NCBI RefSeq assembly: GCF_020991005.1
Contig: NZ_JAJLLW010000009.1
Coordinates: 1-64,000, forward strand
Length of the DNA stretch: 64,000 nucleotides
DNA from: Halomonas sp. CUBES01
GTDB lineage: Bacteria; Pseudomonadota; Gammaproteobacteria; Pseudomonadales; Halomonadaceae
Direction of reading: 5' to 3'
The position numbers were made by a program, and so were the translations under genes. The notes under the pieces are model-generated. The model searched no databases and had not been told where the DNA came from. It saw only the letters and a list, made by a program, of their open reading frames with translations. This document shows, in pieces, positions 1 to 64,000 of this stretch (position 1 is the first letter of the stretch; every line of letters begins with the position of its first letter).

Positions 1-1
1 T

Positions 2-77
2 TCCCCGATAGCTCAGTTGGTAGAGCAAATGACTGTTAATCATTGGGTCGCAGGTTCGAGTCCTGCTCGGGGAGCCA
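2..77 (+). tRNA. tRNA-Asn (GTT), copy 1
   Basis: Complete 76-nt cloverleaf with a 7-bp acceptor stem (TCCCCGA/TCGGGGA), anticodon loop CTGTTAA giving anticodon GTT, T-loop GTTCGAGTC and an encoded 3' CCA. It is the first of three near-identical tandem copies. Confidence 0.97.
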
Positions 78-111
78 ACGCAATACATCTCAAGCACGGC
101 GGTCTAACCGT

Positions 112-187
112 TCCTCGATAGCTCAGTTGGTAGAGCAAATGACTGTTAATCATTGGGTCGCAGGTTCGAGTCCTGCTCGAGGAGCCA
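112..187 (+). tRNA. tRNA-Asn (GTT), copy 2 with altered acceptor pair
   Basis: Same 76-nt tRNA-Asn with encoded CCA, but the acceptor stem reads TCCTCGA/TCGAGGA. One C-G pair has become T-A on both sides, so pairing is kept. The 34-nt spacer from copy 1 holds nothing recognisable. Confidence 0.97.
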
Positions 188-237
188 GATTGCCCCGCAA
201 CACATTCTGTATCTGCCGGTTACGGTAGTTTTGTTGT

Positions 238-313
238 TCCCCGATAGCTCAGTTGGTAGAGCAAATGACTGTTAATCATTGGGTCGCAGGTTCGAGTCCT
301 GCTCGGGGAGCCA
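238..313 (+). tRNA. tRNA-Asn (GTT), copy 3
   Basis: Third tandem copy, identical to copy 1 over the 76-nt gene including CCA, separated from copy 2 by a 50-nt spacer. The three copies are probably cotranscribed from a promoter before the window. Confidence 0.97.
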
Positions 314-453
314 TCTCGCGTCTACTGTTCTATCCCGCCGACGCGTATTGCTGTTAGCTTCCAAGCATCATTTATTTCGTCCCTTGTGCACCCGCTGCCT
401 GACGGCACCCTGGGTGATGACGCCTGTCTGTAACATGCATCCTGCCTGCGGCA

Positions 454-482
454 TTGGAGGCTTCAGCATGGTGGCGTAAACT
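454..482 (+). promoter_or_regulatory. Candidate promoter of the arsR-type gene
   Basis: TTGGAG and TAAACT are separated by 17 bp and lie about 35 bp before the GTG start. Both hexamers are imperfect matches to the sigma-70 consensus. The remaining sequence between tRNA-Asn copy 3 and this gene (314-517) shows nothing else I can name. Confidence 0.3.
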
Positions 483-517
483 AACCTCATCGATCATTTA
501 TTGGATAGGAACTCGCC

Positions 518-880
518 GTGGGAACATCCACTTCGCTGGACGCGCTGCAGGTATTCAAGTGCTTGAGCGACGAGACGCGACTGATGCTGGTGCTGCTGAT
601 TGCCCGGGAGCAATCGCTGTGCGTGTGTGAAATGACCTACGCTCTCGAGGAATCTCAACCCAAGGTGTCGCGCCATCTCGCTCAGCTGCGCCAGTGCGGG
701 CTGCTGCTGGATCAGCGCGACGGTCAATGGGTGTATTATCATTTATCACCGCAGCTACCGCCCTGGGCCCAGCGAATCATCGAGTCCGCCCAGCAGGGGT
801 GTCTGGCAGAGCTGTCGCGCCGGTCGCAGCGCTTGAGCGCCATGGGTGATCGGCCCACGCGGCGTGCCGCGCTGTGCTAG
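518..880 (+). CDS. ArsR-family winged-helix metalloregulator
   Basis: 120 residues, close to the length of E. coli-type ArsR and colinear with it: the FKCLSDETRL entry, the metal-site helix with LCVCEM (C35, C37), the recognition helix ESQPKVSRHLAQLR and the wing DGQWVYYHLSP. The third As(III)-binding cysteine of the classical CxCxxC site is Thr40 here, so binding would use two cysteines or recruit others (C15, C94). GTG start with TAGGAA seven bases upstream. No arsenic efflux or reductase gene is adjacent, so it is an orphan regulator in this window. The fold is secure; the inducer is not. Confidence 0.85.
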   Translation: MGTSTSLDALQVFKCLSDETRLMLVLLIAREQSLCVCEMTYALEESQPKVSRHLAQLRQCGLLLDQRDGQWVYYHLSPQLPPWAQRIIESAQQGCLAELSRRSQRLSAMGDRPTRRAALC

Positions 881-896
881 GTCGCTAACGACACGG

Positions 897-920
897 CGCC
901 GATGCCCTAGGGCATCGGCG
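897..920. terminator. Perfect 24-bp palindrome between convergent arsR-type gene and prc
   Basis: CGCCGATGCCC-TA-GGGCATCGGCG is fully self-complementary across 24 bp and sits in the 75-bp gap between two convergent genes. No T-run follows on either strand, so it is either a bidirectional Rho-assisted terminator or transcript-end hairpin, or a protein-binding palindrome. Position favours the first. Confidence 0.5.
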
Positions 921-955
921 TCACGGTTATATACGCCTGCGTCGACCGCCAGTGG

Positions 956-3052
956 TTAGCGTTTGACGAAACGCTGGGCGCTCTGCAGCTGCGCGTAGTC
1001 GAGCAGGATTTCGCCGGCTTCGAGCACCTGCGCTCGCTCTACCGGCCTTTTTTCCTCGTCTTCTTCGCTATTGCCGTTGTCGCTGCCATTGTCGGCGAGC
1101 GGGGTCGGATCCCGCGCATCGCTCCACTCCTCGAGTTCCTCGAGCCCCAGGGCGCGTCGCCGCTGGTTCTCGAGGGAGAGCTGCTCGGCTTCCTGGGCCT
1201 GACTCTCGCGTTCGCGCTGTTCGCGATTCAGGCTGACGCTGGTAGTCTGCTCACGAAGTTCCCGGGACAGCGCCGACTGACGCTCGAGGTAGCGGAAGTT
1301 CGGGTTGTCGTCCGCGCGTTGTTCGTGGGCGGATACCAGGGCATTCAGGTAGCGCTCGGGTTCGCCATAGCGACGGTACTGTACGTCCTGAACCGTGTCC
1401 CATTCCAGGGCATGATCCAGGCTGCTTTCGCCGATGCGTTCAGGATCCAGCAGCGAGGGGAATTGGATATCCGGCTCGACGCCGCGGTTCTGGGTGCTGT
1501 CCCCGGAAATGCGGTAGAACTTGGCCCGGGTGAGCTTGATCTCGCCATGGTTCAAGTCGCTCAGCGTCTGCACGGTGCCTTTACCGAAGGTCTGGCTGCC
1601 CATCACGATACCGCGCCCATAATCCTGAATCGCGCCGGCGAGAATCTCGGACGCCGAGGCCGACAGTCGGTTGACCAGAACACCCAGGGGCCCGTCGTAA
1701 AGCGTGCCGGCGTCACTGTCGCCGTAGAGATTGATGCGGCCGTCGGCGTCGCGCACCTGGACGGTGGGGCCACGATCGATAAACAGGCCGATCAGCGAGT
1801 TGGCTTCCTGCAGTGCGCCGCCACCGTTATTGCGCAGGTCGAGTACGATGCCTTCTACGTCCTGGCGCTTGAGGTGCTCGATCTCCTTGGCAACATCCCG
1901 GGTGGTGCTGCGGTAGTCGTCTTCGCCCGCCTGCCAGGCGTCAAAGTCGACGTAGAACGTCGGAATTTCGATGACCCCCAGGCGATGGGTGGTGCCGTTG
2001 CGCTCAACGTCAATCACCTCGCTCTGGGCCGCCTGGTCTTCGAGGTCGACCGTGTCGCGGGTGATGGTGACGGTCTGCGAGCGCGTCATGTCCACGGCCT
2101 GGGCGGGTACCACGTCCAGGCGCACTTGCGAGCCTTTCGGGCCGCGAATCAGGTCAACCACGTTATCCAGGCGCATGCCGATCACGTTGACCATTTCGCC
2201 GTCTTCCTGCCCCACGGCGATGATGCGGTCGGCGGGCTCGAGCACGCCGGCGCGTTCGGCCGGGCCGCCTGCCACCAGGCTCGAGACCTTGACGTATTCA
2301 CCGTCTGACTGAAGCAGGGCGCCGATACCTTCCAACGACAGGCTCATCTGAATATCGAAGGACTCGCCCTGGCGAGGGGAGAGGTAGCTGGTGTGCGGGT
2401 CGATGGTGCCGGTCACCGCCGCCATGATCAGCCCGAAGACGTCTTCCGCTTCGGTCTGCTCCAGGCGAGAGAGCTGGCCTTCGTAGCGCTGGCGGAGGTT
2501 GTCGACGATCTGCTCATTGTCTTGGTCGGTCAGGGCGAGGGTCAGGGCATCGTTTTTCAGCCGCTTTTCCCATAGCGCATCCAGGTCGCTTTGGCGCTCG
2601 GCCCAGTCGGCGTCTTCGCGCTCGAGTTCGAGACGTCCGTCGCCGTCGAAGTTGAAGGTGGTGTCGTCGTCGAGGCGATCAAGCAGCCATTCAAGCCGCG
2701 CGGTGTGGCGCTCGCTGAGGCGATCATAAAGTGCAAAGGCTTCATCCAGCTCGCCCTCCAATACCGTATCGGCCAGATCGGTTTCCAGGTGGCGATAGGG
2801 GGCGATGTCGCTGTCCAGCAGGTACGCGCGCTGGCTATCCAGAATTTCCAGGTAGCGATCAAAGGCCTCTTCCGACCAGGCTTCGTCAAAGTTGACATCA
2901 GCGTAGTGGCCGTAGCGGAGCGAGTCGGCAATTTCTACCGCCGCTTGGCGCTGTTCTTCGGTCGGCTCCAGTTGCGCTAAGGCGGCCGGGCTGGCAATGA
3001 CCAGCATGACCGTTAGGGCGACCGAGCGCGAAAGCGTTGCAAACAAGCTCAT
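956..3052 (-). CDS. prc: Carboxy-terminal processing protease Prc/Tsp
   Basis: 698 residues, close to E. coli Prc (about 680). Signal peptide at 1-26, alpha-helical N-domain to about 230, PDZ domain about 238-320 (SLEGIGALLQ, AGGPAERAGV), and the S41 peptidase core with the Ser-Lys dyad S466 (SASASEI) and K491 (FGKGTVQT) spaced 25 residues as in the family. The tail is rich in Glu/Arg. It is a periplasmic protease that cleaves proteins from disordered C-termini, including murein hydrolases and lipoproteins in relatives. It is transcribed divergently from the M18 peptidase with a 138-bp gap. Confidence 0.95.
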   Translation of the reverse strand: MSLFATLSRSVALTVMLVIASPAALAQLEPTEEQRQAAVEIADSLRYGHYADVNFDEAWSEEAFDRYLEILDSQRAYLLDSDIAPYRHLETDLADTVLEGELDEAFALYDRLSERHTARLEWLLDRLDDDTTFNFDGDGRLELEREDADWAERQSDLDALWEKRLKNDALTLALTDQDNEQIVDNLRQRYEGQLSRLEQTEAEDVFGLIMAAVTGTIDPHTSYLSPRQGESFDIQMSLSLEGIGALLQSDGEYVKVSSLVAGGPAERAGVLEPADRIIAVGQEDGEMVNVIGMRLDNVVDLIRGPKGSQVRLDVVPAQAVDMTRSQTVTITRDTVDLEDQAAQSEVIDVERNGTTHRLGVIEIPTFYVDFDAWQAGEDDYRSTTRDVAKEIEHLKRQDVEGIVLDLRNNGGGALQEANSLIGLFIDRGPTVQVRDADGRINLYGDSDAGTLYDGPLGVLVNRLSASASEILAGAIQDYGRGIVMGSQTFGKGTVQTLSDLNHGEIKLTRAKFYRISGDSTQNRGVEPDIQFPSLLDPERIGESSLDHALEWDTVQDVQYRRYGEPERYLNALVSAHEQRADDNPNFRYLERQSALSRELREQTTSVSLNREQRERESQAQEAEQLSLENQRRRALGLEELEEWSDARDPTPLADNGSDNGNSEEDEEKRPVERAQVLEAGEILLDYAQLQSAQRFVKR

Positions 3053-3190
3053 CAGTCAAGCTCTCCCGGATTTGTGTACACTCATGCGTTTAAGACCCGC
3101 ATCTGGCCTATGAGTTGCGAAGGCCGAAGGGGCATTGTAGCAGGTCACCTGCTGTGCCGAGACTCAATCATGTCGCTAATGAGGATTTCC

Positions 3191-4495
3191 ATGTCCGAAA
3201 CGTTCAACGCTGACCGCATCGCCCGGCTATGCGATTTTCTGCACCAGTCGCCGACCCCGTGGCACGCTACGCTTGCCATGGTGCAGCGCCTGGAAGCGGG
3301 CGGGTTTCAGCGGCTGGAAGAAACCGCCAGCTGGCAGTTATCGCCCGGTCAGCGCTACTACGTGACGCGCAACGATTCATCGTTGATTGCTTTTCAGTTG
3401 CCTGCCGGGCCGCTTGCCGATCTGCGCATGATCGGCGCGCATACCGATAGTCCTGGGCTGCATCTGAAACCCAACGCCACCCAGTATGCGGCGGGCTGGC
3501 TACAGCTCGGCGTTCAGGTGTATGGCGGTGCGCTATTGACCCCGTGGTTCGACCGTGATCTGGGACTGGCCGGCCGGGTGCATATTCGCCATGCGGACGG
3601 TCAGCTGGAAAGCGTGCTGCTTAACGTGAATCACGCGGTGGCGATGATTCCGAGCCTGGCAATTCACCTTGACCGCGATGCGAACGCGGGACGCAGCATC
3701 AATCCCCAGACCCAGATGGCGCCGGTGCTGCTGCAAAGCGATACCGACAAGCTCCACGACCTGCTGGCCCGCTGGCTGGAAGCCGAGCACGGCCTGCGCG
3801 CCGTGGATATCGTCGACTTTGAGCTAGGCTTTTACGACGTTCAGCCGCCCTCGCTGGTGGGCGTCAACCAGGAGCTGGTGGCGAGCGCGCGGCTGGATAA
3901 TCTGTTGTCGTGCTTCGTGGGTCTGGAAGCGCTGCTGGAAAGCGATGCTCAGCAAGGGGCGTTGCTCGTGGCCAATGACCACGAAGAGGTGGGCAGCGCC
4001 AGCGCCTGCGGCGCCCAGGGGCCGTTTCTGGGTGATGTGCTGAAGCGCCTCAATGCGCAGGTCGGCGGGGGGAGCGAAGAGTCGCTGATCCAACTGATCC
4101 AGTCGTCGCTGATGATCTCCTGCGATAACGCCCACGGACTGCACCCCAACTTTCGCGACAAGCACGACGAGCAGCACGGGCCGGCGCTTAACGGCGGGCC
4201 GGTGATCAAGATCAACGCCAGCCAGCGCTATGCCACCAACAGCGTGACCAGCGCGCTGTTCCGTGATATCTGCCGCGCGGCGGACGTGCCCGTTCAATCG
4301 TTTGTGACCCGCTCGGACATGGGGTGCGGCAGCACCATCGGCCCGATTACCGCCACCGAAGTCGGCGTGCCGACCATTGACGTGGGGCTGCCGCAGTGGG
4401 CAATGCACTCGGTACGTGAAACGGCGGGCACCCACGACGTCGACCACCTTACCCGAGCGCTGGTGGAGTTCCTGAACCGCGCAATATTAAGCTGA
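3191..4495 (+). CDS. apeB: M18-family aspartyl aminopeptidase
   Basis: 434 residues from the ATG preceded by GAGGA five bases upstream. The reading frame stays open to 3074, but that extension lacks conservation. M18 zinc-peptidase motifs are present: HTDSPGLHLKPN (metal His/Asp), NDHEEVGS (catalytic/metal Glu), DNAHGLHPNF, DMGCGSTIGPI and the C-terminal MHSVRE histidine. The enzyme removes N-terminal acidic or neutral residues in the cytoplasm and forms large oligomers in known members. It stands alone, followed by a strong terminator. Confidence 0.93.
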   Translation: MSETFNADRIARLCDFLHQSPTPWHATLAMVQRLEAGGFQRLEETASWQLSPGQRYYVTRNDSSLIAFQLPAGPLADLRMIGAHTDSPGLHLKPNATQYAAGWLQLGVQVYGGALLTPWFDRDLGLAGRVHIRHADGQLESVLLNVNHAVAMIPSLAIHLDRDANAGRSINPQTQMAPVLLQSDTDKLHDLLARWLEAEHGLRAVDIVDFELGFYDVQPPSLVGVNQELVASARLDNLLSCFVGLEALLESDAQQGALLVANDHEEVGSASACGAQGPFLGDVLKRLNAQVGGGSEESLIQLIQSSLMISCDNAHGLHPNFRDKHDEQHGPALNGGPVIKINASQRYATNSVTSALFRDICRAADVPVQSFVTRSDMGCGSTIGPITATEVGVPTIDVGLPQWAMHSVRETAGTHDVDHLTRALVEFLNRAILS

Positions 4496-4510
4496 TTGCC
4501 ATCGGCTACC

Positions 4511-4548
4511 CAAAAAAAAGCCCGCTGACAGGATCAGCGGGCTTTGGG
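4511..4548 (+). terminator. Rho-independent terminator after the M18 peptidase
   Basis: AAAGCCCGCTGA pairs with TCAGCGGGCTTT (12 bp) around a CAGGA loop. The stem begins after A8 and ends in TTT, so it could also serve the minus strand, where the A-run becomes a T-run. It separates apeB from the convergent tRNA-Met. Confidence 0.85.
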
Positions 4549-4559
4549 TATTCGGTTGT

Positions 4560-4636
4560 TGGTGGCTACGCCCTGATTTGAACAGGGGACCCCATCATTA
4601 TGAGTGATGTGCTCTAACCAGCTGAGCTACGTAGCC
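4560..4636 (-). tRNA. tRNA-Met (CAT), elongator
   Basis: 77-nt cloverleaf on the minus strand with acceptor GGCTACG/CGTAGCC, anticodon loop CTCATAA (anticodon CAT) and encoded CCA. The sequence is nearly that of E. coli elongator tRNA-Met, and the first acceptor base pair is normal, unlike initiator tRNA. It was preferred over the lysidine-type tRNA-Ile for this reason. Confidence 0.95.
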
Positions 4637-4710
4637 GTTCAACGGGGGCGAATATTACTCAGCGCCGCCGTGTCCGTCAAGTGTTTGTTGCGCAAGGCAC
4701 GTCGAGGCGA

Positions 4711-6138
4711 TTACCTTTCGTCCGGGCGCGTCAGGGGTAACCAGTCGATCGACGCCCGGATAACGTCCTGATAGTTGCGGATGCGCTGAACATAATGAAC
4801 GGGCTCGTAGCCCCGCGCGTAGCCGTATCGCGTCTGAGGGTAATAGCGTTTGTCAGCCTTGAGCGGCAGCACTTCTTTCATGTCCTCCCAGGAGTCAGGG
4901 TTCTTGCCCAGCTCGCGGGCCAGCTTGCGCGCGTCCAGTACGTGGCCGCGGCCGATGTTGTAGCTGGCCAGGGCCAGGTAGGTGCGATCCGGTTCGGGGA
5001 GGGTGTCGGGCAGGCGTTCATGACGGTCGGCCAGGTACCGGGCGCCGCCGTTGATTGCCGCGGCCGGGTCGAGGCGGTTGTCGACGCCCAGCGACTCAGC
5101 GGTATTCTGGGTAAGCATCATGATGCCGCGCACGCCGGTGGGGGAAACCGCTTGGGGATCCCAGTGTGACTCCTGGTAGGCCAGGGCCGCGAGCAGGTCG
5201 GCGGGCATGCCGGTGTTGCGTTCGGCCTCCAGGAAGATGTCGAGAAAGTCGGGCAGCCGCTCGTCGATGCGACGGTTGAGCGCGCGCAGGTCGACAAAGT
5301 CGAATTCGCCGATATAAGCATAGTAGTGCTGGGTAACCGCCGACACGCTGGCTTGTCCTTCGCTGCTCGCCATCCATTGATCCGCCATCTCGGCGAGCGC
5401 CGCCTGTTCCGGAGGCAGGTACCAGCCCAGCCGGTCGCCGCTGGTGAGGTTCATGGCGATTTCCAGGTGCGGGAAGTGGCGGCGCACCACCTGCACGATA
5501 TTCGAGTCGGCCACCGTGCAGTCGATACGCTGTTGCGCCACCTCGGCCAGCAATATCTCGGTGGTACGAGGATCCTCCTCGTAGTCGATGCCGGTGTGCT
5601 GGTTCACCAGGCTCTCGAGCTTTTCCGCGTAGCTGGAGTCCGCCGTGACGCGGATTTCGATCCCCGCCATATCCTCTACCTGGTGCGGTAGGGGGCGCAT
5701 GTCGCGGTGGCAGACCAGCTGCTCGACGATATCGGTGTGGGTAGGCCCGCGCTGGAAGTGCTCATCCCGAGAGGGGAGGTGCGTCAAGCCCGCAGCGGCG
5801 AGCTGTACCTCGCCGTCTTTCAGGGCCCTAAGCACGTCGGCGGTGGAATCGTAAAGCGTCCACTCGACCTCCCAGTCATGGCGGTCGGCGAACGCTTCGA
5901 CCAGGTCGTGCTCGGGACCAGCCGGTGTCTCATTGCGATCCAGGTAGTAGCTGGTCGCGCTGTTGCGGCTGGCCACCTTGAGGGTATCCCCCGGTTCGGG
6001 CGGGTCGAGCTGGGTAACCGGGGGATCCTCCTGGCCGCAACCGAGAAGTGCGAGGGACAGCAAGGGCGCAATCAGCAGATGAGGTCGTGAGCCAGGACGC
6101 GGATCCTGTTGACCAATGGGGAGGCGTAAAAATGACAT
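4711..6138 (-). CDS. mltF: Membrane-bound lytic murein transglycosylase F
   Basis: 475 residues. A signal sequence ends in the lipobox LLGC (C34). A periplasmic solute-binding-protein-like domain follows (about 50-280, DTLKVASRNS onward), then a C-terminal SLT lysozyme-like domain with catalytic Glu323 in AYQESHWDP and the downstream TGVRGIMMLT and N-A-SL motifs. This two-domain plan is specific to MltF. It cleaves peptidoglycan between MurNAc and GlcNAc with 1,6-anhydro formation, anchored in the outer membrane in E. coli. It is downstream of ychF but separated from it by strong hairpins. Confidence 0.95.
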   Translation of the reverse strand: MSFLRLPIGQQDPRPGSRPHLLIAPLLSLALLGCGQEDPPVTQLDPPEPGDTLKVASRNSATSYYLDRNETPAGPEHDLVEAFADRHDWEVEWTLYDSTADVLRALKDGEVQLAAAGLTHLPSRDEHFQRGPTHTDIVEQLVCHRDMRPLPHQVEDMAGIEIRVTADSSYAEKLESLVNQHTGIDYEEDPRTTEILLAEVAQQRIDCTVADSNIVQVVRRHFPHLEIAMNLTSGDRLGWYLPPEQAALAEMADQWMASSEGQASVSAVTQHYYAYIGEFDFVDLRALNRRIDERLPDFLDIFLEAERNTGMPADLLAALAYQESHWDPQAVSPTGVRGIMMLTQNTAESLGVDNRLDPAAAINGGARYLADRHERLPDTLPEPDRTYLALASYNIGRGHVLDARKLARELGKNPDSWEDMKEVLPLKADKRYYPQTRYGYARGYEPVHYVQRIRNYQDVIRASIDWLPLTRPDER

Positions 6139-6144
6139 GTCCAG

Positions 6145-6183
6145 AACCCTAGCAGGGTTTCGTGCTGCCCGGAAGGCAGCACG
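6145..6183 (-). terminator. Double hairpin between ychF and mltF
   Basis: On the minus strand a perfect 9-bp stem (CGTGCTGCC/GGCAGCACG, 5-nt loop) is followed immediately by a 6-bp stem (AACCCT/AGGGTT, 3-nt loop). No U-tract follows. It may be a weak or Rho-dependent terminator after ychF, or an RNA-processing or stability element ahead of mltF. Confidence 0.45.
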
Positions 6184-6220
6184 TTAAACGCTAGAGGGCA
6201 TGTTGTTAGCGGGAGCGATC

Positions 6221-7312
6221 CTAGACGTTGAAACGGAAATGCACCACGTCGCCATCCTTGACGATGTACTCCTTGCCTTCGAGGCGCCACTTGCCGGCAT
6301 CTTTGGCGCCCTGTTCGCCGTTCAGGGAAACAAAGTCGTCGTAGGCGACCACTTCAGCGCGGATAAAGCCTTTCTGGAAGTCGGTATGAATCGCCCCGGC
6401 CGCTTCGGGCGCGGTGGCGCCCTGCTTGACAGTCCAGGCGCGGACTTCCTTGACCCCCGCCGTGAAGTAAGTCTGCAGCCCGAGCAGCGCATAGCCGGCG
6501 CGAATGACGCGGTCCAGGCCGGGCTCCTCCATGCCCATTTCGCTCAGGAACATGGCGCGTTCTTCGTCATCCAGCTCGGCGATTTCCGCTTCGATCTGAT
6601 TGCACACCGGCACCACCACGGCGCCTTCCTCGGCGGCGATCTCGTGAACCACGTCCAGGTAAGGATTGTTCTCGAAGCCGTCTTCATTGACGTTGGCAAT
6701 GTACATGGTGGGCTTCAGGGTTAAAAAGCCGAAGCTCTTCACCTGGCGCTGCTCGTCGTCGCTTAAGCCCACGCTGCGCAGCGGCAAGCCTTCCGCCAGG
6801 TGCGGCTGAATGCGGTCGAGGATTTCCTTGGTCGCTATCGCTTCCTTATCGCCGCCCTTCACCGAGCGAACCAGGCGCTGGCTGGCTTTTTCGACGGTGT
6901 CCAGGTCGGCCAGGGCCAGCTCGAGATTGATCGTCTCGATATCGGCGCGCGGGTCGACCTGATTGGCCACGTGGATAACGTTTTCGTTGTCGAAACAGCG
7001 CACCACATGGGCAATCGCCTGGGTTTCGCGGATATTGGCCAGGAACTTGTTGCCCAGGCCTTCACCCTTGGAGGCCCCGGCGACAAGGCCCGCGATATCG
7101 ACAAACTCCATCGTGGTGGGCAGTACTTTCTGGGGCTTGACGATCTCGGCCAGCTTGTTGAGGCGCGGGTCGGGCATGGGCACGATGCCCACGTTGGGCT
7201 CGATGGTGCAGAAGGGGAAGTTTTCTGCATCGATGCCTGACTTGGTGAGCGCGTTGAAAAGTGTCGACTTGCCGACGTTGGGCAGGCCGACGATGCCGCA
7301 GTTGAAACCCAT
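6221..7312 (-). CDS. ychF: Ribosome-binding ATPase YchF
   Basis: 363 residues, the usual length. It starts at [10 protein letters not shown], preceded by AGGA; the open frame reaches 7381 without conservation. The P-loop GLPNVGKST (9-17), a DxxG-type motif in [17 protein letters not shown], and the C-terminal TGS-like segment ([19 protein letters not shown]) identify the Obg-related family. YchF prefers ATP over GTP and associates with ribosomes. It follows pth on the minus strand, the widespread pth-ychF pairing. Confidence 0.96.
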
Positions 7313-7396
7313 AAAATATTCCTGAAAAAGGTGGTAGGGCGTGAAAGTGACCGCCATTCTACGAGATGCGCGCGCTGCCAACCACTGGCGGGTGCG

Positions 7397-7981
7397 CTAT
7401 GGCTTAAAGCTGTGCAGCTGGTTCATGGCCCGGGACCAGTCGCCGGCCAACGCCAGGGGCAAGGTCGCCAGGCACTCGTCGATAGCTCGCTCGATGGCGG
7501 CTTGATCGGCTTTGCCGGCGCGCCCCAGGACATAGTGAGTCACCTGGCTGGCCTCGCCCGGGTGGCCCACGCCAATGCGCGCCCGATGAAACTGTTTCTG
7601 GTTGCCCAGTGCGCTGATGATGTCGCGCAGGCCATTGTGGCCGCCGTGGCCGCCGCCGGTTTTGTAGCGCGCCTGCCCGGGAGGCAGGTCGAGCTCGTCG
7701 TGGGCGACCAGCAGGTTATCGGGGGCGAGTTTGAAGAACTGACTCAGTGCCGCCACCGCTGCGCCACTGCGATTCATGAAGGTGGCGGGGTTGAGCAGGT
7801 GTACCTCATGGTCATTGAGGTGAACCTTGGCATAGTGGCCCAGGAACTTCTTTTCCGGGCGCAGCTCGCCATGCACGCTGCGGGCAATGGCATCCACCAG
7901 CCAGAAACCGGCGTTATGGCGCGTTGCCGCGTACTCCGCCCCGGGGTTACCCAGGCCAATAATGGCCGTTACCTGGCTCAT
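7397..7981 (-). CDS. pth: Peptidyl-tRNA hydrolase
   Basis: 194 residues from an ATG with a GGAGGTGGGAA ribosome-binding site. N12 and H22 in GLGNPG...TRHNAGF and D95 in AHDELDLP match the catalytic Asn10-His20-Asp93 of E. coli Pth, and GGGHGGHNGLRDI is intact. It releases peptides from prematurely dissociated peptidyl-tRNA. It lies between rplY and ychF; a strong terminator after rplY implies that pth is at least partly transcribed from its own promoter in 7982-8083. Confidence 0.97.
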   Translation of the reverse strand: MSQVTAIIGLGNPGAEYAATRHNAGFWLVDAIARSVHGELRPEKKFLGHYAKVHLNDHEVHLLNPATFMNRSGAAVAALSQFFKLAPDNLLVAHDELDLPPGQARYKTGGGHGGHNGLRDIISALGNQKQFHRARIGVGHPGEASQVTHYVLGRAGKADQAAIERAIDECLATLPLALAGDWSRAMNQLHSFKP

Positions 7982-7992
7982 TTCCCACCTCC

Positions 7993-8066
7993 AAAAAATT
8001 TCCGGGAATATTTCTCGCGTCGTCGGCAGGACGCCGACGGTCGAAAAACATTTCCGGGAGATATTT
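7993..8066 (-). promoter_or_regulatory. Duplicated TTTCCGGGA motif flanking a hairpin upstream of pth
   Basis: Two near-identical A/T-flanked blocks, AAATTTCCGGGAATATTT (7996-8013) and ACATTTCCGGGAGATATT (8049-8066), are spaced 52 bp apart in the same orientation. Between them is a 7-bp stem, CGTCGGC/GCCGACG (8021-8039). The position between the rplY terminator and the pth start suggests a regulatory region; no known factor is assigned. Confidence 0.45.
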
Positions 8067-8083
8067 TGTATCGTGCAGACGGC

Positions 8084-8112
8084 AAAAAAAATCAAGCGCC
8101 GAAGCGCTTGAT
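8084..8112 (-). terminator. Rho-independent terminator after rplY
   Basis: Read on the minus strand: ATCAAGCGC, a TTCG loop, GCGCTTGAT, then eight T. This is an ideal intrinsic terminator for the prs-rplY transcript. Confidence 0.93.
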
Positions 8113-8125
8113 CGTCATCTCACGA

Positions 8126-8145
8126 GGGCCGTGCGCGCACGGCCC
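8126..8145. repeat. Perfect 20-bp GC-rich palindrome between rplY stop and its terminator
   Basis: GGGCCGTGCGCGCACGGCCC is fully self-complementary and lies 11 bp past the rplY stop codon and 13 bp before the terminator stem. It probably folds in the mRNA 3' end and protects it. Confidence 0.6.
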
Positions 8146-8156
8146 CCGCTGACAGC

Positions 8157-8807
8157 TTACTCGGCGCTGTTGTCTGCTTCGTCTTCGCTGTCGCTTTCAC
8201 CGTCTTCGTCTTCGTCGCTGGTACGCACTTTCATCTTGGTGACGCTGAGTACCGCGTTGTCGTGATCTTCACCGTGGGACAGGTCCACCGAGGTGACGCC
8301 TGCCGGCAGGGCCAGGTCTGACAGGTGCAGCGTAGTGCCGACTTCGACGTTGCTGATGTCGATTTCCAGATAGTCCGGAAGGTCTTTCGGCAAGCAGTTG
8401 ATCGCCACTTCGTTGGCGAGGACGTGCAGCTCGCCGTCCTGATCCTTGATACCGACACAGGCGTCTTCACCGACAACGTGCAGCGGCACGTTCATGGTGA
8501 TTTCGTGGGTGGCGTCAACGCGCAGGAAGTCGGCGTGGGTCAGCAGCGGCTTGTACGGGTGACGCTGAAGGTCACGCACGACTACCTGTTCTTCCTTGCC
8601 TTCAATCAACAGGGTGATGACCGAGGAGAAGAACGACTCGTCTTCGATCGCCTTGTAGAAAGCGGTCTTTTCGACAGCGATCGACTGCGCGCCTTTTTCA
8701 CCGCCGTAAACAACGGCCGGTACCTGCTGGTTCGCACGACGCAGGCGGCGGCTCGCACCTTTCCCCAGGTCATGACGAACGCTGGCTTTCAAACTAAAAT
8801 CGGACAT
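8157..8807 (-). CDS. rplY: 50S ribosomal protein L25 (long, CTC form)
   Basis: 216 residues. The N-terminal L25 5S-rRNA-binding domain (1-95, with [26 protein letters not shown]) is followed by the TL5/CTC beta domain (to about 185) and a very acidic tail of Asp/Glu/Ser. The long form is common outside the enterics. Between prs and pth, and probably cotranscribed with prs. Confidence 0.96.
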
Positions 8808-8903
8808 GAAATGTGCCTCTTGGTTTAAGTAAGGAAACGCCGCCGTCCGCGACCAGACGACGACGTTCCCGGGAGCCCGTTAGTGGGCCGTGTTGTCAGA
8901 CGA

Positions 8904-9845
8904 TCAGTGGAACATCGCGCTGACGGATTCTTCATTGCTGACCCGGCGGATGGCTTCCGCGATCAGGCCGGCAACACTCAACTGACGAATCTTGCCGCTG
9001 CGCCGCGCTGTGTCGGAGAGCGGGATGGTGTCGGTCACCACCACTTCGTCGAGTACCGAGTTGGTGATATTGTCGACGGCCGGGCCGGACAGTATCGGGT
9101 GCGTCGCGTAGGCGACAACGCGCTTGGCACCGTGATCTTTCAGCGCTTCGCCGGCCTTGCAGAGCGTCCCGGCGGTGTCGATCATGTCGTCGACCACCAC
9201 GCAGGTACGGCCTTCGATTTCACCGATGATGTGCATCACCTGGGCCTGGTTGGCCTGGGGGCGACGCTTGTCGATGATGGCAAGGTCAGCGTTGAGCTGT
9301 TTGGCGATGGCGCGGGCGCGGACAACGCCGCCCACGTCGGGGGAGACCACGACGAGATCGCTGTAGTTCTGGCGCTCGATGTCGTCGAGCAGGATCGGCG
9401 ACCCGTAAACGTTATCCACCGGCACGTCGAAGAACCCTTGGATCTGATCGGCGTGCAGGTCCATGGTCATGACGCGGTCAACACCGCCCTTGACCATCAT
9501 GTCGGCCACCACCTTGGCGGAAATGGGTACCCGAGCCGAGCGCACGCGGCGATCCTGGCGGGCATAGCCAAAGTAGGGCAGTACGGCCGTGATGCGAGTG
9601 GCTGAGGCGCGCCGCAGGGCGTCGACCATCAGGATCAGCTCCATCAAGTTATCATTGGTTGGCGCACAGGTGGATTGCAGAATGAACACATCCTTACCGC
9701 GCACGTTCTCATTGATCTCGACTGCGATCTCACCGTCGCTGAATTGGCCCACCGTGGCATTACCCATCCGGCTGTCCAAGCTCTCGGCAATTTTTTGAGC
9801 GAGTTCGGGATTGGCATTCCCGGCGAAAACCATCAATTTTGACAC
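8904..9845 (-). CDS. prs: Ribose-phosphate pyrophosphokinase
   Basis: 313 residues, matching E. coli Prs (315) almost end to end. The catalytic flexible loop with [17 protein letters not shown]-binding [15 protein letters not shown], and allosteric-site [16 protein letters not shown] are visible. GTG start supported by AAGGTGG nine bases upstream. It makes PRPP from ribose 5-phosphate and ATP for nucleotides, His and Trp (trpD in this window uses PRPP). tRNA-Gln lies just upstream on the same strand. Confidence 0.97.
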
Positions 9846-9903
9846 GCGCAGCCACCTTTGCAGTGTTGGGGATCAGGGAGAAAACCGCTGGTTAGCGTCA
9901 GGT

Positions 9904-9978
9904 TGGCTGGGGTACCAGGATTCGAACCTGGGAATGCCGCTACCAAAAAGCGGTGCCTTACCACTTGGCGATACCCCA
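9904..9978 (-). tRNA. tRNA-Gln (TTG)
   Basis: 75-nt cloverleaf on the minus strand with acceptor TGGGGTA/TACCCCA, anticodon loop TTTTGGT (anticodon TTG), T-loop GTTCGAATC and encoded CCA. It lies between ispE and prs, the conserved position in pseudomonads and relatives. Confidence 0.96.
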
Positions 9979-10007
9979 GCAATAACCTATTGCAATGACC
10001 GGGCGAT

Positions 10008-10856
10008 TCAGCAGCCCAAAGCATCATGTAGAGGAGAGGTGTTGAGTCCGCGTGCTACCCAGGCGTGTCCGTGATGGCCCGCCGCCTCGGCAACTGCGTA
10101 TGCCGTTTGCGCATCGTCGAATGCCGCAAACACGCAGGCACCTGTGCCGGTCAACCGACTCGGTGCATGCTGCGATAGCCAGTCAAGCGCTTCCGCAATG
10201 GCTGGATAGCGCCGTTTGACCACGGCCTCGCAGTCGTTACGCCACTCCGGCGCTCCCCCCTGCAGTGCGCGCGCCATAGTAATGGGGCGGCTGTCGCGTG
10301 TCAATTGCGGGTCCTGGAACACCGCGGCGGTCGAGACGCTGACACCGGGGTGAACGATCACGAACCAGGGGGTATCGAGGCTGACCGACGTGAGCTGCTC
10401 GCCGACGCCTTCCGCCCAGGCGCTATGGCCATGGACGAATACCGGCACGTCGGCACCCAGCGAGAGCCCCAGCGCGGCCAGTTCCTCCAGGGAAAACCCG
10501 AGCTGCCAGAGCGCGTTGAGTCCCACAAGCGTCGTGGCCGCATCGGAGCTGCCGCCGCCGAGCCCGCCGCCCATGGGCAGGGATTTATCCAGTGCCAGCG
10601 TGGCGCCCTGACGTGTGCCGCTGGCCCGTTGGAGCAGGCGGGCGGCCTGCACGATCAGGTTGTCGTCGTCAGCCACGCCTGGCACGCGGTTGACCAGTTG
10701 GATCTCGCCGTCTTCGCGGGCCGTCAGCGACAGCTGGTCGCAGAGATCGACGATCTGAAACAGCGTCTGAAGCGTATGGTAGCCGTCTTCGCGACGGCCG
10801 GTGATGTGCAACAGCCGATTCAGCTTGGCGGGCGCGGGAAGCGTTAACGTCGTCAT
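10008..10856 (-). CDS. ispE: 4-diphosphocytidyl-2-C-methyl-D-erythritol kinase
   Basis: 282 residues, a GHMP kinase of the non-mevalonate isoprenoid pathway. The N-terminal PAPAKLNRLLHITGRREDGYH (substrate site with Lys) and the ATP loop LPMGGGLGGGSSDAATTL are textbook IspE. The start lies 11 bp after the lolB stop with only a weak ribosome-binding site, which suggests translational coupling to lolB. tRNA-Gln and prs follow. Confidence 0.96.
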   Translation of the reverse strand: MTTLTLPAPAKLNRLLHITGRREDGYHTLQTLFQIVDLCDQLSLTAREDGEIQLVNRVPGVADDDNLIVQAARLLQRASGTRQGATLALDKSLPMGGGLGGGSSDAATTLVGLNALWQLGFSLEELAALGLSLGADVPVFVHGHSAWAEGVGEQLTSVSLDTPWFVIVHPGVSVSTAAVFQDPQLTRDSRPITMARALQGGAPEWRNDCEAVVKRRYPAIAEALDWLSQHAPSRLTGTGACVFAAFDDAQTAYAVAEAAGHHGHAWVARGLNTSPLHDALGC

Positions 10857-10867
10857 AGGGACTTGGC

Positions 10868-11536
10868 TTATTCGCCTTCGCGCGGGTCTTCATCGCCCAT
10901 GGCGCGCCACTCGTTGACCACCAGGGTGATGCGGATATCGTTATAGTTCATGACCAGGCGGCGCGGTAGCCACATGCCTTCGAACCGTTCCCAGTCGCGG
11001 TAGTCGATGTCCCAGCCGTCCTGTTTGAGATGGCTCGGGAAGCCAAGCTCGTCGGTTTCCAGCTGGTAGCTGTCATGGTCGCCGGGCAGTCCGCGCACCC
11101 AGTCGGGCATGGCGCTGACGGGAAGGGCCCAGCCAAGCTGTTCTTCCATCAGTGCTTCCGGGCTTTCGGCTTCAAAGCGACCGTCGCTGTTGGAAAGCGA
11201 AAAACGTCCTTCACGACCTTCGAGCACGGTGCGTCCGCCGCCAAAGGGGCCGCTGATCAACATGCGAAAATAGTAGGGGTGCTGGTTCCAGTCGAGATTG
11301 GCGCTGGTGTTCTCTTCGGGCGTGCGCAGCCCGGCCTTGCCCACCAGTGTCCAGGTCTCGAAGGTCTCGACCTCGGCCTTCTGGTCGTCCCAGTCGCCGG
11401 ACTGACGGCCACCGTCGTCCTGGGGAGCCTGGCTTGCACACCCGGCCAGAAAAACGACGGCCGCGCAGGCCGCCAGTCTTGAAATACGGCGCAGCGACCG
11501 GGTGGGCGCTGCTGTCGCGGCGGAAGAGGTTGGCAT
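10868..11536 (-). CDS. lolB: Outer-membrane lipoprotein receptor LolB
   Basis: 222 residues from the ATG preceded by AAGGAGTCCGAC; the frame is open 15 codons further but without a ribosome-binding site. Lipobox FLAGC (C33). The body has the LolB signature WTLVGKAGLRTPEENTSANLDW and GPFGGGRTVLEG. LolB accepts lipoproteins from LolA and inserts them into the outer membrane. Clustered with ispE and the upstream TPR lipoprotein as in Pseudomonas. Confidence 0.93.
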   Translation of the reverse strand: MPTSSAATAAPTRSLRRISRLAACAAVVFLAGCASQAPQDDGGRQSGDWDDQKAEVETFETWTLVGKAGLRTPEENTSANLDWNQHPYYFRMLISGPFGGGRTVLEGREGRFSLSNSDGRFEAESPEALMEEQLGWALPVSAMPDWVRGLPGDHDSYQLETDELGFPSHLKQDGWDIDYRDWERFEGMWLPRRLVMNYNDIRITLVVNEWRAMGDEDPREGE

Positions 11537-11601
11537 GTCGGACTCCTTGTCAGTGGTTCGGTCGAGGGCCGGCGCATACATGAGGCGGGCCCCGGGCCCT
11601 T

Positions 11602-13356
11602 TTAGAGGCGGCTGGCCGGGTCGAGTTCAGGATAGCGCTGGATCAAGCCGTCAATCGCCGGGTGATCCTGGGTGCGCTGCTGCAGGTCGTGGATGACCTG
11701 GCGCGCTTCGTCGCTGCGCTCGAGGGCGTGGAGTACTTCCGCTAGATGCGCGGCGATTTCCTGATCGGGCATGCGGGCGTAGGCCTGTTCGAGCCAGGTC
11801 AGGGCTTCTTTCAGATTGCCCAGGCGATAATGTACCCAGCCCAGGCTGTCGAGAACCGCCGGGTTATCCCCGTCAAGCGCGTAGGCGCGTTCGATCAATT
11901 CGCGGGCTTCCTCGAGACGGCTGGGAAGGTTCAGATCCGCCAGGGTATAGCCCAGCGCATTGAGTGCCACGGCGTTGTCGGGTTCGATGCGCAGAATATG
12001 GCGCAGATCCTCTTCCATCTGCTCAACGTCACCCTTCTCCCAGGCGCGCATGGCTCGCAGGTAGAGCAGATCGGTATCGTCCGGCGTACGCATAAGCTCG
12101 CGGCCCAGCAGGGCGTCGGCGTCGGCGGTCTGGCCCCGTTCGTCGAGCAGCTGGACTTCGAGCTTGACCAGCTCGGTAAAGTAATCCTCATGGCGCATGC
12201 GCTCGACACGCAGGAAGGCACGCGCGTCGATCAGCCGGTCGTCGTCGATCAGCATCTGTGCGGCAGTGGCGCGGGCAGGGATGAACGCTTCGCCGCCGTC
12301 CACCTGGCGGTAGTAGAGCAGCGCCGTGTCGGTGTCGCCCTCCGATTGGGCGATCACGCCGAGCAGATAGTAGGCCAGGCTGGGCGTGTCGTCGTTGCCG
12401 ACCAGCGGCTGGAGAAGGCGCTGTGCCGGGCCGGCATGGCCCTCATCGAGATACAGCTGGGCCAGGGAGACGCGCAGCGCATTGCTGCCGGTATGGCGTT
12501 CCAGCAGCGCATCGGTCTGCTGCTGGGCGGCGTCCAGGTTGTCGAGGCGGATCTCGGCCTGGGCAAGCAGCAGCAAGAAGCGCACGTCGTCCGGGTTGTC
12601 CTGCATGCCCTGGCGGGCGGCCTGGCGTGCCCTGGCGGGGTCGCCGGTTTCCATCGCCAGTTGGCCCTCGGTCAGCAGCAGCGATGGCCGCTCGGTGAGG
12701 CCCGACGCCTGCTCAAGGTAACGGCCGGCCTGTTCGGTGCGTCCCAGGGCGGCTTCCCAGAGGGCCGCAGCGAGCAGCGCATCGGCGCGCTGCGCGGGGT
12801 CGCTGGACGGCGTCTGGTTCAGGTGCTCGGCGAGCCGCTGCAGCAGCGTCTCGAGCGGGGCCTGCTCGGCGATCGCCGTTTCGGCAAACGCGGTTAGCTC
12901 ACCGTCCTGATTGGAGGCGGTGAGCGCCAGTCGCCGCTCCAGACTCTCCCGCCAGTCGCCCTGCTGCAGTGCGAGGGCGGCGAGCAGCCGGTTGGGTGTG
13001 TCGGCCTGGGGGTTGAGGGCCTGCCAGCCTTTGGCGGCGTCTTCGATCAGGCCGTCGTCGTCGCTGAAGCGGGCCGCGAAGGTGGCGCGTTCGGCCAGGG
13101 CTTCGGCGCCGTAGCGCCGGGCGGCGTCCAGATACCCCTGGCTTGCGCGCCTGAAGTCGCCGCGCTGGCCGGCAAATTCCGCTTCCAGCAGCGTGCTCAG
13201 GCCGCGGGCATCCAGGCCATCCTCGATGGGTGGGGCGTTGCGCATGGGGTCGTCGGTGAACGGCAGGCGCTCGTCCTGGGCATTGGGCGACAGCTGGCAG
13301 CCGCTCACGGTCAGCGTGATGGCGGCCAGGGAACATAGCAGCAAACGTGGTGGCAT
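11602..13356 (-). CDS. TPR-repeat lipoprotein
   Basis: 584 residues. A signal peptide with lipobox VSGC (C20) is followed by tetratricopeptide-like repeats across most of the length; the clearest lie near 440-560 (ALNALGYTLADL, VLDSLGWVHYRLGNLKEALTWLEQAY). Residues 30-300 are degenerate repeats rich in Ala, Leu and Gln. The orthologous position, divergent from hemA and ahead of lolB, holds a TPR protein in Pseudomonas. It is likely an envelope scaffolding or assembly factor; the partner is unknown. Confidence 0.9.
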   Translation of the reverse strand: MPPRLLLCSLAAITLTVSGCQLSPNAQDERLPFTDDPMRNAPPIEDGLDARGLSTLLEAEFAGQRGDFRRASQGYLDAARRYGAEALAERATFAARFSDDDGLIEDAAKGWQALNPQADTPNRLLAALALQQGDWRESLERRLALTASNQDGELTAFAETAIAEQAPLETLLQRLAEHLNQTPSSDPAQRADALLAAALWEAALGRTEQAGRYLEQASGLTERPSLLLTEGQLAMETGDPARARQAARQGMQDNPDDVRFLLLLAQAEIRLDNLDAAQQQTDALLERHTGSNALRVSLAQLYLDEGHAGPAQRLLQPLVGNDDTPSLAYYLLGVIAQSEGDTDTALLYYRQVDGGEAFIPARATAAQMLIDDDRLIDARAFLRVERMRHEDYFTELVKLEVQLLDERGQTADADALLGRELMRTPDDTDLLYLRAMRAWEKGDVEQMEEDLRHILRIEPDNAVALNALGYTLADLNLPSRLEEARELIERAYALDGDNPAVLDSLGWVHYRLGNLKEALTWLEQAYARMPDQEIAAHLAEVLHALERSDEARQVIHDLQQRTQDHPAIDGLIQRYPELDPASRL

Positions 13357-13442
13357 GCGGGTCTCAATCAGGTGGCCGAGCGCTCAGCATAGCGGCTTGT
13401 CCGCCTGCGGCAAAGTGGTGTGCGCCAGATCATTCCGTGCTG

Positions 13443-13451
13443 TGTTAAGAT
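13443..13451 (+). promoter_or_regulatory. Candidate extended -10 element of hemA
   Basis: TGTTAAGAT fits the TGnTAnnnT extended -10 pattern about 108 bp before hemA. No good -35 hexamer is seen 17 bp upstream. Confidence 0.35.
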
Positions 13452-13558
13452 AACGCACTTTATTGAGAGGCGATTCGCCCTCACCATCGCTGCCTAGACT
13501 TGCCAGAGCAAGCCCAAATTGACGTGAAGACCGACACACTAGCGAAGACATATACCCC

Positions 13559-14872
13559 ATGACGCTTCTTGCCCTGGGAATCAATCATCGCACCGCCAGC
13601 GTCGCCGTTCGCGAACAGGTGGCCTTTACACCGGCGCAGCTGGATCACGCGCTGGCGGAACTGCGTGCGATGCCGCAAATCAGCGAGGCGGCGGTGCTGT
13701 CGACCTGCAACCGCACCGAGCTTTACTGCGTCACCGATGCGGCGGGCGAGCAGGTCGTCCTTGACTGGCTGAGCCGTTTTCATCAGTTGAAGGTCGAAGA
13801 GCTGACCCGCTGTGCCTATCACTACCTGGATAATGAAGCGGTACGCCATCTGATGCGCGTGGCCGTGGGACTGGATTCCATGGTGCTCGGCGAGCCGCAG
13901 ATCCTCGGCCAGTTGAAAGAGGCTTACCAGCAGGCCCGCGAAGCCCAGGGGCTGGGCAGCGAGCTCGAGCGGCTCTTCCAGCACACCTTTGCCGTTGCCA
14001 AGCAGGTGCGCACCGAAACCGGCATCGGTAAAAACCCGGTATCGGTAGCCTACGCGGCGGTTAGCATGGCAAGCCGGATTTTCGACGATTTTGGACGCTC
14101 CCGAGCCTTGCTTATCGGGGCGGGAGAAACCATCGAATTGGTTGCCCGGCATCTCCATGAAGCCGGCGTGCACAAGCTGACGGTGGCCAACCGTACCCGC
14201 GAGCGGGCCGAGAAGATATCCGCGCCGCTGGGGGGCAAGGCGATTACCCTGCCGGAAATCCCCGCCGCGCTGGAAGAGGCGGATATCGTCATTTCCTCGA
14301 CGGCGGCGCCGTTGCCCATTCTCGGCAAGGGCATGGTCGAGCGCGCGCTGAAAAAGCGCCGCCATCGTCCGGTCTTCATGGTCGACATTGCCGTTCCACG
14401 GGATATCGAGCCGGAAGTGGGCGAACTTGCCGATGTGTTCCTGTATACCGTCGATGACCTGGAAGAAGTCATTCAGGAAAACCGCCGCCATCGTCAGGTC
14501 GCCGCCGACCAGGCGGAATCGCTGATTGAGCATGGTGTGAGCGGCTGGCAGCATGAGCGACGCATTCGCCATGGCGGCGAGCTCATTCGTGGCTATCGCC
14601 GCCACGGAGAGGCGTTGCGCGATACGGCGCGCGACCAGGCGCTGGAGCGGCTGGCGCGCGGAGAGGATCCCACCAAGGTCGTCGAGCGTCTTGCCCATCA
14701 GCTGGCCAATCGGCTGATGCATCAGCCGACCCAGACGCTGCGCGATGCCGCCTCTCAGGAAGACCATGCGCTACTGGAGGCGGCGCCGCGCCTACTGATG
14801 CCGCCCAAGCCCGCCTTTGAGAAACCACCGGCACCGACGGCCAATCGCCAGAAGGATGATACGCCCGCATGA
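13559..14872 (+). CDS. hemA: Glutamyl-tRNA reductase
   Basis: 437 residues. Catalytic Cys50 sits in [10 protein letters not shown] at the same residue number as in E. coli. The substrate-binding region [14 protein letters not shown] and the NADPH domain [13 protein letters not shown] are intact. It reduces Glu-tRNA to glutamate-1-semialdehyde, the first committed step of C5 tetrapyrrole synthesis. The N-terminal ALGINHRTA and the C-terminal dimerisation helices are complete. Its stop overlaps the prfA start (ATGA), so it is coupled to prfA as in many gammaproteobacteria. Confidence 0.97.
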
Positions 14873-15957
14873 AAGAAACACTGCGTCAACGTTTGGACAG
14901 TTTCGCCGACCGGTTTGAAGAGCTGTCAATGCTGCTGTCTGATCCCGAGGTAATCCACGATCAAAAACGCTTCCGCGATTACTCGCGGGAATACGCCGAG
15001 CTCGACGAGCTGGTGGCTGCCTGGCAGCGCTATTGCCGGATCGAAAAGGATATCGAGGCGGCGCAACAGCTGAGCCGCGACAGCGATCCGGAGATACGCG
15101 AGCTCGCCGAGATGGAAATCGATGACGGACGCGAACAGCTGGAAGCGTTGGATGTCGAGCTCAAGCGCCTGCTGGTGCCCAAGGATCCGGACGACGGTCG
15201 CGGCGTCTATCTGGAGGTGCGCGCCGGCACGGGCGGCGACGAAGCCTCGCTGTTTGCCGGTGATCTGTTTCGCATGTATTCGCGCTACGCCGAAAAGCGC
15301 GGCTGGCGCGTGGAAGTCGTCAGTGCCAGCCACGGCGAGCAGGGCGGCTACAAGGAAATCATCTCGCGGATCAAGGGCGACGGCGTGTATGCCCGCCTGA
15401 AATTCGAGTCGGGTGCGCACCGCGTGCAGCGCGTCCCCGCCACCGAATCCCAGGGGCGAGTTCACACCTCGGCCTGCACCGTGGCGGTGATGCCCGAAGT
15501 CGATGATGTGGGCGATGTGGATATCAATGCCGGTGATTTGCGCGTCGATACCTTCCGTTCCAGCGGGGCGGGCGGTCAGCACGTCAACACCACCGACTCG
15601 GCGATCCGCATTACCCACCTGCCATCCGGCGTGGTCGTGGAATGCCAGGAAGAGCGCAGCCAGCACAAGAACCGTGCCAAGGCGATGTCGCTGCTGGCCG
15701 CCAGGCTCAAGCAGAGCGCCCAGGACGCCCAGCGCCAGGACCAGGCCGATACCCGCCGTTCGCTGGTGGGGTCGGGCGACCGCAGCGAACGTATCCGCAC
15801 CTACAATTTCCCCCAGGGGCGGATCACCGATCACCGTATCAACCTGACGCTCTACAAGCTCACCGAAGTGGTCAGCGGCGAGCAGCTCGACGACGTGATT
15901 GATCCGCTGATCCATGAGTATCAAGCGGAGCAGCTGTCCGCGCTGCAGAGCGCCTGA
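14869..15957 (+). CDS. prfA: Peptide chain release factor 1
   Basis: 362 residues. It has the stop-codon recognition tripeptide P190-A191-T192 specific to RF1 and the GGQ motif at 235-237 in [10 protein letters not shown]. It terminates translation at UAA/UAG. It overlaps hemA by 4 bp and prmC by 1 bp. PrmC methylates the GGQ glutamine of this protein, so substrate and enzyme are cotranslated neighbours. Confidence 0.98.
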
Positions 15958-16814
15958 TGACGCTGGATGCGCTGCTCTTCAAGGCCACCGAACGGCTGGC
16001 CCGGGCCGGGTCACCAAGTGCCCGGGTCGACGCCGAGGTGCTGCTCGGGTTCGTCATGGCGCGCGATCGTACCTGGCTGTATACCTGGGGCGACAAGCCC
16101 TGCTCAACGTGGCAGCACGCGCGTTTCGATGCGCTGGTTGCTGCTCGTGCCCAGGGTTGCCCCGTCGCCTACCTGACCGGTGAGCGGGAGTTCTGGGGCT
16201 TGCCCATTGCCACCTCGTCGGACACGCTGATTCCCAGGCCGGATACCGAAACGCTGGTGGAGGCGGCGTTGCGCCGCGCCCCGCAGACGGGCGGACGGCT
16301 GCTGGATATCGGGACGGGAACGGGGGCGATTGCCCTGGCGTTTGCCAGCGAGCGCCCCCATTGGCAGGTTACCGGCGTCGACCTGATGCCCGATGCCGTC
16401 GCACTGGCAAAGCGCAATGCCGACAAGCTGGGGCTTGGCCATGTCAGTTTCCTGCAAAGCAACTGGTTCAGCGCCTTTGCCCCACCCCATGCCGAGGTTA
16501 CGTTCGATATCATCGTCAGCAACCCGCCCTATATCGCCGCCGATGACCCCCATCTGCGAGAGGGTGACGTGCGCTTCGAGCCCGCTTCTGCCCTGGTGGC
16601 CGAGGCCGGCGGCATGGCCGATCTGCTGCATCTTGTCGTGACGGCGACAGCGTATCTCGCCGACGCCGGCTGGCTGATGCTCGAACACGGCTACGGTCAG
16701 GCCGCCGCGCTCCGCGACGCGATGTGCCAGGCAGGCTACCAAAACGTTGAAAGCCTTCGTGACCTGGCGGGTCATGAACGCGTTACGCTAGGATGTTTTT
16801 CGTCAATCGCCTGA
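15957..16814 (+). CDS. prmC: Release factor N5-glutamine methyltransferase
   Basis: 285 residues. The SAM-binding motif I is LDIGTGTGAIALA and the catalytic NPPY motif is at 189-192, with the PrmC-type N-terminal helical domain and REFWGLP. It methylates the Gln of GGQ in RF1/RF2. Start codon shares one base with the prfA stop. Confidence 0.97.
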   Translation: MTLDALLFKATERLARAGSPSARVDAEVLLGFVMARDRTWLYTWGDKPCSTWQHARFDALVAARAQGCPVAYLTGEREFWGLPIATSSDTLIPRPDTETLVEAALRRAPQTGGRLLDIGTGTGAIALAFASERPHWQVTGVDLMPDAVALAKRNADKLGLGHVSFLQSNWFSAFAPPHAEVTFDIIVSNPPYIAADDPHLREGDVRFEPASALVAEAGGMADLLHLVVTATAYLADAGWLMLEHGYGQAAALRDAMCQAGYQNVESLRDLAGHERVTLGCFSSIA

Positions 16815-16824
16815 TTCATCAGCA

Positions 16825-17337
16825 ATGGATCCTGCCATGAAAGCAAAAAATAGAACGCTGGACCGTATCGATTTGAAGATCCTGCGCTGCCTGCAGGAAA
16901 ACGCGCGGATTTCGTATGTGGATCTGGCCACCGAAGTGGGGCTTTCCACTACGCCCTGTCTGGAGCGCGTCAAGCGGCTCGAGAAGGCGGGTATCGTGCG
17001 CGGCTATCAAGCGATTCTCGACCCGCAGTCCCTCAAGGCCAACCTGCTGGTCTTCGTCGAGATCAGCCTGGAAACCCAGTCGCCGGCGGTTTTCGACGAA
17101 TTTCGTCGCGCCGTCGAAAAGCTACCGCAAATCCAGGAATGCCACCTGGTGTCGGGACAGTTCGACTACATTCTCAAATGCCGTATTCCGGAAATGTCGG
17201 CCTACCGTCAGCTGCTCGGCGATGTCGTCCTGACCCTGCCGGGCGTCAAAGAATCGAAAAGTTACGTGGTCATGGAGGAGGTGAAGGAAAGCTTCAGCCT
17301 GCATGTGCCCGACGTCGAGGAATTCGAGGAAAAGTGA
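16825..17337 (+). CDS. lrp: Leucine-responsive regulator Lrp (Lrp/AsnC family)
   Basis: 170 residues, or 166 from the second ATG at 16837; neither start has a strong ribosome-binding site. The HTH domain (LDRIDLKILRCLQ, LSTTPCLERVKRLEKAGIV) is followed by the RAM domain with the nearly invariant IQECHLVSGQFDYILK and YVVMEEVKE. The match to E. coli Lrp is close enough to suggest a true Lrp rather than a local AsnC-type regulator. It sits between prmC and moeB, where Pseudomonas has none. Amino-acid-responsive DNA binding is expected. Confidence 0.9.
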   Translation: MDPAMKAKNRTLDRIDLKILRCLQENARISYVDLATEVGLSTTPCLERVKRLEKAGIVRGYQAILDPQSLKANLLVFVEISLETQSPAVFDEFRRAVEKLPQIQECHLVSGQFDYILKCRIPEMSAYRQLLGDVVLTLPGVKESKSYVVMEEVKESFSLHVPDVEEFEEK

Positions 17338-17340
17338 CCG

Positions 17341-18090
17341 ATGATGAATGACGCCGCGCTGCTGCGCTATAGCCGCCAGGTCATGCTGCCGGAGGTGGAA
17401 ATCGACGGTCAGGAGCGGCTGATCGATAGCCACGCGCTGATTATCGGCGCCGGAGGGCTTGGGTCGCCGGCGGCGCTGTATCTCGCGGCGGCGGGTGTCG
17501 GCCACATTACCCTGGTGGATGCGGATAGCGTCGAGCTGTCCAATCTGCAGCGCCAGATCGCCCATCAGCAGGCAAGCCTCGGTCAGAACAAGGCGCAGTC
17601 CGCCCAGGCCACCCTGGAAGCGCTCAATCCCGAGTGCCGGGTGAGCGCCGTGGCGGAACACGCCGAGGGCGAGTCGCTTGAGCGCCTGGTCGCCACCGCC
17701 GACGTGGTGCTCGACTGTACCGATCGCTTTTCGAGCCGCTACGCCATCAATGCCGCTTCGCAAAAAGCCGGGGTGCCACTGGTTTCCGGGGCGGCTATCC
17801 GTTTTTCAGGCCAGCTGGCGGTGTTTGATCCGCGCGACGCAAAAGCCCCTTGCTATGCATGTCTGTATCCCCCCGATGGCCAGGGTGACGAGGCTCTTAG
17901 CTGCGCCGAAAGCGGCGTGATGGCACCGCTGGTGGGCGTTATCGGCTGCTTTCAGGCGGTCGAGGCCTTCAAGCTGCTCAGTGGTGCCGGGGCCGTGCAC
18001 CAGGGGCTGTCGCTGTTTGACGCCCTGAACGGTCAATGGCGGCATTTCAACGTGCCGCGTGATCCTGCCTGCCCGGTATGTGCTCGCTGA
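17341..18090 (+). CDS. moeB: Molybdopterin-synthase adenylyltransferase MoeB
   Basis: 249 residues, the length of E. coli MoeB. Nucleotide-binding GAGGLGSPAA (36-45), the E1-like DADSVELSNLQRQ, zinc ligands C171/C174 and C244/C247, and Cys188 in the crossover loop are present. It adenylates the C-terminal Gly-Gly of MoaD. ThiF is very similar, but the location after hemA-prfA-prmC favours MoeB. No rhodanese domain. Its stop is one base from that of the convergent bactofilin gene. Confidence 0.9.
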   Translation: MMNDAALLRYSRQVMLPEVEIDGQERLIDSHALIIGAGGLGSPAALYLAAAGVGHITLVDADSVELSNLQRQIAHQQASLGQNKAQSAQATLEALNPECRVSAVAEHAEGESLERLVATADVVLDCTDRFSSRYAINAASQKAGVPLVSGAAIRFSGQLAVFDPRDAKAPCYACLYPPDGQGDEALSCAESGVMAPLVGVIGCFQAVEAFKLLSGAGAVHQGLSLFDALNGQWRHFNVPRDPACPVCAR

Positions 18091-18091
18091 C

Positions 18092-18667
18092 CTAGTGGCT
18101 GTCCTCGGCGTCGGCTTCGCTGGTTTGCGCATCGTGAGCGTGGGCCGTGATCTCGTCTTCGGCTGGGCGCTTGTGGTCTCGTGATGTCCTGCTGGGCATA
18201 TTGGCTGGCTGCTGTGATGTGAACACGCTGGTAAAGATATCGTTATCGGGGTTCATATCAATATTGCCTTGGAAAAGGCTGCCGTCTTCCAGCACCAGGC
18301 AAGGCGTGGTGATGGTGCCGGTAACATTCGCGCCTGCATGAACGGTGGTCTTGTGCAGCGCAACCAGATGCCCTTCGACGGTTCCCGATACGCGCAGCGT
18401 ATGCGCGTAAGCATCGCCGTGCAGGCTGCTATCGCTGCCCAGGGTGACGGTGTGTTGCTTGCAGGTGACGGTGCCGGTGACCTGGCCCTCGATGGTGAGG
18501 TCTTCGTCGCTGTTGATATCACCGTGTACCTGGGTGCTGCTGCCAATCACCGAGCTGCTTTGGCGGGAAGCACCAGGCAGGCTTCTGGTCGGCTCGATGG
18601 AGGCGGTCTTGGTGTCGCCGTAGGCTGTGTCGTGCTTGGCATCAGCGGGTTTGGTTTTACTGAACAT
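18092..18667 (-). CDS. Bactofilin-like polymer-forming protein, soluble
   Basis: 191 residues from the ATG preceded by AGGAA. The central bactofilin beta-helix (about 40-138) has the regular repeats SVIGSSTQVHGDINSDEDLTI, EGQVTGTV, LRVSGTVEGHLV and ANVTGTITTP. Long polar tails, disordered in appearance, flank it; the C-tail is rich in His, Asp and Glu. Bactofilins polymerise without nucleotide and localise envelope or peptidoglycan enzymes. No membrane segment. It is transcribed divergently from a second, membrane-anchored bactofilin-like gene. Confidence 0.87.
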   Translation of the reverse strand: MFSKTKPADAKHDTAYGDTKTASIEPTRSLPGASRQSSSVIGSSTQVHGDINSDEDLTIEGQVTGTVTCKQHTVTLGSDSSLHGDAYAHTLRVSGTVEGHLVALHKTTVHAGANVTGTITTPCLVLEDGSLFQGNIDMNPDNDIFTSVFTSQQPANMPSRTSRDHKRPAEDEITAHAHDAQTSEADAEDSH

Positions 18668-18773
18668 GGGACGTTCCTGTCGGTTTGGAAACAGTAAGGT
18701 GCCGGCGCCATCGAGGCTGACGCCATGAGCATGCATGCGTATATCAATGTACGCCGTGCGTCGCCAAGTCAAA

Positions 18774-18813
18774 GCGTCAAGATACCCGCTTACTCGCCGG
18801 GTATTCTTGACGC
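18774..18813. repeat. Long inverted repeat between the divergent bactofilin genes
   Basis: GCGTCAAGATACCCG at 18774-18788 pairs with CGGGTATTCTTGACGC at 18798-18813. The arms are complementary over 15 bp with one bulged T, around a 9-nt loop. It lies roughly midway in the 210-bp divergent gap, about 107 bp before the minus-strand gene and 64 bp before the plus-strand gene. It may be an operator for both genes or a leader hairpin. Confidence 0.6.
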
Positions 18814-18877
18814 TGGCCTGGTGGCTGACTGTCTATAACAGGCAATGGTCATTTAAAGACAGAGGGCATTGCATCTC

Positions 18878-19444
18878 ATGGTGATGGAAACATGGCTCAT
18901 GGCCAGCGGCGTTGTCGTGATGACGATGATCATACTGGACGGCAAGCGCAAAAAGAAAAGACACCGGGCGCCAGGCGAGGACTCACCCCAGCGCGCTGGC
19001 GCCGTGCATGATCATGAATCGGTGCCTGCGTCGACGCCCGACCAGGCGCGGCACGCTCCTGTCGCCGACGCGGCGTTCGAGAACCGGCAAAACGGCAGTC
19101 ATCTAGGCGCTGCCACTCAAATTCACGGCGATATTACGGCTGACGAGCGTGTATCGATCAAGGGGCGGGTGGTTGGCACGGTCACGGCGAGACATCAATC
19201 CATCCAGCTTGCTTCAAGCAGCGTCGTCAATGCCAGCCTGGAGGGCGCTGACATCGTTGTCGCGGGGCATCTGGAAGGTGACATCAACGCCAGCGAGGGA
19301 TTGACGCTGATGTCGGGCGCCAAGGTGCGCGGGACGATCTCGACCAGCAGCTTTGCCTGCCATGCGGGGGCAAGCGTCAACGGTAGCGTGCTGCCCGGTC
19401 AGGGAGGGAGCGTTGTCTTCCCCGAGCAAAAGCCCGCCGAGTAG
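18878..19444 (+). CDS. Bactofilin-like protein with N-terminal membrane anchor
   Basis: 188 residues from ATG 18878; TTG at 18869 and ATG at 18884 are alternatives, and GAGGG at 18862 suits 18878. Residues 5-20 form a hydrophobic segment (ASGVVVMTMIIL) followed by GKRKKKRHR, a positive-inside stop. A polar linker (about 30-75) leads to the bactofilin repeats (GAATQIHGDI, GRVVGTVTA, GHLEGDI, AKVRGTIST). It resembles its divergent neighbour in the core. Likely partner: the soluble bactofilin, tethering the filament to the membrane (inference). Confidence 0.83.
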   Translation: MVMETWLMASGVVVMTMIILDGKRKKKRHRAPGEDSPQRAGAVHDHESVPASTPDQARHAPVADAAFENRQNGSHLGAATQIHGDITADERVSIKGRVVGTVTARHQSIQLASSSVVNASLEGADIVVAGHLEGDINASEGLTLMSGAKVRGTISTSSFACHAGASVNGSVLPGQGGSVVFPEQKPAE

Positions 19445-19451
19445 CGGGCTT
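19428..19451. terminator. Bidirectional terminator spanning the bactofilin stop codon
   Basis: AAGCCCGC/GCGGGCTT form an 8-bp stem around CGAGTA. On the minus strand the stem is followed by TTTT, fitting termination of ahpF. The stem overlaps the last codons and stop of the convergent bactofilin gene. Confidence 0.7.
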
Positions 19452-19478
19452 GGCGTGACGTTTGCGGTTTCAGAACCG

Positions 19479-21035
19479 TTATTGACGAATCAGGTAGTCA
19501 AAGGCGCCCAGCGAGGCCTTGGCCCCTTCGCCCATGGCGATGACGATCTGCTTGTAGGGCACGGTGGTGACATCCCCCGCCGCGAAAATACCCGGTACTG
19601 AGGTCATGCCGTGGCCGTCGACGATAATTTCGCCGTGGGGGTTCATCTCCACCGGCGAGCCTTTCAGCCATTCGGTATTCGGCACCAGGCCGATCTGCAC
19701 GAAGATACCTTCCAGCGTCAGGTGCTTGATGTCATCGGTGGTGCGATCCTTGTAGGTCAGGCCGTTGACACGGCTGCCGTCGCCGTTGACCTCGGTGGTC
19801 TGGGCATTGAGGATGATATCCACGTTGGGCAGGCTCTTGAGCTTTTTCTGCAGAACGGCATCGGCGCGCATGTCGCCCATGAATTCGATCAGCGTCACAT
19901 GGCCGACGATGCCCGCCAGGTCGATCGCTGCTTCAACGCCCGAGTTGCCACCGCCGATCACGGCCACGTGCTTGCCCTTGAACAGCGGCCCGTCGCAGTG
20001 TGGGCAGTACGCCACGCCCTTGTTACGGTACTGCTGTTCACCGGGAACGTTCATTTCCCGCCAGCGCGCCCCGGTGGCCAATACCAGGGTCTTGCTTTTC
20101 AACGTGGCGCCGGAAGCGAGGGTGACTTCGTGCAGGCCGCCATTGGTGTCCGCAGCCTTCAGCGAGGTCGCGTGCTGCAGATTCATCACGTCAACCTCGT
20201 AATCCTTGACGTGTTCTTCGAGCGCGCTGACCAGCTTGGGCCCTTCGGTATGGGTGACCGAAATGAAGTTCTCGATGCCCAGGGTATCGGCGACCTGGCC
20301 GCCGAAGCGCTCGGCGGCGATGCCGGTATTGATGCCCTTGCGCGCCGAGTAAATGGCGGCGGCGGCGCCGGCGGGGCCGGCGCCAATCACCAGGGTGTCG
20401 AAGGCGGCTTTTTCGCTGAGCTTTTTGGCTTCGCGCTCGGCCGCGCCGGTATCCACCTTGGCCAGAATCTGCTCGAGGGTCATGCGGCCCTGGTCGAACG
20501 GTTCGCCGTTGAGGTAGATGCTCGGCACCGACATGATCTCGCGGGCTTCCACCTCGTCCTGGAAAAGCGCGCCGTCGATGGCGACGTGGCGGACATGGGG
20601 GTTGAAGATTGCCATCAGGTTGAGCGCCTGAACCACGTCGGGGCAGTTCTGGCATGACAGCGAGTAGTAGGTTTCAAAGACCAGCTCGCGATCCAGGGCG
20701 CGGATCTGGTCGAGCACCTTGTCGCTGGTCTTGGGCGGGTGGCCACCCACCTGAAGCAGCGCCAGCACCAGCGAGGTAAACTCGTGACCCATGGGGATGC
20801 CCGCAAACACCACTCCGGTGTCTTCGCCGGGTCGGTTGATGGCGAAGGAGGGCGTGCGCGCATCATGGCCTTCGGTGGACAGGCTGATCTTGTCGCTCAA
20901 GCCGCTGATCTCCTGCAGCAGGCCGAGCAGTTCGCGTGACTTGTCACCGTCATCCAGCGACGCGACAATTTCCAACGGCTGCGTGACGTTTTCCAGATAC
21001 GCTTTTAACTGATTTTTGAGATTGGCGTCGAGCAT
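19479..21035 (-). CDS. ahpF: Alkyl hydroperoxide reductase subunit F
   Basis: 518 residues, as E. coli AhpF. The N-terminal thioredoxin-like domain carries C128/C131 (SCQNC), FAD-binding [17 protein letters not shown] is near 218, the TrxR-like redox pair C344/C347 is in YCPHCDGP, and the NAD(P)H site [15 protein letters not shown] follows. It transfers electrons from NADH to AhpC. It is downstream of ahpC after a 198-bp gap containing a large hairpin. Confidence 0.97.
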
Positions 21036-21155
21036 GATCGAGACGACCTCGTAGCTAACAAGGGTAAGTAACGTTGATTGGTTCAGCCGTTTCCTGAGCC
21101 TTTAATACGTCGCCGCCAGTTGGGTTGGCTGAGCAACAGGCACAGGCAAGGCACA

Positions 21156-21199
21156 GCGCCAGACAGCAACACCCGGGGCGATGCCCGGGTGTCTGGCGC
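21156..21199 (-). repeat. Large intercistronic hairpin between ahpC and ahpF
   Basis: GCGCCAGACA...CCCGGG pairs with CCCGGGTGTCTGGCGC, giving 16 bp interrupted by a 6-nt bulge on one side, with a loop of GCGATG. It lies 35 bp after the ahpC stop in the minus-strand transcript. No U-tract follows. It probably stabilises ahpC mRNA or attenuates read-through to ahpF. Confidence 0.65.
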
Positions 21200-21233
21200 A
21201 GTTGGAACCTGGCGATGGGGGGCTGGCGCCGGC

Positions 21234-21797
21234 TTAGATCTTGCCGACGAGATCCAGCGACGGCGCCAGGGTTTCTTCGCCTTCTTGCCATTTGGCAGGG
21301 CAGACTTCGTTGGGGTTGGCGCGCACGTACTGGGCGGCCTTGACCTTGCGCAGCAGCTCTTCGGCGTTACGACCGATATTGCCGGCGTTGATTTCAACAA
21401 TCTGGATCTTGCCGTCGGGGTCGACAACGAAGGTGCCGCGCTCGGCAAGGCCTGCGTCTTCGATCAGTACTTCAAAGTTGCGCGAAATGCGCAGCGTGGG
21501 GTCGGCAATCATGGGGAACTGCAGCTTGCCGATCGTCTCGGAGCTGTCGTGCCATGCCTTGTGGGTGAAGTGCGTATCGGTGGACACGCTGTAGATTTCG
21601 ACGCCGAGCTGTTTGAAGGCGTCGTAGTTGTCCGCCAGATCGCCAAGCTCGGTCGGGCAGACGAAGGTGAAGTCGGCCGGATAAAAGAAGAAGATGCTCC
21701 ACTGACCCTTGAGATCGGCGTCGGAAACGTCAACGAATTCACCGTTCAGGTAAGCGGTTGCGTTGAACGGTTTAACTTCAGTGTTGATCAATGACAT
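21234..21797 (-). CDS. ahpC: Alkyl hydroperoxide reductase subunit C (2-Cys peroxiredoxin)
   Basis: 187 residues from an ATG with GGAGG upstream. Peroxidatic C47 in FTFVCPTE and resolving C166 in NEVCPAKW match E. coli AhpC numbering closely. It reduces hydrogen peroxide and organic hydroperoxides, and is recycled by AhpF encoded downstream. OxyR control is usual in relatives, but I cannot spell a full OxyR site here. Confidence 0.98.
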
Positions 21798-21843
21798 TCG
21801 GATGACCTCCATTGGTGACGAATAACAGTAGATAAAGCTAATA

Positions 21844-21874
21844 ATTAGACTAAAGGTGGATGCTGAAGGGTCAA
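21844..21874 (-). promoter_or_regulatory. ahpC: Candidate ahpC promoter
   Basis: On the minus strand TTGACC (5/6) and TCTAAT (5/6) are 19 bp apart, about 47 bp before the ahpC start. The spacing is long, which would fit activator dependence. Confidence 0.35.
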
Positions 21875-21978
21875 AATTGGAAAAAACCATGATGGCAATA
21901 GTGCTGGGCTATCATGTCCTTTGCCATCAGCCAACGCGACCGCTTGCACTACGCTTGTGGTGGGTTGGCCGGACACAA

Positions 21979-21996
21979 GCGCAATAATTTTTGCGC
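21979..21996. promoter_or_regulatory. Candidate operator palindrome upstream of potF
   Basis: GCGCAA-TAATTT-TTGCGC is a perfect 6-bp inverted repeat with a 6-bp AT spacer, 130 bp before potF. Its form suits a dimeric regulator; none is encoded next to it. Confidence 0.45.
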
Positions 21997-22125
21997 ATTG
22001 GCTTGCGATAGCGGATCCCGCGCCGCAGAATTCGCACGGTCAGCTTCGGGGCGACGAACGGACGGGTCTTGAAGTCGGCATGTCCGGGGTCATCGTTCGT
22101 ATCACTAAGGATAAGGAGTAGATCC

Positions 22126-23229
22126 ATGGGGAACATCCACAAACTTTCCGGGGCCGTTGCGGCCATTTCACTTGCCGCAGCGGCAACCACTGTCCACGCC
22201 GAGGAAGTGCGCGTCTATAACTGGTCCGACTATATCGCGCCCGACACCTTGGAAAAATTCACCGAGCGTACTGGCATCGACGTCACCTATGACGTGTTCG
22301 ACAGCAACGAAATCCTCGACGCAGCGCTGCTGTCAGGCCGTTCCGGCTATGATGTGGTGGTGCCGTCCACCTACTACCTCACGCGGCAAATGAAAGCCGA
22401 TGTCTATCAGCCGCTGGATCACGACAAGCTCCCCAATCTGAAGCACTTGAATCCCAAGCTGATGGAGAACCTTGAACAGGTGGATCCGGGCAGCCAGTAC
22501 TCGGTGCCTTACATGTGGGGAACCAACGGCATTGGCTACAATGTCGATCGCGTCAAGGACATCCTGGGTGACGACGCGCCCGTTGATAGCTGGGCGCTAC
22601 TGTTTGACCCGGAAATTACCGGTCAGTTGAGCGAAGCCGGCTGTGGCTTGTCGATGCTGGATTCCGGCGATGAAATGCTGTCGCCCGCAATGGTTTATCT
22701 GGGGCTGGATCCGACCAATGAAAGCCGCGAAGATCTGGAAGCGGCCGGTGAACTGCTCGCCAAGGTTCGCGATGACATGACCTACTTCCATTCGTCGCGC
22801 TACGTGTCGGATCTGGCCAACGGCGACATTTGTGTCGCGGCGGGTTACTCGGGCGATATCTTCCAGGCCGCCGCCCGGGCCGAAGAAGCCGGGCGCGACT
22901 TCGAGATTGCCTACAGCATTCCCAAGGAGGGCGCGGCGCTGTGGTTTGACATGATGGCGATCCCTGCCGATGCGCCCAACCCGGATAATGCTCACGCCTT
23001 CATCAACTTTATCCTCGACCCGGAAATCGCCGCCGATATTACCGAGTACGTGCGTTACGCTAACCCCAACGCCGCTGCGGATGAATATCTGTCCGACGAG
23101 ATTCTCAACGATCCCGCCATCTATCCGGACACCGAGGTAATGGATAACCTCTACGTTCAGGTTGAAAAGCCCCAGGATATCCAGCGCGCTCGCACCCGTA
23201 TCTGGAACCGCGTAAAATCCGGTCGCTAA
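22126..23229 (+). CDS. potF: Polyamine ABC transporter, periplasmic binding protein
   Basis: 367 residues from the ATG with AAGGAG eight bases upstream; an upstream in-frame extension to 22069 lacks signal-peptide features. Signal peptide 1-25 (cleavage after VHA). The mature start EEVRVYNWSDYIAPDTLEKF and the later VVVPSTYYLTRQMKADVYQPLD are PotF/SpuD-like. It binds putrescine or spermidine in the periplasm. First gene of potFGHI. Confidence 0.94.
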   Translation: MGNIHKLSGAVAAISLAAAATTVHAEEVRVYNWSDYIAPDTLEKFTERTGIDVTYDVFDSNEILDAALLSGRSGYDVVVPSTYYLTRQMKADVYQPLDHDKLPNLKHLNPKLMENLEQVDPGSQYSVPYMWGTNGIGYNVDRVKDILGDDAPVDSWALLFDPEITGQLSEAGCGLSMLDSGDEMLSPAMVYLGLDPTNESREDLEAAGELLAKVRDDMTYFHSSRYVSDLANGDICVAAGYSGDIFQAAARAEEAGRDFEIAYSIPKEGAALWFDMMAIPADAPNPDNAHAFINFILDPEIAADITEYVRYANPNAAADEYLSDEILNDPAIYPDTEVMDNLYVQVEKPQDIQRARTRIWNRVKSGR

Positions 23230-23246
23230 GATACGTTCCTCCGACG

Positions 23247-23291
23247 GCGAGTCCAGGCACCTTACGCGCCAGCCTGGGCTCGCTGTTCGCT
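23247..23291 (+). terminator. Intercistronic attenuator-like hairpin between potF and potG
   Basis: GCGAGTCCAGGC pairs with GCCTGGGCTCGC (12 bp with one G-U) 17 bp after the potF stop; a CTTTTTG run begins five bases after the stem. It resembles a leaky terminator that lets the binding protein be made in excess over the membrane complex. Confidence 0.6.
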
Positions 23292-23334
23292 TTTTGATTG
23301 CCCGGTATACCGGGCTTCTTGATGGGAGTGGCGA

Positions 23335-24516
23335 ATGGCAACTACGCCCCTATCGAACGATGCGTCATCCACACCCTCCGCCAATGTCGCGGCGCTGCGT
23401 GCCCAGGGCAAGACGCCTCGGTTTGCGGATGACGTCGTGCTGGAGGTCAAGCGGCTGAGCAAGCGCTTTGATGATGCCCTGGCGGTAGATGACGTCAATC
23501 TCCAGGTGAAGCGCGGTGAGATCTTTGCCCTGCTGGGTGGTTCCGGGTCGGGCAAGTCGACGCTGTTGCGCATGCTGGCCGGATTTGAAATGCCCAGTGA
23601 GGGGCGCATTCTGCTCGGCGGTGACGATATCACCGCCATGCCGCCGCACAAGCGGCCAATCAACATGATGTTTCAGTCCTATGCGCTGTTCCCGCACCTG
23701 AGCGTGGCCCAGAACATCGCCTTTGGCCTGAAGCAGGACAGGTTACCCAAGGCCGATATCGAGGCACGGGTGGCCCATATGCTCAAGCTGGTGCACATGG
23801 AGCGGTTTGCCAAGCGTAAACCCCACCAGCTGTCCGGCGGCCAGCGCCAGCGTGTGGCGCTGGCTCGTTCGCTGGCCAAGCGGCCCAAGCTGCTGCTGCT
23901 TGACGAGCCCATGGGGGCGCTGGACAAGAAGCTGCGCACCGAGATGCAGCTGGAAGTGGTCGAAATCATCGAGCAGGTCGGCGTGACGTGCATCATGGTC
24001 ACCCACGATCAGGAAGAGGCCATGACCATGGCCGACCGTGTGGCGATCATGGCCGACGGCTGGATCGAGCAGGTGGGGTCGCCGATCGATATCTACGAAA
24101 GCCCGGTGAGCCGCATGGTGGCCGAATTCGTCGGCACAGTGAATCTGTTTGAAGGCGAAATCGTCGAAGACGCCGCCGACCACTGCACAATCGTCTCGCC
24201 GCTGCTCGAACGGCCGATCTATATCGACCACGGCATTACCACCCAGGCCGTTGACCGGCGGGTGTGGGCCGCGCTGCGCCCCGAGAAGATCTGGCTGACC
24301 CGCGAACAGCCCGATTCGGCGCATAACTGGAGCGAGGGCGTGGTCGAGGACATCGCCTACTTGGGTGGGTTCTCGCTGTACTACGTGCGCACGCCGAGTG
24401 GTCAGCTCATCAAGGTCAGCATGGCCAATACCGAGCGGCGCGGTGACCGGCCCACCTGGGAAGACCAGGTGTATGTGCACTGGGAAGATCACAGCGCCAT
24501 CGTGCTGAATCGTTAA
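23335..24516 (+). CDS. potG: Polyamine ABC transporter ATP-binding protein
   Basis: 393 residues. Walker A GGSGSGKST, signature LSGGQRQRVALARSLA, Walker B LLLLDEP and the switch HDQEEA are complete, followed by a C-terminal TOBE domain (about 300-385). It energises the PotHI permease. Starts 105 bp after potF, separated by a hairpin. Confidence 0.95.
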   Translation: MATTPLSNDASSTPSANVAALRAQGKTPRFADDVVLEVKRLSKRFDDALAVDDVNLQVKRGEIFALLGGSGSGKSTLLRMLAGFEMPSEGRILLGGDDITAMPPHKRPINMMFQSYALFPHLSVAQNIAFGLKQDRLPKADIEARVAHMLKLVHMERFAKRKPHQLSGGQRQRVALARSLAKRPKLLLLDEPMGALDKKLRTEMQLEVVEIIEQVGVTCIMVTHDQEEAMTMADRVAIMADGWIEQVGSPIDIYESPVSRMVAEFVGTVNLFEGEIVEDAADHCTIVSPLLERPIYIDHGITTQAVDRRVWAALRPEKIWLTREQPDSAHNWSEGVVEDIAYLGGFSLYYVRTPSGQLIKVSMANTERRGDRPTWEDQVYVHWEDHSAIVLNR

Positions 24517-24553
24517 TTGTGGATGCCTTACCGATCCGAGGAGAATGCCTTAG

Positions 24554-25465
24554 ATGATGCCTGCTCGCTTGTCCGCCATGCTGAAGCGCTGGCAGCTGGG
24601 TCGGCGCGCGGTCATCGCGCTGCCGCTGGTATGGCTGACGCTGTTCTTTCTGCTGCCCTTTGTGCTGGTGCTCAAGATCAGCCTCTCGGAGGCAGCCATC
24701 GCGGTGCCGCCTTACGGTGCCCTGGTCGAGTACGTCGACCAGACGCTGAATATTGCCCTCAACCTGGGCAATTACCTGTTCCTGGCGTCGGATTCGCTGT
24801 ATGTGGCGGCGTACTGGGGGTCGCTGAAAACCGCCTTCATCGCCACGCTGGTGTGTCTGCTGATCGGCTATCCCATGGCCTACGCCATGGCGCGCACCAG
24901 CGCGCGCTGGCAAATGATTCTGTTGCTGCTGGTGATGCTGCCGTCCTGGACCTCGTTTCTGATCCGCATCTATGCCTGGATGGGGATTCTCGGCAACAGC
25001 GGCCTGTTGAATAACCTGCTGCTGGGCCTGGGGCTGATCGACGCTCCCTTGCGCATGATGAATACCCAGTTTGCGGTGATCATCGGCATCGTCTATGCCT
25101 ACTTGCCGTTCATGGTGCTGCCGCTTTACGCCCATCTGACCCGCCTGGACAACGCGCTGCTCGAGGCAGCATCCGACCTCGGCTCGCGCAAGCTGAACAC
25201 TTTCATCAAGGTGACCCTGCCGCTGTCCATGGGGGGTATCATTGCCGGTTCCATGCTGGTGTTTATTCCGGCCGTCGGCGAGTTCGTGATTCCCGAGCTG
25301 CTGGGCGGACCGGATACGCTGATGATCGGCAAGGTGCTCTGGCAGGAGTTCTTCAACAATCGCGACTGGCCGGTGGCGTCGGCGCTGGCGATGGTCATGC
25401 TATTGCTGCTGTTGATCCCCATCGTCTGGTTCCACCGCTATCAGTCCCGGGAGTTCAACGAATGA
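24554..25465 (+). CDS. potH: Polyamine ABC transporter permease PotH
   Basis: 303 residues with six predicted membrane segments and the EAA-type motif ALLEAASDLGSRKLNTFIKVTLP, which docks the ATPase. GAGGAG lies ten bases upstream of the first of two adjacent ATG codons. It overlaps potI by ATGA. Confidence 0.95.
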   Translation: MMPARLSAMLKRWQLGRRAVIALPLVWLTLFFLLPFVLVLKISLSEAAIAVPPYGALVEYVDQTLNIALNLGNYLFLASDSLYVAAYWGSLKTAFIATLVCLLIGYPMAYAMARTSARWQMILLLLVMLPSWTSFLIRIYAWMGILGNSGLLNNLLLGLGLIDAPLRMMNTQFAVIIGIVYAYLPFMVLPLYAHLTRLDNALLEAASDLGSRKLNTFIKVTLPLSMGGIIAGSMLVFIPAVGEFVIPELLGGPDTLMIGKVLWQEFFNNRDWPVASALAMVMLLLLLIPIVWFHRYQSREFNE

Positions 25466-26301
25466 GCCTTGCCAGACCGCGTATTCGCTTTACCAGCGTG
25501 ATGCTGGTGATGGGGCTTTTGTTCCTGTACGTGCCGATGCTGGTGCTGGTGGTGTACTCCTTCAACGCCTCAAAGCTGGTCACCGTATGGTCGGGGTTTT
25601 CCACCCAGTGGTATGGCGAGCTGTTCCGCGATGAACAGATCCTCTCGGCCATCTGGATGAGCCTGCGCATCGCATTTTTGTCCGCCAGCATGGCGGTGTG
25701 CCTGGGCACCATCGCGGCGTTCGTGATGACCCGCTACGGGCGGTTTCGCGGTAAGACGGCGCTGTCCACGATGGTCACCGCGCCCCTGGTGATGCCCGAG
25801 GTGATCACCGGGCTTTCGCTGCTGCTGCTGTTCGTGCAGATGGCCCAGATCACCGGCTGGCCGGCCGACCGTGGCATGGCGACCATCTGGATTGCCCATA
25901 CCACCTTCTGCAGCGCCTACGTGGCCGTGGTGGTGGCCGCCAGGCTGCGCGAAATTGATCCGTCGATCGAGGAAGCCGCGATGGACCTGGGGTCGCCACC
26001 CATGAAGACCTTTTTCTGCGTGACGCTGCCGGTGATCGCACCGGCGCTGGTAGCGGGCTGGCTGCTGGCCTTCACGCTGTCGCTGGATGACCTGGTGATC
26101 GCCAGTTTTGTCTCGGGGCCGGGGGCCAATACGCTGCCGATGGTGGTGTTCTCGTCGGTTCGCATGGGCGTGTCGCCCAAGATCAACGCCCTGGCGACGC
26201 TGATCATTCTGACGGTATCGCTGGCGACGCTGCTAGCCTGGTACCTGATGCGGCGTAACGAAGCCAAGCGCCAGCAGGCGCTAAAAGGCGCCGTTCCCTG
26301 A
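25462..26301 (+). CDS. potI: Polyamine ABC transporter permease PotI
   Basis: 279 residues with about six membrane segments and EAA motif IEEAAMDLGSPPMKTFFCVTLP. It is the partner of PotH and the last gene of potFGHI. It ends eight bases from the convergent CPXCG gene. Confidence 0.95.
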   Translation: MSLARPRIRFTSVMLVMGLLFLYVPMLVLVVYSFNASKLVTVWSGFSTQWYGELFRDEQILSAIWMSLRIAFLSASMAVCLGTIAAFVMTRYGRFRGKTALSTMVTAPLVMPEVITGLSLLLLFVQMAQITGWPADRGMATIWIAHTTFCSAYVAVVVAARLREIDPSIEEAAMDLGSPPMKTFFCVTLPVIAPALVAGWLLAFTLSLDDLVIASFVSGPGANTLPMVVFSSVRMGVSPKINALATLIILTVSLATLLAWYLMRRNEAKRQQALKGAVP

Positions 26302-26309
26302 GGCATTGC

Positions 26310-26519
26310 TCAGAGAACATCGTCGTCGCTGCCTACGCGAACACTTTCCAGCTCGCCGGTGACCAGCGATACCTCGATGGCCAGCTGGATGGGGGCGCAG
26401 CACTGATGGCAGTCTTCCCAGGTCACGTGGCTACCCTGGGAGGCATCAATCAATAGTGTTAACAAGGTATCGCAGTAGGGGCAGTAGGCGTCATACTCTA
26501 CCAAGGTATCTTCTTGCAT
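26310..26519 (-). CDS. CPXCG-motif cysteine-rich small protein
   Basis: 69 residues with AAGGATCGCACC before the ATG. CPYC near residue 13 and CHQCC near 37 give five cysteines in a likely zinc-ribbon, matching the uncharacterised CPXCG family in proteobacteria. The C-terminus is acidic. Function is unknown; nucleic-acid or protein binding is only a guess from the zinc-ribbon. Confidence 0.85.
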   Translation of the reverse strand: MQEDTLVEYDAYCPYCDTLLTLLIDASQGSHVTWEDCHQCCAPIQLAIEVSLVTGELESVRVGSDDDVL

Positions 26520-26633
26520 GGTGCGATCCTTCTAAGCGTGGCTTTTCAGTGTAACAGCCGTGTCACCAAGAGGCATCGACGTGTGGGATCTGGTAGGCGA
26601 AACGCCGTTTTATAAACGCAAAGGAGAGCAGCG

Positions 26634-27059
26634 ATGATGTTACGACAGGTGGCCTTAGCGGCCTTATTGGCCTTGCCGGTAGCCGCATGGGCGGAAACAC
26701 CCAACATTACCCCAGGCGAGTGGGAGTTCGTCAGCACCACCACGGTGAGCGGCGACATGCCGATTCCGGAGCAAACCGACACCGAGCAGCAGTGCATTAC
26801 CCAACAAGACCTGGAGGATGCCAACCTGGGCTTTATCGAAGAAGAGGAAGGCTGCGAGCTGCTCGACCAGGACACCAGCGCTGACGGCCTTTCCTACAGC
26901 ATGGTGTGCCGGGCAGACGGCGGTGAAGCCAACATTGACGGCGACATGCAGTTCAAGGGCGAGCGTATCGAAGGCACCGTCGATATCCAGACCCAATCGC
27001 CCATGGGCGAGCTGAACATGCAAACCCGCATTGACGGTGAGCGCCTGGGCGACTGCTGA
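26634..27059 (+). CDS. DUF3617 domain periplasmic protein
   Basis: 141 residues with AAAGGAG upstream. Signal peptide 1-20 (cleavage near AWA). The mature part has the DUF3617 opening NITPGEWEFVSTTTVSGDMPIPE and conserved cysteines near QQC, EEGC and MVC. It is very acidic. Function unknown. Single gene with its own terminator. Confidence 0.85.
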   Translation: MMLRQVALAALLALPVAAWAETPNITPGEWEFVSTTTVSGDMPIPEQTDTEQQCITQQDLEDANLGFIEEEEGCELLDQDTSADGLSYSMVCRADGGEANIDGDMQFKGERIEGTVDIQTQSPMGELNMQTRIDGERLGDC

Positions 27060-27082
27060 TCCAAGGCGGGATCTGATTTAGC

Positions 27083-27112
27083 AAAGGGCGTGCCTGACCG
27101 GCGCGCCCTTTT
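27083..27112 (+). terminator. Rho-independent terminator after the DUF3617 gene
   Basis: AAAGGGCGTGCC pairs with GGCGCGCCCTTT (12 bp, one G-U) around a short loop and ends in TTTT. It also separates the gene from the convergent RND permease. Confidence 0.85.
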
Positions 27113-27147
27113 GCATGCAGGATCCGCGATCCTGTGCGCCTTGCTGG

Positions 27148-30100
27148 TTAACGCTCCGGGGGCGCGTCGGCCATTTCGCGTTCCAGCCGGCGTTTGACGG
27201 CACCGGGCGAGCCACTATGCCGGGACAGCAGGTCGTAGGCGACCGGCACGACAAACAGCGTGAACAGCGTCGCCGCGCCGACGCCGGCCATGATCACGAC
27301 GCCGATGACGTAGCGGGACTCGGCGCCGGGGCCGCTGGAAACGATCAGCGGAATAGCCCCGGCCATGGTGGTGATCGCGGTCATCAGGATAGGCCGCAGG
27401 CGCGTGACCGCGCCCTCGACCAGGGCGTGGCGGAATGCGTGTCCCTCATCGCGCAGCTGATTGGCGAACTCGACAATCAGGATGCCGTTCTTGGCCGCCA
27501 GGCCGATCAGCAGTACCAGCCCCACCTGGCTGTAGATGTTCAGCGACTGGCCGGTGATCCACAATGCCAACAGCGCTCCGCTCATGGCCAAAGGCACCGT
27601 GAGCATGATGACGAAGGGGTGGATGAAGCTTTCGAACTGCGCGGCCAGCACCAGAAACACCACCAGCGCGCCGAACACCAGCAGGAAGGTGGTGGCGCCG
27701 CTGGCGTTCTGGAAGTCCCGCGACGCCCCGGCAACATTGGTCTGGGCGTCTTCGGGGAGCAGGTCGTCGGCGCTTTGCTCAAGGTACTCCAACGCTTCGC
27801 CCAGCGAATAGTCATCCGCCAGATTGGCTTCGATGGTGATCGAGCGTACGCGGTCAAAACGGTTCAGGGTGCTGGCACCGGCGGCGTCGCTCAGCGTCAC
27901 CAGGCTTGCCAGCGGAATCAGCTCACCCGAGCGCAGCGAGCGAACCTGAATGTTATCCAGCGAGCGCGGACTGTTCTGGCTCGCGCGATCCCCTTCGACG
28001 ATGACGTCGTACTCCTCGCCGTTATCCACGTAGCGTGTCACGTTACGTCCGCCGAGCAAGACTTCCAAGGTGCGGCCGATCTCGCTCACCGTGACGCCCA
28101 GGTCAGCGGCGCGTTGCTCGTCTATGTCAACGTTGAGCTGGGGCTGGGTCTCATTGTAGTTGCTTTCAAGGGCACGAATACGCGGGTTGTCGTCGCGGAT
28201 ATGGTCGATCAGCCGGTCGCGCCATTCGGCCAGCTCTTCGTAGGTGCCGCCGCCGAGCACGAACTGCACGGGCTTTTGGGTGCGCTGGCCGAAGCCCTGG
28301 CGCATGACGGGAAACGCCTGAACGCCGGGCAGGGTGCCGAGCGCCGCTCGAACGTCGTCCATGATCGCCCAGGCGCTGCGCCGCGCACCCCATTCGGCCA
28401 TGTTGACGATGATGAAGCCGCTGTTGAAGTTTTCAATGTTGCCGTAGCCGCGCGGGGCGCGCACCAACACCCGCTCGAGCTCGCCGCTTTCGACCATGGG
28501 CGTCAGGCGGGCCTCGATTTCGTCCATGTAATCCATCATGTAGTTGAAGGTGGCGCCTTCCGGTCCGTTGACCAGCACGATGAAGTTACCGCGGTCTTCC
28601 TGAGGTGTGTATTCGTTAGGCAGTAATTGGCTCAGCCAGGCGGTCATCGCCATCAGCAGCACGAACACCGCCACCACCCAGTGGCGCCGGGCTAGCAGGG
28701 CTTCGAGCAGGGCCCGGTAGCCGCGCTGGGCGCTGCGCATGATGCGCTGAACCGCTTTGGAAAGGCGGCTGTCGTGCATGCGCGGCGAGAGGATCTTGGA
28801 CGCCATCATCGGGGTCAGCGTAAGGGCCAGCAGGGTGGAGATGGCGACCGCCGCCGCCATGGTCAGCGCAAATTCGGAAAACAAACGGCCAATATCGCCT
28901 TGCAGCATGCTGAGCGGTACGAACACGGTGATCAACACAAGCGTGGTGGCGATCACCGCGAAGGCGATCTGGCGGGTGCCGCGAAACGCCGCGACCAGGG
29001 GTGTTTCGCCTTCGTCGTGCATGCGCCGGTTGATGTTCTCCAGCACGACGATGGCATCGTCGACGATCAGCCCGATCGCCAGTACCAGGGCGAGCAGGGT
29101 GAGCAGGTTGATCGAGAAATTCATGACCGCAAGCGCGGTAAAGGCGCCGATAATCGCGATGGGCACGGTGACGGCGGGAATCAGGGTGGTACGCAGGTTG
29201 CCCAGAAACAGAAACATCACCACGATGACCAGCACCATGGCCACCAGCAGGGTGAAGGCGACTTCCTTGATCGCCCCGGAGACAAACACCGAGGTGTCAT
29301 AGTTCAAGCTGAGGGACATGCCCTCGGGCAGGGTCGATTGAAGGCGTCCGAGCTCCTGCTGCACCGCCTCGGACAGTTCGACCACGTTAGCGGTGGACTG
29401 CATGATCATGCCCAGTCCCACCATGGGCACCCCGTTGGCGCGAAATACCGTGCGATCTTCAACGGAGCCGACCTCGACCCGGGCGACATCCCCCAGGCGC
29501 ACCAGATAACCGTCATCCCCTTCCATCAGGGGCAGCGCCTGGAAGTCATCGGCGGTTTCGAAGGTACGCGGCAGACGCACGATGAATTGCCGGTCCTCGG
29601 ACTCGATGGCCCCGGCGGGCAGCTCGACGTTCTCGGCCCGCAGCGAGTCTTCAATATCGCCGACGGTGAGGTTGCGAGCCGCCATGGCGTTGCGATCGAT
29701 CCATACCCGCATGGCATAGTCGCGGCCACCGCCCACCCTCACCCTGGCGACGCCCGGCTGTACCGAGAGGCTGTCGACCAGAAAGCGGTTGGCGTAATCG
29801 GTGAGCTCTGTCATCGAGTAGCCTTCCCCGGAAAGACTCAGCCAGACCACCACCTCCTCGCTGCTGTCGGCCTTGCTGACCTCGGGGTTTTCGGCGTCGT
29901 CGGGCAGGTTGCGCAGGGCGCCGCCGATGCGGTCACGCACGTCGTTGGCGGCGGCGTCGATGTCCATGCTCAGGGCAAACTCGATATCGATACGCGAGCG
30001 GCCATCCTCGCTTTCCGAGGTGATCAGCTCGATGCCTTCGACGCCGGCGATGCGGTCTTCGAGTACCTGGGTAATCCGGGTTTCCACCACGCTTGCCGAT

Positions 30101-30261
30101 GCACCGGGATAGCGGGTGTCGATACTCACCACCGGCGGGTCGACGGTGGGATACTCCTGAAGCGGCAGGCGGTCCAGCGCCAGCAAGCCGAAGGCAATGA
30201 TCAGCGCCGCCATGACCACCGCCAGTACCGGACGCTGGACCGAGATATCCGATAAACGCAT
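27148..30261 (-). CDS. RND multidrug efflux permease (HAE1 type)
   Basis: 1037 residues, the size of AcrB/MexB. N-terminal membrane segment 13-28, two large periplasmic loops, and TM4 with the paired proton-relay aspartates D401-D402 in AIGLIVDDAIVVLENI. The second half repeats the topology (LVLLIGLAAKNGILIVEFAN). It exports amphiphilic compounds using the proton gradient. Start overlaps the adaptor stop (ATGA). No TolC-type channel gene is adjacent, so it presumably uses a shared one. Confidence 0.93.
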   Translation of the reverse strand: MRLSDISVQRPVLAVVMAALIIAFGLLALDRLPLQEYPTVDPPVVSIDTRYPGASASVVETRITQVLEDRIAGVEGIELITSESEDGRSRIDIEFALSMDIDAAANDVRDRIGGALRNLPDDAENPEVSKADSSEEVVVWLSLSGEGYSMTELTDYANRFLVDSLSVQPGVARVRVGGGRDYAMRVWIDRNAMAARNLTVGDIEDSLRAENVELPAGAIESEDRQFIVRLPRTFETADDFQALPLMEGDDGYLVRLGDVARVEVGSVEDRTVFRANGVPMVGLGMIMQSTANVVELSEAVQQELGRLQSTLPEGMSLSLNYDTSVFVSGAIKEVAFTLLVAMVLVIVVMFLFLGNLRTTLIPAVTVPIAIIGAFTALAVMNFSINLLTLLALVLAIGLIVDDAIVVLENINRRMHDEGETPLVAAFRGTRQIAFAVIATTLVLITVFVPLSMLQGDIGRLFSEFALTMAAAVAISTLLALTLTPMMASKILSPRMHDSRLSKAVQRIMRSAQRGYRALLEALLARRHWVVAVFVLLMAMTAWLSQLLPNEYTPQEDRGNFIVLVNGPEGATFNYMMDYMDEIEARLTPMVESGELERVLVRAPRGYGNIENFNSGFIIVNMAEWGARRSAWAIMDDVRAALGTLPGVQAFPVMRQGFGQRTQKPVQFVLGGGTYEELAEWRDRLIDHIRDDNPRIRALESNYNETQPQLNVDIDEQRAADLGVTVSEIGRTLEVLLGGRNVTRYVDNGEEYDVIVEGDRASQNSPRSLDNIQVRSLRSGELIPLASLVTLSDAAGASTLNRFDRVRSITIEANLADDYSLGEALEYLEQSADDLLPEDAQTNVAGASRDFQNASGATTFLLVFGALVVFLVLAAQFESFIHPFVIMLTVPLAMSGALLALWITGQSLNIYSQVGLVLLIGLAAKNGILIVEFANQLRDEGHAFRHALVEGAVTRLRPILMTAITTMAGAIPLIVSSGPGAESRYVIGVVIMAGVGAATLFTLFVVPVAYDLLSRHSGSPGAVKRRLEREMADAPPER

Positions 30262-31328
30262 CAGCGGTCCGCCTCGAGCAAGTCGCGAACCCCGGTCGCG
30301 TCGTCGATCAACCCGAGAAGCCGAACCGCTTGCCCGTCCCGCGCTCGTTGCAGGCCGTGCACGGCGACAACGTCATCCGCTGATACGCCGGCGTCAATTT
30401 CCACCTCGCCCGACCGGCGCTCGCCGATGTCGACGCTTTGTCGCCGCAGCAGAGGGGCCGTGTCGTGGTCGTCGATCAGCATGACATAGTGACGATTGCC
30501 ATCGGGCTGAATGGCCGCCTCGGGCAGCACGACGCTTTCCCGGGGCTGCTGGCGTACCACGACTTCCATGAGCATGCCGGGGCGCAGGCGCTCGTCGGGA
30601 TTGGCGATTTCAGCGCGCACCCCAATGCTGCGCGTCACCGGGTCGACCCGCGTGCCCAGGCTTGCGATCTCGCCGTCAAACACCGCGTCCGGAAAGGCGG
30701 CAGTGGTGGCGCTCAGCGACAAGCCCGGCGCAAGCCGGCCGAGGTACGCCTCGGGGACGCTGAAATCCAGTTTCATGACGTCCAGCTTGTCGAGGGTGAT
30801 CAGATCCATGCCCGGCGTCACCAGGGCGCCGGGGCTGATGTTGCGGGTGCCGACCCGGCCGCTGAACGGGGCCCTGAGCTGGTAATCCTCGAGACGGGCG
30901 CGCAAGGCGGCAATCTCCGCCTCGGCCTGGTCAACGCGGGACTGGTTGTCCTCGACGTCTGCGCGTGCGGCCAGGTTGCGGTTCTGCAGCTCGGTGGCCC
31001 GCCCCAGGGCGTTGCGTTGTTCGTCGCGCAGGGCCTGGGCGGCCCGCAGGCGTGCCTGTTCCTCGGCGTCCTGAAGGCGGATCAGCAGATCCCCCTGGGT
31101 CACACGCTGGCCATCCTCAAAGGTAATCTCGGCAATGGTGTCGGTAACGGTGGCGGAGAGCGTCATGCTTTCATCGGCGCGCAGCGTACCCAGCGCCTCG
31201 ATAGGGTCAGACCAGGGGGCGATAACGGCACGCACGCCGATAACGCTGTGGGTGGATTGCGCGAGGGCCAGGCCCGGCGCTGTGGTTAGCAGCAGCAAGA
31301 CGAACAGGCGGCGACAGAATAAAGGCAT
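30261..31328 (-). CDS. RND efflux periplasmic adaptor (MFP family)
   Basis: 355 residues. Signal sequence 1-23. A lipoyl-like half-motif (FEDGQRVTQGDLLIRLQD), an alpha-hairpin (about 90-155), the returning lipoyl half (LRAPFSGRVGTRNISPGALV), a beta-barrel and a membrane-proximal domain follow in MFP order. No lipobox. It links the permease encoded next to it with an outer-membrane channel. First gene of the pair; a divergent flavoprotein gene lies 198 bp upstream. Confidence 0.92.
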   Translation of the reverse strand: MPLFCRRLFVLLLLTTAPGLALAQSTHSVIGVRAVIAPWSDPIEALGTLRADESMTLSATVTDTIAEITFEDGQRVTQGDLLIRLQDAEEQARLRAAQALRDEQRNALGRATELQNRNLAARADVEDNQSRVDQAEAEIAALRARLEDYQLRAPFSGRVGTRNISPGALVTPGMDLITLDKLDVMKLDFSVPEAYLGRLAPGLSLSATTAAFPDAVFDGEIASLGTRVDPVTRSIGVRAEIANPDERLRPGMLMEVVVRQQPRESVVLPEAAIQPDGNRHYVMLIDDHDTAPLLRRQSVDIGERRSGEVEIDAGVSADDVVAVHGLQRARDGQAVRLLGLIDDATGVRDLLEADR

Positions 31329-31424
31329 AGGGCTCTCTGTAGTGCGTGATACCGCCTGCGCTGAATAATGACGTCAAGCAGTGTGGGTAGCGGCCAGCTA
31401 GTGACGAGCCGCGATTGACACGGC

Positions 31425-31452
31425 TTGATTGTACAAATGCTGTATTTATTAT
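31425..31452 (+). promoter_or_regulatory. Candidate promoter of the flavoprotein gene
   Basis: TTGATT and TATTAT (5/6) are separated by 16 bp in an AT-rich stretch about 75 bp before the ATG. A perfect TTGACA lies ten bases upstream (31415-31420) but has no matching -10 at 17 bp. Confidence 0.4.
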
Positions 31453-31526
31453 TTTCATGATACAACAAAAACACCCCGAGGGGCTGCTAGAATGCCGCCT
31501 TTTGATACGCTCGGGGGCGGTAACGA

Positions 31527-32711
31527 ATGACCTACGATGTCGTGATCATCGGGGCTGGCGCGGCCGGCCTGATGTGCGCTGCGCAAGCGGGATACGCGGG
31601 TAAGCGGGTGCTGGTCATCGATCATGCCAAGAAAGCCGGCAAAAAGATCCTCATGTCCGGCGGTGGCCGCTGCAACTTTACCAATCTCGCGACCACCCCA
31701 CAGCATTTTTATTCGGCCAATCCATCCTTCTGCATCTCGGCGTTGAAGCGCTATCGCCCCGAGCATTTTGTCGAACTGGTGGAGCGCCATGGCGTTGATT
31801 ACGTCGAAAAAGCACCGGGCCAACTCTTCTGTGCCGATTCCGCCAGCGCCATCGTGACAATGCTGTTGACCGAGTGCGACTGGGCGGGGGTGGACGTGCG
31901 GTTAGCCACCCGCATCGAGGCGGTCGAGCGCTGTGGCGAGGCCATGCGGTTGACCACCTCCATGGGCCGGATCGAGGCGGGCGTGCTGGTCGTCGCCAGC
32001 GGCGGGCTGTCGATCCCCACCATGGGGGCCAGCGGTTTCGGTTACGACCTTGCCCGCCAGTTTGGCCTGGAAGTACGGCCGACGACACCGGGACTGGTGC
32101 CGTTCACGCTGAGCGACCAGTGGAAGGCCCGGGCCAGCGAGCTGTCAGGCGTCAGCGTGCCGGTGACGGTAAGGGCCGGCGTGAAGGCATTCAGCGAGCC
32201 GATGCTGTTTACCCATCGCGGTCTGTCCGGCCCCGGCATACTCCAGGCGTCCAGCGTCTGGTCTCCCGGTGAGACAGTCGAAATCGACCTGTTGCCCCTT
32301 CAGGATGCCCAGGCATTGCTGCGCCATGCTCGCGAGCAGACGCCGAAACGCCAGCTCTCTACCTGGCTGATGGAGCACTTTCCCAGACGCTTGGCGCAAT
32401 CCCTGTGCGAATGGTACCCGGACGGTCGAGATACCCAGCCCCTGGCGCAGTACAGCAATGCCCAGCTTGAGATTTGGGCCGATCGACTCAACCGGTGGCA
32501 GCTGAAGCCGGCGGGGACGGAAGGGTGGCGAACGGCGGAGGTCACCATGGGCGGGGTGGACACTCAGGCCATTTCGTCCAAGACGTTTGAAGTCAACGGA
32601 CTGCCGCAGTTGCGCTTTATCGGTGAGGTGCTGGATGTGACCGGCGAACTGGGCGGGCATAACTTTCAATGGGCGTGGGCCTGCGGGGTGGCCTGCGGCC
32701 AGGCCTGCTGA
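31527..32711 (+). CDS. HI0933/BaiN-family FAD-dependent oxidoreductase
   Basis: 394 residues. The N-terminal FAD site VVIIGAGAAGLMCAAQAG is followed by GKKILMSGGGRCNFTN, a hallmark of the HI0933 family, and the C-terminal second FAD contact GELGGHNFQWAWACG. The middle has AAGTEGW-type and VTMGGVDTQAISSKTFE motifs of the family. The substrate is unknown in most members; BaiN acts on bile-acid intermediates in gut clostridia, which is not implied here. Single gene. Confidence 0.9.
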   Translation: MTYDVVIIGAGAAGLMCAAQAGYAGKRVLVIDHAKKAGKKILMSGGGRCNFTNLATTPQHFYSANPSFCISALKRYRPEHFVELVERHGVDYVEKAPGQLFCADSASAIVTMLLTECDWAGVDVRLATRIEAVERCGEAMRLTTSMGRIEAGVLVVASGGLSIPTMGASGFGYDLARQFGLEVRPTTPGLVPFTLSDQWKARASELSGVSVPVTVRAGVKAFSEPMLFTHRGLSGPGILQASSVWSPGETVEIDLLPLQDAQALLRHAREQTPKRQLSTWLMEHFPRRLAQSLCEWYPDGRDTQPLAQYSNAQLEIWADRLNRWQLKPAGTEGWRTAEVTMGGVDTQAISSKTFEVNGLPQLRFIGEVLDVTGELGGHNFQWAWACGVACGQAC

Positions 32712-32745
32712 CCCAGGCTGTGTGGCTACCGGGGACGGCGCTTGC

Positions 32746-33066
32746 TCAGCTGGTGGCCCTGGCAAGCAGCTTGAGCTTGCGCAAAAGCATATAGCCGGCC
32801 AGCACCTTGCGGCCGCCCGCAAGGGCACCCCGCGGGTTACGCGCCAGCCGCAGCGCGACCAGCCCGCCGATCAAGTAGGCGGGCATCTTGAAGCGCTGCC
32901 AGCCGGAGTCGATGGGAGACGCTGCCTGCAACAGCTGGTCGCTGTCGACCAGGATATCGACACGCTGCTGCTCAAGTTCGGCAAGCAAACGTGCTTTTCG
33001 CTCGGCCCGGGAAGGTGGCCGAGTCTCGGCACCTGGCGGCTTAGCGGGGGCGTTGGTCGGGCGCAT
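32746..33066 (-). CDS. YqjK-like small protein
   Basis: 106 residues, basic. RAERKARLLAELEQQRVDIL resembles the YqjK N-terminus, with a weakly hydrophobic segment near 70-85. It overlaps the upstream membrane protein gene by 26 bp, forming a three-gene operon with yqjE- and yqjD-like genes as in enterics. Function unknown. Assignment rests partly on context. Confidence 0.7.
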   Translation of the reverse strand: MRPTNAPAKPPGAETRPPSRAERKARLLAELEQQRVDILVDSDQLLQAASPIDSGWQRFKMPAYLIGGLVALRLARNPRGALAGGRKVLAGYMLLRKLKLLARATS

Positions 33067-33442
33067 GCTTGGCCTCCAGCAAAGCGCGGTCGGCGGCTAA
33101 TTGATTGAGCGTTTCTTTCAGCAGGGTGTGCCGTTTGGCCTGGCGGAGGGCAATGATGCCCAAGGTAATGCTTGCCAGGATCAGCACCAAGGCGCTTACC
33201 GCAATGGCGGTAAGCCGGTAGGTATCCCAGAACAGCACCACCACCATCACCACCAGGGTGGCAACGCCGAGCAGTAGAAGCAGCAAGCTGGCACCGGCCA
33301 GCAGCATCAATACCAAAAGCCTTGAGCGCTCTTCTTCCAGCTCGACGACCGCTAAACGTAACCGCGTTTCACCATTGGCAATCAGTGAATTGAGAAGCCG
33401 CTTAGCGGCTGAAAAAACGCGTTGGGTAGGCCCCAAAGCCAT
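33041..33442 (-). CDS. YqjE-like phage-holin-family membrane protein
   Basis: 133 residues. Two adjacent hydrophobic segments (about 43-70 and 77-98) follow a polar helix (AAKRLLNSLIANGETRLRLAVVELEEE), and a basic helix ends the protein. This is the pattern of the YqjE family. It shares one base with the yqjD-like gene. Probably an inner-membrane stress protein; role unknown. Confidence 0.85.
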   Translation of the reverse strand: MALGPTQRVFSAAKRLLNSLIANGETRLRLAVVELEEERSRLLVLMLLAGASLLLLLLGVATLVVMVVVLFWDTYRLTAIAVSALVLILASITLGIIALRQAKRHTLLKETLNQLAADRALLEAKHAPDQRPR

Positions 33443-33774
33443 TAGCGACGACCGAGCAGCATACCCACGATGACGCCCGCTGCAGCGCCGATGCCGATGC
33501 TGGTCCAGGGATTGTCATGGACGTAGCGATCGCAGGCGTCGGCCTGATGGGTCAGGGACTCACGGGTGTCTTCGTAGAGGCGCTCGCCGCGTGCTTCCAG
33601 ACGGTGACGGGTATCCTTGAGGCGCTGCTCGGCGCGGGCGCGAAGATCGCGCATCTCGCCGCTAGCGTCTTTTGAGGTGGCATTGACCAGTTCCTCGACG
33701 GTGTCGCTCAGGTGGCGCAGATCTTCTTTGAGCTGATCGGCCTGTGCGGTGCTTTCGTTTTGACGTTTAGCCAT
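33442..33774 (-). CDS. DUF883 (YqjD/ElaB-type) tail-anchored ribosome-associated protein
   Basis: 110 residues from the ATG with AAGGATGACAAC upstream. A long amphipathic helical region (1-85) leads to VHDNPWTSIGIGAAAGVIVGMLLGRR-like C-terminal anchor with the conserved NPW and glycine zipper. E. coli YqjD and ElaB bind ribosomes at the inner membrane in stationary phase. First gene of the trio. Confidence 0.9.
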   Translation of the reverse strand: MAKRQNESTAQADQLKEDLRHLSDTVEELVNATSKDASGEMRDLRARAEQRLKDTRHRLEARGERLYEDTRESLTHQADACDRYVHDNPWTSIGIGAAAGVIVGMLLGRR

Positions 33775-33845
33775 GTTGTCATCCTTTGACGATAAGTGAA
33801 CAGCTACCAGCATAGCAGCCGCATCAACACTGACAAGTGAATTGC

Positions 33846-34874
33846 CTATCGGTTCAGGCCGCTGGCGCTGAATAACGGGTTCAGGCTGAATCCGATGCTC
33901 AGCCGGTGAACCTGATGGTCATAGTCGATCAGGCTTTCTCCGTAGCCGTAATAATACTGGACATGGGCGCGCAGCGAGTTGAACGCCGGCCAGCTGTAGT
34001 CGATCTGGGTGCCCATATTGCCGGCGCTGGGGTTGCCCCGTAGCTGACCGCTGATCTCGTGGTTGTCATCGAGGCGTTTCGCGACGCGAATGTCACCGTA
34101 GCCCATGTAGCGCTCGATGTCGGGGTTGTCGTCATCCTCTTCCGACTCGGGAATACGCCAGTGGGGGGCAAAGGTGACGGCCCAGTCACCACTCTGGAAA
34201 ATGCTTTCCAGATAGACGCGGTTCCAGCTGCGCGACAACGGGTCGGAGCGGCCGTTTGACTGATGGTTGATCGCCACGCGGTTGCGCGTGTTGACCCAGC
34301 CGAAAGCATCCCAGGGGGTGTCGATGTCGATAAACACCTCGGGCTCGTAGTTGGTTTCGCGGAACGGCGACGATGCATCGGTGTTATACGCCTGCCACCA
34401 GCTGCGCTGGGTATAGCCGAAGTAAAGGTCGCCCACGTCGTCCCACAGCACATCCTCCGCGAGATTGACCTTGGCGCTGAACTGGAACTTCAGCTCGATA
34501 TCGTCGGGGGCAGTGTCGGATGAGATGCTGCGAAAATTCTCGCGATTCTGCTTTTCATTGTAGCTTACCGGGAACAGGTAATTGGTTCGGTGCGTGGTGA
34601 TCGAGAAGGGATTACGCCCCGATGCCTGCTCCAACTGGCGCCGCTCGTTGAGATCTTCAAGCGCGACCAGCTCGGGGGGCGGCACGACGGTTTCGCCGTC
34701 GGCCTCGAGCTCATCCACCTGCTGTAACTGCTGGTGGAGCCGGGACAGCTCGTTATTCAGCTCGCGGATGCGTGTTTCGATATCGTCGCGGGTATCGGCG
34801 TGAGCAAAGGTGCCAGCGGCCAGCAATCCGGCCAGCAACATGAAAGGTGTTAAACGTCGGTGTCGAATGACCAT
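33846..34874 (-). CDS. pldA: Outer-membrane phospholipase A
   Basis: 342 residues from MVIRHRR; the open frame reaches 34949, but the signal peptide (cleavage after AHA, 26) fits this start. A coiled segment (30-58) precedes a beta-barrel with YTQRSWWQAYN, SSPFRETNYEPEVF and the catalytic triad H204, S206, N218, spaced as in E. coli (His142-Ser144-Asn156). It hydrolyses phospholipids at the outer leaflet when membrane asymmetry is lost. Active as a calcium-bound dimer in E. coli. The N-terminal extension is longer than in enterics. Confidence 0.94.
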   Translation of the reverse strand: MVIRHRRLTPFMLLAGLLAAGTFAHADTRDDIETRIRELNNELSRLHQQLQQVDELEADGETVVPPPELVALEDLNERRQLEQASGRNPFSITTHRTNYLFPVSYNEKQNRENFRSISSDTAPDDIELKFQFSAKVNLAEDVLWDDVGDLYFGYTQRSWWQAYNTDASSPFRETNYEPEVFIDIDTPWDAFGWVNTRNRVAINHQSNGRSDPLSRSWNRVYLESIFQSGDWAVTFAPHWRIPESEEDDDNPDIERYMGYGDIRVAKRLDDNHEISGQLRGNPSAGNMGTQIDYSWPAFNSLRAHVQYYYGYGESLIDYDHQVHRLSIGFSLNPLFSASGLNR

Positions 34875-35026
34875 CGAGAACTCACATGAATGGGGGTGAG
34901 GCACGTACCTGTGCCAACGCTTTTCTATCACGCTGTCGGCGTAAGTCAACCGTTATGATTGCGCGGTGACGGGCAACCTACGACAATGGCGCGGCTCAAC
35001 ATCGATGCGTCAGCGAGGCACAGCCC

Positions 35027-38000
35027 GTGGTGAAATTCGCCTTCCCCTTGGCTATGAAGGGGTTAGTGGCCTTGGGGCTGCTTTTATGTAGCGTCGCCTT
35101 GAACGCGGCCACGCTGGATGACGAGCCTGACGAAGCAGCGCTTCAGCAGCGACTCGCCGAGCTTGGCGCCCAGGAAACGTTAAACGCACAGCAGGCGCTG
35201 GATCAACAGGCGCTAACCGCCGCCCTGGAAGCCTATGAGCGCCTGGGGGCCATCGATCAGCAGCTTGCCGAGCTGGAAAAACGGGTCAACCAGGCCCCGG
35301 ATGCGCTGATCGCCGTCGAGCGCGAGCTCAACGAGGCAGAAGAGGGCGACGACATGCCGTCCATCGAGCAGCTCAGCGACCTGCCGCTGGCGGCGCTCGA
35401 GTCCCAGCAGGCCGAAGCGCTGGCGACCCTGCAGCGGCTGCAGAGCCAGCTGGCGGAAGTGAACTCGCAGTTCCTCACCGCCCAGACGCTACCCGAGCGC
35501 GCCCAGCAGTCCATGGCGGTCACCCTCGAGCGGATGGAGTCCTTGCGCCGTGACGCTGCTGAGCGTGAAGCGCTGCTCGGCGATCGCCAGCTGTCGGCGC
35601 TCAGCGACCCGCGCATGATTCAGCTGCGCCTCGAGCGCGCCGTCGCCGAGCGGGAAGTGGCGCTTTATCAGCGCCAGCTCAGTGCCAACGGGCGACTGCG
35701 TGACCTCGCTCAGCAGCGCCGCGACCTGTTGATGCAGCAAATCGACCATCACGAACAGCGGCTCAACCTGCTGCAGAACGTCATCGACCGGCAGCGGCGC
35801 CTGGCTTCCGAGCAGGCGATTGCCGACGCGGCCCAGGATAATCCGCTGATCGCCGCCGGCCACCCGGTGGTGGTTCAGGCCCAGGAGCGCAACCAGGCAT
35901 TGAGCCTGGCGCTGCTTCAAGCGAGCGAGCGGGATAACACCCTGCTGCGTGACAACATCGATGCGCAGCGCCAGCTTGAGCACGTGCGCCAGCTCCAGCG
36001 CAGCCTGAACGAGCAGATTGAAGCCATCCGCGGCAGCCAGCTGCTCTCGCGGATTCTCCGCGAGCAGCGTCAGTCGCTGCCCAATGTCTTGCCACGCCGC
36101 GACCTGCAGGATGAAATCGCCGACCTGCGGCTCAAGCAGTTTGATCTGGTCCGCCAGCGCGATCAGCTTCGCCAGGCCGAGCAGCTGGCCAGACAGCGGC
36201 TCGATGACGCTGACATCGAGGCCACCCCGGCGTTGATCACGTCGCTGTCGCGGCTTTATCAGTCGCGCCGGGAGCTGGTCGAGGAACTCGAGGAAGTTTA
36301 CGGACGCCTGCTGAGTGCTGCCGTGGAACTGCAACTCAATCAGCAGCAGTTGCTGTCCACGACCCAGACGCTGCGTACCACCATCGACGAGCAGCTTTTC
36401 TGGGTGGCCAACAGCCGCCCCCTGGATCTCAACTGGCTGCGCCAATTACCTAAGCATCTGCGTCTCGAATGGCAGGAAGGCGAATGGCGAGCCATCCTGC
36501 CGACACGCTGGCCGGCCCCGGATTGGGGAATGCTCAGCGGCGCGCCTTTGCTGGCCGTCAGTCTGGTACTGGTCGCCCTGCGTCGACGGGTCAAGGCTCG
36601 TCTGGCGCACCTGCACAGTCAGATAGGGCGTCTCAAGAGCGACACGCAGCTGCACACGCCCAAAGCCGTTTTCCTCAATGCGCTGCTGGCCGTGCCCGGG
36701 CCCCTGGCGCTGGCCGGTGCCGGCGCGGCCGTGGCCTCGACCCAGAGCACGCTAGCGGTGACCCTGGCACCGGCGTTGGTGCAGCTGGCGCTGAGCTGGA
36801 TGGTGATTGCTCTGGGGCGGCGCCTGCTGGTGGTGAACGGCGTGGCCGAGCAGCACTTTACCTGGTCACCGATTTACAACGCGCGCCTGCGGGGGCTGCT
36901 GGCCTGGCTGGGTGTGGCGCTGGTGCCGGTGATTGCAATCTCGACGCTGGCCGACAACCTGCAGACGCCGCTCGCCCAGCGACCCGTGGCCCTGATGCTC
37001 CTGGCCCTGGGGCTGTTGGCCATGAGCATCTGCCTGGCGCGCCTGATTCTGGCTCACGTGCCGATTTTTGGGGTGCGTCTGTTTCGATTGCTGCTGGGGC
37101 TGGCCATGGCGGCAGTGCCCGTTGCCTTGCTGGGGATGGTGGTATGGGGCTATGAATACACCGCGTTGCGACTGGTCGGCCGCTTTGTTGCCACGCTCTA
37201 CCTGCTGGGGCTGTGGGTGGTGGTCGAAGCCACGGTGGTGCGCAGCCTCGCCGTTGCCGCCCGGCGGCTGGCGTACCGCCGGGCCCTTGCCAGACGTCGC
37301 GCCCAGGTACAGGAGGGCGCCGAGGGCGGCCTGGAAGTGGTGGAGGAGCCGCCGCTGGACATGGAGCAGATCAATACCCAGTCGCTACGCCTGTCCAAGC
37401 TGATCCTGTTGATTGCCTTCAGCGGATTGCTTTACCTGGTATGGGCGGACTTGCTGTCGGTGCTTGGCTATCTGGATCAGGTGTCGCTGTGGGAGAACAC
37501 CGACGGCGAGCTGGTCGACAATGCGCTGTCAATCTCGGATCTGTTCAGTGCGCTGCTGGTAGTGGCGTTGACGTTCATCATGGCGCGCAACCTGCCCGGG
37601 CTGCTGGAGGTCATGGTGCTGTCCCGCCTGACGCTGAAGCAGGGCAGCGCCTACGCGATCAGTTCGCTGCTGTCATACACCATTGTCGGCACGGGTGTGG
37701 TCTCGGCGTTGGCCACGCTCGGTGTATCCTGGGATAAACTGCAGTGGCTGGTGGCGGCCTTGAGCGTAGGGCTGGGGTTTGGCCTGCAGGAGATCTTTGC
37801 CAACTTCATTTCCGGGCTGATCATCCTGTTCGAGCGCCCCATTCGCATTGGCGACACCATCACCCTGGGCAATCTGCACGGCACGGTAAGCCGTATTCGT
37901 ATCCGCGCGACGACGGTAACCGATTTCGACCGCAAGGAAATCATCATTCCCAATAAAACCTTCGTCACCGATCAACTGATCAACTGGTCGCTCTCCGACA

Positions 38001-38359
38001 ACGTCACCCGGGTCGTGTTGACCTACGGGGTGGCCCACGGCTCGAACCTGGCCCTGGTGCATCGTCTGCTGCGCCAGGCCGCGGATGAAAACGCTCGGGT
38101 GCTCACCGACCCCGAGCCCCAGGTGTTCTGCATGAGTTACGGGCCCCACAGCCTCAACTTCGAGTTGCGCATCTTTGTCAACGACCTGCTGGATCGGCTG
38201 TTTGCCGCCGACGAGGTCAACTGCCGGGTGGACGCCCTGTTCCGCGAGGCGGACGTGCGCGTGGCGTTTGAGCAGATGGATGTCTGGCTGCACCGTGATG
38301 CGGGCGATGCGGTGAAAGTGGAATCCTTCAAGCCACCCGAAGCGCCGTTCAGTGGCTAG
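35027..38359 (+). CDS. Large mechanosensitive channel (MscK/MscM type, MscS family)
   Basis: 1110 residues from GTG with GAGG eight bases upstream. Signal peptide 1-28. A long Gln/Arg/Glu-rich coiled-coil periplasmic domain (about 40-490, MscS_porin type) is followed by some eight membrane segments (500-860) and the MscS pore and beta domains (about 870-1085, with LGFGLQEIFANFISG and RPIRIGD). It releases solutes on hypo-osmotic shock, important in a halophile. The architecture is that of E. coli MscK/YjeP; I do not decide between them. It shares its stop tetranucleotide with tlyA on the other strand. Confidence 0.92.
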   Translation: MVKFAFPLAMKGLVALGLLLCSVALNAATLDDEPDEAALQQRLAELGAQETLNAQQALDQQALTAALEAYERLGAIDQQLAELEKRVNQAPDALIAVERELNEAEEGDDMPSIEQLSDLPLAALESQQAEALATLQRLQSQLAEVNSQFLTAQTLPERAQQSMAVTLERMESLRRDAAEREALLGDRQLSALSDPRMIQLRLERAVAEREVALYQRQLSANGRLRDLAQQRRDLLMQQIDHHEQRLNLLQNVIDRQRRLASEQAIADAAQDNPLIAAGHPVVVQAQERNQALSLALLQASERDNTLLRDNIDAQRQLEHVRQLQRSLNEQIEAIRGSQLLSRILREQRQSLPNVLPRRDLQDEIADLRLKQFDLVRQRDQLRQAEQLARQRLDDADIEATPALITSLSRLYQSRRELVEELEEVYGRLLSAAVELQLNQQQLLSTTQTLRTTIDEQLFWVANSRPLDLNWLRQLPKHLRLEWQEGEWRAILPTRWPAPDWGMLSGAPLLAVSLVLVALRRRVKARLAHLHSQIGRLKSDTQLHTPKAVFLNALLAVPGPLALAGAGAAVASTQSTLAVTLAPALVQLALSWMVIALGRRLLVVNGVAEQHFTWSPIYNARLRGLLAWLGVALVPVIAISTLADNLQTPLAQRPVALMLLALGLLAMSICLARLILAHVPIFGVRLFRLLLGLAMAAVPVALLGMVVWGYEYTALRLVGRFVATLYLLGLWVVVEATVVRSLAVAARRLAYRRALARRRAQVQEGAEGGLEVVEEPPLDMEQINTQSLRLSKLILLIAFSGLLYLVWADLLSVLGYLDQVSLWENTDGELVDNALSISDLFSALLVVALTFIMARNLPGLLEVMVLSRLTLKQGSAYAISSLLSYTIVGTGVVSALATLGVSWDKLQWLVAALSVGLGFGLQEIFANFISGLIILFERPIRIGDTITLGNLHGTVSRIRIRATTVTDFDRKEIIIPNKTFVTDQLINWSLSDNVTRVVLTYGVAHGSNLALVHRLLRQAADENARVLTDPEPQVFCMSYGPHSLNFELRIFVNDLLDRLFAADEVNCRVDALFREADVRVAFEQMDVWLHRDAGDAVKVESFKPPEAPFSG

Positions 38360-39129
38360 GCCATGGTCTGGCCGTTGGTTTTCTGCGCATAGAGCAGAAA
38401 CTCCTGGTTGCCGTCGCCGCCGGTAATCGGGCTCACCTGCCAATGCTGAACCATCAACCCCTGCGACTGGCAGGCATCGCGCAGGCGGGCTTCCACCTGG
38501 GGATAGTTCGCCGAGTCGCGCACCACGCCGCGTTTGTCCAGCGCGCTCGGGGTCAGCTCGAACTGCGGCTTGACCAGCGATATCAGCCGCCCGTTAGCGG
38601 GCAGCAGGGCGGCCAGCTCGGGCAGGATCAGGGTCTGCGAAATGAACGATACGTCCATCACCGCCAGGTCGATGGGGTGCTCGCGGAGTGCGTCCTGGAG
38701 GGAAGGCACATCGCGCATGGCGCGGGCGTTGATGCCCTCGAGACAGGTGACGCGTGGGTCGCGACGCAGGCGGGCATCGAGCTGGCCGTGGCCGACCTCG
38801 ACGCCAATTACATGGCGCGCGCCGGCGTGCAGGGCGCAATCGCTGAAGCCCCCGGTGGACTGGCCGACATCCAGTACGTTAAGGCCATCAAGCCGCAGAT
38901 CGAGGGCGGCCAGCACCGCTTCGAGCTTGAGCCCGGCCCGGGATACATAACGCTCTTCCGGGTCCGGGGCGACCTCAAAACGGGTATCCTCGGGCCACTT
39001 TTCGCTGGGTTTGACGAGCGTCTGGACGCAGCCGGGGAGTGACACGCGGCCATGGCGAATAAGCCGTTGCGCGCGGGTGCGTGAACTCGCCAGCCCCTGG
39101 CTGACGAGCAGTTGGTCGAGTCGCCTCAT
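38356..39129 (-). CDS. tlyA: TlyA-family rRNA methyltransferase
   Basis: 257 residues from MRRLDQLLVSQGLA; the open frame extends to 39384, but its start codon here overlaps the stop of the upstream gene (ATGA). S4 RNA-binding domain (1-60) and FtsJ/RrmJ-like domain with SAM motif LDVGQSTGGFSDCAL. The family methylates 2'-O-ribose in 16S and/or 23S rRNA (mycobacterial example) and was once called haemolysin. Translationally coupled to the 679-residue protein. Confidence 0.9.
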   Translation of the reverse strand: MRRLDQLLVSQGLASSRTRAQRLIRHGRVSLPGCVQTLVKPSEKWPEDTRFEVAPDPEERYVSRAGLKLEAVLAALDLRLDGLNVLDVGQSTGGFSDCALHAGARHVIGVEVGHGQLDARLRRDPRVTCLEGINARAMRDVPSLQDALREHPIDLAVMDVSFISQTLILPELAALLPANGRLISLVKPQFELTPSALDKRGVVRDSANYPQVEARLRDACQSQGLMVQHWQVSPITGGDGNQEFLLYAQKTNGQTMA

Positions 39130-41165
39130 AGGTCGTAGGGCGGTTGATCCGGGGCTTCGCTGGCTTGCAGCTCGGCGGCGGGCAGCCGCTCGGCGCCCCA
39201 GCTTTGGCGCAGGTAGCGTTTGACGTTGCTGAGTTCGTCCTCGGTGACCGTGGCCAGTTCGCCCCTTTCCAGCGGGTCGAAGTGGTAAATGTAAAGCCGC
39301 GAGACGAACTGCGGAAACGGTAGCGAGGCTTCGCCAAAGCGTTCGCCGTGCCCCGCCGTGCTGACCTTGACGCCGTCGCCCCAATCCTGGCCGCTGTCGT
39401 TGTTGGGGTTGTAGAAGTAGACGCGCATCACGTCGTTGGGATCCAGGGACGCACGCAGGATGGTGATGGCGTGCCAGCCGATAAACCGTGCCGCGCTGTC
39501 TGTCACGGCAATACCCGCCGGCTGAGGATGAATCAGCGGCTGGTTGCCGTTGTAGTAAGGGTGATAGCAGGCGTAGAAATGACGAATGAAGTCGTCCACC
39601 TCGGTGAGCTGACCCGACGCCACGTCAACGTTGATGCGAAACCCGCGCCCTGACCACCAGCCGTGGAACTCCGGGTTGACCCAGCGGTGGGGGTCGCCCT
39701 CGCGGCCGAGGCATCGGCGGCCCATTTCGGCATAGATGCGATCCAGATGAGGCACCACGATCAGCGAGACGGGGTCGAGATCCATGGGCAGCTCGGTGGC
39801 AACGCCGGAGAGGCTTGCCATGGAGGAGATCGCCTGACCTTCAAAGTGCATGATGATCTCGTCATCACGCGCCGCCCAGGCCACCATCTGCAGCAGGTAG
39901 TCCGGGTCGTTGTAGGCCCACATCGACAGCGCGCGGGCCGACTGGCAGGTGGGGTTGTTACCCTGGCCCACGCCCAGCGGCAGGCCCAGCATGCACAGCA
40001 CGCCTTCCAGCAGACGTGCTCGGGACGATGCCGTCTCGCCGAAGGCAAGGTTAAGGCGATACTGGGACCATTCGGACAGCGGCAGGTTGAGCTGGCGCCA
40101 CATGGCAGGGGCCACCGGCGGCTGATAGAGAATGCCCCGTTCGAGCATCAGCGCCAGGCCGTAGACCGACTGGGCGGTAGCCGGGTAGACGCCGCCGCGG
40201 ATCAGCGCGTGGGCCAGCTCGCGATAGCACAGCAGGCAGTCGCGGCCGGTGGACGACAGCCCCAGCGCTTCGCTCACCAGGTGGTCGCCTTCTTCCAGCA
40301 GGTGGCGCAGCAGGACGGCATGGTACGGCGAGACCAGGCCGGTATCGTGCATGGCGCGAGCAAAGCCGGTGGCCTCGGCCTGGAGGGCAGCCTGGTCCAT
40401 GCCGTCGAGGCGTTCGCGATAGACCTCGATGCCTGGGTCTTCACGGCACGCCTGGGTGGGGCCGTAAAGCGAGCTGACCAGCCGGTCGGCGCCCTGGCCG
40501 CTGGCCCCCAGGTCGATCTCGGGGTTGACCTGGCACAGCGCGATCTGGGTGATCATCTGCTTGATGGCCTCGACCTGGATGGGTCGCTGCTTGAGAATCC
40601 GCCAGATTTCATCGATCAACTGATCGATGATGTGTTCGTAGCCAATCCGCTCGGCCAGGTATTGGAAAAGCTGGCGGGGGATAACGGCCAAACGGCCCTG
40701 TTGTTCGCGTTCAGCCTCGCTGGGCGCGGTGAACAGCAGCCAGAGGTTGATGGCCATCACCTGTGTCAGGTAATGATGGGCAAACTCCTCCGACACCAGC
40801 GGGTGGGGATAATCCCCTTTGGCCACGGCGAGAAGCCGCAGCTCGCTGAGCGCCTCGATCACCACCACGTTGGGGTCGGTGCTTTTGAGCGACAGCGTGG
40901 TCAGGGTGGGCACCAGGAACTGGGGCGTCTGCCAATCGGAGCCCAGAAAGACGCCTGCCGATTCATACGCTTGGGCCCGGTATTCGAGCGCTTGAGCGCC
41001 GCCGTTGCGCATCAGCAGTTGACGTGCCATGTCCAGCACGCGCGGCAGCTGCGCAGGTTTCAACGACGTCGGCGCCTGCAAAAGTTGCTGCACGGCATCG
41101 TCAAAGTGGGTCAGCAGCCCGTTTAGCTCAGCGTCTTGCGTCGATGGCTGTTGATCGGTTGTCAC
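39126..41165 (-). CDS. Unassigned 679-residue protein with papain-like Gln-Cys-His-Asn arrangement
   Basis: I do not recognise the family. No signal peptide or membrane segment, so it is probably cytoplasmic. Residues 1-380 look all-helical. Residues 398-600 carry GQGNNPTCQSARALSMW, then GWHAITIL and VYFYNPNNDSGQDWG. Q401 and C407 are six apart, as are the oxyanion Gln and nucleophile Cys of papain (19/25) and calpain (99/105); H565 and N586 (in NPNN...WG) would complete the triad, followed by a G-x-W-G-like end typical of that fold. A Trp/His-rich stretch (495-545) follows the region around C485. It ends in a polar tail (660-679). It precedes tlyA with ATGA overlap. Peptidase or transglutaminase-like activity is inference. 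Confidence 0.8.
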   Translation of the reverse strand: MTTDQQPSTQDAELNGLLTHFDDAVQQLLQAPTSLKPAQLPRVLDMARQLLMRNGGAQALEYRAQAYESAGVFLGSDWQTPQFLVPTLTTLSLKSTDPNVVVIEALSELRLLAVAKGDYPHPLVSEEFAHHYLTQVMAINLWLLFTAPSEAEREQQGRLAVIPRQLFQYLAERIGYEHIIDQLIDEIWRILKQRPIQVEAIKQMITQIALCQVNPEIDLGASGQGADRLVSSLYGPTQACREDPGIEVYRERLDGMDQAALQAEATGFARAMHDTGLVSPYHAVLLRHLLEEGDHLVSEALGLSSTGRDCLLCYRELAHALIRGGVYPATAQSVYGLALMLERGILYQPPVAPAMWRQLNLPLSEWSQYRLNLAFGETASSRARLLEGVLCMLGLPLGVGQGNNPTCQSARALSMWAYNDPDYLLQMVAWAARDDEIIMHFEGQAISSMASLSGVATELPMDLDPVSLIVVPHLDRIYAEMGRRCLGREGDPHRWVNPEFHGWWSGRGFRINVDVASGQLTEVDDFIRHFYACYHPYYNGNQPLIHPQPAGIAVTDSAARFIGWHAITILRASLDPNDVMRVYFYNPNNDSGQDWGDGVKVSTAGHGERFGEASLPFPQFVSRLYIYHFDPLERGELATVTEDELSNVKRYLRQSWGAERLPAAELQASEAPDQPPYDL

Positions 41166-41377
41166 GTTGATTCCTTGTCCCGGGTATGCGGGGATTATAC
41201 ATGGAAGTCGCGATCGTCCGGCTGTTTTCGTCGATCACGACGCGTAAGCACCTTCTCATCACTAACGTAGATCATTCTCCACCGAGTACCATAAGCCAGC
41301 CTGGTACCACCCTACCTGCCGTCGCTGGATTCAGCCAGGCATGCTTGTCGCGGGGCAAACGCTTGTGGATACGGATA

Positions 41378-41386
41378 TGTTAAGCT
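41378..41386 (+). promoter_or_regulatory. Candidate extended -10 element of the DUF1820 gene
   Basis: TGTTAAGCT fits TGnTAnnnT. Transcription would begin near 41393, leaving too short a leader for an ATG at 41401 and supporting the start at 41431. Confidence 0.3.
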
Positions 41387-41430
41387 GTGAGGTCAATTGA
41401 ATGTTCCAGTGGCAAGAGGGAAAGGCCAAG

Positions 41431-41757
41431 ATGGCGGCCAAGCCGATTTACCGAGTGGTGGTGCACCAGCAGGGTGAAATTTGGGATTTATACGTGCGCG
41501 AGATCTTTCAAAGCGAACTCTGGGGCTTTATTGAAGTCGAGGAGTTTGTCTTTGAAGATGCCTCACGGGTGGTGGTCGACCCCGCCAGTGAAAAACTGCG
41601 GCACACCTTCGAGGGCGTCAAGCGAAGCTACCTACCGCTCAATGCCATCGTGCGTATCGATGAAGTGGAGCGCGAGGGGCCTTTGAAAGCCGTTAAAAGT
41701 GACGCGCAGGTGGCGGAGTTTCCACGTCCCTTTCCACTCCCCCCGCGCGGTGATTAG
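41431..41757 (+). CDS. DUF1820 family protein
   Basis: 108 residues from MAAKPIYRVVV; an in-frame ATG at 41401 would add ten residues. The conserved block IYRVVVHQQGEIWDLYVREIFQSELWGF-IEVEEFVF, then VVVDPASEKL and the Pro-rich end FPRPFPLPP, are those of the family in Pseudomonas and relatives. Cytoplasmic, function unknown. Followed by the SH3 protein and tpm on the same strand. Confidence 0.88.
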   Translation: MAAKPIYRVVVHQQGEIWDLYVREIFQSELWGFIEVEEFVFEDASRVVVDPASEKLRHTFEGVKRSYLPLNAIVRIDEVEREGPLKAVKSDAQVAEFPRPFPLPPRGD

Positions 41758-41806
41758 TCATGTGAGCGCTGCCCTTTGGGCGGCGTATTAACTAGGACAT
41801 TACGTC

Positions 41807-42442
41807 ATGCAAGTAGCTCGATTTTGTCACCGATACCGGACGGTAGCCGCCGGTATACTAGTCAGTGTCTGGTGTGTAAATGCCTCAGCGCAGTCAGGCA
41901 GCGATGCCTGGGTAACCGACGAACTCTCCACCTTCGTGCGCAGCGGCCCCACCGACGGCTATCGCATCGTCGGCACGCTAACGGCGGGGGAGCAGGTGCA
42001 AGTACTGGAGACCAGCGGCGACTACACGCGAGTCCGCGGCGAAGGTGGGGACGCAGTATGGATCCTGAGCGATGAGCTGCAGCAGACTCCCAGCGCCACC
42101 GAGCAACTGCCTGAGCTCGAGTCCCAGGTCGATTCGCTGACGGCGGAGCTGGATGGCATCAATGAGGAGTGGGAGCAGCGGGTGGCGAGCATGCGCCAAA
42201 CGCTGGAGGCCCGCCAGCAGCGCATTGATGAACTGGAAACCCGCAATGATCAGCTGGGCAGTCGCGCCGACGAGTCCACCGAACAGGTACGTGCCCTGCA
42301 AGCCCGCCTGGATACCCAGGAAGAAGACCTGCTGCTGCGCTACTTCATGTATGGCGGCGGCGTCGCCGGTGCCGGTTTGGTGGTCGGACTCATCGTGCCG
42401 CATCTGCCGCGGCGGCGTAAAAAACGCGACCGTTGGTTTTGA
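41807..42442 (+). CDS. SH3-domain, coiled-coil membrane protein (TIGR04211/YgiM-like)
   Basis: 211 residues with AGGA upstream. Signal peptide 1-28 (ASA), bacterial SH3 domain (about 35-95, TDELSTFVRSGPTDGYRIVGTL), coiled coil (105-175) and a single C-terminal membrane anchor (about 181-198) followed by RRRKKRDR. The topology is that of YgiM-type proteins, with the SH3 in the periplasm. Function unknown; envelope or murein binding is likely. Confidence 0.87.
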   Translation: MQVARFCHRYRTVAAGILVSVWCVNASAQSGSDAWVTDELSTFVRSGPTDGYRIVGTLTAGEQVQVLETSGDYTRVRGEGGDAVWILSDELQQTPSATEQLPELESQVDSLTAELDGINEEWEQRVASMRQTLEARQQRIDELETRNDQLGSRADESTEQVRALQARLDTQEEDLLLRYFMYGGGVAGAGLVVGLIVPHLPRRRKKRDRWF

Positions 42443-42458
42443 CGGTGGGTGAGCGGGT

Positions 42459-43091
42459 ATGACGGATCTCTGGCGTGCCAGGTGGCAGGAAGGTCGCATC
42501 GGCTTTCATTTGCCCAGGCCACACCCAGCACTGCAGCGCTACTGGCCCTTGCTTGGCGTGCCTGACCGCGCCAAGGTGCTGGTGCCACTGTGTGGCAAGA
42601 CCCTGGATATGCGCTGGCTGGCCGAGGCAAATCACCCCGTGCTCGGGATCGAGCTGGCGCCGGAAGCGGTCGAGCAGTTTCTGGCCGGGTCGTCGGTGCC
42701 GGTGGCGCGCTACCAGCAGGCCGGGTTCACAATCTGTCGCCAGGGAAGTATCGAGCTGTGGTGCGGCGACTTCTTCCACCTGCATATCCAGCAGGCAAGC
42801 GAAATCGGAGCGTTCTACGACCGCGCGGCCCTGATAGCCTTGCCGGAAGCGACGCGCCAGCGCTATGCCTTCCATCTTGCTCAGCTGGTGCCGCCCGGGG
42901 CCAAGGGGCTGCTGGTGAGCCTGACCCACGACGGGGAGAAGGCCGGGCCTCCTTACAGCGTGCCGAACCAGGAAGTCGAGACGCTGCTGTCACCCAACTT
43001 CCGGCTGACCCTGCTGGAGGAAAGCGAGCCGGATGAACGGGGGCTTTGCGAAAAGGTGTGGCATCTGGTGCGCCGAGGGCCGCTGGCCTAG
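42459..43091 (+). CDS. tpm: Thiopurine S-methyltransferase
   Basis: 210 residues, the length of bacterial Tpm. WQEGRIGFH near the N-terminus, the SAM site VLVPLCGKTLDMRWLAE and IELAPEAVEQF, then YDRAALIALP, are family motifs. The bacterial enzyme methylates thiopurines and can volatilise selenium and tellurium compounds. A 7-bp inverted repeat (CGCTGGC/GCCAGCG, 43081-43097) straddles its stop codon. Confidence 0.93.
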   Translation: MTDLWRARWQEGRIGFHLPRPHPALQRYWPLLGVPDRAKVLVPLCGKTLDMRWLAEANHPVLGIELAPEAVEQFLAGSSVPVARYQQAGFTICRQGSIELWCGDFFHLHIQQASEIGAFYDRAALIALPEATRQRYAFHLAQLVPPGAKGLLVSLTHDGEKAGPPYSVPNQEVETLLSPNFRLTLLEESEPDERGLCEKVWHLVRRGPLA

Positions 43092-43120
43092 CCAGCGGCT
43101 GACGCACACTAAAGAAAGAA

Positions 43121-43145
43121 GGGCGAACGCCGTCGTTGGCTTTTT
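43121..43145 (+). terminator. Possible terminator after tpm
   Basis: GCGAACG and CGTTGGC form a 7-bp stem with one mismatch around CCGT-type loop, followed by TTTTT that runs into the convergent yajG stop. Weak on its own; together with the 43081-43097 stem it may end tpm transcription. Confidence 0.4.
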
Positions 43146-43737
43146 AGCGGGCCAGCAGCCGGCCCAGATCCTGATCGCTGAAGGCGCGATTGAGCGCGTC
43201 ACCCAGCAGGTCGTTGAGCATCCGGGTATTGGTGGCCTTGTCGGGCTTCACCGCGTATTCCTGGCTGCGCCGTGACGTGTAGGTGCCGGTGTAGGTCGTG
43301 CCGTCATTGCGGGCGATGGCGCGCAGCACGCCTTCCAGCCGGGCCTCGTCGATCAATGGCTGATCGCTGTTGCCGTGGGCGTAGGAAAGGCTGGCCAGTT
43401 CCAGCGTCAGGCTGGGGCGTCCAGCGGCGGCTTCGCGGGTCGGGGTAAAGCCCATGTCGGCCACCGCACGCTCGGCTTCTTGCTGCAAGCGCGGAATGAT
43501 TTCATGGCTGTTGACGGTAATCTGGGCGGTGGACATGCCGCCGCCGGCACGGTTGCCGATGACGTCGCTGTCGCGTCCGTCCTGCGCCAGGACGGTGACT
43601 TCCTGACCCTGGCCCACCGATGTGACCTCGGCGGTGCGTTCGGGGGAAAGCTGCAGGTAATGCGGGCTGGCACAGCCCGCCAGCCAGACGCTGGCCAGCA
43701 GGATCGCTGATAAACTGAACAATTGACGCCGACGCAT
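43144..43737 (-). CDS. YajG-family lipoprotein
   Basis: 197 residues from the ATG preceded by GGAGACCCC. Lipobox LAGC (C22). The mature part contains YLQLSPERTAEV, ITVNSHEIIPRLQQEAERAV and TYTSRRSQEYAV, consistent with YajG-like outer-membrane lipoproteins. Function unknown; similar proteins are near cell-wall genes elsewhere. Single gene between tpm (convergent) and cysA. Confidence 0.82.
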   Translation of the reverse strand: MRRRQLFSLSAILLASVWLAGCASPHYLQLSPERTAEVTSVGQGQEVTVLAQDGRDSDVIGNRAGGGMSTAQITVNSHEIIPRLQQEAERAVADMGFTPTREAAAGRPSLTLELASLSYAHGNSDQPLIDEARLEGVLRAIARNDGTTYTGTYTSRRSQEYAVKPDKATNTRMLNDLLGDALNRAFSDQDLGRLLAR

Positions 43738-43789
43738 GGGGGTCTCCGCTGTGGCTATGTTTAAGGGCGTGTAGGCCGTCAAGTATACC

Positions 43790-44887
43790 TTAAGTGACGC
43801 CGACAGGTGACGTGTCCGGAACCGCGACGTCTTCCTTGAAGCGGTGCCAGTGCCGGGGATGGGCATACAGCCGCTGGCCGCGCTTCAGCGCCAGGCGGTT
43901 GAAGTCGGCATGGCGCACCGTGGCCAGCCAGGGCCTGGCCAGCCAGTCGGCTTCCAGCTCCACGCGGACTTCCGCGCCGACCGGGGAGATCGCGGTAATG
44001 GTCACCGGCAGGTGGCTATCGGCACTGGGTTGCTCGGCCAGGCGAATTTCGTGGGGGCGCAGCAACAGTTCCTCGTCGCCGTCCGGCAGATCCACCGCTA
44101 CATGGGCGTCACCACAGGTAAGCGTGCCGTTTTGCACCTTGCCTTCCAGGTGGTTAACGTCGCCCAGAAACTCAAACACGAAACGGTTCTGGGGCGCGCG
44201 ATAGAGGGTTTCCGGGGTGTCGATCTGTTCGATTCGCCCATTGCTCATCACCACCACGCGGTCGGACAGCTCGAGCGCCTCCTCCTGGTCGTGGGTGACG
44301 AACACGCTGGTGAAGTTGAGCTCGTCGTGGAGGTGGCGCAGCCAGCGGCGCAGGTCCTGGCGAACCTTGGCATCCAGGGCGCCAAACGGCTCGTCGAGCA
44401 GCAGCACATCCGGCTCGACGGCGAGTGCCCGAGCGAGCGAGACGCGCTGCTGCTGGCCGCCAGACAGCTGTGCCGGGTAGCGATTGGCGAAGGCTTCCAG
44501 CTTGACCATTTCTAGCAGACGATACACCTTGGCGCGGATGTCCTGGCGCGAGGGGCGTTGCCCGCGGGGCATCACCGTCAGGCCAAACGCCACGTTGTCG
44601 TAAACGCTCATATGGCGGAATAGCGCGTAGTTCTGAAACACGAAGCCAATACGCCGGTCGCGCACGTGTATGTGCGAGACGTCGCGATCGCCGAATAGAA
44701 TCTTGCCGGGCGTCGGGGTCCGGTCGGCGGTTTCAAGGCCCGCGATAATGCGCAGTAGGGTGGTCTTGCCCGAGCCGGAGGGGCCCAGCAGGCCGACCAG
44801 TTCGCCCTCGTGGATATCCAGATCGATCGGCTCAAGCGCTCGGGTGCCGCCGAAGTGTTTGGCGATATTGTGTAAGCGGATACTCAT
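43790..44887 (-). CDS. cysA: Sulfate/thiosulfate ABC transporter ATPase
   Basis: 365 residues from the ATG with GGAGG upstream. Walker [10 protein letters not shown], signature [16 protein letters not shown], Walker [13 protein letters not shown] and [10 protein letters not shown] are complete; the C-terminal regulatory region is the CysA/TOBE type. It overlaps the cysW stop by ATGA. Last gene of cysPTWA. Confidence 0.95.
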
Positions 44888-45711
44888 GAAAAAGCCTCCC
44901 GGCGCGCGGCGCGCCATTCGAGTCCGGCCTTGGCCGCAAGCGTTAACAGGGCGATGAAGGCAAGCAAGGCCGCACAGGCAAACGCGCCCACGGCGTTGTA
45001 ATCCTGGTAGAGCTGCTCCAGGTGCAAGGGCAGGGTGTTGGTCTGGCCGCGAATGGCGCCGGAGACCACCGACACCGCGCCAAATTCACCCACGGCGCGG
45101 GCGTTGGTCAGAATGATCCCGTACAGCAGCGCCCAGCGGATGTTGGGTAGGGTAACGCGGCGAAACGTCGTCCAGCCGGATGCGCCGAGCACGACGGCGG
45201 CCTCTTCTTCCCGCGACCCCTGGGCCTGCATGAGCGGAATCAGCTCCCGTGCCACAAACGGGCAGGTGACGAAGATGGTCACCATCAGAATGCCCGGCCA
45301 GGCAAACATCAGCTGAATGTCGTAGCTGTCCAGCCAGCCGCCGATCCAGCCGTTGCGCCCGTAAAGCAGCAGGTAGACAAGCCCAGCCACGACAGGCGAA
45401 ACCGCAAAGGGAATATCGATCAGCGTCTGCAGCAGACGCCGGCCGGGAAAGCTGAAGCGGGTCACCAGCCAGGCTAGCGCGACGCCGAAAACCAGGCATA
45501 CCGGAATGGTCAGCAGCGCGATCACCAGCGTCAGGCCAATGGCGTGGAGCGTGTAAACGTCGCTGACGTTGGTCCAGAAAACGCCCACGCCCTGGGAAAA
45601 CGCCTGAGCAAAAATGGCGACCAGCGGTAGCAGCAGAAAAAGCCCCGATAGCCCCACTGCCGTGGCAATCAGCAGGCGGCGGACGAGGGGCGCGTCTCCG
45701 ATCCGTTGCAT
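44884..45711 (-). CDS. cysW: Sulfate ABC transporter permease CysW
   Basis: 275 residues with six membrane segments and the EAA motif [22 protein letters not shown]. Overlaps cysT and cysA by ATGA at both ends. It is the second half of the sulfate channel. Confidence 0.95.
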
Positions 45712-46565
45712 CAGGCGTTTCCTCCGTGCAGGCGGCGCACGAAACGGCCCTGCCAGATATTGATCGCCAGCAGCAGGGCCAGCGACACGAACAGCACCAC
45801 CGAGGCGATGGCAGACGCCCCGGCGTAGTCGTACTCCTGGAGCTTGACGAAGATCATCAGCGCAGTGATCTCGGTTTCGTAGGGCATGTTGCCGGCAATG
45901 AAGATGATCGCCCCGAACTCGCCGAGCGAACGCACGAATGCAAGCCCGGTCCCGGTGACCAGAGCGGGCCAGAGATGGGGCATGATGACCCGGCGAAAAC
46001 CCACGCCGTCGGTGGCGCCCAGCGTCATGGCCGCCTCGTCGACTTCGGCTGGCATGTCCTCAAGGACCGGCTGAACGGTGCGCACGACAAACGGAATGCT
46101 GGTGAACGCCATGGCCAGGGCAATGCCGACCCAGGTGTAAGCGACGTTGAAGCCGATGGCCTCGAGCCAGCCGCCCATCCAGCCGCTGCCGGAATAAAGC
46201 GTTGCCAGGGTGATCCCGGCAACGGCGGTGGGCAGCGCGAAGGGCAGGTCCATCAATGCGTCAAGCAGCCGCTTGCCGGGAAAGTCGTAGCGCACCAATA
46301 CCCACGCCAGCAGCAGGCCAAAGACCGCGTTCACCAGCGCGGCGACAGCCGCCGCGCCAATGGTGACCATGTAGCTGGCGACCACCCGGCCTTCGGTGAT
46401 GATGGCCCAGTACTCGGCAAGGCTAAGCCCGGCCAGCTGGCCGAAAAGCCCGGTAATGGGCAGCAGCAGGACCAGCGAAATAAACAGCACGCTGATACCC
46501 ATAGAAAGGCCAAAGCCCGGCAGCACGCGCGCGCTGCCGGAGTGACGAAGGGCGAAGTGGCTCAT
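45711..46565 (-). CDS. cysT: Sulfate ABC transporter permease CysT (CysU)
   Basis: 284 residues with six membrane segments, VDEAAMTLGATDGVGFRRVIMP as the EAA motif and GEFGAIIFIAGN near the C-terminus, typical of sulfate permeases. GGATTGAG upstream of the ATG. Pairs with CysW. Confidence 0.95.
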   Translation of the reverse strand: MSHFALRHSGSARVLPGFGLSMGISVLFISLVLLLPITGLFGQLAGLSLAEYWAIITEGRVVASYMVTIGAAAVAALVNAVFGLLLAWVLVRYDFPGKRLLDALMDLPFALPTAVAGITLATLYSGSGWMGGWLEAIGFNVAYTWVGIALAMAFTSIPFVVRTVQPVLEDMPAEVDEAAMTLGATDGVGFRRVIMPHLWPALVTGTGLAFVRSLGEFGAIIFIAGNMPYETEITALMIFVKLQEYDYAGASAIASVVLFVSLALLLAINIWQGRFVRRLHGGNA

Positions 46566-46590
46566 GGCTCAATCCGGCGGATGAAAAGAA

Positions 46591-47601
46591 TTAGCGGCGC
46601 TGAAGCTGGTCGAGCATGCCGCCACCTTCAAAGTGCGTTTCCATCGCTTCTGGCCAGCTACCGAAAACATCTTCAACTTTCAGCAGGTCGGTTTCGGGGA
46701 ACTGATCGGCAAATTCCTCGACCACCGCCTCATGGTGCACACGATAGTTGAAGCCTGCCAGCAGCCGCTGAGTGTCCTCACGGTAGAGGTATTCCAGGTA
46801 GCTTTGCGCCAGGTCGCTGTTACCGTTTCGCTCAGCGTTTTCGCCCACAACGGCTACGGGGAACTCCGCAAGGATGCTGGTAGGCGGCACGATTACCTCG
46901 TAATCATCGCTGCCATATTCCTTGCGAATGTTGTTGACCTCGGACTCGAAGCTGATCAACACATCGCCGATCTCACGTTCGATAAAGCTGGTCGTCGCGC
47001 CGCGACCGCCGGTGTCGAAGACCTCCACGTTGGCGAGGAAGGTACGCATGAAGTCCTGAATCTGCTCTTCGTCGCCGTCAAATTGCTCGTCGGCAAAGCC
47101 CCAGGCGGCCAGGTAGGTGTAACGACCGTTACCCGACGTTTTGGGGTTGGGGAAGACAATCTCGACGTCTTCCTCGACCAGGTCGTCCCAGTTTTCGATG
47201 TCCTTGGGATTGTCCTTGCGCACCAGAAACGCGGTGGTGGAATAGTAGGGCGAGGCGTTGTTGTCCAGCGCCTCCTGCCAGTCTTCGTCCACCAGGCCCG
47301 CCTCAGCGAGGACGTTGACATCGGTCACCTGGTTGAACGTCACGACGTCAGCGCGCAGCCCTTGCATGATGGCGCGTGCCTGGGCAGATGAACCGCCGTG
47401 GGATTGGCTGACCTCGACGTCTTCGCCGTGCTCTTCGGCCCACCAGGCTTCAAACCTGGGATTGATCTCGGCAAACAGCTCGCGAGCAATATCGTAGGAG
47501 GAATTCAGCAGTTCGCGTTCTTGCGCCACGGCCGGGGTGGACAACGAAGCGCCGACGGCCAGGGCCACCAGGCTGCGGCGGAAAACAACGGATAGCGGCA
47601 T
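46591..47601 (-). CDS. sbp: Periplasmic sulfate-binding protein (Sbp/CysP)
   Basis: 336 residues with AAAGGAG upstream. Signal peptide 1-26. The mature part begins with LLNSSYDIARELFAEINPRF and has the sulfate-binding segments SQSHGGSSAQARAI and NPKTSGNGRYTYLAAW. Delivers sulfate or thiosulfate to CysTWA. First gene of the operon; Sbp and CysP cannot be told apart from sequence alone here. Confidence 0.95.
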   Translation of the reverse strand: MPLSVVFRRSLVALAVGASLSTPAVAQERELLNSSYDIARELFAEINPRFEAWWAEEHGEDVEVSQSHGGSSAQARAIMQGLRADVVTFNQVTDVNVLAEAGLVDEDWQEALDNNASPYYSTTAFLVRKDNPKDIENWDDLVEEDVEIVFPNPKTSGNGRYTYLAAWGFADEQFDGDEEQIQDFMRTFLANVEVFDTGGRGATTSFIEREIGDVLISFESEVNNIRKEYGSDDYEVIVPPTSILAEFPVAVVGENAERNGNSDLAQSYLEYLYREDTQRLLAGFNYRVHHEAVVEEFADQFPETDLLKVEDVFGSWPEAMETHFEGGGMLDQLQRR

Positions 47602-47660
47602 GACAAGCTCCTTTAAATGCTAAGCCAGCGTTGGCGATAGTTAGCAAGCAAGATTAAACC

Positions 47661-47678
47661 TGTAATTGTGGAATTACA
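47661..47678. promoter_or_regulatory. Candidate operator upstream of the sulfate-uptake operon
   Basis: TGTAATT-GTGG-AATTACA is a perfect 7-bp inverted repeat with a 4-bp spacer, 60 bp before sbp, in an AT-rich stretch. A TTGTAA/TAATCT promoter-like pair with 17-bp spacing overlaps it on the minus strand. A LysR-type regulator such as CysB is the expected ligand (inference). Confidence 0.5.
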
Positions 47679-47781
47679 ATTGTGTTTTATATTCTTTTTT
47701 GGCATATAAGGGTATCCAGGACGCTGGCGGGTGGGTATCCGCCCGCCAGCGTTACCGACCTGAACCTGAGGCGCAAGCTTC

Positions 47782-47790
47782 TGCTAAGAT
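47782..47790 (+). promoter_or_regulatory. Candidate extended -10 element of rpe
   Basis: TGCTAAGAT fits TGnTAnnnT about 97 bp before rpe. No convincing -35 is seen. Confidence 0.35.
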
Positions 47791-47886
47791 AGCTGCCTTC
47801 ATTTACGGCGACGGTTATCGCCGGGCGTTGCCGCCGCTCAGCGGCGGGCGCAAACTGACTCTTTTTCAGCTAAGCAGGAAGGTGAC

Positions 47887-48582
47887 ATGACCGCTGCGCA
47901 CGACTTTTTGATTGCCCCCTCGATTCTCTCCGCCAACTTTGCTCGTCTGGGGGAAGAGGTCGATAACGTGCTCGCCTCCGGGGCCGACATCGTGCATTTC
48001 GATGTGATGGATAACCATTATGTGCCCAACCTCACCATCGGCCCCATGGTGTGCAAGGCGCTACGCCAGCACGGGGTGACGGCGCCGATCGACGTGCACC
48101 TGATGGTCAAGCCGGTGGATCGCATGATCAGTGATTTCATCGAGGCGGGCGCCAGCTATATCACGTTTCATCCGGAAGCCTCCGAGCATATTGACCGCTC
48201 GCTGCAGCTGATCCGCGATGGGGGCTGCAAGGCCGGGCTGGTCTTCAACCCGGCCACGCCGCTGTCCTATCTGGACTACGTGATGGATAAAATCGACATG
48301 GTGCTGCTGATGAGCGTCAACCCAGGCTTCGGCGGGCAGTCATTTATTCCCGGAACGCTGGACAAGCTGCGCGAGACCCGGGCGCGAATCGATGCCTCAG
48401 GACGGCCGATTCGTCTGGAGGTCGATGGCGGCGTGAAAGCCGACAATATCGGCGACATTGCCGCCGCCGGTGCCGATACCTTTGTCGCCGGGTCGGCCAT
48501 CTTCAGCGCGCATGACCCAAGTGATCCCCACGGCTATGACTCGGTGATCAAGCAGCTCAGGGCGGCCATGGCCAAACGCTGA
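47887..48582 (+). CDS. rpe: Ribulose-phosphate 3-epimerase
   Basis: 231 residues with AGGAAGGTGAC before the ATG. TIM-barrel motifs: [40 protein letters not shown] and EVDGGV with the catalytic and metal-binding Asp/His. It interconverts ribulose-5-P and xylulose-5-P in the pentose phosphate pathway. Seven bases separate its stop from that of ndh on the opposite strand. Confidence 0.97.
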
Positions 48583-48589
48583 ACGTTGC

Positions 48590-49888
48590 CTAGTGGAGTT
48601 TCATGCGTGGCTTGAGATAACGGTTGAGCTTGTCCACCAGCCATGCCAGTCCGGTTTTTGTCGCGCCGTGAATCGATAGCTGGTGCATGCGGTACAGGGA
48701 CGCGTAGGCGCGCCTTGCCAGCCAGCCCTCCAGAAATAGCCCGCGTGAGGCGGAGCTGCGCATCAGGCTGCCCACGGCGTCATAGCGGGCCAGAGAGACC
48801 AGCGAGCCGTGGTCGCGGTACTCGAACTCGGCGAGCGGCTTGCCCTCCAGCTGGTTGGTCAGGTTCTTGGCCAGTTGCTTGGCCTGCTGATGCGCCGCCT
48901 GGGCGCGGGGTGGTACGCTGCCGTCTTCACCCAGTGGGCAGTCGGCACAGTCGCCCAGGGCAAAGATCGCCGGGTCATCGACGCTCTGCAGCGTCTTTTC
49001 GACCTTGATCTGATGCTTTTTATTGGTGGACAGCCCCAGCTCGGCGAGAAACGGCGGCGCTTTGATGCCCGCCGCCCAGACGTTGAGATCGGTCTCGATC
49101 ACCTCGTCTCCGCCGGTGATCAGGCGATTCGCCTGGGCTGCCTTGATGGCGGTGCCCACGTGAACCGTGACGCCCATGTCTTCCAGCTCTTGCTGGACGG
49201 TCTGGCTGATACGTTCGGACAGGCCCGGAAGCAGGCGCGGTGCAGCCTCCAGCAGATGTACGCTGATTTGCTGGTGGTCTACCGCGGTGACGCCATAGGC
49301 GTTGAGCATACGCGAGGCATCGAAGAGCTCGGCGGCCAACTCCACCCCGGTCGCCCCGCCGCCGACAATGCCGATGGTCAGCTGGGGGTGCTGGCGTAGC
49401 GAGGGGTCGGTGTAGCGCAGAAACGTATTGATCATGTCGCGCTGGAACGCTTTGGCCTGCTGCGGCGAGTCGATAAAGTGGCAGTGGTCGGCGACCCCCG
49501 GCGTCCCGAAGTCGTTGGATACGCTGCCCAGCGCCATGATCAGGTAGTCGTAGGCGAGCTCACGGGCGGGCAGAACCTCAACGCCGTCTTCATCCACGAT
49601 GGGGGCCAGGTGCAGGCGCTTGGATTCGCGGTCGAGGCCTGCCAGCGAGCCGCGCTGATAACGGTAGTGATGCGTCGAGGAATGACCGCGGTAATCCACC
49701 TCGTCCATACTGGAATTCAATACGCCGGTGGCAAGCTCGTGCAGCAGTGGTTTCCAGACGTGGGTGGTGTTGCGGTCTAGCAGTACGATGTCGGCGCGGT
49801 TGCGCTTGCCAAGCGTGCGACCCAGTTGGGTCGCCAGCGCCAGACCGCCGGCGCCACCGCCAACGATTACGATGGTGGGAAGGGTCAT
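48590..49888 (-). CDS. ndh: Type II NADH dehydrogenase
   Basis: 432 residues. FAD site IVGGGAGGLALATQLG, NADH site VGGGATGVELAAELFD, and the second FAD contact FALGDCADCP. A C-terminal amphipathic region (about 380-430) fits membrane association. It passes electrons from NADH to quinone without proton pumping. Two Cys in GDCADC are typical of Ndh. Confidence 0.95.
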   Translation of the reverse strand: MTLPTIVIVGGGAGGLALATQLGRTLGKRNRADIVLLDRNTTHVWKPLLHELATGVLNSSMDEVDYRGHSSTHHYRYQRGSLAGLDRESKRLHLAPIVDEDGVEVLPARELAYDYLIMALGSVSNDFGTPGVADHCHFIDSPQQAKAFQRDMINTFLRYTDPSLRQHPQLTIGIVGGGATGVELAAELFDASRMLNAYGVTAVDHQQISVHLLEAAPRLLPGLSERISQTVQQELEDMGVTVHVGTAIKAAQANRLITGGDEVIETDLNVWAAGIKAPPFLAELGLSTNKKHQIKVEKTLQSVDDPAIFALGDCADCPLGEDGSVPPRAQAAHQQAKQLAKNLTNQLEGKPLAEFEYRDHGSLVSLARYDAVGSLMRSSASRGLFLEGWLARRAYASLYRMHQLSIHGATKTGLAWLVDKLNRYLKPRMKLH

Positions 49889-50040
49889 GTCTTACTCCTC
49901 GACGAAAGGGTCTTCAGCATAGTGGTTTCTTGCAATACTGACGAATGCAGGCGGTCGCTTACAAGCGCTAAACTTACCCGCTGAGGGCCCGTGGGGCGCG
50001 CTTCAGCAATATTGAGCATCACGTTAAAAAGGATGGTTAC

Positions 50041-50709
50041 GTGCACCCACTACTTGACGGCAAATGTCTGATTGCCTTTGACCTCGATGGCACGCTCATC
50101 GACTCGGTGCCTGACCTGACGGTGGCGGTTGCCCGTGCGCTGGTCGACCAGGGGTTGTCGATGCCGACGACGGACGACGTACGCGACTGGGTGGGTAACG
50201 GCGCGGCAGTGCTGGTCGAGCGGGCGCTGACCTGGGCGCAGGGAGCACCCCCCGAGGCAATGCTATTCGATCGTGCCTATGCGGCGTTTCTGCACCACTA
50301 CGCCGCGGCGCCCAACCAGCTGACGTCCCTGTATCCCGGTGTGCGGGCGGCGCTGAGCGGCCTGCGTGACGCCGGGTTTACGCTGATGTTGATCACCAAC
50401 AAGCCCGAGCGCTTCATTACACCGATACTCGATCACTTCGACTTACGGGGCTGTTTCAAGCTGTGTCTGGGCGGTGACTCCCTGGCCGAGAAAAAGCCTT
50501 CCCCGCTGCCCTTGCTGCACGCCGCACAGGTCGGCGGGGTCGCCCCTGGTGTCTGCGTCATGGTGGGGGACTCACGCCACGATATTGCCGCCGGCAAGGC
50601 GGCGGGCTTTGTCACCCTGGCGCTGCCGTACGGGTACAACCACGGCGAGCCGATTGGCGACAGCGAACCGGATGCGGTCATTGCGTCGCTGGCCGAGCTG
50701 ATGGCCTGA
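50041..50709 (+). CDS. gph: Phosphoglycolate phosphatase
   Basis: 222 residues from GTG with AAGGATGG upstream. HAD motif I FDLDGTLIDS (D14 nucleophile, D16), motif II LITNKPE, motif III Lys in AEKKPSPLP, motif IV VGDSRHDI. It dephosphorylates 2-phosphoglycolate. In many relatives gph follows rpe and precedes trpE-trpGDC; here ndh is between. Confidence 0.93.
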   Translation: MHPLLDGKCLIAFDLDGTLIDSVPDLTVAVARALVDQGLSMPTTDDVRDWVGNGAAVLVERALTWAQGAPPEAMLFDRAYAAFLHHYAAAPNQLTSLYPGVRAALSGLRDAGFTLMLITNKPERFITPILDHFDLRGCFKLCLGGDSLAEKKPSPLPLLHAAQVGGVAPGVCVMVGDSRHDIAAGKAAGFVTLALPYGYNHGEPIGDSEPDAVIASLAELMA

Positions 50710-50730
50710 GACTGCGTCACGCCTGGACGT

Positions 50731-51648
50731 TCAGTCTTCCTCTCGCGCACCACCGAGGGCGGCGTGAAGCAGTTCGACGTTGTGGCGTAGCATGGCGGTA
50801 TAGTCGGCGGCCGGCCCGTCGCTGGCGCTCAAGGCATCCACATAGAGGGGGCCTGCCAGCGGTAGGTCGGCGTCGCGTGCCTGGGCATCCATGTGGATCT
50901 TCGGGGTCGTGCTTTCATAAAACAGCGCCGGCGGGCGCGTGTCGGCAAGCTGCGCCTGCAGGTGGGCCATCGCCGCCGCCTTGCCCAGCGTTTCGTGGTT
51001 CATGCCCCACAGGGCGGTGTATTCAAGGTCATAGGCATTGGCAAAGTAGGCCAACCCTGCTTCGCTGGTGACCAGCGACCGGTTGGTCTGGGGAATGCCG
51101 TCCAGCCGCTCCTGGATGTCGGCGTCGAGATCCGTGAGCGTTTGCTTGAGGTCGTCGGCCCGCTGTTTGAACGCCTCGGCATGACCCGGCGCATGCGCCG
51201 ACAGGGTGTCGGCGATAACGTCCACGTAGGCGGCGGCACCCTGGGGCGCCATCCACATATGGGGGTTGGCGCTGTTCTGGTAGCGGCCGATGGTCAGCGG
51301 CAGCGTCGGATAGTCGGCGTGTTCGGCCAGCGCCACCATGGGCAGCTTGTCCTCGACGATGGCCTGCACGTCGCGCAGCCAGGGTTCCAGCTCAAAGCCG
51401 TTATAGAGCACCAGGTCGGCATCTTCCAGCGCCAGGACGTTGGGCGGGGTGAGCTCCCAGCGGTGGACGTCCTCGCCGGGCGGCACGATCACGTCAACGC
51501 TTGCGTCGTCACCGGCCACGCGCTCGGTCAGGTCGGCAATCACCGAGAACGAAACGACAACCCGCAGCGGGGTCTGCGCCATGGCAGGCAGGTTGACGAG
51601 CAGCAACGCCACCAAGAGCGAGCTTACGTACATCAGCTTATAGCGCAT
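50731..51648 (-). CDS. Metal ABC transporter substrate-binding protein, Mn/Fe type
   Basis: 305 residues from the ATG with AGGAG upstream; an upstream ATG (51672) has none. Signal peptide 1-24 (AMA). Cluster-A-I fold with metal ligands H62 (DVHRWEL), H130 (NPHMW), E196 (TSEAGLAYFA) and D270 (LYVDALS). His-His-Glu-Asp is the Mn/Fe set; zinc receptors carry a third His in place of the Glu, and no His-rich loop is present. No permease or ATPase gene lies nearby; it is monocistronic between convergent gph and divergent trpG. Confidence 0.88.
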   Translation of the reverse strand: MRYKLMYVSSLLVALLLVNLPAMAQTPLRVVVSFSVIADLTERVAGDDASVDVIVPPGEDVHRWELTPPNVLALEDADLVLYNGFELEPWLRDVQAIVEDKLPMVALAEHADYPTLPLTIGRYQNSANPHMWMAPQGAAAYVDVIADTLSAHAPGHAEAFKQRADDLKQTLTDLDADIQERLDGIPQTNRSLVTSEAGLAYFANAYDLEYTALWGMNHETLGKAAAMAHLQAQLADTRPPALFYESTTPKIHMDAQARDADLPLAGPLYVDALSASDGPAADYTAMLRHNVELLHAALGGAREED

Positions 51649-51878
51649 CCCAGGCTCCTGGCTGTCGTGCAAAGTAACCGATAATAAAGATTGTCATGCC
51701 GCCTTGCCAGTTCCTGTCGCCCCTGGCGGCAACAGCAGGACAAGTTCGTGACGTACGAGCCGGCATGGCGTTACAATCGAAGCCGATTGACGAAAATGGC
51801 AGGTCACGACCGGGCCGGGTAACGGATTGGCTAACCTGCGGGCCATTGCGTGGCATTTTATTGGGGTTTCAATTCGTT

Positions 51879-52469
51879 ATGGCTCAAAAAGTAGTGATGC
51901 TGGATAACTACGATAGCTTCACGTTCAATATCGTTCAGTACCTGGTCGAGCTGGGCGCCGAGGTGGTGACCTATCGCAATGACGAGATCAGCGTCGAGCA
52001 GATCGAAGCGCTGGCGCCGACGCACCTGGTGATATCCCCCGGCCCCTGCACGCCCAACGAGGCGGGGATTTCGCTTGACGCCATTGAGCGGTTTGCCGGC
52101 CGGTTACCCATACTGGGTGTGTGCCTGGGGCATCAGGCCATTGGCCAGGTCTACGGCGGCAAGGTGGTGCGCGCCCCCCAGGTGATGCACGGTAAAACCT
52201 CGGCGGTAGCCCACGACGGCCAGGGGGTGTTTGCCGGTTTGGGCAACCCGCTGGAGGTGACCCGCTACCACTCGCTGGTGGTGGATGAACAGGGCCTGCC
52301 CGCGTGTCTGGAAATAACGGCCAGAACCGCCGATGACGACGTGACGCCGGGCGTCATCATGGGGCTGCGCCACCGGGAGTTGGACGTTGAAGGCGTCCAG
52401 TTTCACCCGGAATCCATCCTGACTCGCCAGGGCCATGCGCTGCTGGCCAACTTTTTACAACGCGGCTGA
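51879..52469 (+). CDS. trpG: Anthranilate synthase glutamine amidotransferase component
   Basis: 196 residues from [14 protein letters not shown]; the open frame begins at 51696 without conservation. Class I amidotransferase with C82 (LGVCLGHQ), H176 and E178 (FHPESI). It supplies ammonia for anthranilate, and may serve p-aminobenzoate synthesis as PabA. trpE is not in the window; the Trp genes here are trpG-trpD-trpC as in Pseudomonas. Confidence 0.95.
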
Positions 52470-52505
52470 TCGCCGGTTTCACATGCTTTAGGGGCTTTTC
52501 TGCTC

Positions 52506-53525
52506 ATGCAAATGCGAGACGCAATTAACGCGGTGATGCGCCGCGAAGACCTCTCTTTCGATGCCATGCACGCGCTGATGCGCCAGATCATGACCGGTGA
52601 AGCCTCCGACGCCCAGATCGGCGGCCTGCTGGTGGGACTGTCGATGAAAGGCGAGAGCGCCGTCGAGATCAGCGCCGCCGCCCAGGTAATGCGCGACCTG
52701 ATGAAGCGGGTCGCGCTGGATGCGGAGAACGTGGTCGACATCGTGGGCACCGGTGGCGATGGCGCCAACCTGTTCAACGTCTCGACGGCGGCCAGTTTCG
52801 TGGCGGCGGCCGGGGGTGCCCACGTGGCCAAGCACGGTAACCGCAGCGTCTCGTCGTCATCCGGCAGCGCCGACCTGTTCGACGTCGCCGGCATTTATCT
52901 GGATCTGCAGCCCGAGGAAGTGGCTCGCTGTATCGAGCAGGTCGGCGTGGGCTTCATGTTTGCCCCCAACCATCACCCGGCGATGCGCCATGCCATCGGC
53001 CCGCGCCGTGAAATGGGCGTGCGCACGCTGTTCAATATTCTCGGCCCGCTGACCAATCCTGCCGGCGCGCCAAACCAGGTACTGGGCGTGTATGCGCCCT
53101 CGCTGGTGCCATTGATGGCCGAGGTGCTGAACAAGCTTGGCAGCCGCCATGTCATGGTCGTGCATGCCGAGGACGGCCTGGATGAAATTTCCCTGGCGGC
53201 GCCCACCCAGGTAGCCGAACTCAAGGACGGCGTCATTACCCAGTACACGATCACCCCGGAAGCATTGGGAATCGAACGCCAGAGCCTCGCCACCCTGAAA
53301 GCTTCAAGCGCTGAAGACAGCCTGCGCCTGGTCAAGGCCGCGCTGAGCGGTGAAGGCGCGGCGGCGGACATGGTGGCGTTGAATGCGGGCGCGGCGCTTT
53401 ACTGCGCGGGCGTGGCCGACAGCCTGAAAGAAGGCGTGATGCTGGCGCAGGATGCCCAGGCTTCCAAGCTGCCGCTTGAAAAGCTTAAAGAACTGTCTCA
53501 CTTCACCAGCGTTTTTAAGCAGTAG
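52506..53525 (+). CDS. trpD: Anthranilate phosphoribosyltransferase
   Basis: 339 residues with AGGGG upstream. PRPP-binding [18 protein letters not shown] and [15 protein letters not shown], and anthranilate-site [17 protein letters not shown] are complete. It joins anthranilate to PRPP. Starts 36 bp after trpG. Confidence 0.97.
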
Positions 53526-53565
53526 GCCCTTAAACAAGGTAATTTTTAAACAAGAAGAGATCACC

Positions 53566-54369
53566 ATGACCCAACAGGCAACGCCTACGATTTTAACGCG
53601 CATTCTGGAACGCAAGGACCAGGAGGTGGCCGAGCGACGTCAGGCGGTGTCGGAAGCCGATCTGCTGACGCTGGGCGAGAAGCAGAGTGCGCCCCGGGGC
53701 TTTATCGACGCGCTGAACAAGCGCATCGCCGACGGCGACCCGGCGATCATTGCCGAGGTCAAGAAGGCCTCGCCCTCGAAAGGGGTGATTCGCGAGGCGT
53801 TTCACCCGGCGGATATCGCCAAGAGCTATGCCCAGGGCGGCGCGGCGTGTCTCTCCGTTCTCACCGATGCGGATTTTTTCCAGGGCCACGAAGACTATCT
53901 GATCGCCGCGCGTGATGCCTGTTCGCTGCCCGTGATTCGCAAGGATTTCATTACCCACGGCTACCAGGTCACCGAGGCGCGAGCGATCGGGGCTGACTGT
54001 ATTCTGCTAATCGTCGCCGCGCTGGACGACGCCCAGCTGCGTGACCTGAGCCAGCAGGCCAAGGCGCTGGGCATGGACGTGCTGGTGGAAGTCCACGATG
54101 CCGACGAGCTCGCCCGGGCGCTGACGTTGGATCTGCAGCTGGTGGGCATCAACAACCGCAATCTGCACACCTTCGAGACCAGCCTCAACACCACCCTGGA
54201 GCTGTTGCCGGGCATTCCTGAAGGCGTCACGGTGATTACCGAGTCGGGCATCGATACCCGCGACGATGTCGAGCTGATGCGCGACCATGAGATCAACGGC
54301 TTCCTGGTCGGCGAAGCCTTCATGCGCGATAGCGACCCCGGTGAGGCCCTCAAGCGGCTGTTCTTTTAA
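53566..54369 (+). CDS. trpC: Indole-3-glycerol-phosphate synthase
   Basis: 267 residues; monofunctional (no TrpF fusion, unlike enterics). TIM-barrel motifs: [43 protein letters not shown] and the C-terminal GFLVGEAFM. The start has AGAAGAGATCACC upstream; an in-frame open frame to 53452 is not used. Its stop overlaps that of the convergent RND permease. Confidence 0.97.
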
Positions 54370-57300
54370 CCCGCCTGGCGTTTCGTCCGCCAGCTGAGCA
54401 CCGCCACGGTAAGCGCCGGCAGAAAGGTGACGGTGACGATGGCGGTGCCCAGCAGCCCGAACAGCACGATGGCGCCGACGCCGCGATACAGCTCGGTGCC
54501 CTCGCCGGGTAGAAACACCAGCGGCGATAGCCCGCACAGCGTGGTCAAGGTGGTCATGGCAATGGGCCGCAGGCGGCTCTCCACGGCGCTGTATACCGCA
54601 TCGCGTACGTCCATGGTCGTCTCGCGCAGGTTGATGCGTGCCTGATGGACGACCAGTATCGGGTTGTTGACCACAGTGCCCATGAGGATCAAAAAGCCCA
54701 ACATGGTGATCATGTCGAAAGGCTGGCTGATGGCGTTCAAGCCGATACGCGGCAGCATCGCTCCCACGCTGTTCATCAGCCACAGACCGACAATCCCCCC
54801 GGCGGCGCCGAGGGGGATGGTCGCCAGAATCAGCAGCGGATAGCCCCAGTGGGCAAAAATCGCTACCAGCAATAAATACACGATCGCCAGGGCAATCAAG
54901 CCGTTGCCGGTGAGAGACTGGCGGGTGGCATCGAGCTGGTCGCCCGCACCGCTTACCGTGATATCGATACCGCCAGGTAGTTCGCCCTGATCGCGCATGG
55001 GCTCGATCACTTCGCGCTGCATGCGTTCGATACCCGCTTCCAGCGCCACGCTGCGCGGTGGGATCACATTCAGGGTCACGCTGCGCCGGCCATCGACCCG
55101 GCGTAGGGTGGCGGTGCCAACGGTTTCTTCGATATCGGCGACGTCGTTCAGTGGTACGTTGAAGCCGGCAGGCGTATGCAAGGGCAGGCTGGCCAGACGG
55201 TCGAGGTCGATATCGCCGGCCTCCGGGCCATAGCCGTAAAGATCAATCTTCTCATCGCCGAGGTAAAAATCGTCCAGGTACGACCCGTTGGTCAGCACGG
55301 CAATCGCGGTGCCCAGAGCCTCGGTATCAAAGCCCAGCTCGGCGGCGCGCTCCCAGTCCGGATAAATCTCGATCAACGGCTGGCCCAGATCCAGCGCCGA
55401 AGGGCGCGATTGAATACGCGGGTTGTCGAAGGTCGCCTGGGCGCGTTCGTAAATACGATTGGCCGTTGCGTAGAGGGTTTCCAGGTCATTACCGGCAATA
55501 TCCAGCGTGATGCTGCGCGTGCCGCCGTCGTTACTCGAGATGATCGAGCCGCGCGCGGCAAAGGCGCGCATATCCGGGTAGGCCTCGTAGCGTGTGGTGA
55601 GCGCGTCCATCAGCGCCTCGATATGATTGGGGTCGATGGTTTCGGCAATGATGCGCAGGCTCTGCGCTTCGGCCTGGATGCCCATGGTGCGGATGGGGGG
55701 CACGTCGGTGTCGCCGCGCTCAAAGTCCTCAGGGTCGGCGCCGACGTGGGGTTCGAGTTCGCGCTGCAGGTCCTGGGCGATGGCGTCCATGGTGGCGAGG
55801 TTGTAGCTTGCCGGGGCGTTCATGCTGGCGAAGGTCTTGGCTTCCTCGCCCTCGGGCAGGTATTCCGCAGGCGGCGTCAGCCCGACAAAAATCGCCACGC
55901 CGCCGACGATGCCCAACACCACGGCCGCCGTGCGCCGCGCCGTGCTTTTGATCATGCGGTCGACCACCCACAGGCAGGCGCTCATCCAGCGCGGGCGAGT
56001 GCCATTGCCGTTATCGCGGCCCCGGAAATCGATATGCGCGCCGAGCGTGGGGATGACGGTAATGGCGACCACCATCGAGACCAGGATCGAAGTGGAGATC
56101 GCCACGGCAATATCGGAATACAGCTGGCCGGCTTCCTGCTCGATAAAGAAAATCGGCACAAACACCAGAATCGTGGTCAGCGTCGAGGCGAGCACGGCCG
56201 ACCAGACCTGCTTGACGCCTTCAAGCGCCGCCTGGAAACGGGCCAGCCCGCGCCGCCGTTGGGTCTCGATACTTTCGAGCACGACAATGGTGTTGTCGAT
56301 GGTCATGCCGATGGCAAAGGCCACCCCGGCCAGGGAAATTACGTTCAGGGTGCGCCCGGCAAGCAGAAGGCCGAGAAATGCCGCAATGGTACAGATGGGA
56401 ATGCCGATGATGCCGGCAAAGGTGGCTCGCGCCGAGCGCAGGAAGGCGTACATCACCAGGGTGGCAAACAGCGCCCCCAGGCCCAGGTTGACCCAGACGT
56501 TGGCAATCGAGGACTCCACGTAGCGCACGTCGTCGCTTGAGAGGGTGATCTGCATGCCCTGTTCGGCCATCAGGCCCTCATTCAACGCGTCCACCTCGTC
56601 CAGCATGGCGCGCTTGATGTCGATGACGTTGGCCCCCGGCTCGCGACGCACCTGAACGCTCAAAACCGGCTCGCCAGTCGAGTTGTACGAGCGCGAGGTC
56701 AGCTCGGCGTAGGACTGCTGCACCTCGGCAACGTCGCCAAGCCGCGTCACCTCATCGCCCTGGCGGTCAAGGATCAGCGCTTCCAGACTTTCGACATCCT
56801 CGAAGCGCCCGACGGTGCGCAGCAGGTAGCGGCGCTTGCCGCTTTCCAGGTGGCCACCGGAGACGTCCTGGTTGCGTGCCCGTAATGCGTTCTGGATATC
56901 GCTGATGCTGATGTCGCGGGCGGCGAGGGCGTCGGGGTCGAGCAGCAGCTGCATCTGCCGTTCGGCGCCGCCGGAGACGGTGACCTCCGACACGCCGCTG
57001 ACGCTTTCCATGCGCGGGCGCACGTTATCTTCCAGATAGTCGCGCATGGCCGGCATATCCAGATCGCGCGGGTTGCCTTCGCGGGAGCCGACGTTGAAGT
57101 ACATGAAGGCATTGGCCGAAAACGAATTGGCGACGATGCGCGGCTGGTCAACGTTGGTGGGGTAGGAGGGCACCTGGCTCAGGGCGTTGTTGACCCGAAT
57201 GAGCGTTTCGGTGAGGTCAACGCCAAACGGAAATTCCAGCTCAACCTCGGCGCTGCCGCTGCTGGCGGTGGATTCCATACGCTGCAGGTTGGGGACGTTG

Positions 57301-57509
57301 CGTAAATACTCTTCCTGCTCGATGAGGATATCCTTTTCGATATCCTGCGGGTTGGCACCGGCCCACTGGGTTTCAACGCCAATCACCCGGGTTTCCAGGT
57401 CGGGAATCATTTGCACGGGAATCCGCCAGATGGCGGCAATGCCCACGATCAGCAGAATCAGGGTGACGACACTGACCAAAATGCCGTGACGGATGATGGC
57501 GGCAAACAT
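54366..57509 (-). CDS. RND efflux permease, second system
   Basis: 1047 residues of the RND superfamily (AcrB-like topology, twelve membrane segments with two periplasmic loops). TM4 reads [15 protein letters not shown], with D405-N406 in place of the Asp-Asp of the HAE1 pump at 27148-30261; this Asp-Asn variant is common in other RND branches. The C-terminal half has [26 protein letters not shown] lies upstream of the ATG, 18 bp after its adaptor gene. Substrate unknown; no outer-membrane channel nearby. Confidence 0.91.
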
Positions 57510-57527
57510 GCGCGAGGGCGCTCCTTG

Positions 57528-58604
57528 TTAATCGTCGTCGATAAGAGACAAGGTCTGCCCCTCTTCCAGGCGTTCGTTGCCGACCACAATGACGCGATCG
57601 CCCGCCTCGATACCGTCCAGCACCGCAACGTTGCCTTCGTGGCCGCTGCCGATCTCCACGCGCTGTTCATAGGCGCGCCATGCGTCGTCTTCCTGGCGGG
57701 CCAGCCATACGCTCACGCTGCCGTCCGGGCGGCGGATCAAGGCATCGCGGGGGACGCTTGGGCCTGTCTCGCCTTCAAGCAACAGCCGCCCTTCGAGCGC
57801 CATGCCGGGCAGCAGGCTGAGGGCTTCAGCAGACTCGGCGCGCAACAGGAACTGGCGGCTGGTGGCGTCCTGGGGTACCCGTGCCTGGGGGCGGGCGGCG
57901 TACCATCGGGTATCGCCTTCCAGCCGGATCTCGAGAGTGGCGTCATCCATGCGGCCATAGGCCGAGAAAGGCACAGGGAAGTCCAGTCTCAAGGCGTCAA
58001 TGTCGACCAGCGTCATCAGGGTGTCCCCGGGCGTGACCCATTCGCCCAGCTCGCTGTCGCGCTGGGTGATCAGCGCATCGAAGGGCGCGGTGATGGTGTG
58101 GCGGGAGATACGAAGCTCCCAGAGCGCGTACTCGGTCTGCCGGGCGTCTAGAAGGGCTTCGGCGGCGGCCAGCGAGTTTTGCCGCCGGCGCTGTTCGCTG
58201 GCCGCAATATTTTGCTGCGCGGATAGCTGATTGGCTTCGTTCAGGCGCTGGCGGGCATCGTCGCGATCGGCGCGGGCCTGATCGATATTGGCCTGGGCGC
58301 GCTGGCGCTCCAGTTCGGCTTCACGGCTATCCAGTGCCATCAGCCGTTCACCCTGGCTGACCCGGTCGCCGAGGGCGACGTCAAGGGACGCGACCTGGCC
58401 CGCTTCGGCGCTGGAAAGCTGCGAGGTGCGCGGGGCGGAAACGCTACCGGTCAGACGCAGCGTCTCGATACGCGGGGTGTATTCAACCCGCTGGGTTTCG
58501 ACTCGGGCGTCCTGTGCGGCGGCCACGCCGATGCCACCCATCAGCAGGGCCAGTGTCTTGGCGCACGCCCGAAGGGCGCGAGCGATGGTCAACAATCGTC
58601 GCAA
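57528..58604 (-). CDS. RND efflux periplasmic adaptor, second system
   Basis: 358 residues from TTG, chosen because it yields a full signal peptide (1-31, cleavage near AAA) and has GGGGA upstream; the next ATG would give none. A lipoyl half-motif (LGDRVSQGERLMALDSR), alpha-hairpin with long Gln/Arg/Ala helices (95-150), the returning half (ITAPFDALITQRDSELGEWV) and barrel follow MFP order. Works with the permease encoded next to it. Confidence 0.88.
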   Translation of the reverse strand: MRRLLTIARALRACAKTLALLMGGIGVAAAQDARVETQRVEYTPRIETLRLTGSVSAPRTSQLSSAEAGQVASLDVALGDRVSQGERLMALDSREAELERQRAQANIDQARADRDDARQRLNEANQLSAQQNIAASEQRRRQNSLAAAEALLDARQTEYALWELRISRHTITAPFDALITQRDSELGEWVTPGDTLMTLVDIDALRLDFPVPFSAYGRMDDATLEIRLEGDTRWYAARPQARVPQDATSRQFLLRAESAEALSLLPGMALEGRLLLEGETGPSVPRDALIRRPDGSVSVWLARQEDDAWRAYEQRVEIGSGHEGNVAVLDGIEAGDRVIVVGNERLEEGQTLSLIDDD

Positions 58605-58678
58605 GATGATTCCCCGGCTCTAGGATTGCGCCCAGCATGCCAGAATCAAACGGTCGGTTGGCGTTGGTCGTCTCAACG

Positions 58679-61600
58679 CTACCCGCGCTTGAGCGCGCTC
58701 AATAGCGCCTGCAGCGGGTGAGGCAGTATCTGGCTTGAGTAACGTTTCACCTGGCTGCGACAGGAGTAGCCTGTCGCCAGAAGCTTGCCCGTATTTTCCT
58801 CGGCTTCCACCTGCGGCTGCCAGGACTGCGCGTAGATGGTCTTTGAGGTCGCTACGTTGCGGGTTTCATGGCCGTAGGTGCCGGACATACCGCAGCAGCC
58901 AGTGCTGACCAGCTCAAGCTCCAGCCCGAAGGCCGCGAATACCTGCTGCCACGCCTTGGGAGATCCCGGCGCATTGGTGCTTTCGGTGCAGTGGGAAAGC
59001 AGCTTGAAGCTGGGGTCGCTCAGTTCCACCGGGCGGCTAGGCAGGGTGTTGAGGCGGGTGGCCAGCCACTCCTGGAGCATCAGCACCTCGGGCACCGCCG
59101 CGCTGCCCAGCGATTTGACGTACTCCTGGCGGTAGGTGAGGGTCATCGCCGGGTCGATGCCCACCAGGGGGATGTCAAAGTGCGCCAGGGTGCGCAGGCG
59201 CTCGGCCTGTTTCCGCGCCGTGCGTTCGAACGCTCCCAGGAAACCTTGGACGTGCAGCGGCTTGCCGTTGGCGGAAAACGGCATGACGAACACCCGCAGG
59301 TTGAGCCGCGACAGCAGCTCGACGATATCCATCACCAGCTTGGCTTCAAAGTGGCTGGTGAACGCGTCCTGCACGATGATCACGCTGTTGGCGCGCTGCT
59401 GTTCGGTGAGCAGCGCAAGCGAGGTCGGTGTGGCTTCGGCCACCCCCCAGGCGCGCAGTTTCTTTTTCAGGTTGGCCCGGGACAGCGCCGGGGAGTCGCT
59501 GATGCCGACGCCTTTGCGCATCAACTGCTCGACCCAGTGCTGGCCCATGATGGCGTTGTACAGCGGGGCGGCTCTGGCAAAGGTCGGCAACATGAACTCG
59601 GTGCCGCCGATCACGTAATCACGCAGCGGCCGCAGATAGCGTCCGTGGTAGACCTCCAGAAACTGCGAGCGAAACTGCGGCACGTTGACCTTTACGGGGC
59701 ACTGCCCGGCGCAGGATTTGCACGCCAGACAGCCCGCCATGGCGTCGTAGACGTCATGGGAATAGTCGTGGTGCTGCCTGCGGCTCAGCGTGTTGGCTAT
59801 GCGCCGCGGGAAGTGCTTGATAAAACCCCAGCCGCCTTCGGCTTTTTTCCTGCGCGACTCTTCCACCACGTCGATACCCGCATTGGACTGCAGGCGTAGC
59901 CACTCACGGATCAAACTGGCGCGGCCCTTGGGGGAATGGCGGCGGTCGTGGGTGGCCTTCCAGGAAGGGCACATGGGGTCATCGACGTCGTAGTTGTAGC
60001 AGGCACCGTTGCCGTTGCAGTAGACCGCGGCGTCGTAGGCCTGCCAGGCGCGCTCGTCGATGGTGCGATCGAGCTGGCCGCGCATCGGCACCGCGTCGAT
60101 GGCCAGTAGCTCCGGGTCGTGTTCCCGGGCAATCAGCTCGCCCTTGTCCGATGGCGAGGCAATCTTGCCGGGGTTGAGCTGGTTATAGGGGTCAAAGGCC
60201 GCTTTGACCCGCTGCAGGCTGGGGTAGAGCCTGCCGAAAAATTGGGGGCCGTACTCCGAGCGCACGCCCTTGCCGTGCTCGCCCCATAGCAGCCCGCCGT
60301 AGCGCTGGGTCAGCGCCGCCACTTCGTCGGAGATCTCGCGGATCAGTGCTTCCTGGGCGGGGTCTTTCATATCTAGCGCCGGGCGCACGTGCAATACCCC
60401 GGCATCCACGTGGCCAAACATGCCGTAGTCAAGCCCTCGGGCATCCAGTGCGGCGCGAAACTCGGTAATGTAATCGGCTAGATGCTCCGGCGGCACGGCG
60501 GTGTCTTCCACAAACGCCAGCGGGCGCTTTTCGCCCTGCACGTTGCCCAGCAGGCCCACCGAGCGCTTGCGCATGCCGTAGACGTGCTGAATCTGCGCGC
60601 GGCCTTCGGCGAGCGTATAGCCCAGCCGCTCGACGGTCGTATCCCGCCCCAGGTGCTCGGTAAAGGTGCGCACGCGTTCGGCGAGGGCCTCTGGATCATC
60701 GTCGTTGAACTCGACCAGGTTAATGCCGCGAATGGCGGTGTCACCGGCCGGAAAAAATTCGGCCACGCTGTCCCATACGAAGTCGTCCATGGCGAGTTGC
60801 AGCACGGTGTCGTCGATGGTTTCGATGGACGTGGGGCGAGCGCTCGACGCCATCAGCGCCTTGGCATCGCGCAGGGCCTCCATAAAGCCGGGATAGCGCA
60901 CATTGACCAGCGTCGAGTGCTTGGGGATCGGCAGTACATTGAGCACGGCCTCGTTGAGAAACCCGAGCGAGCCTTCCGCGCCGCACAGTAAGCTGTTGAG
61001 GTTGAGCTGGCCGCTATCGTCACGCAGGTGGGCGAGGTCGTAGCCGGTCAGGCAGCGGTTGAGCGGCGGAAAGGTGGCGTCGATGAGTTCGCGCTGCTGG
61101 TCGATAATCTCGGCGGCGGTGGCGTGGACCCGGCCGAGGATGCCGTCTTGCGCGCATTCAGCGGTTTCTTCTTCAACGCTCAGCGGGCGGCTATGTAAGT
61201 GCTTACCCCCCAGCAGCACCGTGTCGAGCTCAAGCACGTGGTCGCGGGTCTTTCCGTATTCGCAGCTGCCCTGGCCGCTGGCGTCGGTGGCAATCATGCC
61301 GCCGATCGTCGCGCGGTTGGAGGTGGACAGTTCCGGCGCGAAAAACAGCCCGTGAGGCTTGAGCGCGGCGTTGAGCTGGTCTTTGACCACGCCCGCCTGG
61401 ACGCGCACCCGGCGATTATCCGCGTCGATCTCGATAATCTGGTTCATGTGGCGGGAAACATCCACCACGATGCCGTCGGTCAGCGACTGGCCGTTGGTGC
61501 CGGTACCGCCCCCACGTGGGGTGAGCACGATATCGCGATGGGGGACTTCGCCGGCCAGCTTGGCCAGCCGCTCCAGGTCTTCGGCGTGCCGAGGGAAGAC

Positions 61601-61777
61601 TGCCGCCTGGGGAAGACGCTGGTAAATCGAGTTATCCGTCGCCAGCACCGTGCGGTTCGCGTAGTCGGGGGCAATCTCGCCTTCGAAGCCGCGCGTTCTG
61701 AGGGCTTCGAGAAAGCGCACGTAGTGAGTGCCCAGGCGTTCAAATGGCGCGGTACGCGAGTCCAGAGCTGCAATCAT
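58679..61777 (-). CDS. ydiJ: YdiJ-type FAD/Fe-S D-2-hydroxyacid dehydrogenase
   Basis: 1032 residues, similar to E. coli YdiJ (1018) along its whole length. N-terminal FAD-binding domain with TPRGGGTGTNGQSL (87-100), FAD-oxidase C-domain (LWGEHGKGVRSEYGP), a ferredoxin-like cysteine set (CNGNGACYNYD near 590, CLACKSCAGQCP near 680) and C-terminal cysteine-rich domains (STGCCGMSGTYGHE near 960). Oxidises D-2-hydroxyglutarate in studied homologues. A weak ribosome-binding site precedes it. Last gene after DUF4202 on the minus strand. Confidence 0.93.
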   Translation of the reverse strand: MIAALDSRTAPFERLGTHYVRFLEALRTRGFEGEIAPDYANRTVLATDNSIYQRLPQAAVFPRHAEDLERLAKLAGEVPHRDIVLTPRGGGTGTNGQSLTDGIVVDVSRHMNQIIEIDADNRRVRVQAGVVKDQLNAALKPHGLFFAPELSTSNRATIGGMIATDASGQGSCEYGKTRDHVLELDTVLLGGKHLHSRPLSVEEETAECAQDGILGRVHATAAEIIDQQRELIDATFPPLNRCLTGYDLAHLRDDSGQLNLNSLLCGAEGSLGFLNEAVLNVLPIPKHSTLVNVRYPGFMEALRDAKALMASSARPTSIETIDDTVLQLAMDDFVWDSVAEFFPAGDTAIRGINLVEFNDDDPEALAERVRTFTEHLGRDTTVERLGYTLAEGRAQIQHVYGMRKRSVGLLGNVQGEKRPLAFVEDTAVPPEHLADYITEFRAALDARGLDYGMFGHVDAGVLHVRPALDMKDPAQEALIREISDEVAALTQRYGGLLWGEHGKGVRSEYGPQFFGRLYPSLQRVKAAFDPYNQLNPGKIASPSDKGELIAREHDPELLAIDAVPMRGQLDRTIDERAWQAYDAAVYCNGNGACYNYDVDDPMCPSWKATHDRRHSPKGRASLIREWLRLQSNAGIDVVEESRRKKAEGGWGFIKHFPRRIANTLSRRQHHDYSHDVYDAMAGCLACKSCAGQCPVKVNVPQFRSQFLEVYHGRYLRPLRDYVIGGTEFMLPTFARAAPLYNAIMGQHWVEQLMRKGVGISDSPALSRANLKKKLRAWGVAEATPTSLALLTEQQRANSVIIVQDAFTSHFEAKLVMDIVELLSRLNLRVFVMPFSANGKPLHVQGFLGAFERTARKQAERLRTLAHFDIPLVGIDPAMTLTYRQEYVKSLGSAAVPEVLMLQEWLATRLNTLPSRPVELSDPSFKLLSHCTESTNAPGSPKAWQQVFAAFGLELELVSTGCCGMSGTYGHETRNVATSKTIYAQSWQPQVEAEENTGKLLATGYSCRSQVKRYSSQILPHPLQALLSALKRG

Positions 61778-61865
61778 AATTGATCAGGCCGTCACTGCCG
61801 AAAGCGGAAAAGAGAAGACAGCTACTTTACCTCAGCGGCGTCGCCGGTGCATCAGGACGGCGGCG

Positions 61866-62456
61866 TTATGCCTCGCCCAACGCTTCCTCGACCAGCGCGG
61901 CAGACGCCGCTGACATGGGCAGCGACAAGGCCAGTTCGTGGGCGCGCGGCGACATCTTGCCCCAGGTTTTCTGCACGATACGCACCATATGGTCGTGTTC
62001 TACCTTGCGCGAGAAGTCGGCGAAGTAGTTTTCCAGAAACACCAGGCAGGCGCAGTCCTCCAGCGCCTGCACCTCGGGGTCGCGGCCCAGACCTTTCTTG
62101 CCGATCATCGCCGCGACGCGCTGGGCCTCCTCGGCGCTGTAGCCGGCTTCCTCCATCAGCCGGGCGGTGGTCTCGCCCGCCCGCTTGCCCTGGTCGCGCC
62201 GCCAGGTCAAATAGCCCACCCGTCCTTTATCGTAGTCTTCGCGGGGGACCTGCCAGCGCTGCAAGTGCTGGGCGCGTACCGCCAGTTGCAATAGCTCGCC
62301 GGGTGCAGCGTAGATGGGCGTCAGCCACTTGCTCATGCGCTGGGCGTAGGCCAGTTCCTGGGGCATGGTGGTTCCGTCCTTGAGCGTGGTCGTACGCGGG
62401 TCCTGTGCGTGAAGGCCATCGATGGCGTCAAGGGTTTTTTCAAAGGCGGTGGTCAT
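61866..62456 (-). CDS. DUF4202 domain protein
   Basis: 196 residues, no signal peptide or membrane segment. FEKTLDAIDGLHAQDP, ELAYAQRMSKWL, LAVRAQHLQRWQVPREDYDKGRVGYLTWR and CACLVFLENYF are the conserved blocks of the family. The scattered His and Asp recall a helical metal-dependent fold, but that is speculation. It is upstream of ydiJ on the same strand (88-bp gap) and divergent from serS. Confidence 0.87.
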   Translation of the reverse strand: MTTAFEKTLDAIDGLHAQDPRTTTLKDGTTMPQELAYAQRMSKWLTPIYAAPGELLQLAVRAQHLQRWQVPREDYDKGRVGYLTWRRDQGKRAGETTARLMEEAGYSAEEAQRVAAMIGKKGLGRDPEVQALEDCACLVFLENYFADFSRKVEHDHMVRIVQKTWGKMSPRAHELALSLPMSAASAALVEEALGEA

Positions 62457-62571
62457 AAAGGCTCGCTTGGCGGGTCAAGGTCGATAAATTTCATGTTAGC
62501 AGCGAAACCGCTCAGCGTTGAAATGGTGAATACGTGCGATGGCTTATGCAGCCAGTGCTGTACGCCCGTAG

Positions 62572-64000
<1,429 letters not shown>

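Follow-up and report, generated by a model that had tools for sequence, protein, structure and literature searches.

What does an unassigned gene of 679 codons encode, and with which partner does its product work? The question is raised by a window of 64,000 nucleotides from Halomonas sp. CUBES01 (the whole stretch of DNA that was analysed, the feature under study being one gene in it), where the gene lies directly before tlyA. A sequence-only reading of this stretch had proposed a peptidase with a papain/calpain-like catalytic layout, and a ribosome- or translation-linked role for it by virtue of its coupling to tlyA, the gene of an rRNA methyltransferase. The open reading frame is real and lies on the minus strand, a point that reading had left out; the plus strand across 39126-41165 is not open. 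The start codon is a GTG at 41165, preceded by AAGGAA, and at the other end the stop codon overlaps the start of tlyA as ATGA, just as described; the tlyA product matches S4 and FtsJ in Pfam. The four residues that had been singled out, i.e. Q401 and C407 in GQGNNPTC, H565 in GWHAITIL and N586 in YNPNNDSGQDWG, are all found where they had been placed. The positions of these features are given in Table 1. We show herein that the four residues are invariant, and that the usual partner of the gene is an ATP-grasp ligase gene instead of tlyA.

Table 1. Features of the locus in the window
Feature	Positions	Strand	Remarks
Cysteine-enzyme gene (putative), 679 aa	39126..41165	minus	catalytic-type domain in the C-terminal part (~382-645) conserved, the N-terminal ~380 residues less so
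Codons Q401 to C407 (proposed oxyanion Gln and nucleophile Cys)	39945..39965	minus	both invariant, 126/126
H565 codon (proposed catalytic His)	39471..39473	minus	invariant, 126/126
N586 codon (proposed third catalytic residue)	39408..39410	minus	invariant, 126/126
AAGGAA, likely ribosome binding site of the 679-aa gene	41171..41176	minus	predicted from the sequence
tlyA (S4 and FtsJ-like methyltransferase)	38356..39129	minus	4-base overlap with the 679-aa gene; lineage-specific neighbour
Upstream ATP-grasp ligase relic, last 35 codons and stop	41195..41302	minus	29 bp before the GTG start; tblastn E=6e-5

In a first alignment, Q401, C407, H565 and N586 were identical in all 41 homologues, down to 39% identity. 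The same held for 126 of 126 distinct homologues, this set being made up of the best match per locus without L039, a chance match to an open reading frame that by eye looks like a sugar hydrolase and was rejected as a homologue. C407 is the sole invariant cysteine among the 126 sequences. Columns that are at least 99% conserved are concentrated in the C-terminal domain, with 68 of 264 in residues 382-645 vs 30 of 381 in the part before. Moreover, purifying selection acts on the gene, because dN/dS was 0.03-0.06 in 20 of 25 pairs of relatives (the other five pairs were saturated at synonymous sites). Two further histidines are invariant as well, H535 in all 126 sequences and H628 in the 125 that cover its position, and either of them could be catalytic.

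The order and surroundings of the conserved residues are like those of clan CA: an oxyanion Gln six residues before the Cys, then a His and an Asn, in 126 of 126 sequences. C407 and H565 are separated by 158 residues, and H565 and N586 by 21; the Cys-His and His-Asn spacings of papain and calpain are close to these values. A crude propensity average predicts a helix right after C407, a strand that contains H565 and a following strand that ends at N586. In papain, the Cys, His and Asn occupy the same places in the secondary structure. A papain-like fold and active site for residues ~382-645 is likely on this evidence, and the enzyme is probably cytoplasmic.

Searches for known families gave little. 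Queries of Pfam, NCBIfam and PDB sequences with the 679-aa protein gave nothing at E values up to 1, an alignment of 22 members yielded stray matches alone in Pfam and PDB searches, and the C-terminal domain as a query found nothing convincing in either Pfam or PDB. The best stray match in Pfam was DUF4274, in three of 22 members at E 0.016. Transglut_core was matched by none of the 22 members, whether as whole proteins or as domains. When the domain was compared by hhalign with a genuine bacterial C1 peptidase (L180), a weak comparison made with a single sequence, an 11-residue chance match was obtained and the active sites were not aligned. Lack of profile similarity is nonetheless compatible with clan CA, the superfamily being too diverse for it to count as exclusion. 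Judged by these searches, the cysteine enzyme matches no Pfam or NCBIfam family and is probably undescribed.

The neighbourhood of the gene was compared among 80 named loci, the best 80 of at least 587 matches, divided into 61 from Halomonadaceae and 19 others by the names on the sequence records. Positions were obtained by tblastn and neighbour genes by codon-based calling, and a ligase was taken as intact if at least 380 residues were aligned; G370 and L157 are left out of these counts. An intact ATP-grasp ligase gene lies directly upstream on the same strand in 70 of the 80 loci, i.e. in 52 of 61 Halomonadaceae loci and in 18 of 19 others, the remaining one being cut by a contig end. It is partial in six loci (five relics and one contig end) and counted as absent in four (L043, L093, L080 and L090); in L043 and L093 its very end is still visible by eye, and in L080 a copy occurs 7 kb further on. 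A tlyA gene that follows within 400 bp in the same orientation was found in 35 of 61 Halomonadaceae loci vs none of the 19 others, one of which (L118) has tlyA next door in convergent orientation. The usual partner of the cysteine enzyme is the ATP-grasp ligase, not tlyA. What survives of the sequence-only reading is the conserved Gln-Cys-His-Asn layout, located where conservation along the protein is highest. Its ribosome- or translation-linked role is not supported, since among the 80 loci tlyA follows on the same strand in those of Halomonadaceae alone, and a general role with TlyA was rejected for the same reason. Many other neighbours are housekeeping genes, and most contexts are uninformative.

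The partner is a protein of about 407 residues that resembles L-amino-acid ligases. ATP-grasp_4 was matched by all 25 aligned members at E values up to 1 (best 3.6e-6), a listed member scoring 22.8 bits vs the Pfam curated cut-off of 27, and LAL_C2 gave a weak match. A profile of the family found the L-amino-acid ligases 4wd3 (5e-4) and 3vot (1.5e-3), with the ATP-grasp protein 4dim falling within the same range (5e-4 to 1.5e-3), and its GE-x-A-x-R motif aligns with that of 4wd3. On these matches the partner carries an ATP-grasp domain and probably forms amide bonds. SANT_DAMP1_like was matched by 14 of the 25 members (best 0.0006), which we take as chance; an hhalign comparison with another ATP-grasp protein (c157) gave no meaningful score, though both are ATP-grasp proteins. 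The ligase has diverged much less than the cysteine enzyme, with mean distances of 0.18 vs 0.38 over 42 loci, and 24 other sequences are 74-87% identical to the reference.

Matches to the cysteine enzyme occur in 58 of 61 genomes of a genus sample, 74 of 121 of a family sample and 13 of 369 of a class sample, its own genome included in each. In a phylum sample they occur in 11 of 398, where a single-sequence search gave 12, one of them by chance. These counts take in broken genes, such as a 65-residue remnant in G015 and genes in pieces in G054 and G166. The spread is patchy, because the 11 other genomes searched in the family of G546, a carrier from another class, had no match. At least 587 of at least 597 pattern stretches in named genomes encode a relative of the cysteine enzyme (one gene can give two stretches), and so the two-gene unit is widespread. 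Halomonas, Vreelandella, Billgrantia and kin come first among the best 80 matches, and Marinobacter, Halopseudomonas, Guyparkeria, Marinimicrobium, Haliea, Oceanimonas and others are also represented. A phage search gave no match for the cysteine enzyme and viral contigs contained no relative; a single plasmid record matched, a 1.8-Mb replicon of Halomonas that is unannotated where the match lies. A phage, viral or plasmid origin was rejected on these results.

The two genes are inherited together. At a threshold of 1e-20, the ligase is present in exactly those 13 of 369 class genomes that have the cysteine enzyme, and all 74 of 121 family genomes that match the cysteine enzyme also match the ligase (G015, which has remnants of both, is one of them); two further genomes of the family sample, G077 and G085, contain weak ligase matches. 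The distances of the two proteins are correlated (Mantel r 0.81, 0 of 2000 permutations; 42 loci, some from one genome). Copies need not be adjacent: in G455 the two genes are ~55 kb apart, and extra copies of either gene occur alone.

The ligase was invisible from the window alone because it has decayed there to 35 codons, ending in DFHV and a stop. This relic scored 32 bits. Of 1000 dinucleotide shuffles, 918 produced a match at all, none above 21.2 bits. A decayed neighbour can mislead: the operon partner was found in relatives, and the window keeps only its last codons. Longer C-terminal relics persist in L044-L046, L059 and L063. An intact second copy of the ligase, 77% identical to the reference, is encoded elsewhere in the genome (G000:C10:428987-430201). 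G000, G013, G037 and G038 have all lost or truncated the neighbouring ligase, and all four keep the 679-aa gene together with a copy of 76-77% identity elsewhere, which in the lineage of the window may serve in trans. G015 has no intact ligase, and remnants of both genes lie side by side in it. In G069, a frame change interrupts the sole match to the ligase and the cysteine-enzyme gene looks open, which counts against dependence unless the frame change is a sequencing error. Joint persistence is thus the rule, with one clear joint loss (G015) and one exception (G069), and it is not proof of dependence.

Outside Halomonadaceae, the pair is associated with ectoine synthase. Ectoine synthase (PF06339) was above the cut-off in all 16 carriers vs seven of 64 non-carriers, with weak matches in two further non-carriers (Fisher p 9e-12 by genome and 1e-8 by family). 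The 16 carriers are all those found outside Halomonadaceae in the class and phylum samples, and the 64 non-carriers are every fourth class genome, a few of them incomplete. Ectoine synthase marks life in salt; the association shows a niche before it shows a pathway, and need not mean that a pathway is shared.

Other neighbours recur at a few loci. A class-II HDAC-like amidohydrolase gene adjoins the pair in five of 119 loci searched (some from one genome, some cut short): L115, L166, L167, L169 and L178, the last four of which belong to four different families. Two of the five proteins were compared with Pfam, where Hist_deacetyl was matched at 3e-90 by that of L166 and at 1e-92 by that of L178. 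The best PDB match of the L166 protein is HDAC6, and the others are 45-48% identical to it over the matched part. On the 5.6-kb contig of L166, the order is cysteine enzyme, HDAC-like gene (with a 4-base overlap), ligase and ectoine synthase, the last being the only ectC found in that genome. An HDAC of acetylpolyamine type (the subtype was assigned by judgement) lies beside extra cysteine-enzyme copies in L155 and L159; seven other Halomonadaceae loci have one some kb away from the gene. In L175, an extra copy directly follows genes like those of the putrescine transporter, potG and potH (best NCBIfam matches, below the cut-offs of the models). A Sir2-like gene occurs nearby in L160, where it was recognised by eye, and in L162 (same cluster).

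How might the two proteins act together? We propose that the ligase would use ATP to form an amide bond, probably between small amino-acid-like substrates, and that the cysteine enzyme would attack the same kind of bond through an acyl-enzyme on C407, then hydrolyse or transfer it. In this way the pair would both synthesise and recycle an amide-linked compound, or a tag, for use in salt-adapted bacteria. This reading of an ATP-grasp ligase working with a papain/calpain-type cysteine enzyme has, in our estimate, about an even chance of being correct. The occurrence of the pair in ectoine-making, salt-adapted bacteria suggests a new pathway in which an amide is made and broken. A more specific version, which we offer tentatively and on balance do not expect to hold as a whole, is that an undescribed salt-adaptation pathway of halophilic and marine Gammaproteobacteria is built around the pair, joined in some lineages by the HDAC-like amidohydrolase. 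Such a pathway would make and recycle an amide-linked compound from a diamino acid or amino acids (e.g. from the ectoine precursor pool), to act as an osmolyte or regulator alongside ectoine.

The same partnership would also be consistent with a biosynthetic use, in which the acyl group of an activated or dipeptide intermediate made by the ligase is passed on by the cysteine enzyme, by a transglutaminase-like or amidase reaction, in the synthesis of a new amide solute. Such forward use would account for the link to ectoine synthase, for the HDAC-like and acetylpolyamine-type amidohydrolases near some loci, and for genomes such as G097 and G142, where up to three cysteine-enzyme copies occur with one or two of the ligase; the absence of a Transglut_core match argues against it, and we consider it unlikely. 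The substrate might instead be a protein: the ligase would add an amino acid or peptide, at side chains or at the ends of the protein, and its removal would fall to the cysteine enzyme, sometimes also to the HDAC-like protein as a lysine deacylase. The unusual conservation of the ligase (74-87%) would fit such a cycle, as would the HDAC6-like gene nearby and the Sir2-like gene in L160 and L162. However, the ligase resembles enzymes that join small-molecule amino acids, and a protein-modification cycle seems to us rather improbable.

Two further explanations concern the cysteine enzyme itself. C407 may serve a different chemistry or belong to a different fold, the papain layout being a coincidence among invariant residues; a large number of residues besides these four show the same invariance (88 of 679 positions, the start excluded, in the 41-sequence alignment), and similarity to clan CA families was not detectable. 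Against this, the order, spacing and local context of the four residues are like those of papain and calpain, and the secondary-structure propensities fit, which makes coincidence quite improbable. If the protein were instead a tlyA-coupled peptidase that serves the ribosome or translation, this would explain the ATGA overlap, the frequency of tlyA close downstream in Halomonadaceae (35 of 61 loci) and perhaps its convergent presence in L118. Nonetheless, beyond that family no locus of 19 had a same-strand downstream tlyA, and 18 had an intact ligase next door, so that we hold out very little prospect for such a role. A pair that makes and turns over an amide-linked compound remains the reading that we prefer. 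Here is a conserved, co-inherited unit in which one member has no Pfam or NCBIfam match and the other a weak ATP-grasp match, and its tie to ectoine-making bacteria offers a way into what may be a missing part of salt adaptation.

No description of the pair appeared among the matches listed by the literature searches. The searched passages of PMC10318531, PMC8939145 and PMC9006882 do not mention it, and the terms looked for in PMC10960403 do not occur there. The work of Iyer et al. in 2009 lies outside that search, and a prior mention is possible.

Several known systems resemble the pair in part. Gss of Escherichia coli and trypanothione synthetase-amidase each carry both activities in one fused protein, built from domains of other families. 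Like the proposed pair, they link ATP-dependent amide ligation to an amidase acting on such a bond (for the trypanothione enzyme, as an abstract describes it). Unlike them, the cysteine enzyme and its ligase are encoded by separate genes, and neither the CHAP amidase nor the GSP synthetase that would be expected, fused, in a glutathionylspermidine synthetase/amidase was matched in Pfam; this identity was rejected. Iyer et al. in 2009 are said to have described neighbourhoods in which an ATP-grasp amidoligase lies next to papain-like or transglutaminase-like peptidases. Such neighbourhoods share with ours the general theme of an ATP-grasp ligase beside a peptidase, and the present pair may be listed there. 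With papain and calpain of clan CA, the cysteine enzyme shares a Gln and a Cys six residues apart, a later His, and an Asn shortly before W-G, a likeness known from sequence alone; it differs from them in having no detectable sequence similarity, an N-terminal part of ~380 residues and an ATP-grasp ligase as its partner. The ligase, for its part, has the ATP-grasp core, the GE-x-A-x-R motif and the weak LAL_C2 match in common with the L-amino-acid ligases 4wd3 and BL00235 (3vot), but is distant from them (E 5e-4 to 1.5e-3) and, unlike them, is often paired with the cysteine enzyme.

The end of the ligase relic, which comprises the last 35 codons and the stop codon of a decayed gene for the ATP-grasp ligase usually encoded upstream of the cysteine enzyme, may, judging from its sequence, have survived as a promoter for the 679-aa gene. 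A TATAAT element preceded by TG lies there, and as in the window, TGTATAAT is found at the corresponding place in loci L043-L046, L059, L063, and L093. A promoter scan in which a -35 box was also required found none.

Features discussed in the text
Feature	Location	Remark
TATAAT, preceded by TG	window 41194-41199, minus strand	coincides with stop codon of ligase relic
Intact second ligase copy	L124:9985-11292	own genome, outside the window
Other ATP-grasp protein, then S15-like peptidase	L148:12419-15851	near a ligase-cysteine enzyme pair
494-aa and 351-aa proteins	L171:12319-14840	adjoin third-copy cysteine enzyme gene

Within a few kb of the intact second ligase copy are genes that, by eye, resemble those of glycine-betaine/dimethylglycine catabolism (a GbdR-like regulator, a dipeptidase, and a DgcA-like protein), and three gene clusters found near this copy also adjoin a ligase copy at L143. 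The two genes near the pair at L148, of which the peptidase was assigned by eye, recur near a lone ligase copy (L149), where a cyanophycin synthetase (TIGR02068) is also present.

In one genus, the three genomes G690, G593, and G655 (loci L139-L141) were each found to have a third cysteine enzyme gene. At L175 (G655), this third gene directly follows putrescine-transporter-like genes. The 494-aa and 351-aa proteins at L171 had no match in a Pfam search at 1e-5; the resemblances seen by eye are to a carboxylate-amine ligase and to a succinylglutamate-desuccinylase-like enzyme.
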